From an uncultured Alphaproteobacteria bacterium (GTDB lineage: Bacteria > Pseudomonadota > Alphaproteobacteria > UBA7985): DNA of 34,599 nt. The position numbers were made by a program, and so were the translations under genes. Positions 1 to 34,599 of this stretch are shown piece after piece (the stretch's first letter is position 1; each line of letters begins with the position of its first letter). Location: positions 1 through 34,599 of the forward strand of contig CAJQLX010000002.1 in the NCBI GenBank assembly GCA_905479265.1, read 5' to 3'. Below the pieces are notes generated by a model. The model was not told where the DNA came from and made no database searches. It saw only the letters and a program-made list of their open reading frames with translations.

Positions 1-422
1 GCCATCAAATACTCCAGACCCAGCAGATCTTCGCAGTCATCGGTGGTGATGAGCACCAAGCCGTCGGTCATCGCCTGTGCAGCGATCATGTTGCGCAAGG
101 GGTCGGAGATGTCGCTGTCGCGTTCGAATGTAGCGGCCAAGCGGGCGGCGGGGCTGGAGATGTCTAGTTCCTTGAACTGGTAGACAAACTTTACCTGTTT
201 GAACCGTTCAACCAGCGGCTCGACTTCGGGCAAAATGCCCTTTGAGTACTTATAAGACAGCTCAAACACCGACGCCGCAGAGACGTAAACCGGCGCATCT
301 GTGTGCTGGATCAAATCGGCGACCGCCGGCGACAAGCGCGGGTCGGCGTTGACGAACCAGACCAAAACAGCCGTGTCGAGCAAGTACCCCTTGGGTTCCC
401 CCGCAGATCCCGTTAAAGCCAC
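1..422 (-). CDS. PIN-domain (VapC-like) toxin, 3' end cut by window edge
   Basis: About 140 residues are visible, read from a GTG at 422; the C-terminus runs off the window. The acidic residues of a PIN ribonuclease sit where expected: D16 in YLLDT, E54 in ASVFELS, D107 in SDPLRNMIAAQA and D128/D129 in LITTDD. PIN toxins of type II systems are Mg-dependent RNases that often cut tRNA or rRNA. The GTG lies 2 nt after the stop of the small upstream ORF, the usual antitoxin-toxin arrangement. The family call is firm; the toxin role is inferred from gene order. A housekeeping PIN nuclease is less likely given the length and partner. Confidence 0.8.
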   Translation of the reverse strand, partial: MALTGSAGEPKGYLLDTAVLVWFVNADPRLSPAVADLIQHTDAPVYVSAASVFELSYKYSKGILPEVEPLVERFKQVKFVYQFKELDISSPAARLAATFERDSDISDPLRNMIAAQAMTDGLVLITTDDCEDLLGLEYLM

Positions 423-424
423 GT

Positions 425-622
425 TCAGCTCTCCCTCTCAGGGGCTTGTGGATACAGCGGGCGCAGGACTTCGTCTGGGTCAGCCGCCGCGATGCTGCCA
501 AAATAACCGGGCGCAGGCCGGTTGGACGTCCCTTGGCTTGGCACCGAGATCGAGCGTGCGGGCATGCCGTTTTTCTGGGTCTTCAGAACACCAGCGGTAT
601 CAGCAGACAATCCATCATCCAT
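425..622 (-). CDS. Small protein, probable cognate antitoxin of the PIN toxin
   Basis: A 65-residue ORF starts at an ATG at 622 with a GAGG about 10 nt upstream and ends 2 nt before the toxin start. The protein is polar and has no antitoxin fold I recognise (no clear RHH, AbrB or Phd signature). The call rests on size, immediate position before a PIN gene and near-overlap, which implies translational coupling. A 16-bp palindrome lies just upstream and could be its autoregulatory site. An alternative is a chance ORF, with the toxin expressed by itself. Confidence 0.5.
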   Translation of the reverse strand: MDDGLSADTAGVLKTQKNGMPARSISVPSQGTSNRPAPGYFGSIAAADPDEVLRPLYPQAPERES

Positions 623-642
623 TCGTATCAGGCCTCATTTCA

Positions 643-658
643 CGGTTAAGTTTAACCG
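643..658. promoter_or_regulatory. Palindrome upstream of the TA pair, candidate operator
   Basis: CGGTTAA and TTAACCG form a perfect 7-bp inverted repeat with a 2-nt centre, 21 nt before the antitoxin ATG. A further TAAACCGG half-site-like stretch lies near 692. Type II antitoxins commonly bind such palindromes to repress their own operon. The role is inferred from position only. Confidence 0.4.
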
Positions 659-710
659 GCATGGGAAGTAAACTCAATTTTTGAACACAAAGTAAACCGG
701 CTCTGTCGAG

Positions 711-1166
711 CTAAGCTCGCTTTTCCCACCCACCGCGTTGATTTTGCTGCCAATAACTCAACTCAGGCGCGCTTTCCAGACTTTTCAACGCTGACCACCG
801 GGCGCGCGCCTCGACAACAGAGGCTTCATGCCGCCCGTCAAACAGAATGCAGCAAACGGCGAAGGCGTCAAATCCATCTGATGCCGCACCATCGGTGACG
901 AACAAATACGTGCCCGCGCCCGGGTTATCCAAACCTGTGGTCAGCCAGATTGGTTGATCTTCGGCAAAGCCCGTTCCCGCATGCCCGTGGGGCAAAAACT
1001 CGGCGTCGTTGAAGGTCCACAGCGCTTCATCAAGATCACTCAACCGCTCCGGCGTCGGACACCGCACGACGGCCCGGGCCTCGCGCTCCAGCGTGCGTTT
1101 GAGCATGATTGGAAGCGCGTCTTCCAACCGCGAACGCGTCAGGTGATAAAATCGAACGTCGGTCAT
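711..1166 (-). CDS. holC: DNA polymerase III chi subunit
   Basis: This 151-residue protein matches HolC in length (about 145-150) and layout: an MTDVRFYHLTR start, the LDEALWTFNDAEFLPHG stretch equivalent to the LDEALW..P...F.PH of E. coli chi, then PIWLTTG and a FDGR segment. Chi joins psi in the clamp loader and binds single-stranded-DNA-binding protein, linking polymerase III to SSB. It starts 10 nt after the stop of the helicase gene and ends the minus-strand run. Pairing with a repair helicase fits DNA metabolism. No terminator is obvious after the stop. Confidence 0.9.
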   Translation of the reverse strand: MTDVRFYHLTRSRLEDALPIMLKRTLEREARAVVRCPTPERLSDLDEALWTFNDAEFLPHGHAGTGFAEDQPIWLTTGLDNPGAGTYLFVTDGAASDGFDAFAVCCILFDGRHEASVVEARARWSALKSLESAPELSYWQQNQRGGWEKRA

Positions 1167-1176
1167 TGTTTGCCGG

Positions 1177-3699
1177 TCATGGTTTGCCGCTGCTGTTGGC
1201 TGCTAGAGCGCGGGCCATGGCGTCCATATCCATGGTGGCGCTGAGTTCAGTTTCATCACCAATGGCCTCATCAATCAATGCCGCAGCGCTTTGATCGAGG
1301 ATTTCGTCCGGCGCAGAGCTGGCCGAAGCCACACCTTCGCGGCCAATATCCAACATAACAGGCACAGCCATGGGAGAGACGCGCGGCAGGTGGATGTGCT
1401 CGATCCGCCCTTGGAACCGCACCAGCATGTCCGCCAACCGACCCACATCGGTCAGCCCGCCCGCCGCATCCTGCCGGGTGGCACGCAACAGGACGTGGTC
1501 GGGCTCGTGTCGGCGCAAAACGTCATAGATGATGTCGTTGTTGAACGTCACTTGCCGCCGATTTTTCTTTGGCCCCATGACGTTCTGATCGATCAAACCA
1601 CCAATAACCGCACAGCGGCGGAAGGTGCGCTTGAGCATGGTGCTCTCGTCCATCCATGCCTCCAGATCATCACCGAGCATGTCCTGATCGAACAGCTCTT
1701 CAATCTGCTCCGGCGTTTCGGGGACACGCAGGGACCATGTCGCGATGCAGTAATCTGAGGCCACAAACCCCAGCGGCGCGTAGCCAAAGCGCTCCAACCG
1801 CTTGGTCAGCAGCATCCCAAGAGTTTGATGCGCATTCCGCCCTTCAAAACAGTAAGCAACGAGGTAGGTTCGATCCCCGCGTGGGAAGGTTTCCACCAGC
1901 AATTTATCCGCCGAAGGCAGGCGCGACTTCGCCTGCTGCAACTGCAGCCACTCAGCCACGGGATTGGGCAGCTTGGGCCACGCGCTGGGGTCTTCGAGCA
2001 TGACCCGCACGCGGTCGGCCAAGTTCGCCGTCAACGGCTGTCGCCCGCCGCCGTAGGCTGGAACAGCAGGTTCGCGCACGCTGCGGTGGGCTTTGCGGCA
2101 AATCAGGCTGGTTTCATCGATCTTGACGAACTCCAGCAAGCGACCCGCGAAGATAAAGGTATCACCGGGGCGCAAGCCATTGGCAAACACCTCCTCGACC
2201 TCCCCCAAGGCTTTGCCGTAACCATTGCCCAAGCGCACCTTGAGCGTCGTAGCCTCAACGATGGTGCCGATGTTCATGCGGTAGCGCTTAGCGTGGTGCT
2301 GATCGGCAATGCCGCGCCGCCCATCCCCTAGCGTCACCAGCCGCTTGAACCGCTCATAGGCGCGCAGGGCATAGCCCCCATCGGTGACGAACTTGAGCGT
2401 ATCGTCGAAGTCCTTGCGGGTGAGATCGCGAAAAGGTCGCGCGGTGATGACTTCGGCGTAGAGCGCATCCGGGTGAAACGGCCACGCGCAGCTCATGCCG
2501 ATCAAATGCTGAGCCAAGACATCCAACCCGCCGGGCCGAATGGGGTCGCCGTCGAGTTCTTCGTCAAAAACACCGTCCATACAGGCCTGACACTCCAGCA
2601 CCTCGAACCGGTTGGCGGGGACCAGAACCGCACGGCTGGCTTCATCAAAGCGATGATTGGCGCGGCCAATGCGCTGCATCAGGCGGCTGACACCCTTGGG
2701 CGCACCCACTTGCACCACCAGATCCACATCGCCCCAGTCGATCCCCAGCTCCAGCGACGACGTTGCCACAACCGATTGCAGTGTTCCCGCTGCCATCGCC
2801 GCTTCGACCTTGCGCCGCTGCTCGCGATCCAGTGAGCCGTGGTGCATGGCGATGGCCAAGCCGTCTTCGTTGAGCCGCCACAGCTCGGCAAAGCACAACT
2901 CGGCCTGCGCGCGGGTGTTCACAAAAATGATCGACATGCCCGCATCACGAATGAGGCCGTACACCCCCTCCATCGCGTGAACACCCATGTGGCCAGACCA
3001 CGGCATGTGGACGTGGTCTTCGGGGGTTAGAATGCGAATGTCGGGCTTTTTCTTGGGCCGACCGCGCACGTGCACCACGCGATCGGACGGACGTCCATCG
3101 GGCGAGAGCCAGTCCAGCAACACTTGTTCTTCCGCCACCGTTGCCGACAGCCCGACACGGCGATGGTGGGGGGCCAAGGTCTGGAGCCGTGCCAACCCCA
3201 GCGACAGCAGCACACCGCGCTTGTTAGGCGCGAGGGCGTGTAGCTCATCCAAAATCACACAGCGCACGTTGGCAAACAGCCGGTCGCTGTCTTCCAGTGA
3301 CAGCAGCAGGGCAAGGCTTTCCGGCGTGGTCATCAGGATGTTGGGCGGGTTCTCCCGCTGGCGCGCGCGGCGGTTGGGCGGGGTATCGCCAGTGCGGGCC
3401 TCAGCGGTGATGGGCAGGGCCATCTCACTCAGCGGTGTTTCCAAATTCCGCCGAATGTCGGTCGCCAGCGCCTTGAGCGGGGAAATGTAAATCGTGTGCA
3501 GGCCGTCAAAATCCGGCTGCTCGGCCAGTTCGACCAGCGAGGGCAAGAACCCCGCAAGCGTCTTACCCCCACCGGTGGGGGCTGTCAGCAGCGCCGATTG
3601 CCCGGCGCGCGCGGCGGCCAGCATCGCCAGCTGGTGGTCATGGGCTTGCCAACCACGGTCGGCAAACCAGTCCTGAAATACCGTCGGTAAAGCGCTCAC
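1177..3699 (-). CDS. Ligase-associated-type DEXH box helicase (Lhr family)
   Basis: An 840-residue superfamily 2 helicase. Walker A APTGGGKT is at 40-47, motif II DELH at 151-154, motif III SAT at 185-187, and motif VI QRIGRANHR at 342-350 follows VATSSLELGIDWGDVD. The long C-terminal part (winged-helix/beta-barrel region) includes LLVETFPRGDRTYLVAY and GRNAHQTLGMLL, characteristic of the ligase-associated DNA damage response helicases. Relatives usually sit beside an ATP-dependent DNA ligase and an MBL-fold exonuclease; neither is in this window. Start is a GTG whose bases overlap the upstream stop (GTGA), so translation is probably coupled. The full-length match and intact motifs make the family call secure. 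Confidence 0.9.
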   Translation of the reverse strand: MSALPTVFQDWFADRGWQAHDHQLAMLAAARAGQSALLTAPTGGGKTLAGFLPSLVELAEQPDFDGLHTIYISPLKALATDIRRNLETPLSEMALPITAEARTGDTPPNRRARQRENPPNILMTTPESLALLLSLEDSDRLFANVRCVILDELHALAPNKRGVLLSLGLARLQTLAPHHRRVGLSATVAEEQVLLDWLSPDGRPSDRVVHVRGRPKKKPDIRILTPEDHVHMPWSGHMGVHAMEGVYGLIRDAGMSIIFVNTRAQAELCFAELWRLNEDGLAIAMHHGSLDREQRRKVEAAMAAGTLQSVVATSSLELGIDWGDVDLVVQVGAPKGVSRLMQRIGRANHRFDEASRAVLVPANRFEVLECQACMDGVFDEELDGDPIRPGGLDVLAQHLIGMSCAWPFHPDALYAEVITARPFRDLTRKDFDDTLKFVTDGGYALRAYERFKRLVTLGDGRRGIADQHHAKRYRMNIGTIVEATTLKVRLGNGYGKALGEVEEVFANGLRPGDTFIFAGRLLEFVKIDETSLICRKAHRSVREPAVPAYGGGRQPLTANLADRVRVMLEDPSAWPKLPNPVAEWLQLQQAKSRLPSADKLLVETFPRGDRTYLVAYCFEGRNAHQTLGMLLTKRLERFGYAPLGFVASDYCIATWSLRVPETPEQIEELFDQDMLGDDLEAWMDESTMLKRTFRRCAVIGGLIDQNVMGPKKNRRQVTFNNDIIYDVLRRHEPDHVLLRATRQDAAGGLTDVGRLADMLVRFQGRIEHIHLPRVSPMAVPVMLDIGREGVASASSAPDEILDQSAAALIDEAIGDETELSATMDMDAMARALAANSSGKP

Positions 3700-4568
3700 G
3701 GCATCGGGGCTCTGAAGGCGTCAATCACGGCAATAACATCATCAAACGAGGCCCGCAGCCCCTTGTAGTCGCGCTCCGCCGGGGTCAGCGCCAACAGGTA
3801 GTCGCGTAAGCGATCAAGCGCGCCGGGGTGCTTGGCAAGCTGTGCCAAGGGGTCGAGATAAATGCGGACGGTGAACAGGATATCACCACTCTGGGGCAAC
3901 TTGACCAGCGTCTGTCGCTCCACCCGAATGAAAGACGCTGCATCGAGGGTGTGACGATCCGGGTTCGCCTCCCGACTGCGGGCGGAATAGGGATGATGGA
4001 GCGTCGCGGTGGGATAAAGGCTCCAGTTCATGCGCTGGACCGGCTGCTCAACTTTGAGGCCATCAAAGATCCGGGCCATCAGACCGGCATTGCGGGTGCC
4101 GGGGCCAAATTCTGGAACATTGCCGTGAATTTGGTCGAGCGGCAGGCTGAACTTCTCCGCCAGAGACCAGCTTGAGGGAAAATGCAAAGCCGCCGCCACC
4201 AGCCGCCAGCCGCTGTCATCACGGCGCAGGAGCAGCAAATCTTCCTGCACGAGGCGCGCTGCTTCGAGCAAGTCGGCACCGCCGCTGTCCTTTGGCATGG
4301 CAACATGCGGATGGTGACGGACGAGGTTCTCGGTGATCAGCGCCCGGACTTCGGCCCCTGCTTGCGCCGTGCCGGGCTCCTCCCGAAACACAGCTTCGCC
4401 TTGGGTGGCTGTCAGGCGGTCTTTTTCCGCGCGGTAGTGCTCAATCTGGTCATCGACCTCGAACCACTGGGCCACGTCCAAGGGCTTGAGGCCGATGCGA
4501 AACAAGGGCTCCAACCGCTCACCGCCAAAGCGCACGGGATCGGGTGACGCTGCGGCGCGATCACTCAC
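3696..4568 (-). CDS. DUF3445 protein, heme-dependent oxidative N-demethylase alpha-like
   Basis: This 290-residue protein looks like DUF3445: an N-terminal RIGLKPLDVAQW segment, the ALHFPSSWSLAEKFSLPLDQIHGNVPEF core, and a C-terminal SFIRVERQTLVKLPQSGDILFTVRIYLDPL segment. The founder of the family, HODM, is a heme-binding PAS-like subunit that oxidatively demethylates dimethylamine with help from reductase and folate-binding subunits. No partner subunit is beside it here, so the substrate is unknown. GTG start and stop overlap both neighbours by 4 bases (GTGA), tying it to the amidotransferase and the helicase. The family call is good; an N-demethylase function is only an inference. Confidence 0.8.
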   Translation of the reverse strand: MSDRAAASPDPVRFGGERLEPLFRIGLKPLDVAQWFEVDDQIEHYRAEKDRLTATQGEAVFREEPGTAQAGAEVRALITENLVRHHPHVAMPKDSGGADLLEAARLVQEDLLLLRRDDSGWRLVAAALHFPSSWSLAEKFSLPLDQIHGNVPEFGPGTRNAGLMARIFDGLKVEQPVQRMNWSLYPTATLHHPYSARSREANPDRHTLDAASFIRVERQTLVKLPQSGDILFTVRIYLDPLAQLAKHPGALDRLRDYLLALTPAERDYKGLRASFDDVIAVIDAFRAPMP

Positions 4569-5254
4569 AGGCTCGGATCTCCTGCTGCCGTTTGGAAGAA
4601 CGCCTGAATCTGCGCGGCCATGACGCCATTGTCCAAGGGTTGATCAAGACCTTGGCGGGCCTGATCCAGAACCTCAGGGGTCAGGCGCTCAGCGTAGGCT
4701 TCGGTCAAGTCGGTGATGAAGGCGGTGCTGAACTCGGGGTGAGGCTGAAAGCTGAGGGCTTTGCCGGCATAGGCCAATCCAGCAAAGGCGCAGAAATCGG
4801 TCTCGGCGATGACGGCGGCGTCTTTGGGCGGCACTGTTACCTGATCCTGATGCACGGCCACAATGGTCTGTGAAGGGCCATCGCGGAAGCGGTATTCGAC
4901 CGGGCCAAAGGACCAGCCGCCCGCATACTTCTCCACCGTTCCGCCAAGGGCTTGGGCGAGGATTTGGTGGCCGAAGCAGATGCCCACGATGGGGACGTCT
5001 GCGGCGTAGGCATCGCGCAAAAAGCCCTCTAGCGGCGGGATCCAAGGGTGATCCTCGTAGGCGCCGGAGCGTGAGCCCGATACCAGCCAGCCATCTTGCT
5101 CAGTGATGCTGGCGGGAAACTCGCCGTCTACGACGAAGTATGGCCTGCACGCATAACCGGGGCCGAGCATGTCGGCATAGAGATCGCGGTAGGTGCCATA
5201 GCGGGCTTTGATGTCATCGCTGAAATGACCGCAGATGAGGATACCGATATTCAT
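4565..5254 (-). CDS. Class I glutamine amidotransferase (GMP-synthase-like)
   Basis: A 229-residue stand-alone GATase1 domain. The nucleophile elbow GICFGHQ places Cys93; QPHPEF supplies His172 and Glu174. The reading frame is open further upstream, but starting at MNIGILICGHF (5254) gives the usual beta-strand start and leaves a 20-nt gap to the agmatinase stop. Such proteins hydrolyse gamma-glutamyl amides. Beside agmatinase and near puuA/puuB, a plausible role is removing the gamma-glutamyl group in putrescine breakdown, as the related-fold PuuD does, but the sequence looks more GMP-synthase-like than PuuD-like. The specific substrate is unproven. Confidence 0.8.
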   Translation of the reverse strand: MNIGILICGHFSDDIKARYGTYRDLYADMLGPGYACRPYFVVDGEFPASITEQDGWLVSGSRSGAYEDHPWIPPLEGFLRDAYAADVPIVGICFGHQILAQALGGTVEKYAGGWSFGPVEYRFRDGPSQTIVAVHQDQVTVPPKDAAVIAETDFCAFAGLAYAGKALSFQPHPEFSTAFITDLTEAYAERLTPEVLDQARQGLDQPLDNGVMAAQIQAFFQTAAGDPSL

Positions 5255-5274
5255 AAGCTGTGTTCCGTCCCTGA

Positions 5275-6270
5275 TTACCACAAGCCCTTTTGCCGGCGCT
5301 CGGCCATGACACATAACCAATCGTGCGCAACCGTTGCTGCGGCGATGGCCGTGATTTCGGCATGATCAAAGGGCGGTGAAACTTCGACCAAATCCATGCC
5401 AATCATGTTGATCGCGCCCAGTCCGCGGATGAGCTCCAACGCCTGCCAGGTGGCGAGCCCTCCGCTGACGGGCGTGCCTGTGCCGGGCGCAAACGCCGGG
5501 TCGAGCACGTCAATGTCAAAACTGAGGTAGACGGGCCGATCCCCCACCCGCTTGCTGATGGCATCGAGCGTGGCGTCGATGCCATGACGGTGGACCCAAG
5601 GCGCGCTCAGCACCTGCATCCCAACATCAATATCATTGTGGGTGCGCAGGCCCACTTGGATGGAATGGTCCACGTCGATCAGGCCTTCGTTGACGGCGGA
5701 AAGAAACATGGTGCCATGGTCCAGTTGCCCTGAACTGGCCCAGGTGTCACAGTGCGCGTCGAACTGCAGCAGGGCGACGGGGCCGTGCTTGGCGGCATGG
5801 GCCTTGATCAAGGGATAGGCGATGAAGTGGTCGCCACCAATGGTGAGCATCGCTGTGTCTGCGGCCAGGATTGAGCGCGCATGGTTCTCGATGGCGTCGG
5901 GGACTGACAGTGGCGAATGGGGGTCGAGGGCGCAATCGCCAAAATCAACGACAGCAAGCGTCTCGAAGGGATCGAAGCCAAAAGGAAAGCCCTTGAGCTC
6001 CGCCAACTGCACCGACGCCGCTCGGACCGCCCGCGGCCCTAAGCGCGTGCCGGGCCGATAGGTGACGGCACTGTCAAAAGGCACCCCGGAGACGGCAATA
6101 TCGACACGCTGTAGATCACGCGAATACTTGCGTCGCAGGAACGAAAGCGCACCGGCGTAGGTCAGCTCATAGGCGGTCCCGTGCACGCTTTCCTTGCGCC
6201 AGGCTTGATCCATGATCTCCTCATTGCCGGTGGGCGTTCCTTGCTGGTCGTGCTGCGGGTTATCGGCCAT
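5275..6270 (-). CDS. speB: Agmatinase (ureohydrolase)
   Basis: A 331-residue ureohydrolase: agmatine plus water gives putrescine plus urea, using a two-manganese centre. Metal-ligand motifs are intact: GGDH at 145-148, DAHCD at 171-175 and SFDIDVLDPAFAPGTGTP at 250-267. The frame stays open upstream through the repeat block, so the longest ORF is misleading. I chose ATG 6270 (MADNPQ) because an AAGGA lies 8-9 nt before it; 6279 and 6213 are alternatives. It heads the minus-strand run continuing into the amidotransferase and feeds putrescine to the puu genes upstream. A related guanidino-ureohydrolase is possible because specificity in this family varies. Confidence 0.85.
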   Translation of the reverse strand: MADNPQHDQQGTPTGNEEIMDQAWRKESVHGTAYELTYAGALSFLRRKYSRDLQRVDIAVSGVPFDSAVTYRPGTRLGPRAVRAASVQLAELKGFPFGFDPFETLAVVDFGDCALDPHSPLSVPDAIENHARSILAADTAMLTIGGDHFIAYPLIKAHAAKHGPVALLQFDAHCDTWASSGQLDHGTMFLSAVNEGLIDVDHSIQVGLRTHNDIDVGMQVLSAPWVHRHGIDATLDAISKRVGDRPVYLSFDIDVLDPAFAPGTGTPVSGGLATWQALELIRGLGAINMIGMDLVEVSPPFDHAEITAIAAATVAHDWLCVMAERRQKGLW

Positions 6271-6336
6271 GCGCGTCATCCTTGATGCCCGTGTAAGATC
6301 CTTGGAGCCTAAAGCGAGGCTGGCCGAGAAGCAATT

Positions 6337-6435
6337 GGTGGCGCGATTACCGCTCAAGGGCTTCGCCCTTTCCCGGCAACCCCGCGCAAGCAGGACGCCG
6401 GCTCTGCCGTCGGTCGGGCTGCGCCCTCCAAGACG
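6337..6435 (-). repeat. Structured repeat element, partial copy (module 1)
   Basis: This is the inverted 3' half of the element at 6623-6842. The 33 bases at 6383-6415 are the exact reverse complement of 6767-6799, and GGTGGCGC at its left edge mirrors GCGCCACC at the other copy's end. On the minus strand it folds into an outer 8-bp stem (6345-6352 with 6374-6381, two wobble pairs) enclosing a smaller hairpin, AAGGGC-TTC-GCCCTT as written on the plus strand. The wobble pairs are G-U only on the minus strand and would be A-C on the plus strand. Confidence 0.75.
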
Positions 6436-6437
6436 TT

Positions 6438-6605
6438 GGTCGGCACCCGCCTCCGGATCGCTGGTCGGCACCCGCCTCCGGATCGCTGGTCGGCACCCGC
6501 CTCCGGATCGCTGGTCGGCACCCGCCTCCGGTATGTTGGTCGGCACCCGCCTCCGGTATGTTGGTCGGCACCCGCCTCCGGTATGTTGGTCGGCACCCGC
6601 CTCCG
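6438..6605 (-). repeat. Tandem array, seven 25-bp units
   Basis: Units begin at 6438, 6463, 6488, 6513, 6538, 6563 and 6588. Each has an 18-bp core GGTCGGCACCCGCCTCCG followed by 7 bases: three units carry one linker ending GCT, three carry one ending GTT, and the last runs into unique DNA. The core read on the minus strand (CGGAGGCGGGTGCCGACC) differs at three positions from CGGAGGCGACAGCCGACC in the nearby structured element. All six frames can stay open through the array, giving spurious Pro/Gly/Arg-rich ORFs. It is too short and regular to be CRISPR. Confidence 0.9.
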
Positions 6606-6622
6606 TCTTCCTCATAAAGGGA

Positions 6623-6842
6623 GAGGTTCAGAGCATCTGAACCTCTGCCCGTCGGCGAGACTGGGGTGTGGACCGTCAAGGCTGCGCAGCACCGGCCAAA
6701 GGCCGGCTTGGCCTTTACGGTCTGAGGGGCTAGCCCCTAACCTGACGTAAACCGGAGGCGACAGCCGACCGACGGCAGAGCCGGCGTCCTGCTTGCGCGT
6801 GGCTGGAGATTGCCCGTCAGGGTAATCGGAAGACGCGCCACC
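6623..6842 (+). repeat. Structured repeat element, copy A (full length)
   Basis: About 220 bases with four stem-loops in order. P1 is GAGGTTCAG/CTGAACCTC (6623-6645, loop AGCAT). P2 is 6671-6682 with 6711-6722, enclosing CCGGCC-AAA-GGCCGG (6692-6706). P3 is AGGGGC-TA-GCCCCT (6725-6738). The conserved 18-mer lies at 6753-6770. A terminal hairpin GATTGCCC-GTCA-GGGTAATC (6808-6827) has one G-U pair, and the copy ends in GCGCCACC. It matches 25549-25773 across its whole length with base changes concentrated in loops and in compensated stem pairs. It lies between the agmatinase and puuB genes. Confidence 0.8.
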
Positions 6843-6891
6843 CTGGTCGTCTCATCGTGTTCTAAAGTCTGTTTAAAGACGCTGGCCCTTT

Positions 6892-6990
6892 GGTGGCGCC
6901 ATCATGCCCCGTGCGCTTCGCGCCCGCGGCACGATCCCGCGCAAGCAGATCGCCGGCTCTGCCGTCGGTCGGGCTGCGCCCTCCAAGACG
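6892..6990 (-). repeat. Structured repeat element, partial copy (module 2)
   Basis: A direct copy of module 1 (GGTGGCGC start, then a CGCGCAAGCA segment and a near-identical stretch up to CTCCAAGACG). Its terminal hairpin has a different sequence: outer stem 6901-6908 with 6928-6935 and inner GCGC-TTC-GCGC at 6913-6923, against GGGC-TTC-GCCC in module 1. The single wobble pair in the outer stem is again G-U only on the minus strand. It is followed, like module 1, by a 25-bp array. Confidence 0.75.
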
Positions 6991-6992
6991 CT

Positions 6993-7126
6993 GGTCGGCA
7001 CCCGCCTCCGGATTATTGGTCGGCATCCGCCTCCGGTATGTTGGTCGGCACCCGCCTCCGGTATGTTGGTCGGCACCCGCCTCCGGGTCGCTGGTCGGCA
7101 TCCGCCTCCGGGCTGCGCCCTCCAAG
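6993..7126 (-). repeat. Tandem array, five 25-bp units, with flanking remnant
   Basis: Units begin at 6993, 7018, 7043, 7068 and 7093 and share the 18-bp core of the first array; two cores carry CATCCG in place of CACCCG. Linkers are more varied than in the first array. The array ends in GGGCTGCGCCCTCCAAG (7110-7126), the same sequence that precedes each array, and stops 7 nt short of the puuB stop codon at 7134. The repeat block therefore abuts the 3' end of the gene. Confidence 0.85.
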
Positions 7127-7133
7127 AACCGCC

Positions 7134-8450
7134 CTACAAGCGATCCCGCAAAGCGTACCAGCTCATAGCGGCGAACAAGAGCGGCTGCCGCCAGCGCCCA
7201 CCGCCCGGAAAGGCTGGCGTTGGAATACGCTGCATCACGCGGAAATCATGGTCATCACCATCGAGCATATCCGCGAAAATCTTTCCAGACCGCGTGGCCA
7301 TCGCCAAACCGGAACCAGAATAGCCTGACAGGGAGAAGATCCCCTCGCCCAGCTCAGCGAAATCAGGCAGGCGCGGTCTGGTGATACCCAGCGTGCCCCC
7401 CCAACCATAATCCAGACGCACGTTCTTCAGCTGCGGGAATAAGTGCAGCAAAGGCTTGGTCACGAATTCCTCGATGCGCCCATGGAACTTGTAGCCGTAG
7501 GTCTCCCCCCCGCCAAAGAGCAGCCGCCGGTCTTCACTCAAGCGATAATAGTTCACCACAAACCGGCTGTCCGCCACAGCCACGTCATCACGGATCAGCG
7601 ACCGCGCGACCTCTTCACTCAGCGGCTCCGTCGCCACCACGAAGGAGTTGATCGGCATCACCTTGGCCGATGTCTGTGGCTCCAACCCGCACAAATAGCC
7701 ATTGCACGCGTAAAGGATCGTCTTCGCCCGCACGGTCCCGCCCGAGCCTGTCCGCACCACGTGCGGGTCACCACGCTCGACCTCGACCACGGGGGAGCGC
7801 TCATAGATCTGCGCGCCCGCTGCCTCACCCGCCCGCGCCAGTCCCAGCGCCAAGTTTAACGGGTGACAGTGACCCCCACCCATATCCAGCGTGGCACCAA
7901 AGCACCCCGCCGCGCCCAGCATATCCGGCAGCTCCTCTCGGTCCACAAAACGGATCTGGTCGTAGCCGTACTCCTCGCGCAGCTTGCGGGCATAATCGCG
8001 GCTGTGCGCGTCGAACCGCGCGCGGTGATTGGTGTACAGCAGCCCCGGCTTATAGCCGATGGGTATCGCGTGCTTGGCCGCAAGCGCTTGAACCAACACC
8101 GGCGCCTCGACGCCAATGCGGTACGCCTCGCGCGCATCGTCAACACCGATCATCTCCTCCAGCTCGTCTTGCTCGACCCGCTGGCCCACGCCCGCCTGAC
8201 CCCCGTTGCGCCCCGACGCGCCCCAGCCCGCCCGGTGGGCATCCAAGACCACCACCGACCGACCGCGCTCGGCACAATGCAAAGCCGAACTCAGCCCGGT
8301 AAAGCCCCCGCCGATGATGCAGATATCCGCCTCAACCGTGCCCGTCAGCGCCGGCCGCTCAACGGCCCCGACGGCTGTGGCGGCATAGTACGACGGGGGA
8401 TAGCGCCCAACCGCGTCGTCGTTCTTGTAGAGCAAAGATGAATCAGACAT
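7134..8450 (-). CDS. puuB: Gamma-glutamylputrescine oxidoreductase (FAD, DAO family)
   Basis: A 438-residue FAD-dependent amine oxidase. The dinucleotide-binding GGGFTG is at 47-52 with acidic D70 at the end of the second strand, then GWGASGRNGGQ at 76-85 and a C-terminal GITRPRLPDFAELGEGIFSLSGYSGSG flavin segment. PuuB oxidises gamma-glutamylputrescine to the aldehyde, releasing H2O2. Start ATG 8450 lies inside the end of puuA (8-base overlap), so translation is coupled. The next enzymes (PuuC aldehyde dehydrogenase, PuuD hydrolase) are not adjacent. Related DAO-family glycine/sarcosine oxidases are the main alternative; the puuA overlap makes PuuB more likely. Confidence 0.85.
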   Translation of the reverse strand: MSDSSLLYKNDDAVGRYPPSYYAATAVGAVERPALTGTVEADICIIGGGFTGLSSALHCAERGRSVVVLDAHRAGWGASGRNGGQAGVGQRVEQDELEEMIGVDDAREAYRIGVEAPVLVQALAAKHAIPIGYKPGLLYTNHRARFDAHSRDYARKLREEYGYDQIRFVDREELPDMLGAAGCFGATLDMGGGHCHPLNLALGLARAGEAAGAQIYERSPVVEVERGDPHVVRTGSGGTVRAKTILYACNGYLCGLEPQTSAKVMPINSFVVATEPLSEEVARSLIRDDVAVADSRFVVNYYRLSEDRRLLFGGGETYGYKFHGRIEEFVTKPLLHLFPQLKNVRLDYGWGGTLGITRPRLPDFAELGEGIFSLSGYSGSGLAMATRSGKIFADMLDGDDHDFRVMQRIPTPAFPGGGRWRQPLLFAAMSWYALRDRL

Positions 8451-9849
8451 TGAGCAACAAATGCTGGCGTTCCCAAGGACTGATGACCTGCATAAAGGCA
8501 TCGTATTCTTCGAACTTCAGCGCCGCATACATGTCGATGAACTTCTGCCCCAGAACTTCGGCCAGCTCAGCGCTCTTGGTGAACGCGTCCAAACCTTCCA
8601 GCAACGAATAAGGCAAAGCCCGCCCGCCTTCGAAGCTATTGCCAACGACATCGGCCCGCGGCTCTACGCGGTTCTGGATGCCCAGCAAACCAGCGGCCAA
8701 TGACCCGGCAATCGCCAAATACGGGTTGGTATCTGCCCCAATCAGCCGGTTCTCAACCCGCCGGTTGCGCGGGTTGGACCGCGGCACGCGCAGTCCCGTG
8801 GTGCGGTTGTCGTAGCCCCACTCCAGATTGATCGGCGCGGACATATCCGGCACCAAACGGCGGTAGGAATTCACATACGGCGCCCACAGGGCCGAGGTCG
8901 CGTAGGAATACTGCTGCTGCCCCCCAATGAACCAGCGGAACAAATCCGTCGGCTCGCCGTCCTTTTGGCTAAAGATATTCTCGCCACTGTGGATCGATTG
9001 CACCGACTGGTGAATATGCATGGCGTTCCCCGCATGGCCCTCAATCGGCTTAGCCATGAACGTCGCATAGCACCCACAGCGCAGCGCCGCCTCGCGCACG
9101 GTGCGCTTAAAGATGAAGACCTCGTCCGCCTTGTTCATCGCGTCGCCATGAACCAAATTGACCTCCAACTGCGCCGGACCGAATTCCTGAATGATGGTGT
9201 CGATCTCGACGCCCTGCGCCTCGGCAAAGTCGTAGATGTGGTCGATCACCGATTCATACTCATCGATCCCCTGCATGGAGAACGCCTGATTGGTGCGCTG
9301 CGTCCGACCAGACCGCCCCTGTGGCGGCTCCAGCGGCAAGTCAGGGTCCGTGTTCGGCTTGGTCAGATAGAATTCCAACTCCGGCGCAACAATCGGCTGC
9401 CAGCCCAAATCTTTGTACTGATCCAACACCCGGCGCAAAACCGTGCGCGGGGCAAAGTCTATGGGCTTGCCGTCCAGATCCAAAACATCGTGGATCACCT
9501 GAATCGACGGCACCGTCGCCCACGGTAGGGACGCCGCCGTGTGCAGATCCGGTTGCAAGATCATATCCGCATCAGACCACAGCTCGCGGTGGGGGCTGTC
9601 TGCATAGGATCCCGTGATGGTGGCGAAGAACACCGACGTGGGCAAGCGCGTCTGCACGCCCGTGAACCACTTGGCGGCGGGCATCACTTTGCCGCGCGCG
9701 ATCCCGGCGAAGTCTGGCGTGTGACACTCGACCTCTTCAACACCCTTCTCTTTTGCCCACGTACGCAGTTCGCTCATCCGGCCAGAAACCAGATCCGGGG
9801 ACTCTTCAAGGGTAATTTCTGGCTCCAAGGATTGGGGAAGTTCGTTCAT
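8443..9849 (-). CDS. puuA: Gamma-glutamylpolyamine synthetase (glutamine synthetase family)
   Basis: A 468-residue glutamine-synthetase-family ligase that joins glutamate to an amine using ATP. Metal and substrate motifs are present: APELEFYL, FGPAQLEVNL, GHAGNAMHIHQS and the C-terminal VPRSNPRNRRVENRLIGADTNPYL. Sequence features and its place between a putrescine-type aminotransferase and puuB point to PuuA rather than GlnA; the GlnA adenylylation-type tail is absent. A GGGAGA 6 nt before ATG 9849 is a good ribosome-binding site. It follows the aminotransferase stop by 21 nt and overlaps puuB, so the three genes form one operon. Confidence 0.88.
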   Translation of the reverse strand: MNELPQSLEPEITLEESPDLVSGRMSELRTWAKEKGVEEVECHTPDFAGIARGKVMPAAKWFTGVQTRLPTSVFFATITGSYADSPHRELWSDADMILQPDLHTAASLPWATVPSIQVIHDVLDLDGKPIDFAPRTVLRRVLDQYKDLGWQPIVAPELEFYLTKPNTDPDLPLEPPQGRSGRTQRTNQAFSMQGIDEYESVIDHIYDFAEAQGVEIDTIIQEFGPAQLEVNLVHGDAMNKADEVFIFKRTVREAALRCGCYATFMAKPIEGHAGNAMHIHQSVQSIHSGENIFSQKDGEPTDLFRWFIGGQQQYSYATSALWAPYVNSYRRLVPDMSAPINLEWGYDNRTTGLRVPRSNPRNRRVENRLIGADTNPYLAIAGSLAAGLLGIQNRVEPRADVVGNSFEGGRALPYSLLEGLDAFTKSAELAEVLGQKFIDMYAALKFEEYDAFMQVISPWERQHLLLNV

Positions 9850-9870
9850 GATTCATCTCCCAACGATCAC

Positions 9871-11259
9871 TTAGGCCATCTGACCAGCGACAGCCGCCGC
9901 GGTCAGGTCCAAGGCTTTCCACGCGCGCTCAACCAGCGCATCGATTTCGTCGTCCTTGATGATTAACGGCGGGCTGCACACCATAGAATCGCGCACCGCG
10001 CGCATCACCAGATTGTTGGCAAAACAGTTATCGCGGCACAGACCGCCAACCGTACCGCTGTTCTCAAACCGTCGCCGCGAACCACTCTTGGCATCGGGGA
10101 CCAGTTCCAGTTTACCCAGCAAGCCACAGGTCACCGCCTCGCCCACCAAAGGGTGATCGCCCAGCGCTGCGAACTTTTCCGCAAACACAGGCGCTGTGTG
10201 CGAGCGGACACGCTCAACGATGCCTTCCCGCTCCAGAATATCGAGATTGGCAATCGCCGCCGCCGCGCTGACCGGGTGGCCGGAATAGGTATAGCCGTGC
10301 GCGAACTCACCCATCTGCGAGACGCCCTCATAGACGTCATCGGTCAAACCCACACCGCCAATGGGCAAATAGCCGCTGCTCAAACCCTTGGCCATCGCGA
10401 TCATGTCCGGACGAATGTTGAAGTGGTCCGAGCCGAACCACGTCCCAAGCCGCCCAAAACCGCAAATGACCTCATCGGCCACCAGCAAAATATCGCGCTC
10501 ATCGCAAATCCGCTGAATTTCCGGCCAGTAGGTTTCGGGCGGAACAATCACCCCGCCTGCGCCCTGAATCGGCTCCGCGATAAAGGCTGCAACGCGGTCC
10601 TCGCCAATCTGGTCAATGGCCGCCTCCAATTCACGCGCACGCATCAAGCCAAACTCAGCCGGGTCCATGTCCCCGCCTTCGTCAAACCAATACGGCTGTC
10701 CGATGTGATGAACATCGGGGATCGGCAAGCCGCCTTGGGCGTGCATGAAGGCCATACCGCCCAGCGACGCCGATGCCATAGATGAACCATGATAGGCGTT
10801 GTGGCGGGAAATCATCACCGTCTTGCTCGGCTTGCCGCGACCGGCCCAGTATGTTCGCGCCAAGCGAATAACCGTGTCGTTGCTGTCCGAGCCCGACGTG
10901 CCAAACATGAATTTGTTGATACCATCCGGCGTCAACACACGCAGCTTCTCAGACAGTGCAATCACCGGCGGGTGCGTGGTCTTAAAAAAGGTGTTGTAGT
11001 ACGGCAGCTGCGCCATCTGCCGCGCAGCAGCTTCACCGATTTCGCTGCGGCCATAGCCAACGTTAACGCACCAAAGCCCCGCCATGCCATCCAGGATCTG
11101 GTTGCCGTCACTGTCGCCGATGAACACCCCGCTGGCCGACGTGATGACCCGCAAGTCATCCGTGCCCAAAGCATCGTGATCGGTAAAAGGATGCATGTGG
11201 CTGTTCAGATCAGCTTCGCGCATCACGTCAGTTGTCGGCAAGTTTCCCAAGGAAAGCAT
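9871..11259 (-). CDS. spuC: Class III aminotransferase, probable putrescine-pyruvate aminotransferase
   Basis: A 462-residue PLP enzyme of the omega-aminotransferase group. The PLP lysine is K291 in AMAKGLSSGYLPIGG, the pyridine-nitrogen aspartate D262 in ADEVICGFGR, and YHGSS (156-160) stacks on the cofactor. Members close to SpuC move the amino group of putrescine to pyruvate, giving 4-aminobutyraldehyde and alanine. Being first in an operon with puuA and puuB supports a diamine substrate. Taurine- or beta-alanine-pyruvate aminotransferases are similar, so the exact donor is less sure than the reaction type. The upstream 212 bp is shared with a divergent oxygenase gene. Confidence 0.82.
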   Translation of the reverse strand: MLSLGNLPTTDVMREADLNSHMHPFTDHDALGTDDLRVITSASGVFIGDSDGNQILDGMAGLWCVNVGYGRSEIGEAAARQMAQLPYYNTFFKTTHPPVIALSEKLRVLTPDGINKFMFGTSGSDSNDTVIRLARTYWAGRGKPSKTVMISRHNAYHGSSMASASLGGMAFMHAQGGLPIPDVHHIGQPYWFDEGGDMDPAEFGLMRARELEAAIDQIGEDRVAAFIAEPIQGAGGVIVPPETYWPEIQRICDERDILLVADEVICGFGRLGTWFGSDHFNIRPDMIAMAKGLSSGYLPIGGVGLTDDVYEGVSQMGEFAHGYTYSGHPVSAAAAIANLDILEREGIVERVRSHTAPVFAEKFAALGDHPLVGEAVTCGLLGKLELVPDAKSGSRRRFENSGTVGGLCRDNCFANNLVMRAVRDSMVCSPPLIIKDDEIDALVERAWKALDLTAAAVAGQMA

Positions 11260-11309
11260 AAAAGCGGTCCATCACTGTTCAAGTCGCGGACACACTAGGC
11301 GCACTTTTG

Positions 11310-11328
11310 GAAGCTTGAAAAGAGCTTC
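11310..11328. promoter_or_regulatory. Inverted repeat in the spuC/oxygenase divergent promoter region
   Basis: GAAGCT and AGCTTC, separated by 7 nt, lie about 50 nt upstream of the spuC start. Its place between two divergent genes suits a regulator-binding site controlling one or both. No regulator gene is present nearby. The repeat is short, so chance is possible. Confidence 0.25.
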
Positions 11329-11471
11329 ATGGGATGTCGCTGAGTAAAATCAGCACTTTTTCGGATTTCACCCCGCCACAAGAATACAGAAAGACAAAAT
11401 GGCCCCTTGAAAAGCAGCGCGTAAAGGAGTCACCTATTACCCACGACATTTATTGTGAGAAAGGGTCAATC

Positions 11472-12314
11472 ATGGCGCTCGTCGCAGTTGATTACACCAG
11501 TCCAACCGCCAAGCAAGACTTCGTCCGCTCCCTGCGCGAGACGGGCTTTGGTGTTTTGAAAAATCATCCTCTTCAGCAAAGTCAGGTTCAGGGCATCTAT
11601 GATGACTGGCGCGCCTTCTTTGGTGAAACGCGGAAATCCGACTTTACGGTGCCCCACAACGGCACAGGCGGGTTTTACCCGCAGACCATGTCCGAGACGG
11701 CCAAGGGCAACACGATCAAAGACATCAAGGAATTCTTCCACTTCTACCCCGGCGATGTCTGCCCCGAAGACCTGCGCCCCGGTGCGCAGTCCTATCACGA
11801 AAACGCCATGTCGCTGGCTTCTGAGTTGCTGCAGTGGATCGAGGATGAGTCACCCGCAGAGGTGTCAGCACTCTATTCCGAGCCTTTGTCGGACATGATT
11901 GAAAACAGCCCCAAGCACCTGCTGCGCATCCTGCACTACCCGCCCCTGACCGGCGACGAAGAGCCCGCAGCGATCCGTGCGGCGGCGCATGAAGACATCA
12001 ACCTGATCACCATCCTGCCCGCGGCGAACGAGCCGGGCTTGCAGGTGCTGGCCAGTGATGGATCATGGTTGGAAGTCCCGTGTGATTTTGGCAACCTGAT
12101 CGTCAACATTGGCGATATGTTGCAAGAAGTCTCAGCCGGTTATTTCCCGTCCACCACCCACCGCGTTGTCAATCCCGAGGGTTCGGACAAAACCGTTGGC
12201 CGGATCAGCATTCCGCTGTTCTGCCACCCCAACCCAAACACAGTGCTCTCCGAGCGCTACACGGCTGATTCCTACTTACAGGAACGCCTGCGGGAGTTGC
12301 GCGGCGAGGCCTAG
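11472..12314 (+). CDS. 2-oxoglutarate/Fe(II) oxygenase, isopenicillin N synthase family
   Basis: A 280-residue double-stranded beta-helix dioxygenase. Iron ligands H173 and D175 (AAHEDIN) and H230 (STTHRVVNP) form the facial triad; R244/S246 (RISIPL) is the 2-oxoglutarate-binding pair. The frame is open upstream to 11334, but ATG 11472 follows GAAAGGG at a good distance and begins the MALVAVDYTSP strand typical of the family. It is transcribed away from the polyamine operon. The substrate cannot be read from sequence. Ethylene-forming enzyme, amino-acid hydroxylases and flavonoid-type relatives share this fold. Confidence 0.85.
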   Translation: MALVAVDYTSPTAKQDFVRSLRETGFGVLKNHPLQQSQVQGIYDDWRAFFGETRKSDFTVPHNGTGGFYPQTMSETAKGNTIKDIKEFFHFYPGDVCPEDLRPGAQSYHENAMSLASELLQWIEDESPAEVSALYSEPLSDMIENSPKHLLRILHYPPLTGDEEPAAIRAAAHEDINLITILPAANEPGLQVLASDGSWLEVPCDFGNLIVNIGDMLQEVSAGYFPSTTHRVVNPEGSDKTVGRISIPLFCHPNPNTVLSERYTADSYLQERLRELRGEA

Positions 12315-12540
12315 CGCGTCGCTCCCTGCTCTCTCTGCGCGGGGGTAAGCAAAGAACCGGGAACCATGCATGGTAACGCGTGCGCGGTTCCCCGTCCTCC
12401 CGTGTGCCGAAGCGCCGCCGAAGCGGCGCCGACCGAAGCGGCCACAGGCCGCAGAGCGCGAAAACACCCAAATCCTTCTGAAAAAAGCACAAAAACTGCG
12501 GCATTTTGAACGTATTTTCGCATTTTGCGTAAAAATCATT
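12315..12540. other. Hairpin-rich intergenic region, no gene seen
   Basis: This spacer holds three strong inverted repeats close together. GGGAACC (12359-12365) pairs with GGTTCCC (12386-12392) around the palindrome ACCATGCATGGT. GCGCCGC-CGAA-GCGGCGC lies at 12412-12429, and GCGGCC-ACA-GGCCGC at 12438-12452. An A-rich stretch follows. It could be a transcription end for the oxygenase gene or a structured RNA. None of the hairpins is followed by a clean run of T on the plus strand, so it is not a standard terminator. It is not homologous by eye to the repeat family at 6337-7126. Confidence 0.5.
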
Positions 12541-12569
12541 TTGAATTTGCATGAAAATAGATGTAGATT
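12541..12569 (+). promoter_or_regulatory. Candidate sigma-70 promoter for the VWA gene
   Basis: TTGAAT and TAGATT are separated by 17 bp in an AT-rich stretch 78 nt before the proposed GTG start. It is the best-spaced pair in the region. It is a by-eye match without transcript data. Confidence 0.35.
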
Positions 12570-12646
12570 GCGCGCTGATATATGCAACTTTAGCGTCTTC
12601 ATTTCAAAGCTAGAGCTTGCTGAGAATTTTCAGACGGAGCACTATC

Positions 12647-14686
12647 GTGTCCTATATTTTCAAAACGTGCAAAATGCTGGCAGCGCTGGCGTTGGCACCG
12701 TTGTCCCTGCTCACGCCGGGTACCGCGCTCTCGCAAACCAATGCAGCAGCAACAGCCGCCCAATTCGCCGACTTGCCTCAGGCCATGTTAGTGATGGATT
12801 TCTCTGGCTCCATGTGGGGCTCAGTGAATGGCGAAGCGAAGTTTCAGGTGTTGAACGACATCGTTGATCGCAACTTTGATGACTGGTCCCAGTCGCTTGA
12901 ACTTGGTCTGCTGGCCTACGGTCACCGCCGCAAAGGCGATTGTCGCGACATCGAGTTGGCCTTTCGTCCCGGCGAAGTGCAGTCGCGCACGCTGCGGAAC
13001 TGGGTCAACAACCAGCGCCCTGTTGGTAAAACGCCGCTTGGCAACTCCCTTGTCACGGCCGCATCGTACTTCAACAACAAGGGGCAGGAAGCCAATCTGA
13101 TCGTTCTGTCCGATGGCATCGAAAGCTGTGGCGTGGACCCCTGCCGGATCGTCCGCGATCTGCAAGCCAACGGCGCGAAAATGACGGCGCACGTGATTGG
13201 GTTTGACCTCAACGCCCGCGATGCTGGCGAAATCCGCTGTATCGCTGACCTGACCGGCGGCACGTACGTTGACGCCAACCGCGCCGATCAACTCATTGAT
13301 GGGTTCAGGAGGGCGGTGGAGACCATTGCCGTCAAGGATGACGGCGCTGAAAAGGCTCTGCGGGACACCTTGGACAAATCGCTGGACGCCTTGCGCGATA
13401 CGTCCCAGCAGCTCGAAGCCGCCAACAGCCGGGCCGCCAATGCCGCAGACAACCTCGCCGAAGCCAACGCCGAAATCCGCCGGTTGACCGCGCTGCTCGA
13501 TGAGCGTGACGCCACCATTGACCAGCTGCAAGCGGGTCTGGAAGACTGTAACGACGAACTCGCCCGCCTCGCCGCTTTGCTCGATGATGCACGGGACACC
13601 ATCGACGTTCAAAACGACGCGCTGCGGGATGCAGCGGCTGAAAACCAGCAGCTGGCCAATGAAAACCAGCAACTCGCCGGTGACAATCAGCAGCTGAGCA
13701 ACCAAAATCAGCAGCTGAACAGCAACTTGGCTGACGCCCGCGACGTGATCGCTGGTTTGGAAGATCAGAACGAACAGCAAAGCCGCCAGATTGCGCTGCT
13801 CGAAGACACCTTGGGCGAGCGCGACAGTGTGATCTTGTTGCTCAACGAAGACTTGGCGGCAAAAGACGAGCAAATTGGTGGATTGAACCGTGAAATCGAT
13901 GGTCTGAACCGGGATCTCGAAGACGCCAACGACACCATCCTGTTGCTGAATGAAAAGAATGAAGACCTGCAAGCGATGCTCGACGAAGCCCTGCGCAACC
14001 GTCAGCTGACCGTCAGCAGCCTCGACTTTGGCGCGTTTGAAGGCACCACTGAGCCGGTTGACATTGCGGCGCTGGTGGCCGAGCGGGATTCCTACCTCGC
14101 GGCCTTGCAAACCCTGCGTCAAAACCTTGGTTTCGTCTTGGACCCACTGAGCCAAGCGCAATCCATCGCCAACGCGATTCCCGAAGAAGCCAACCCCGTC
14201 GCTGTGCCGGATGAGCTGAATGAAGTCATCATTCTGCTCGCACCGGGTGTTGAGGGCGAATTGCCAGACCTGCAGTGGACCCTGCGCGGGACGTCAGAAA
14301 ACGCCATTGGTGTTCGCGATGCCGGGTCCGGCGCGCGGATACCGCTGCCGTCGTTCCAAGGCGGTTACGAAATCGGCCTGCAACTGCCCGGTTACGAAGC
14401 CACTTTGACCGTCAACAGCGACCCCGGCGCCCCCGTAAGCCGCCGCACGGATTTGAGCCTTGGCCGCCTGTCCCTGTCCATGCCGGGCAGCAAAGCGGGC
14501 GTCTTCTTTACCACGGTGAACAATGCCGAAGGCGAGACCGTCGCGAAGCGTCCGATTGAAACCTCTGGCTCGATGTATTTGCGCCCGGGTCTTTACACGG
14601 TTCGCGCACAGTCCGAAGCCGACGTGGATGAATTCGAAGTTCAAATCTACGCTGGTAAAGAAACAGCCGTACCGCTTCGTTTCTAA
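12647..14686 (+). CDS. Secreted VWA-domain protein with long coiled coil
   Basis: A 679-residue exported protein. The first 30 or so residues form a signal peptide (LAALALAPLSLLTPGTALSQ). A von Willebrand A domain spans about 40-230 with a complete metal site: D51-S53-S55 (DFSGS), T129 and D156 (SDGIES). Residues 233-453 are a coiled coil rich in Asn/Gln/Asp/Leu, with ENQQLANENQQLAGDNQQL at 332-350. The C-terminal 200 residues are beta-rich. GTG 12647 is chosen because GGAG lies 7 nt before it; an upstream TTG at 12617 lacks this. It probably acts in the periplasm or on the cell surface as a metal-dependent protein-binding factor. No specific function is recognised. A terminator follows. Confidence 0.75.
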   Translation: MSYIFKTCKMLAALALAPLSLLTPGTALSQTNAAATAAQFADLPQAMLVMDFSGSMWGSVNGEAKFQVLNDIVDRNFDDWSQSLELGLLAYGHRRKGDCRDIELAFRPGEVQSRTLRNWVNNQRPVGKTPLGNSLVTAASYFNNKGQEANLIVLSDGIESCGVDPCRIVRDLQANGAKMTAHVIGFDLNARDAGEIRCIADLTGGTYVDANRADQLIDGFRRAVETIAVKDDGAEKALRDTLDKSLDALRDTSQQLEAANSRAANAADNLAEANAEIRRLTALLDERDATIDQLQAGLEDCNDELARLAALLDDARDTIDVQNDALRDAAAENQQLANENQQLAGDNQQLSNQNQQLNSNLADARDVIAGLEDQNEQQSRQIALLEDTLGERDSVILLLNEDLAAKDEQIGGLNREIDGLNRDLEDANDTILLLNEKNEDLQAMLDEALRNRQLTVSSLDFGAFEGTTEPVDIAALVAERDSYLAALQTLRQNLGFVLDPLSQAQSIANAIPEEANPVAVPDELNEVIILLAPGVEGELPDLQWTLRGTSENAIGVRDAGSGARIPLPSFQGGYEIGLQLPGYEATLTVNSDPGAPVSRRTDLSLGRLSLSMPGSKAGVFFTTVNNAEGETVAKRPIETSGSMYLRPGLYTVRAQSEADVDEFEVQIYAGKETAVPLRF

Positions 14687-14709
14687 AACGAGGGCTCACC
14701 GCTGAAATA

Positions 14710-14754
14710 AAGGGCCGCCGTGGTAGGAAATCACCACGGCGGCCCTTATTTTTT
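14710..14754 (+). terminator. Rho-independent terminator after the VWA gene
   Basis: A perfect 15-bp stem (14710-14724 with 14733-14747) with an 8-nt loop is followed by a run of six T. It lies 24 nt after the VWA stop and 36 nt before the next start codon, so the flavoprotein gene needs either a promoter in this narrow gap or read-through. Confidence 0.9.
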
Positions 14755-14789
14755 GTAAAAGCCACGCATCACCACCGGGTTACGTCACC

Positions 14790-16259
14790 ATGTCCTTTGA
14801 TCTCGTCAATTCCCTGTTTGCCCTTCTGATCGTTGCCATCCTTGCCGGCACCGTCGTTCTCTACGCGCTCGACGTGATGCAGAACGAAGACGCCATCCGC
14901 CGCAACTATCCCGTCATCGGGCGGTTTCGCGGCTTGTTTACGACCTTGGGCGAGTTCTTCCGCCAATACTTCTTTGCCATGGACCGCGAAGAACTGCCGT
15001 TTAACCGTGCCGAGCGGGATTGGGTCGATCACGCCAGCGATGGCGGCAAGAGCACCGTGGCCTTTGGCTCAACCAAGCAAATGTCAGCCGTCGGCAACGC
15101 GATTTTCGTCAACGCGTCGTTTCCGCCCTTGGCGCACGAATTCGAAGCCGCCCACCCCACGGTCATTGGCCCCGACGCCGACCAGCCGTTTCACCCCCGC
15201 AGCCTGTTCAACATCAGCGGTATGTCCTACGGCGCGCTGTCTGCCCCCGCCATCGAAGCCCTTTCGCGGGGTGCAGCGAAGGCCGGGTGCTGGCTGAACA
15301 CCGGCGAAGGCGCCCTCGCCCCCATGCACGAAGCCGCCGACGCGGATTTGGTTTTTCAGATCGGCACGGCGAAATATGGCGTTCAGGGCGACGGCGCGAC
15401 GATGGATTGGGACAAACTGCGCACGCTGGCCGCCAATCCGCGGATCAAAATGTTCGAGCTGAAGCTCGCACAGGGCGCCAAGCCGGGAAAAGGCGGGATC
15501 CTGCCCGCACGGAAAATCAACGAAGACATCGCACAGGTTCGCGGCATTCCGATGGGCCAAGCCTCCATCTCCCCCAGCCGTCATACCGACATCGCCAACC
15601 ACAGCGAACTGCACGCCATGATCGCCCGGATGAAGGCGGTCACGGGCAAGCCCGTGGGCATCAAAATCGTGGTTTCGAGCACAGAACTGATCGACGGCCT
15701 GTCGCAGAGCGCGGCAGCGCTTGGCACCGAGGGTCTGCCCGATTTCATCACGGTGGACGGCGGTGATGGCGGGACGGGGGCTTCGCCGATGCCACTGATG
15801 GATAATGTCGGCCTACCGCTGCGCGAAGCGCTGGTTCTGGCCGTTGACGCGCTGAACCGCCACGGCCTGCGCGAGCGCATTCGGGTGATTGCCAGCGGCA
15901 AACTGGTGACGCCCTCCGGCGTGGCGCTGGCGCTGGCAACGGGAGCCGATTTTGTCGTTTCCGCGCGGGGCTTCATGTTCGCCTTGGGCTGTATCCAAGC
16001 GATGAAGTGCAACAAGAACACCTGCCCCACAGGCATCACCACCCACAACCCGCGCCTGCAAGAAGGCCTCGACCCCACCGACAAAGCCGAGCGCGTGGCG
16101 CAATACGTGGCGAGCGTCAATGAAGACGTGGCCACCATCGCGCACTCTTGCGGTGTCCCAAACCCGCAAGATCTGGCGCGCAAGCACGTGCGGATCGTCC
16201 AGCCTGACGGAACCTCCCGATCCTTCGCCGACCTCTACAGGGCGGGATCGTTCGATTAA
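14790..16259 (+). CDS. FMN-binding glutamate synthase-like protein, membrane-anchored
   Basis: A 489-residue protein: one N-terminal membrane segment (about 7-28), then the FMN/iron-sulfur synthase domain of the glutamate synthase large subunit. The FMN phosphate loop is TVDGGDGGTGASP (321-333). C401, C407 and C412 have the C-x5-C-x4-C spacing of the [3Fe-4S] cluster in GltB. The N-terminal glutaminase domain is absent, so it cannot use glutamine as GltB does; an NH3-dependent or different substrate is likely. Such stand-alone members are common and mostly uncharacterised. Start ATG 14790 has a weak ribosome-binding site. Confidence 0.85.
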   Translation: MSFDLVNSLFALLIVAILAGTVVLYALDVMQNEDAIRRNYPVIGRFRGLFTTLGEFFRQYFFAMDREELPFNRAERDWVDHASDGGKSTVAFGSTKQMSAVGNAIFVNASFPPLAHEFEAAHPTVIGPDADQPFHPRSLFNISGMSYGALSAPAIEALSRGAAKAGCWLNTGEGALAPMHEAADADLVFQIGTAKYGVQGDGATMDWDKLRTLAANPRIKMFELKLAQGAKPGKGGILPARKINEDIAQVRGIPMGQASISPSRHTDIANHSELHAMIARMKAVTGKPVGIKIVVSSTELIDGLSQSAAALGTEGLPDFITVDGGDGGTGASPMPLMDNVGLPLREALVLAVDALNRHGLRERIRVIASGKLVTPSGVALALATGADFVVSARGFMFALGCIQAMKCNKNTCPTGITTHNPRLQEGLDPTDKAERVAQYVASVNEDVATIAHSCGVPNPQDLARKHVRIVQPDGTSRSFADLYRAGSFD

Positions 16260-16446
16260 GCCCCCTAAATAGGTAAAATTGGCTGAAATACGCCGATACA
16301 AAGCTAAATCGACTGTTTCACAATCCCTTATAAAGGCAAAAATTCCGAGAAACTGGCGCAACACAGCATGGGTACAAAGCATCTCGTCAACACGGGGACG
16401 ACAGCGTCCGCGATGAACTTCAACGACGAAACAAGGCTTACAACCC

Positions 16447-17289
16447 ATGAAACTCTTTGCTTCCTTCTCCAAACTCGCCGCAGCATCCCTCCTCGCCCTT
16501 ACCGGCGCTGCAACCGCAACAACCGCATCGGCTGATCTCTCTGATCTGCGTGGCACGTGGATCAACGTCGACGACCACACGCGCGGTATCACCAAAGTCG
16601 TCATCGGCGGGTCCGGTTCGGTGGTTTCCCTGTCCGCCTGGGGATCCTGCTCCCCCAGCGATTGCGTCTGGGGCGAAGTCCCAGCCACGCCACTGACCAA
16701 CAGCGTGAGCGACGCACCCGACAGCGCAGATCGCATCGTCGCGGTCTATGAAAAATCCTACAAAATGTCGATTTTGAACGCCTACCGCTCGGGCAATCAG
16801 CTGATCGTCGATAACGCGACGGACTTCAATGATGGTCGCACGGATACATTTCGCAGTTACGCGTTCAAGCGTTTGCCCGTCTTTATCAACCCCGGCGTCA
16901 TCAACAAATTCCCCATGCTGAATCTCGGCCTGATGCAGCCCGTCACCAACCTCGACCAGATGGCGGGCGCGTGGAAGAACGTGGATGCCAACACACGCGG
17001 GATTTCCAAGCTCAGAATCACCGTCGATGGCGCAGATGTCGACGTTCAGGCGTGGGGCTCTTGTTCCCCGACGGACTGCAACTGGGGCTGGACCGATGCG
17101 ACGCCACTGACAACCAGTGTGAGCGCCAATCCGGTCGATGCGAACACGATCCTTGCCACGTGGGATTCCAACATCGCAACACGCACCGCGATCATCACGC
17201 GCGGCGGCACCATGCTGACGGTTCAAGTCACGACCACCTATAAAGACAGCCGCTCTGACCGGTTCAACACCTATGTTTTCGTCAAGTAA
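16447..17289 (+). CDS. Secreted protein with two repeats of an AWGSCSPxDCxWG domain
   Basis: A 280-residue exported protein: signal peptide 1-29 (cleavage near TASAD), then two similar halves, about 32-142 and 169-280. Each half has W-x-N-V-D near its start, AWGSCSP-S/T-DC-x-WG (64-76 and 202-214), an ATPLT-x-SVS segment and a closing D-x-R-x-D-x-F-x-x-Y-x-F stretch. Two cysteines per half could form a disulfide. The strand-like pattern suggests a small beta-barrel duplicated in tandem. No function is recognised. A linker at 143-168 (LPVFINPGVINKF) separates the copies. A terminator follows, so it is a single-gene unit. Confidence 0.75.
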   Translation: MKLFASFSKLAAASLLALTGAATATTASADLSDLRGTWINVDDHTRGITKVVIGGSGSVVSLSAWGSCSPSDCVWGEVPATPLTNSVSDAPDSADRIVAVYEKSYKMSILNAYRSGNQLIVDNATDFNDGRTDTFRSYAFKRLPVFINPGVINKFPMLNLGLMQPVTNLDQMAGAWKNVDANTRGISKLRITVDGADVDVQAWGSCSPTDCNWGWTDATPLTTSVSANPVDANTILATWDSNIATRTAIITRGGTMLTVQVTTTYKDSRSDRFNTYVFVK

Positions 17290-17316
17290 GCGGCGGACAA
17301 CCGCTTTATTCTGATC

Positions 17317-17345
17317 AAAGGGGCGCTCCGGCGTCCCTTTTTTTC
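17317..17345 (+). terminator. Rho-independent terminator after the duplicated-domain gene
   Basis: AAAGGGGCGC and GCGTCCCTTT pair around a TCCG tetraloop, with one G-T pair, and a T-run follows. It lies between convergent genes and may also serve glpX on the other strand. Confidence 0.8.
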
Positions 17346-17353
17346 GTTTTTTG

Positions 17354-18268
17354 TTACACCGAGATCAGCTGGCGCGTGGCACCACTTTCTGGCGCAATGG
17401 TCAGGACATCGACTTTGCGATCCACCGGACCTGCCAAAATCTCACCCGTTACCCCGGCCAACACCAAGCGTGCTTGGGCTGAGGCGAGATCGTCCAGACT
17501 GTAGGCTTGGTTCAAATCGCCGATGCCAAGCGCTTCGGCGCGCCCTCGCTCCGCATCATCACGGAACAGCAACCGACCCACCATCGCGCCGCCCAAAGCC
17601 TGCAAACCCGCTGCGGCCAGCACCCCTTCGGGCGCGCCGCCACTGCCGATATAGGCGTCAAACGGTGGCCTGCCGCTTTGGTCAGGCAAGCACGTCTGCA
17701 GCGCACCCATCACGTCGCCCTCGTCAATGCGGCAAAGGTCAGCGCCCACCGCTTCGACGGCCTGCACGATGGCGGCGTGACGGGGGCGGTCGAGCATGAC
17801 CACGCGCAAGCGGTCCTGCGCCTGCGCGCTCAGCCGCTTGAGAACCTCGATCAAGGGGCGGTCGAGGTCGTCGGCATCCACGGTAAAACCCGGACCAACG
17901 ACCAGTTTCTGCATGTAGACATCCGGCGCGTGCAGCAAACCGCCGCGCGGGGCAAAAGCCGCAACGCACAGCGCGCCGGGCCGACCTTCAGCGGCTAAAG
18001 TTGTTCCTTCGAGCGGGTCAACGGCAATATCAACCGCTGGCCCTTCGCCCCCGCCGACGGCTTCGCCAATATACAGCATGGGAGCTTCATCGCGCTCGCC
18101 TTCGCCGATAACGATGCGGCCTTTCATGGGGGCGTCGGCGAAACGGGCGCGCATGGCTTCAACGGCGGCGGCATCTGCGGCGTCTTTATCGCCCTGTCCC
18201 ACCCACGGCTGACACGCCAAAGCCGCATGTGCGCAGGCGCGCTCGACGTATGGGGTTAGGGCTTTCAT
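17354..18268 (-). CDS. glpX: Class II fructose-1,6-bisphosphatase
   Basis: A 304-residue member of the GlpX family, which removes the 1-phosphate of fructose-1,6-bisphosphate in gluconeogenesis and the Calvin cycle. Metal/phosphate motifs are GEGERDEAPMLY (55-66) and DPLEGT (84-89); the SGGAPEG segment follows in the C-terminal half. The ATG overlaps the aldolase stop (ATGA), so the two enzymes of the same pathway are made from one message. In some autotrophs the family also takes sedoheptulose-1,7-bisphosphate. No other Calvin-cycle gene is present here. Confidence 0.92.
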   Translation of the reverse strand: MKALTPYVERACAHAALACQPWVGQGDKDAADAAAVEAMRARFADAPMKGRIVIGEGERDEAPMLYIGEAVGGGEGPAVDIAVDPLEGTTLAAEGRPGALCVAAFAPRGGLLHAPDVYMQKLVVGPGFTVDADDLDRPLIEVLKRLSAQAQDRLRVVMLDRPRHAAIVQAVEAVGADLCRIDEGDVMGALQTCLPDQSGRPPFDAYIGSGGAPEGVLAAAGLQALGGAMVGRLLFRDDAERGRAEALGIGDLNQAYSLDDLASAQARLVLAGVTGEILAGPVDRKVDVLTIAPESGATRQLISV

Positions 18269-19191
18269 GCTTCTTGGGCCGCCTGATCCGCGTAAATGGA
18301 AATGAGCTGGTCCAGCAGCGCCAGCGCGTCGGTCCGGCTGCGCTGGAACGCGTTTCGGCCAATGATGGAGCCGAATCCGCCGCCCTTGGCAATGGCCGCG
18401 ATTTCTTTGGCAACGGCATCGGTGCCTTTGGCCTCGCCGCCGGAGAAAATCACGATGCGACGGCCATCAAAGGCGGACTGGATGACGTGCGCGATGCGGT
18501 CTTCCAAACGGCTCCAATCCTTGCCCTCGTAGTGCTTTTTCGCGGCTTCTTGCTCGATGCGGGTTTTGGGCGGCTTCACCTTGATGATGTGCGCGCCCAT
18601 CAGGGCCGCGATGTGGGCGGCATAGGCGATGACATCCAAGCTGGTTTCGCCCTCACGGCTCAACCCACCGCCGCGCGGATAGCTCCACACCACGACCGCA
18701 AGGCCCGCATCACGGGCGTCTTTGGTCAGCTCGCGCAGCTTTTCCTGCATATCGAATTGCTGTTCCGAGCCGGGATAGAGCGTGTACCCCACCGCGACAC
18801 AGCCCAACCGCAAGGCGTCTTCGACGCTGCCGGTCAGGGCTTGATCGGCATTCAGCGCATGACTGTTCGAGCTGTTCACCTTCAAAATCGTGGGAATCTG
18901 TCCGGCAAAGCGGCTCGCGCCGGCGGTCAGCAACCCGATGGGCGCTGCAAAGGCGTTCAGGCCGGCATCGATCGCCAACTGCCAATGATAGAGCGGGTCG
19001 TAGCCCACGGGATTGGGCGCGAAAGAGCGCGCGGGGCCGTGCTCGAACCCCTGATCGACGGGCAAGATCACCATCTTACCGGTTCCGGCCAAGCGACCAT
19101 GATTCAGCATTTGAACCAGCTTGGCGCGGGTTCCCGGATTTTCGGCGTCATAGTTTTCGAGAATGGCGGAAACGGCGGGACTGAGGCTCAC
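18265..19191 (-). CDS. Class I fructose-bisphosphate aldolase (DhnA/FbaB type)
   Basis: A 308-residue Schiff-base aldolase that interconverts fructose-1,6-bisphosphate with glyceraldehyde-3-phosphate and dihydroxyacetone phosphate. VILPVDQGFEHGP near the N-terminus, VWSYPRGGG, GAHIIKVKPP (carrying the likely Schiff-base lysine) and FSGGEAKGTD mark the FbaB/DhnA class. The longer frame starts at 19326 but lacks family similarity before SLSPAVSAIL. GTG 19191 has AAGGA 8 nt upstream and gives the usual length. It is the first gene of a two-gene unit with glpX. Confidence 0.88.
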   Translation of the reverse strand: MSLSPAVSAILENYDAENPGTRAKLVQMLNHGRLAGTGKMVILPVDQGFEHGPARSFAPNPVGYDPLYHWQLAIDAGLNAFAAPIGLLTAGASRFAGQIPTILKVNSSNSHALNADQALTGSVEDALRLGCVAVGYTLYPGSEQQFDMQEKLRELTKDARDAGLAVVVWSYPRGGGLSREGETSLDVIAYAAHIAALMGAHIIKVKPPKTRIEQEAAKKHYEGKDWSRLEDRIAHVIQSAFDGRRIVIFSGGEAKGTDAVAKEIAAIAKGGGFGSIIGRNAFQRSRTDALALLDQLISIYADQAAQEA

Positions 19192-19354
19192 AACGGGGTT
19201 CCTTTGGGCAGGGAAAACATTGAGTCTTCCCAACCTTGGAGAGCCGCGTCGTTCGACACCACCGCCGATCTTCACCATCGGCGCGCATTGCCGACACCCA
19301 CCGGAGATTCTGGAATCGAATTGCACCCCTCCGGAAAGCTTCTTGAACCAACTG

Positions 19355-20521
19355 TTACATGTAATCGTTTGCCGTCAGCTCTTCTTTGGGAATCAGATGC
19401 TCAAGGCCAAAATCCTCGATGTCGCGACAGCCGCACAGCGCCATCGTGATATCCATTTCCTTGTGAATGATCTCCAAGGCTTTGGTCACACCCGCCTGTC
19501 CCATCGCGCCAAGACCATAGAGGAACGCACGCCCGATGTAGGTTCCCTTGGCCCCCAAAGCCCGCGCCTTGAGCACGTCCTGGCCTGAGCGGATTCCGCC
19601 GTCCATGTGGACCTCGACCTGATCACCAACAGCCTCAACAATCCCCGGCAATTTCGCCAGCGCAGACCGCGCCCCGTCCAACTGCCGACCGCCGTGATTA
19701 GAGACGATGATGGCATCCGCGCCCGTCTTCGCCGCCATGCGTGCGTCTTCTTCGTCCAAGATGCCTTTGATGATGAGCTTTCGGTCCCACCGCTCTTTGA
19801 TCCAAGCGACATCGTCCCAACTCAAGCTCGGGTCGAACTGCGATGCGGTCCATTTCGAGAGCGAAGTCATATCCTCGACCGTATCAACGTGGCCTTCGAT
19901 GTTGCGGAACGAGCGGCGCTTGGTGCCCAGCATGCCCAGCGACCAGCGCGGCTTCATGGCCATGTCGATCATATTGGCGAGCGTGAGCTTTGGCGGCGCA
20001 GACAGGCCGTTGATCACGTCCTTATGCCGCTGCCCCAAAATCTGCAAATCCATGGTCACCACCAAGGCTGAACAGCCCGCCACATGCGCCCGCTTAATCA
20101 GGCGTTCGATGTAGTCCCGATCGCGCATAAAATAGAGCTGGAACCAAAACGGCTGGGTGGTGTGTTCGGCCACATCCTCAATCGAACAAATCGACATGGT
20201 GGACAGGGTAAAGGGCACGCCAAAGGCTTCAGCTGCCTTAGCCGCGAGGATTTCCCCGTCCGCATGCTGCATCCCAGTCAGGCCCGTCGGCGCCAGCGCA
20301 ACAGGCATCGCCACGTCTTCGCCCACCATTTTGGACGCGAGGCTGCGCCCCTCCATATTCACCGCAATCCGCTGCCGCAGGCGCACTTTCTCGAAATCAG
20401 TGGAGTTTTCGCGATAGGTCTGCTCGGTCCACGACCCGCTGTCGGCGTAGTCGTAAAACATCTTCGGCACCCGCTGCTTGGCCATGAGCCGCAAGTCTTC
20501 AATGGTGGTAATCACTGGCAT
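19355..20521 (-). CDS. lldD: L-lactate dehydrogenase / alpha-hydroxy-acid oxidase (FMN)
   Basis: A 388-residue FMN-dependent alpha-hydroxy-acid dehydrogenase. The active-site signature SNHGGRQLDG is at 274-283 (catalytic His276), FMN-contacting K252 in IIKGI, and the N-terminal FDYADSGSW-type stretch (here FYDYADSGSW) at 22-31. It oxidises L-lactate (or a similar acid) to pyruvate, passing electrons to the quinone pool or oxygen. It follows the acetoacetyl-CoA synthetase stop by 63 nt on the same strand. Substrate could also be glycolate or mandelate; the length and signature favour LldD. Confidence 0.85.
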   Translation of the reverse strand: MPVITTIEDLRLMAKQRVPKMFYDYADSGSWTEQTYRENSTDFEKVRLRQRIAVNMEGRSLASKMVGEDVAMPVALAPTGLTGMQHADGEILAAKAAEAFGVPFTLSTMSICSIEDVAEHTTQPFWFQLYFMRDRDYIERLIKRAHVAGCSALVVTMDLQILGQRHKDVINGLSAPPKLTLANMIDMAMKPRWSLGMLGTKRRSFRNIEGHVDTVEDMTSLSKWTASQFDPSLSWDDVAWIKERWDRKLIIKGILDEEDARMAAKTGADAIIVSNHGGRQLDGARSALAKLPGIVEAVGDQVEVHMDGGIRSGQDVLKARALGAKGTYIGRAFLYGLGAMGQAGVTKALEIIHKEMDITMALCGCRDIEDFGLEHLIPKEELTANDYM

Positions 20522-20584
20522 CGTTTGTTCTGTACTCCTGTAGCGCTGCTGCCCGGAGGGTTCGATGGGCGAGGCTTGCGCGTT

Positions 20585-22549
20585 CTAGTCTTCCTGAAGA
20601 TCCGGGATCCCTTTAAAATTGTCCAGTGCTTCGGCGTTGGCGAGGGCTTCGACGTTCTTAACCTCTTCGCCCATGACCACCGAACGGACAGCCAATTCAA
20701 CGATTTTGCCCGAGCGCGTGCGCGGAATATCCACCACTTCGATGATCTTCGCCGGAACATGGCGCGGTGAAGCGCCGTGCCGGATCTGCACCTTGATCTT
20801 CTCCCGCAACCCGTCGGTCAGGGCCTGACCTTCCTGCATCACCACAAAGAGGACCACCCGCGTATCGCCGGCCCAAGGCTGGCCGATGACGATGCTTTCC
20901 TTGATTTGCGGCAGGGTTTCGACTTGCCGGTAAATCTCCGCCGTGCCAATCCGCACGCCGCTTGGGTTCAGTGTCGCATCTGAGCGCCCGTGGATGATGT
21001 AGCCGTGGTTTTCCGTCTGCTCGATGAAATCGCCATGCGTCCATACGTTGGGAAAACGCTCGTAGTAGGCTTTGAAGTACCGACTGCCATCATCGTCGCC
21101 AAAAAAGCCCAGCGGCATGGACGGAAACGGCTTGGCACACACCAACTCGCCGCGCCCTTCGCGCAGGGGCTCGCCGTCGTCGTCATAGACCTGCAAATCC
21201 ATACCGATCCCCGGCACCTGTAACTCGCCGCGATAGACCGGCAGCGTCGGCGAACCGGACACAAAACACCCCAGCAGGTCCGTCCCGCCAGAGCACGACA
21301 TGACGTGCACGTCACTTTTGACGTGCTCATAGAGGTAATCAAAGCTCTCATGGACCAGCGTTGAGCCCGTGGACGCAATCAGGCGCATGTCGTCAAACCG
21401 GCCAACGGTGGTCGGGCGCACCTGCTGCTTGTTCAGCGCGTCCACGTACTTGGCCGACAACCCCATGCTGGTGATCCCGTGCTCCTCCGCAAACCGCCAC
21501 AGCACCAGCGGGTCCGGCGCAAAGGGCGAGCCGTCATACAGCATCACCGTCGCGCCCGTCTGCAAGCCGGTGATCAGCCAATTCCACATCATCCACCCGC
21601 AGGTGGTGAAAAAGAATGTGCGGTCATCAGGCCGGGTATTGTTGTGCAGGATGTGTTCGGTCAGCTGCTTGAGCAGCACCCCGCCCTGTCCGTGTTCGAT
21701 GCACTTGGGCTTTCCGGTGGTGCCAGAGGAGAACATGATCACCATCGGCGCGTTGAAGTTCAGCCGCTTGAACGTCGGCGTGGTCGCATCCTGATGCCGG
21801 GCAAGGGCTGTATCCAAGCGCTCGGTCCCCGTCAGCGGCCCGGTATCCGCCGCCTCGTCCGCGAAGCCAAGCATGAAGCTGGTTTTCACCGACGGCAAAG
21901 CGGCCAGCACTTCGGCAAATTTCTCACGCGTGTCAAAGGTCTTGCCGGTGTAGAAATACCCGTCACAGACCACCAGAACCTTCGGCTCGGTCTGCGAAAA
22001 CCGATCGAGAATGCCGTTGACGCCAAAGTCTGGCGAGCACGACGACCACACCGCACCCAGAGCATTCGCCGCCATAGCCACGACGATCGAGGTGGGGCAG
22101 TTGGGCAGCACAAACCCGACGCGATCCCCTTCTTCCACGCCCGCCTCAACCAACAGCGCCTGCATCCGGCCCACCCGCGCAATCAGGTCGCGCCAGGTGA
22201 CTTTCTCCGACTTCTGATCCTCAGCCTGAAAAATCAGCGCCAGCGCATCGCTGTCCGCTCGCTCTGCGGGACGCAACAAATTCTCGGCAAACGACAGGGT
22301 GCCGTCGGGGAAATATCGCGCACCGGGCATTTTGTCGCCATCGACCAAAACCCGCTCGCCCTGCTCCCCGATCACACCGGCGAAGTCCCAAAACCCCTGC
22401 CAAAACCGTTGGTTATCCTGAACCGAGAAATCGTGCAGGTCCCAAAAAGACCGACAGTCCCGATCAAAACGATCGTTGATATACGCTTGAAACTTGGTCA
22501 AGTTCGCGGAAGCAATCTGTTCGTCGCTTGGCTGCCACAGCAAAGTCAT
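20585..22549 (-). CDS. Acetoacetyl-CoA synthetase (acetoacetate-CoA ligase)
   Basis: A 654-residue adenylate-forming ligase; acetoacetyl-CoA synthetases are near 650. The AMP-binding loop is IMFSSGTTGKPKCIEHGQGG, then TCGWMMWNW, and the C-terminal RTRSGKIVE carries the catalytic lysine. The WWQPS-like start (MTLLWQPSDEQI) and FWDLHDFSV stretch distinguish this group from acetyl-CoA synthetase. It activates acetoacetate for ketone-body or polyhydroxybutyrate turnover. GAGGAA lies 8-9 nt before ATG 22549. It may be co-transcribed with lldD downstream. Confidence 0.9.
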   Translation of the reverse strand: MTLLWQPSDEQIASANLTKFQAYINDRFDRDCRSFWDLHDFSVQDNQRFWQGFWDFAGVIGEQGERVLVDGDKMPGARYFPDGTLSFAENLLRPAERADSDALALIFQAEDQKSEKVTWRDLIARVGRMQALLVEAGVEEGDRVGFVLPNCPTSIVVAMAANALGAVWSSCSPDFGVNGILDRFSQTEPKVLVVCDGYFYTGKTFDTREKFAEVLAALPSVKTSFMLGFADEAADTGPLTGTERLDTALARHQDATTPTFKRLNFNAPMVIMFSSGTTGKPKCIEHGQGGVLLKQLTEHILHNNTRPDDRTFFFTTCGWMMWNWLITGLQTGATVMLYDGSPFAPDPLVLWRFAEEHGITSMGLSAKYVDALNKQQVRPTTVGRFDDMRLIASTGSTLVHESFDYLYEHVKSDVHVMSCSGGTDLLGCFVSGSPTLPVYRGELQVPGIGMDLQVYDDDGEPLREGRGELVCAKPFPSMPLGFFGDDDGSRYFKAYYERFPNVWTHGDFIEQTENHGYIIHGRSDATLNPSGVRIGTAEIYRQVETLPQIKESIVIGQPWAGDTRVVLFVVMQEGQALTDGLREKIKVQIRHGASPRHVPAKIIEVVDIPRTRSGKIVELAVRSVVMGEEVKNVEALANAEALDNFKGIPDLQED

Positions 22550-22609
22550 CAGGCGGGTTCCTCACTTCAGTCTTTCGTGCGTCCAACCCGTCAGTACAAG
22601 GCACACTCA

Positions 22610-24211
22610 ATGCGCAATTTTGAACTTCCCGGTCGTTCTACAGTTATGGCGGAAAAAGGCGCGGTTGCAACGTCTCATCCGCTCGCCACCTCCGCCGCAC
22701 TGCGGGTCTTGCAAGATGGCGGCAACGCTGTGGATGCTGCGGTTACCGCCGTTCTGGTGTTGTGTGTGGTTGAACCGCAATCTGTGGGCATCGGCGGCGA
22801 TATGTTTGCGCTGTACGCACAGGGCGGAGCACGACCTGTGATGGGTTTGAACGGCTCAGGCCGCTCGCCCCAAGCTGCGACATTTGACGCCATCAGCGCC
22901 GCCTTCCCCGGCGCGCAAAAACCCACACGCAACCACCCCCATGCCGTAACCATCCCCGGCGCGGTCGATGGCTACTTAACCCTGCTGGAACGCTTTGGCC
23001 GTTGGGGCATTGATCGCGTGATCGCGCCCGCCCAGCGCTATGCCGCCGAAGGCTTCCCCGTCTATGACCGCGTTCGCAGTGATTGGCGGCGGGAGGTCGG
23101 TCTGATCCGCCAAGACAGCGACGCCGCCGCCATGCTGCTTCACGGTGGTGCGCTGCCGGAATTGGGCGCGCGCATGGCCTTCCCTGCGCTCGCCAAAACA
23201 CTGGCGGAAATCGGCAAGAAGGGCCGCGCCGGGTTCTATGATGGCTGGGTGCTCGACGACATGCTGACCAAGCTGACGGCCTTGGGTGGACTGCACAGCG
23301 CCAGCGACTTTGCCGACACCCAAAGCACGTGGGTTGACCCCATCAGCACGGACTACAAGGGCTACCAGCTGTGGGAAATTCCGCCCAATGGACAAGGTTT
23401 GGTGGCGCTGGAAATCCTGCAAATCCTCTCCCGGCTGGACCAACCGCCGGGCATGCTGTCGCTCGAACGCTTCCACCAGCAGATCGAAGCCTCGCACTTG
23501 GGCTACGCAGACCGTGACGCCTTCTTCGCCGACCTCGCGCACATGCCCGCCAGCGTCGCCGCGGTGCTCGACCCCGCCCGCATGGACGCTCAAGCTGCTA
23601 AAATCGCCGCAGACGGCACCCTCTCCCCCGTGCCCGTGCCGGACTATCCCGGGCACAGCGATACGGTGTACCTGAGCGTCGTTGACGGCGACCGGAACGC
23701 CGTCAGCCTGATCTCATCGGTCTACGACAGCTTTGGCTCCACCCTGACCGCGCCAAAGTCAGGTGTGGTGTTCCAGAACCGGGGCTGCAGCTTCCGCGTG
23801 GACCAGCCCGACCACCCCAACGCCTATGGCCCGTCCAAGCGCCCCATGCACACCATCATCCCGGCCATGCTCACCAAGGGCGATGCGGTGCAAATGTCCT
23901 TTGGCGTTATGGGCGCGGACTACCAGCCGCAGGGTCACGCCCACGTACTGACCTCGATGATCGACTATGGTTTGGATATCCAAGCGGCCTTGGACCTGCC
24001 GCGCGTGCACGCCTCGCCGAAATCAGGCCGGGTGCAGGTCGAAGCCGGCGTGCCGGCGCTGGTGCGTCAGGGCTTGCTCGATCTGGGCCACCGGTTGGAG
24101 ATCCCGGACAAGGCCATCGGCGGAGGCCAGGGCATCTGGCTGCACGCCGACACCGGCTTCCTCTCCGCCGGTTCAGACCCACGCAAAGACGGGCACGCGG
24201 CAGGGTTCTAA
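22610..24211 (+). CDS. Gamma-glutamyltransferase family protein
   Basis: A 533-residue Ntn-hydrolase of the gamma-glutamyltransferase family. Members cleave themselves before a threonine that becomes the nucleophile; HSDTVYLSVVD places T352. N-terminal GGNAVDAAVTAVLVLCVVEPQSVGIGGD and C-terminal GGGQGIW fit the family. ATG 22610 has AAGG 8 nt upstream; the frame is open for another 1.1 kb upstream, but that part is antisense to the CoA ligase and not family-like. There is no signal peptide, unlike periplasmic Ggt, so a cytoplasmic YwrD-like hydrolase or acylase is possible. It ends with a 4-base convergent overlap with folK. Confidence 0.85.
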   Translation: MRNFELPGRSTVMAEKGAVATSHPLATSAALRVLQDGGNAVDAAVTAVLVLCVVEPQSVGIGGDMFALYAQGGARPVMGLNGSGRSPQAATFDAISAAFPGAQKPTRNHPHAVTIPGAVDGYLTLLERFGRWGIDRVIAPAQRYAAEGFPVYDRVRSDWRREVGLIRQDSDAAAMLLHGGALPELGARMAFPALAKTLAEIGKKGRAGFYDGWVLDDMLTKLTALGGLHSASDFADTQSTWVDPISTDYKGYQLWEIPPNGQGLVALEILQILSRLDQPPGMLSLERFHQQIEASHLGYADRDAFFADLAHMPASVAAVLDPARMDAQAAKIAADGTLSPVPVPDYPGHSDTVYLSVVDGDRNAVSLISSVYDSFGSTLTAPKSGVVFQNRGCSFRVDQPDHPNAYGPSKRPMHTIIPAMLTKGDAVQMSFGVMGADYQPQGHAHVLTSMIDYGLDIQAALDLPRVHASPKSGRVQVEAGVPALVRQGLLDLGHRLEIPDKAIGGGQGIWLHADTGFLSAGSDPRKDGHAAGF

Positions 24212-24642
24212 GAGCGCTGCACCGGCAGCGTCGCAGGCGCGCGAATGGCGGCGAGTGGGACCATCACAAAATCCCGCTCAAACATGCGCGGATGCGGCAG
24301 GATCGGCGGGCCATGAGGATCGCGATGATCGCCGTAAACCAGCAAGTCCAGATCCAGAATCCGCGCGGCGTTCCGCACGCTCCGAATCCGACCAAAATCG
24401 GCTTCAATGGCGTGCAAATCAGCCAGCAATTCAGCCGGTTGCCGCTGCGACTCGATTTCGCAAACGGCGTTCTGATACCACGGCTGATCAGAGATTGGCA
24501 CCGGCTGCGTGCTCAAGAAGGGCGATACCCGAACCAACCGACCTACTTTCGCGTGTATTTCCTGCAGAGCCACACGCAGAACGGCATCTGGTGTCCCAAT
24601 TTCGGGATGAGGAAGGTTGCTTCCCAGTCCAATTAAGATCAT
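24208..24642 (-). CDS. folK: 6-hydroxymethyl-7,8-dihydropterin pyrophosphokinase
   Basis: A 144-residue enzyme of folate synthesis that transfers pyrophosphate from ATP to 6-hydroxymethyl-7,8-dihydropterin. Motifs: IGLGSNL at the N-terminus, QPWYQNAV, RNAARILDLDLL with metal ligands D97 and D99, and LPHPRMFERDFVMVPL. ATG 24642 has AGGA 7 nt upstream; the longer frame to 24693 adds residues without family similarity. It is shorter than E. coli FolK (159) but complete. It is divergent from the NYN gene. Confidence 0.92.
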   Translation of the reverse strand: MILIGLGSNLPHPEIGTPDAVLRVALQEIHAKVGRLVRVSPFLSTQPVPISDQPWYQNAVCEIESQRQPAELLADLHAIEADFGRIRSVRNAARILDLDLLVYGDHRDPHGPPILPHPRMFERDFVMVPLAAIRAPATLPVQRS

Positions 24643-24724
24643 GCGCCCGTCCTGTGGATAACCAAAGTTGCAAACCGGAAGCGGGTGTACCATCTTCGGA
24701 CCCGAACGAGCAAAACTAAAAAAG

Positions 24725-24752
24725 TTGCCCTATCGTCTGCGGAAGCTATTAC
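24725..24752 (+). promoter_or_regulatory. Candidate promoter for the NYN gene
   Basis: TTGCCC and TATTAC with a 16-bp spacer lie about 77 nt before the start codon, in the 186-bp divergent spacer between folK and the NYN gene. It is a by-eye match only. Confidence 0.3.
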
Positions 24753-24828
24753 CGCGGTCGCTTATTTTTAGCGCCTAGGCATTTTACGCCACCGCTTCGA
24801 TGGGACATTTAAAAGCAAGGCGGATTTT

Positions 24829-25443
24829 ATGAGCAACTTGCGTTTCTACCCGCAAGAAAAGATAGCCCTCTTCATCGACGGCTCCAACCTCTACGCGACG
24901 GCACGAGCCCTGGGCTTTGACATCGATTACAAGTCGCTGCTGGGCATGTTCCAGAAGCAGGCGATGATGGTCCGCGCGTTCTACTACACGGCCCTGCTGG
25001 ACGATCAGGAGTATTCCCCGATCCGGCCACTGGTCGATTGGCTGGACTACAACGGCTACACCATCGTAACCAAGCCAACCAAGGAATTCACCGACGCCAC
25101 GGGCCGTCGCAAGATCAAAGGCAACATGGACATTGAACTGGCCATTGATGTCATGGAAATGTCCGACCGGCTGGACCACATCGTCCTGTTCTCCGGGGAC
25201 GGCGACTTCCGCCGCTTGGTCGAAGCTGTGCAGCGCAAAGGCGTGCGGGTTACGGTGATCTCGACCATCAAATCATCCCCGCCGATGATCGCGGACGAGC
25301 TGCGCCGGCAAGCCGACAGCTTTGTCGAGCTCACGGAAATTCAGGAATACATCTCCCGTCCCGTATCCCAGCGCAACACGCGCCAGCCGACCGATGGCAT
25401 GGATCCAGACAGCGAGATGGCCCCGATCATCGACGAAGACTAA
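24829..25443 (+). CDS. NYN-domain (LabA/DUF88) putative ribonuclease
   Basis: A 204-residue PIN-like NYN domain protein. Acidic and polar catalytic-site residues are intact: FIDGSN (D17, N20), D101 in KGNMDIELAID, and FSGDGDF (D124, D126). The fold is that of metal-dependent RNases; LabA-type members are linked to RNA processing or regulation, but exact targets are mostly unknown. The C-terminal 25 residues are polar and probably disordered. It is a single-gene unit with its own terminator and a divergent neighbour. Confidence 0.88.
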   Translation: MSNLRFYPQEKIALFIDGSNLYATARALGFDIDYKSLLGMFQKQAMMVRAFYYTALLDDQEYSPIRPLVDWLDYNGYTIVTKPTKEFTDATGRRKIKGNMDIELAIDVMEMSDRLDHIVLFSGDGDFRRLVEAVQRKGVRVTVISTIKSSPPMIADELRRQADSFVELTEIQEYISRPVSQRNTRQPTDGMDPDSEMAPIIDED

Positions 25444-25478
25444 AACCCCGCGCACACACCGCGCGACGCCACAGGCAA

Positions 25479-25513
25479 AAAAAGCCCCGCCGGACCACCG
25501 CGCGGGGCTTTTT
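25479..25513 (+). terminator. Rho-independent terminator after the NYN gene
   Basis: AAAAAGCCCCGC pairs perfectly with GCGGGGCTTTTT (12 bp) around an 11-nt loop, ending in a T-run. It starts 36 nt after the stop codon. The symmetric A and T runs could let it work on both strands. Confidence 0.9.
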
Positions 25514-25548
25514 CTTTGGCCACAAGCACTCCGATCTTGATCGACGCT

Positions 25549-25773
25549 GAGGTTCAGCTCGCCTGAACCTCTGCCACGTGGCGAACGGCAGGTGAGGCCC
25601 GTCAAGGCTGCGCAGCACCGGCCTTTGGCCGGCTTGGCCTTGACGGGCCGAGGGGTGCAACCCCTGACATCTCTCAAAAGACGGAGGCGACAGCCGACCG
25701 GCGACGCAGTCGGCGATCAGCTTGAGCGACGCTTGACCACCGCGCGCAGCGCGGGGGTCAAGTCGGCGCCACC
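25549..25773 (+). repeat. Structured repeat element, copy B
   Basis: About 225 bases, homologous throughout to 6623-6842. P1 GAGGTTCAG/CTGAACCTC has loop CTCGC. P2 is a perfect 13-bp stem (25596-25608 with 25637-25649) enclosing CCGGCC-TTT-GGCCGG. P3 is AGGGGT-GCA-ACCCCT (25651-25665). The 18-mer CGGAGGCGACAGCCGACC is at 25682-25699. The terminal hairpin is CTTGACC/GGTCAAG (25732-25738 with 25756-25762) around CCGCGC-GCA-GCGCGG. It ends in GCGCCACC. It has one 18-mer and no tandem array. It lies between the NYN terminator and the 3' end of the acyl-CoA dehydrogenase gene; the rest of this 354-bp spacer holds nothing recognised. Confidence 0.8.
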
Positions 25774-25797
25774 CAGGAACGCGCTGGAAAAAGACCC

Positions 25798-27006
25798 TTA
25801 GCGTCCCTGCTTGCGCAGTTCCATTTTTGCGATGGATTCCAGATGCACTTCATCCGGGCCATCCGCCAACCGCAGCGTGCGCAGGTGCGCGTAGCCCTCG
25901 GCAACGTTAAAGTCTTGGCTTACGCCACCGCCGCCGTGCACTTGGATGGCAAAGTCCATCACGCGCTGTGCCATGCGCGGTGCTGCGACTTTGATCATGG
26001 CGATCTCTTTGCGCGCCGCCTTGTTGCCAACCGCGTCCATCTTGGCGGCCGCGTGCAAGGTCAGCAGGCGAGACTGATCGATGTCGATCCGCATCTCGGC
26101 CAGCTTTTCGCGGAACGAACCCTTCTCCGCAATCGCAGAGCCAAAATTCACCCGCTGCTTGGCGCGGTTCACCGTATCTTCAAACGCGCGTTCTGCCCGT
26201 CCGATGGTTCGCATGCAGTGGTGAATGCGGCCAGGGCCGAGGCGGCCTTGGGCAATCTCAAAACCACGTCCCTCACCGAGCAAAATATTCGACGCCGGCA
26301 CCCGAACGTTCTCGAACAGCATTTCCGCGTGGCCGTGTGGCGCGTCGTCATAGCCGAAGACATGCAGCGCGCGCTTGACCGTGACACCGGGGGCGTCGCG
26401 CGGGATCAGGATCATTGACTGCTGCTGGTGGCGTTCCGCCGCCGGATCGGTCTTGCCCATAAAGATAAAGACCTGACAGCGGGGGTCTGGCGCGCCAGAG
26501 GTCCACCACTTGCGGCCATTGATGACATACTCGTCACCATCGCGGCGAATTTCAGACTGAATGTTTGTCGCGTCCGAGGAAGCAACATCCGGCTCGGTCA
26601 TGGCAAAGGCAGAGCGGATTTCGCCCGCCAACAGGGGCTTGAGCCAGCGCTCCTGATGCTCAGGCTTCCCGTAGCGCACCAGAACTTCCATGTTGCCCGT
26701 GTCCGGCGCGGAGCAGTTACAGGCTTCCGGCGCCAAATGGGACCGGCCCATTTCCTCGCACAGATGCGCGTATTCGAAGTTGGTCAATCCAGCGCCGAAT
26801 TCACTTTCCGGCAGCCACAAATTCCACAAACCCCGCTTGCGCGCTTCGGCTTTGAGATCCTCCATGATGGGGGGCGTGACCCAGCGGTCTGACTGTGCCG
26901 CGTGCTGCTCGTGAAACACGCTTTCAGCTGGGTAAATCACTTCCTCCATGAAAGCCTGCAATCGCTCGCGCAGATCCTTGGCCTTGTCAGACAGTTCCAT
27001 CAGCAT
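25798..27006 (-). CDS. Acyl-CoA dehydrogenase family protein (ACAD10/11-like)
   Basis: A 402-residue FAD enzyme that introduces a double bond into an acyl-CoA. FAD/substrate motifs are [16 protein letters not shown] (134-149), [13 protein letters not shown] (163-175) and [12 protein letters not shown] (354-365). The C-terminal stretch reads [16 protein letters not shown], aligning Asp382 with the usual catalytic Glu of short-chain enzymes, as in the ACAD10/11 group by my recollection. ATG 27006 is preceded by GGAGGAG at ideal distance. Beside mmsB and mmsA it could serve branched-chain catabolism, but the 191-nt gap and subgroup argue for a separate unit, and the acyl substrate is unknown. 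Confidence 0.85.
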
Positions 27007-27197
27007 GGCGGTCTCCTCCTCTATCCTCGATGCTGTTCGCAGAGTGACAAAGCCAGCGCCCTTGCGCAATGCGCTTCTTTGATGCAATCGCCCACGGTTA
27101 GTGCAGATGACCACGCCGCCCCTCGCAGACCGGGCAAAGGATCGCCACAAGCCTCCACCGCAACCGATCCACCGGGATCAACAGCGCGCTCAGGCGC

Positions 27198-28088
27198 TTA
27201 CAGCTCACCTTTGAGCTTGAGCATGGGGATCGAGAAATCTCGCGCGCCGTGGCCTGCGTCGGCAAGGGCTTGATAGGCCTGCTCCGCGGCCTTGCCAAAG
27301 TCAGCATCGGCTGCATTGCCTTCCGCTGCGCCAAGGGCGAGTTTCAAGTCTTTCAACATCATCGCCACGGAAAACCCGGGCTGATAGTCCCGGTTTGACG
27401 GCGCTGTGGGCACCGGTCCCGGCGCGGGGCAGTACGACGTCATCGACCAGCACTGGCCAGAGGCCTTGCTGGAAATATCGAAAAAGGTCTGCGCGTCCAA
27501 ACCCAGCTTTTCAGCGAGGTTAAAGGCTTCACAGGTCGCAATCATCGACACACCCAACAGCATGTTGTTGGCGATTTTAGCCGCTTGTCCGTTGCCCGCT
27601 CCGCCGGCGTGAAAGATGTTACCGCCCATCGCCGCCAGCACCGGTTCCGCTCGGGCAAAATCACCCGCCTCTCCGCCAACCATAAACGTCAGCGTCCCCG
27701 CTTGCGCCGCGGCAACACCGCCAGAAACCGGCGCATCCAGCATGCTAAAGCCCGCTTCCGCCGCCAAACGATGCGCCTGCCGTGCGTCTTCAACGGCAAT
27801 GGTTGAACAGTCGATGAACAGCGCACCCGCCGCCGCCGCGCGACCAACCCGTCCAGTGTCAAAATAGACGTCCAAAACATGCGAGCCAGCAGGCAGCATG
27901 GTGATCACCATCTCCGCCCCCTGCGCTGCGGCCTCAGCCGAATCCGCCACCCGCGCCCCCGCATCTGCCGCTGTATCCCGAGCCGCAGGCGAGAGGTCAT
28001 AGGCCGAGACTTCCATCCCGGCCTCGCACAAGTTGGCGCACATGCCCGAGCCCATATTGCCCAAGCCGATAAACGCTATTTTCGCCAT
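27198..28088 (-). CDS. mmsB: 3-hydroxyisobutyrate dehydrogenase
   Basis: A 296-residue NAD-dependent beta-hydroxyacid dehydrogenase. N-terminal FIGLGNMGSGMCANL (6-20) binds NAD, the substrate loop DAPVSGGVAAAQAGTLTFM is at 118-136, and catalytic K171 lies in GNGQAAKIANNMLL. It oxidises 3-hydroxyisobutyrate to methylmalonate semialdehyde in valine breakdown. It lies 24 nt after mmsA on the same strand, which takes the product onward. The length and both signatures match MmsB. Confidence 0.92.
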   Translation of the reverse strand: MAKIAFIGLGNMGSGMCANLCEAGMEVSAYDLSPAARDTAADAGARVADSAEAAAQGAEMVITMLPAGSHVLDVYFDTGRVGRAAAAGALFIDCSTIAVEDARQAHRLAAEAGFSMLDAPVSGGVAAAQAGTLTFMVGGEAGDFARAEPVLAAMGGNIFHAGGAGNGQAAKIANNMLLGVSMIATCEAFNLAEKLGLDAQTFFDISSKASGQCWSMTSYCPAPGPVPTAPSNRDYQPGFSVAMMLKDLKLALGAAEGNAADADFGKAAEQAYQALADAGHGARDFSIPMLKLKGEL

Positions 28089-28112
28089 GACAGAGTCAAC
28101 CGCTGCGTGGGC

Positions 28113-29612
28113 TTAGGACATGGTCGGAATGATAAAGGCCTGATCGCCCACATTCTCCGACCCCGGCCAGCGCTGTGTCACCGTCTTGACTTGGCTCCAG
28201 AACCGAACGCCTTCCATGCCGTATTGGTTATGATCACCAAAGCCCGACCGCTTCCAACCACCAAAGGAGTGGTAAGACACCGGAACCGGGATTGGCACGT
28301 TGATACCGACCATGCCGACATTCACCTGCGAAGCAAATTCCCGCGCCGCTTGGCCATTCTGGGTAAAGATCGCGACGCCGTTACCGTACTGGTGCTGGCT
28401 GGGCAGTTGCACCGCTTCCTCAAGCGATTCCGCGCGCACGACCTGCAGCACGGGGCCAAAGATTTCTTCGTGATACGTCTTCATCCCCGGCTTGACGTTG
28501 TCGAACAGGCTCGGACCGATGAAGTAACCGCCCTCATTACCCTGTAACGTCAGTCCCCGACCATCGAGCAGCAAATCAGCGCCTTCGTCCACGCCGAGTT
28601 GGATCATGCCCTCGACCTTGTTCTTATGAACCTCTGAAACCACCGGGCCGTAATGGGCCTCAGGATCGGTAGAAACGCCAACCTTGAGCGCACGCGCCGC
28701 ATCAGCCATCCGCTCGACGAACTCATCGCCGGTTTTCTTGCCAACCGTCACCGCAACCGGCAGCGCCATACACCGCTCGCCCGCTGAACCGTAAGCCGCG
28801 CCTACAATGTCTTTGACGGCCTGTTCCATGTTTGCGTCTGGCATGATGATGCCGTGGTTCTTCGCCCCGCCCATGCACTGCATCCGCTTACCGTTTGCTG
28901 TGCCGTTCATGTAAACATAGTGCGCAATATCCGACGAGCCGACAAAGGAAACCGCACGGATTTCCGGTGCCGCCAAAATGCCGTCCACCGCCTGTTTGTC
29001 ACCGTGGACAACGTTCAGCACACCCGCAGGCCCGCCCGCTTCCATGAACAACTCCGCCAGGCGAACCGGCAGCGAGGGATCCTTTTCCGACGGCTTGAGA
29101 ATGAAAGTATTGCCCATCGCGATGGACATGGAGAACATCCACATCGGGATCATCGCCGGGAAGTTAAACGGTGTAATCCCCGCCGTGACACCCAAGGCTT
29201 GCCGCATGGAGAATACGTCAATCCCCGGTCCAGCGGCGTTGGTGTATTCGCCTTTAGACAGGTGCGGGACGCCACAGGCGAACTCGACCACTTCCAAACC
29301 ACGCTGAATATCACCGTGACTGTCCGCGACCACTTTGCCGTGCTCAGAAGACAGCAGGTGCGCCAGCTCGTCTGCGTTTTCTTCGATCAAGTGCTTGAGC
29401 TTGAACATCACCCGCGCGCGGCGCTGTGGGTTGGTTGCGGCCCACGCCGGTTGCGCAGCGGCGGCGGCGTCGATGGCTTGCTGCAAAATCGCGTCATCGG
29501 CGAAATCGACCTGTGCCTGAATTTCCCCGGTGTTCGGGTTGTAAATGTCACCTTTGCGCGCGCCTGTACCGGCGACGTGCTGACCATTGATGAAGTGATG
29601 GACCTGACGCAT
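28113..29612 (-). CDS. mmsA: Methylmalonate-semialdehyde dehydrogenase (CoA-acylating)
   Basis: A 499-residue aldehyde dehydrogenase. GITPFNFPAMIPMWMF (145-160) is typical of MmsA, catalytic C281 lies in YGSAGERCMALPVA, and a C-terminal SYHSFGGWKRSGFGD stretch binds cofactor. It converts methylmalonate semialdehyde with NAD and CoA to propionyl-CoA and CO2, completing valine degradation with mmsB. ATG 29612 follows GGGAGAGAG at good distance; the longer frame to 29771 has no family support. It is divergent from the reductive dehalogenase-like gene, with 230 bp between. Confidence 0.92.
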   Translation of the reverse strand: MRQVHHFINGQHVAGTGARKGDIYNPNTGEIQAQVDFADDAILQQAIDAAAAAQPAWAATNPQRRARVMFKLKHLIEENADELAHLLSSEHGKVVADSHGDIQRGLEVVEFACGVPHLSKGEYTNAAGPGIDVFSMRQALGVTAGITPFNFPAMIPMWMFSMSIAMGNTFILKPSEKDPSLPVRLAELFMEAGGPAGVLNVVHGDKQAVDGILAAPEIRAVSFVGSSDIAHYVYMNGTANGKRMQCMGGAKNHGIIMPDANMEQAVKDIVGAAYGSAGERCMALPVAVTVGKKTGDEFVERMADAARALKVGVSTDPEAHYGPVVSEVHKNKVEGMIQLGVDEGADLLLDGRGLTLQGNEGGYFIGPSLFDNVKPGMKTYHEEIFGPVLQVVRAESLEEAVQLPSQHQYGNGVAIFTQNGQAAREFASQVNVGMVGINVPIPVPVSYHSFGGWKRSGFGDHNQYGMEGVRFWSQVKTVTQRWPGSENVGDQAFIIPTMS

Positions 29613-29842
29613 GAGGCTCTCTCCCAAAATCCGCGTGGCTTTAAGCGGTGACTGTGCCGCTCTGAACCGCTGGTGAAAAGTCCGAAACGTGCAAAGCGGG
29701 TCTCTAATCGTGATTTCCAGCCCCGAAACGGCCTCCACGACCGCGCTTCCCCCTGCGACGGGCGGCCACAAGCCTTGATTCGGGCGGACAAATAGGGTGA
29801 AGTTGCAAAATTAGGTAACACGTCAACAAAATTGGATCCGCT

Positions 29843-32800
29843 ATGGGTTTGCGCTGGAAATCGACCAAGAAACGGCCAGTTCATCTGGGCGCCTATCCGC
29901 TTGAACAGCTCGAACGTCTGGCGGCACCCGCCGGGCTGGACAGCCTCAAGCCGCCGCAAGCGCTTGCCTTTGACCGCCCCGATGACCCCGCCTCCATCGT
30001 CAATGCCATGGGCGAATATATGGGCATGTTGGACGCCGTGCGGATTGGCAACATCAACGGTGCAACCGCCGTCTGTCCCGACGACCTGACCGAGCGCGCC
30101 GAACACCTCAAGGCCTTTGGCTACTTTGGCGACGCCAGTATGATGGGCGCGTGCGCGCTGGATCCCTCAGACCGGCTTGAACAGTCCTTCCGCAACCCGG
30201 ACATCGACCGCCTTGCCCACCGTCTCCAGACCGAGCAAACCAAGACCCTCGCCGCCGGCATCGACGCCATCATGGCCGATCTCCGCGACAGCCTCAGCGC
30301 CCCTGAAACCAGCATCGACGGCCATACCCATGTGCTGCTGTTCCTTTTTGCCCATCCCCGTGCGCCCCGCGCGGACGAGCCGGGTACAGGCTGGATCGGC
30401 GAAGCGCAGGCCCAGCGCTCCGCCCTGCGCGCCAACGAGGGCGCAGCCGTCATTGCCAACTATTTGCGCTCTCTGGGCTATCAGGCGCGCAGCCATTCCG
30501 AGGCTACCGCTGACATCGACCTCCGCCGGGTCGCCGTGCGCGCGGGGCTTGCTGTGGTGCAGGCCGACGACGGCGACATCATCAATCCCTTGGTGCCAGA
30601 CGGTTTCGGCTTGGCCGCTGTGACCACCGATTTCGCCTTTGCCACGGATTTACCGCTCAACCCCCAGCAAAACTGGCCCCTCCGCCAAGCGCCAAAGACC
30701 GCCTTTGCCCGTCGCGATTTCGTGCTCAGCGAGCACCGCTTCGAAACCCTGAAACGCGTCGAAGACACCACCACCTTTATCGACGAACCCCGCGTGGCGC
30801 GGGTGCCCAAGCGCACCGACATGTTCGCCCGCTCGATCTTTGGCGATTTGGGCAAGCAGGTGCAGGAAGCTGCGAAAAATGGCCGCTACATCACCCGTGC
30901 GCCTGTGTCCTACGCCCAGCGCCGTGCGCTCGGGGCTTTCGTGCTGATCCAAAACGGCGACCCCGCCCCAACAGCAGCCCCCGACACCAGCGACCCACAG
31001 GTCAACGCCGACCGCGTCAAAGCCGCCGCCTATTGGCTCGGCGCGGACGCTGTGGGCCTCTCGCGCTGTCCGGACTGGAGCTACTACAGCCACGATGCCC
31101 GCGGCGATGAGATCACGCCCTACCACGCCGAAGCCATTTCGATCATCATCGATCAGGGCTTTGAGACCATGGACGGCGCATCGGGCGACGATTGGATTTC
31201 TGGCGCGCAGTCCATGCGCGCCTATTTGCGCTTTTCGCTGATTGGTGGCGTCCTCGCCCAGCATATCCGCGCTTTAGGCTATGGCGCGCGCGCGCATACG
31301 GTTCTTGATGGCGAAGTGCTGCAACCGCCGCTGTTGCTGCTCTCCGGCTTGGGCGAAGTCAGCCGGATTGGGGAAGTCATCCTCAACCCCTTCCTCGGCC
31401 CCCGCCTGAAATCCGGCGTCGTGACCACCAACATGCCCCTCGCCCACGATGCCCCCATTGATTTCGGCCTGCAAAACTTCTGCGACAGCTGCAACAAATG
31501 CGCGCGCGAATGCCCCAGCGGAGCCATAACCGCCGGGCCAAAGTTGATGTTCAACGGCTATGAAATCTGGAAATCCGACAGCCAGCGCTGCACCACCTAC
31601 CGCATCACCGTCCCCGGCGGCGCCATGTGTGGGCGGTGTATGAAGACCTGTCCATGGAACCTCGAAGGCCTGTTTACCGAAGCCCCCTTCCGATGGGCCG
31701 CAATGAACATTCCCGCCGCCGCGCCGGTTCTGGCCAAGCTCGACGACATGGCCGGAAACGGCGGTCTGAACCCGGTCAAAAAGTGGTGGTGGGATCTGGA
31801 AATGTTCGAAGACGGCGGCTTTCGGCCCACGACCGTCGCGGTCAACGCCCGCGACCTGCAAACCGATTTGGACCTGAAATACGAAGACCAAACCCTCGCC
31901 GTCTACCCCGCCAACCTCGCCCCACCGCCGTGGCCCTACCCCTATGCGATGGACCGAGAAAAAGGCATTGAAGCCTATCAGGCGATGATCACCGCCGACG
32001 CCTACAAGCTGCGCTTGGCCCAAGGCGATACCGAAGGCCTCGCCCACGAATACACCATCGACGGCGATGCCCCGGTTCTGCCGGTCACCATCTCAAAAGT
32101 CGAAGAAATGGCCCCCGGCCTGACCCGTTACGAGCTCAGCGACCCCGACGGCAAACCCCTGCCCGAATGGACCGCTGGCGGGCATATCGACATTGTTGTC
32201 GCGCCCGAGTTCCTGCGCCAATACAGCCTCGCCGGCGACCCGGCGGATCGCTCCAAATACGTCATTGGCGTGCTGCGCGAAGACGGCGGCAAAGGCGGCT
32301 CGCTCTTGCTGCATCGGATCTTCAGCGAAGGCCGCAAAATCTTTATCTCCAAGCCAATCAACCACTTTCCCGTGGCCGAAACCACGGGCAAGCATTGGCT
32401 CATGGGGGGCGGGATCGGGGTCACGCCCATGATCGCCATGGCGCATGAACTCCACGCCCAAGGCCGCGATTTCGCCCTGCACTACAGCTTCTCCAAGCGC
32501 GTCGGCGCCGGGTTCCTCACGGAATTGGCCGAGGTGCCATGGAAAGACAACATCCGCTTTTATTGCTCCGAAGAAGGCACCCGCGCCGACCTCACCACCC
32601 TACTCGCCGCCTACGCGCCGGGGGATCACGTATACACCTGCGGGCCAGATGCTTACATGCAGTCTGTCATGGACGCGGCCAGCGCCTTTCCCGAAGACGC
32701 CCGCCATCTGGAATACTTCGCCGTTCCCGAAGCCCCCGAATACGAAAACCACCCCTTCACCATCCAGCTCGCCCGCGATGGCCGCACCTTTGACGTGCCC

Positions 32801-33016
32801 GAGGACAAATCAGCCGCTGAAATCCTGCAAACCGCAGGCTTCAAGATCGACATCAAGTGCTCGGACGGAATTTGCGGTGTGTGCAAGTGTGGCGTTGTCG
32901 AAGGCGAGGTTGAGCATCGCGACTTTGTGCTCTCCAAAGCCCAGCGCCAAGACCAGATCATCACGTGCCAATCCCGCGCCAGCGCGCCCGGCGGCACCCT
33001 TGTTCTCGACCTTTAA
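29843..33016 (+). CDS. Reductive dehalogenase-like protein fused to FMN/[2Fe-2S] reductase
   Basis: A 1057-residue multidomain redox protein. Residues 1 to about 540 resemble the corrinoid domain of RdhA, including VKAAAYWLGADAVGLSR and PDWSYYSHDARG (410-421). Two ferredoxin clusters follow: C547, C550, C553, C557 and C583, C596, C599, C603, with the spacing of reductive dehalogenases (the second with a 12-residue gap). From about 720 lies a phthalate-dioxygenase-reductase module: RQYSL (792-796, FMN), GGGIGVTP (855-862, NAD) and a plant-type [2Fe-2S] C1006, C1011, C1014, C1042. No Tat signal, so cytoplasmic. This layout matches catabolic, self-sufficient enzymes such as NpRdhA and BhbA of aerobic bacteria. 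Halide substrate unknown; an epoxyqueuosine-reductase-like or other corrinoid activity is the main alternative. Confidence 0.85.
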   Translation: MGLRWKSTKKRPVHLGAYPLEQLERLAAPAGLDSLKPPQALAFDRPDDPASIVNAMGEYMGMLDAVRIGNINGATAVCPDDLTERAEHLKAFGYFGDASMMGACALDPSDRLEQSFRNPDIDRLAHRLQTEQTKTLAAGIDAIMADLRDSLSAPETSIDGHTHVLLFLFAHPRAPRADEPGTGWIGEAQAQRSALRANEGAAVIANYLRSLGYQARSHSEATADIDLRRVAVRAGLAVVQADDGDIINPLVPDGFGLAAVTTDFAFATDLPLNPQQNWPLRQAPKTAFARRDFVLSEHRFETLKRVEDTTTFIDEPRVARVPKRTDMFARSIFGDLGKQVQEAAKNGRYITRAPVSYAQRRALGAFVLIQNGDPAPTAAPDTSDPQVNADRVKAAAYWLGADAVGLSRCPDWSYYSHDARGDEITPYHAEAISIIIDQGFETMDGASGDDWISGAQSMRAYLRFSLIGGVLAQHIRALGYGARAHTVLDGEVLQPPLLLLSGLGEVSRIGEVILNPFLGPRLKSGVVTTNMPLAHDAPIDFGLQNFCDSCNKCARECPSGAITAGPKLMFNGYEIWKSDSQRCTTYRITVPGGAMCGRCMKTCPWNLEGLFTEAPFRWAAMNIPAAAPVLAKLDDMAGNGGLNPVKKWWWDLEMFEDGGFRPTTVAVNARDLQTDLDLKYEDQTLAVYPANLAPPPWPYPYAMDREKGIEAYQAMITADAYKLRLAQGDTEGLAHEYTIDGDAPVLPVTISKVEEMAPGLTRYELSDPDGKPLPEWTAGGHIDIVVAPEFLRQYSLAGDPADRSKYVIGVLREDGGKGGSLLLHRIFSEGRKIFISKPINHFPVAETTGKHWLMGGGIGVTPMIAMAHELHAQGRDFALHYSFSKRVGAGFLTELAEVPWKDNIRFYCSEEGTRADLTTLLAAYAPGDHVYTCGPDAYMQSVMDAASAFPEDARHLEYFAVPEAPEYENHPFTIQLARDGRTFDVPEDKSAAEILQTAGFKIDIKCSDGICGVCKCGVVEGEVEHRDFVLSKAQRQDQIITCQSRASAPGGTLVLDL

Positions 33017-33042
33017 ACCCTGCCAACAAGGAACCGATTTGC

Positions 33043-33375
33043 ATGCCTGAACAGGTGATTACCGGCTACCACGCCCACGTGTATTTTGATGCTGACACCG
33101 TCGAAACCGCCCGCGCCCTTTGCGAGGCTGCGCGGGATCGGTTCGGTGTGGTTATGGGGCGGGTGCACGAGAAGCCCGTTGGCCCCCATCCCATGTTCTC
33201 CTGCCAACTTGCCGCCAGCGTGGAGCAGTTTGGCGTGCTGTTGCCGTGGTTGGCCCTCAACCGTGACGGCCTGATCGTCTTTGCCCATCCGGAAACCGGC
33301 GATGACCTCGCCGATCACCGGGATCACGGGATATGGCTGGGAACCGGGTTGCCGCTCGATCTCAGTATCTTCTGA
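33043..33375 (+). CDS. DOPA 4,5-dioxygenase family protein
   Basis: A 110-residue protein of the DOPA 4,5-dioxygenase family: GYHAHVYFDADT (8-19) with H10 and H12, VGPHPMFSCQL (46-56) with H49, IVFAHPETGDD (78-88) and DHRDHGIWLG (91-100). The family includes extradiol ring-cleaving enzymes acting on catechols such as DOPA. ATG 33043 has AAGGA 10 nt upstream; an ORF extending to 32965 overlaps the previous gene without support. It follows the reductive dehalogenase-like gene by 26 nt on the same strand, so the two are probably co-transcribed. The real substrate is unknown; many members are uncharacterised. Confidence 0.85.
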   Translation: MPEQVITGYHAHVYFDADTVETARALCEAARDRFGVVMGRVHEKPVGPHPMFSCQLAASVEQFGVLLPWLALNRDGLIVFAHPETGDDLADHRDHGIWLGTGLPLDLSIF

Positions 33376-33382
33376 CCCGCGC

Positions 33383-33976
33383 CTATTCCGCCGGACACGG
33401 CGCGCCCAGAGCATCCCATCGCAGGATAAAGCCGACCAATTCCGCCGCTGAGTAGGGCGCAGGCTCCCGCCCCGGTCCGGGATTCCAGCCCCACAGCACC
33501 AACGCATCATGCCCAACGTGATCGGCCACATCGCCAAGGGTCCGCTGACCGTTCTTGGCCGGGTTTTTGATCTGCTCGCAAATCTCCCGCGATGACCGCC
33601 CCGCCCACTGCATCTCGATCGGTGGTAAAGCCCAATGCGGCGCACCGGGCGGGCCGTGGGGAATATCCACGTTTTGCGTGCTGTGACAGGTTGCACAGGG
33701 CAAGGTTTCGGCCCCGTCCCGGCTGACGCCCGCGTGAATATTCATCCCATGAGGCCGGGCAGCGTCACCGCCATAGTGCGCACCGGACCACAGCGGAATA
33801 TGGTCCTCCCCGACATGGCAATTACTGCACCGTGGGTGCGCAAAAACCTCGTGAATTTGCGCCCACAGCGCCAAGCCCGCACCATCCCCAAAAGCCGCGC
33901 TTTGCGCTGTGGCGGGACCGTGTTGGGCGGCGATCAGGCACAGACCTGCGAGCAGGCCAAGACTCATGCGTTTCAT
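33383..33976 (-). CDS. Exported diheme c-type cytochrome
   Basis: A 197-residue protein with a signal peptide (about 1-25, LGLLAGLCLIAAQHGPATAQ) and two heme c sites, CSNCH (50-54) and CATCH (94-98). It would carry electrons in the periplasm. It starts 20 nt after the stop of a molybdopterin oxidoreductase gene on the same strand, the arrangement of isoquinoline-oxidoreductase-type enzymes whose electrons leave through cytochrome c. A GGAG lies 10 nt before ATG 33976. The cytochrome nature is certain; partnership is inferred from gene order. Confidence 0.88.
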   Translation of the reverse strand: MKRMSLGLLAGLCLIAAQHGPATAQSAAFGDGAGLALWAQIHEVFAHPRCSNCHVGEDHIPLWSGAHYGGDAARPHGMNIHAGVSRDGAETLPCATCHSTQNVDIPHGPPGAPHWALPPIEMQWAGRSSREICEQIKNPAKNGQRTLGDVADHVGHDALVLWGWNPGPGREPAPYSAAELVGFILRWDALGAPCPAE

Positions 33977-33996
33977 GGTTTTCGCTCCGGTCCTGC

Positions 33997-34599
33997 TTAT
34001 ACAAACGCGATGTGTTTGTTCATGGGAAGCTCTCGCACGCGCACGCCGCTGGCCGCGAAAATCGCGTTGGCCAGCGCGGGGGGTGCCGCTGGCACCGGCG
34101 GTTCCCCCACCCCGCGAATGTCCGAGCCATTATCCACCGCTTTGACGATGATTTCCGGCGCTTGATAAAGCCGCATGGCTTCGTGCTGGTGGTAATTCGT
34201 CTGCTGCGCCCGACCGTCGGCATAGGTAATCTCGCTGTTCATCGCGTGGCCAAGCCCCCAGATCACACCGCCCTGAACCAGATTTTCGAAGTTCAGCGGA
34301 TCCAGAACCGTCCCAACGTCCAGCGTGGTGAAAACGCGATCAATACGGATGCCAGTGTCGGTGTTTGTCACCTCCACCACCATCGCCACTGGCACGCCAA
34401 AGCTCTCGACAAAGGCAACGCCGCGCCCTTGGTTCGGCCCCATCGCGCTGCCCCAATTGCTCAGCACGCCCACAGCCTCCAGCACCCGGCGATAAGGGGC
34501 ATAGTCCATCAGCGCCAAACGCCCTTCCAGCGGATCTTGCCCCGCTTGGATCAGCAATTCGTCCATGGAGCAATCCGCGAAAAAGCCCGACGTTGATGC
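33997..34599 (-). CDS. Molybdopterin-binding subunit, IorB type, C-terminal part
   Basis: About 200 C-terminal residues are visible; the gene enters from beyond the right edge. The frame is open to the boundary (ASTSGFFADCSMDELL...). GVGEPPVPAAPPALANAIFAASG is the strongly conserved end of aldehyde-oxidase/isoquinoline-oxidoreductase molybdenum subunits, and ENLVQGGVIWGLG and the glutamate in GVGEPP fit the active-site region. It is expected to hydroxylate or oxidise an aldehyde or N-heterocycle. The [2Fe-2S] subunit would lie outside the window. Substrate cannot be told from this part. Confidence 0.85.
   Translation of the reverse strand, partial: ASTSGFFADCSMDELLIQAGQDPLEGRLALMDYAPYRRVLEAVGVLSNWGSAMGPNQGRGVAFVESFGVPVAMVVEVTNTDTGIRIDRVFTTLDVGTVLDPLNFENLVQGGVIWGLGHAMNSEITYADGRAQQTNYHQHEAMRLYQAPEIIVKAVDNGSDIRGVGEPPVPAAPPALANAIFAASGVRVRELPMNKHIAFV

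What the first reader, a model, noticed from the sequence alone, without database searches (positions are those of the whole stretch)
6623..6842. Repeat family with covarying stems: possible new structured RNA
Copies at 6623-6842 and 25549-25773 keep P1, P2 and P3 while loops change (AGCAT/CTCGC, AAA/TTT, TA/GCA). In P2 the pair A6672-T6721 is C25598-G25647 in the other copy, and G6670-T6723 is G-C there. In P3 the closing C-G (AGGGGC/GCCCCT) becomes T-A (AGGGGT/ACCCCT). Compensatory change with loop divergence is the signature of selection on structure. The family is not one I can name.
Basis: seen in the sequence. Interest (0 to 1): 0.8.

Follow-up and report, generated by a model that had tools for sequence, protein, structure and literature searches.

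The report
Plasmid-type ssDNA hairpin element on chromosome
The repeat is a folded-DNA element also found on small plasmids, filamentous phages and conjugative plasmids, where it probably marks the place to start copying single-stranded DNA; this marine bacterial genus carries several copies scattered between chromosomal genes, and we found the element neither in Rfam nor in the papers we could search.

Summary
Both copies fold well (z about -4.5), and 20 copies in six genomes of the genus keep the same hairpins. The conserved unit is only P1-P3 (6623-6738 and 25549-25665). The rest of the stated interval, 6753-6842, is a different repeat that stands alone at an orthologous site. The "new structured RNA" reading is only partly supported. 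The core, [hairpin]-CTGCCACGTGGCGAACG with the P3 hairpin GGGGCAGCGCCCC, recurs on small rolling-circle plasmids, on filamentous phages, beside mobV/oriT, and in leading-type regions of conjugative plasmids. It lies on the majority-coding strand in 9 of 9 phage-type contigs with the hairpin. No E. coli chromosome has it. Best reading: a single-strand initiation site that primes complementary-strand synthesis, recognised by a host factor (perhaps DnaG at the invariant CTG), here dispersed on a chromosome like a MITE. By these tests it is not a REP/BIME, Frpo, R100 G site, phage G4 origin or Rfam family. Priming, any chromosomal function and how it spreads are untested.

The parts
6623..6738 (+). 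Copy 1 of the element: P1, CTG, GGCGA hairpin, P2, P3
   Evidence: CM hit 43.2 bits for the core; alignment with 19 other genus copies; DNA fold z -4.87
6623..6645 (+). P1 hairpin of copy 1: GAGGTTCAG / CTGAACCTC, loop AGCAT
   Evidence: folds; covariation
6645..6647 (+). Invariant CTG at the 3' base of P1, candidate primer start
   Evidence: invariant in all 20 genus copies and present in the plasmid/phage copies; role inferred by analogy with the annotated G4 origin
6651..6661 (+). Small stem GTC[GGCGA]GAC with invariant GGCGA loop
   Evidence: Stem types CGT/ACG, ACT/AGT and GTC/GAC across copies; 3 of 3 pairs change on both sides
6670..6723 (+). P2 stem of copy 1, with one broken pair C6677-T6716
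6725..6738 (+). P3 hairpin of copy 1
   Evidence: relatives
25549..25665 (+). Copy 2 of the element: P1 25549-25571, CGT[GGCGA]ACG 25577-25587, P2 25596-25649, P3 25651-25665
   Evidence: CM hit 53.2 bits for the core; DNA fold z -6.08; P1-P3 absent from the orthologous site in G003
6753..6842 (+). Separate repeat (C-module), not part of the element: CGGAGGCGACAGCCGACCG...GCGCCACC
25682..25773 (+). Second C-module copy, next to copy 2 but not part of the element

Best explanation
The two copies belong to a family of single-strand-acting DNA elements, most likely single-strand initiation sites (ssi/sso). When the strand that carries the element is single-stranded it folds into P1, the GGCGA-loop hairpin, an optional P2 and P3. 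A conserved host factor, perhaps DnaG primase starting at the invariant CTG at the 3' base of P1, then primes synthesis of the complementary strand. Plasmids and filamentous phages would use it to turn single strands into double strands after rolling-circle replication, infection or conjugation. In this alphaproteobacterial genus the P1-P3 unit has spread to intergenic chromosomal sites (1 to 7 copies per genome) as a small dispersed repeat that appears to be inherited vertically at some loci and keeps its fold. Shown here: homology of the core and of P3, covariation in P1 and the GGCGA stem, strand placement on mobile elements, and presence/absence at an orthologous site. Inferred: priming activity, the identity of the host factor, and any function or means of spread on the chromosome.
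For: A pattern from the core hit Neisseria, Xanthobacter, Nitrospina and Rhizobium records and another alphaproteobacterial MAG, besides the genus. BLAST found it in 161 plasmid records with a 45-nt query and 207 with a 31-nt core query, both at E <= 10, so the weakest are unsafe, and in inoviruses. In 5,426 E. coli genomes there are 12 places, all on plasmids. Carriers include small rep plasmids pZMO1B, pNL750149 and pTfr2, RepL/MobV plasmids, mobV regions, a MOBQ plasmid, and alphaproteobacterial plasmids near leading-region-type genes such as DUF932, umuDC, WGR and UvrD. The element is on the majority-coding strand in 9 of 9 phage-type contigs that have the hairpin and on the rep strand in four small plasmids. 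At 39 tail sites collected mainly by tail pattern or BLAST, 30 have a hairpin of score >= 9 immediately 5', against 2% of random CTG sites. P3, outside the BLAST queries, recurs on plasmids as GGGGCAGCGCCCC. G4 also has its CTG next to a hairpin at the annotated complementary-strand origin.
Against: No member was shown here to prime DNA synthesis, and none of the papers searched holds this sequence. On inoviruses the packaged strand is also the mRNA-sense strand, so placement alone cannot separate DNA from RNA. RepL of pA29J1 is on the opposite strand from the element, and two MobV plasmids carry copies in both orientations. The G4 origin, the R100 G-site region and the F leading region do not match the core model. 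On the chromosome, orientation relative to GC skew is mixed, which gives no support for a role in lagging-strand priming there.
Confidence: 0.6

Rival explanations
1. It is a structured non-coding RNA: a small RNA or UTR element carried by plasmids and phages and dispersed on this chromosome.
For: Covarying stems; no Rfam match; on many small replicons it lies on the coding strand.
Against: The genus copies share no upstream sequence that could hold a promoter (mean identity 0.30 against 0.26 shuffled). Flanking genes differ and the next gene usually faces the element from the opposite strand. Plasmid contexts share passage through single-stranded DNA rather than any one gene.
Confidence: 0.2
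2. It is a single-strand promoter of the Frpo type: the folded strand recruits RNA polymerase, which makes a primer or early mRNAs.
For: Many plasmid copies have a stem ending in CTTGACG (-35-like) about 20 nt before ACGCT upstream of P1; some lie near leading-region-type genes. Frpo works this way on F (PMC9849209, PMC11541004).
Against: No plausible -10 box was seen in the conserved core; the core model finds nothing in the F or R100 leading regions beyond chance; the TTGAC stretch is absent from P2 in several genus copies.
Confidence: 0.15
3. Whatever the family does on plasmids, the chromosomal copies are a REP/MITE-like repeat with no present function as an initiation site; the resemblance to plasmids reflects origin only.
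For: Several dispersed copies per genome, mostly at gene 3' ends; presence/absence at an orthologous site; identical P1 loops in some non-orthologous copies; mixed orientation against GC skew.
Against: No Y1 transposase (RAYT) in six genomes while the control rings in five; no terminal inverted repeats were noticed; stems are kept by compensatory change rather than decaying.
Confidence: 0.4

Closest known systems
Single-strand origins and ssi sites of rolling-circle and conjugative plasmids (background in PMC4595007; pIGRK ssi in PMC6854812)
   Same: Noncoding, strong hairpins, active strand is the displaced or transferred strand, found on small rolling-circle plasmids and near mob/oriT
   Different: This core sequence appeared in no paper searched here, and its activity is untested
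Complementary-strand origin of phage G4 (primase-dependent)
   Same: CTG at the 3' side of a hairpin; the record annotates RNA primer and origin there
   Different: No match to the core model; GGCGA hairpin and P3 layout differ
Frpo single-strand promoters of F-like plasmids
   Same: Folded single-stranded DNA in leading regions
   Different: No core match in the F or R100 leading regions; no clear -10 box
REP/BIME and other intergenic repeats
   Same: Dispersed, intergenic, palindromic
   Different: No Y1 transposase found in the genus; core shared with plasmids and phages of other classes

Membership tests
Single-strand initiation site (ssi/sso) | Primes complementary-strand synthesis on single-stranded DNA | not testable with these tools
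   needs a vector or in vitro priming assay
Single-strand initiation site (ssi/sso) | Lies on the strand that becomes single-stranded | tested here: inconclusive
   majority-coding strand in 9 of 9 phage-type contigs with the hairpin and rep strand in four small plasmids, but pA29J1 RepL is opposite and L078 and L145 carry both orientations
Single-strand initiation site (ssi/sso) | Conserved hairpin structure in a noncoding region | tested here: met
   the listed best plasmid hits lie outside annotated genes
Rfam RNA families | Match to a covariance model | tested here: not met
   0 gathering hits in the window; at E <= 1 only hits away from the element in eight loci
REP/BIME with RAYT | Y1 transposase in the genome | tested here: not met
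   0 of 6 genomes, control rings in five; some genomes are incomplete
Frpo | Sequence kinship with the F/R100 leading regions | tested here: not met
   best core hits E 1.5 to 7.6
Primase-dependent G site (R100) | Sequence kinship with the R100 region downstream of repA | tested here: not met
   0 matches at 3 mismatches; no core hit in L067
Integrated inovirus remnant | Zot in the genome | tested here: not met
   0 of 6 genomes, control rings

The most novel reading that the evidence does not exclude
A so far unnamed, host-recognised single-strand replication start is shared by proteobacterial rolling-circle plasmids, filamentous phages and conjugative plasmids, and one marine genus has taken it up as a chromosomal repeat kept by selection on its fold.
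Probability: 0.35. Interest if true: 0.78.

Novelty: new variant of a known kind. Interest (0 to 1): 0.62.

Why it matters
If the core is one priming signal used by unrelated plasmids and phages, it gives a sequence handle for finding single-strand origins in Proteobacteria, which are usually mapped one plasmid at a time, and a common host dependency of plasmids that can carry resistance genes. Its spread on chromosomes, where no single-stranded circle is made, makes it directly testable whether such sites can serve the host.

Tried and rejected
Rfam at gathering and permissive thresholds. Literal sequence search in papers: none. Kinship with the R100 G-site region, F and R100 leading regions, the G4 and alpha3 F-G region and the M13 intergenic region: no core match. 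Orientation against GC skew as a test of lagging-strand priming: mixed; the script missed the copies at G000:C19b and G001:C72. Rep_1 search in the genus: control void, so uninformative. An exact 20-nt pattern in 385 alphaproteobacterial genomes: only the genus; this would miss diverged copies. IMG/VR locus L124 has the tail inside a long ORF without a good hairpin and was taken as chance. IS110 bridge RNA considered because some copies lie near IS110-type genes (L050, L060, L138); most contexts show none.

Full report
What is there. The window has two copies of a hairpin-rich element, 6623-6738 and 25549-25665 on the + strand. Each has P1, a CTG at its 3' base, a 3-bp stem around the loop GGCGA, a long stem P2 and a short hairpin P3. 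Folding is well beyond shuffled sequence. The interval to 6842 includes a second, separate repeat (6753-6842). In G003 the orthologous site of copy 2, identified by the flanking genes, has that second repeat but not P1-P3.

In the genus. A covariance model of the core (R1) finds 22 hits at E <= 0.1 in six genomes of the genus, of which 20 were taken as copies: seven in the window's genome, one to four in the others. Non-orthologous copies share nothing upstream of P1, so the unit begins at P1. Copies sit between genes, mostly with the next gene facing them from the opposite strand; the gene calls behind this are simple ORF calls. Three loci, recognised by the same flanking ORFs, hold the element in three genomes each, which suggests vertical inheritance; the site of copy 2 shows presence and absence. 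The spacer around copy 1 differs strongly between the genomes, and only the window's genome has the element there.

Selection on structure. In alignment A2 (20 sequences from the genus, plasmids and phages) 99.6% of cells pair, 10 of 12 pairs change on both sides, and neither shuffles nor slid partners come near. A2 was chosen with a hairpin filter and loops were trimmed, so this overstates somewhat. A check free of the model is that 30 of 39 tail sites, collected mainly by pattern or BLAST, have a strong hairpin immediately 5', against 2% of random CTG sites. P2 stems differ in sequence but persist in most copies.

Elsewhere. The core pattern hits unrelated bacteria and a Neisseria-like phage contig. 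BLAST finds it on plasmids and inoviruses, and in E. coli only on plasmids. Contexts: small rep plasmids, RepL/MobV plasmids, mobV regions, a MOBQ plasmid, inoviruses near zot, and alphaproteobacterial plasmids, several of them near genes typical of leading regions. P3 with the sequence GGGGCAGCGCCCC recurs on them, which supports homology beyond the query. Several alphaproteobacterial plasmid copies share the order P1, GGCGA, P2, P3 with the genus; many other plasmid copies have an extra stem with CTTGACG and an ACGCT box upstream and little or no P2.

How it most likely works. The common factor among carriers is passage through single-stranded DNA, with different Rep, Mob and phage proteins, so a host factor is the simplest reader. 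On phage-type contigs the element is on the majority-coding strand in 9 of 9 cases with the hairpin. The invariant CTG beside a hairpin resembles the layout of the annotated G4 origin, and E. coli DnaG is known to start at CTG (own knowledge, not tested). I therefore favour a primase-type single-strand initiation site. RNA polymerase (Frpo type) and RNA readings remain open. What the chromosomal copies do is unknown; GC-skew orientation gives no support for a replication role.

Negative controls. Y1 transposase and Zot are not found in the genus; F, R100, G4, alpha3 and M13 regions do not match the core model.

Limits. Genomes of the genus are partly incomplete MAGs. The paper library holds only open-licence papers, so a description in a subscription journal could have been missed. 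No function was measured.

Noticed in passing
window 6437-6605 and 6992-7111: Tandem arrays of a 25-bp unit that resembles the reverse complement of the C-module head (CGGAGGCG..GCCGACC).
   Followed up: partly
window 6753-6842, 25682-25773: C-module repeat, 20 pattern hits in this genome and 2 to 8 in five relatives; its head also flanks the tandem arrays.
   Followed up: partly
window 5275-6615: The ORF called as arginase runs through the tandem array at its N terminus; the Pfam domain covers only residues 172-432, so the true start is probably further in.
   Followed up: no
window 25487-25516: Terminator-like hairpin with a T run after the NYN-domain gene, upstream of copy 2.
   Followed up: no
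L078 and L145: Two MobV plasmids carry two copies of the core in opposite orientation.
   Followed up: no
L060, L061, L062, L074, L076-L080, upstream of P1: Stem GTCAAGGG..CCCTTGACG followed about 20 nt later by ACGCT; not seen upstream of P1 in the genus copies.
   Followed up: partly
L072 minus strand: The M13 intergenic region loosely resembles the core (shares CTTGACG and GGCGAACG) but on the other strand; no model match.
   Followed up: partly
L008 against L085, L089, L091: At the uvrA-like locus three relatives carry P1-P3 while the window's genome seems to have only the C-module (seen in sequence, not aligned).
   Followed up: partly
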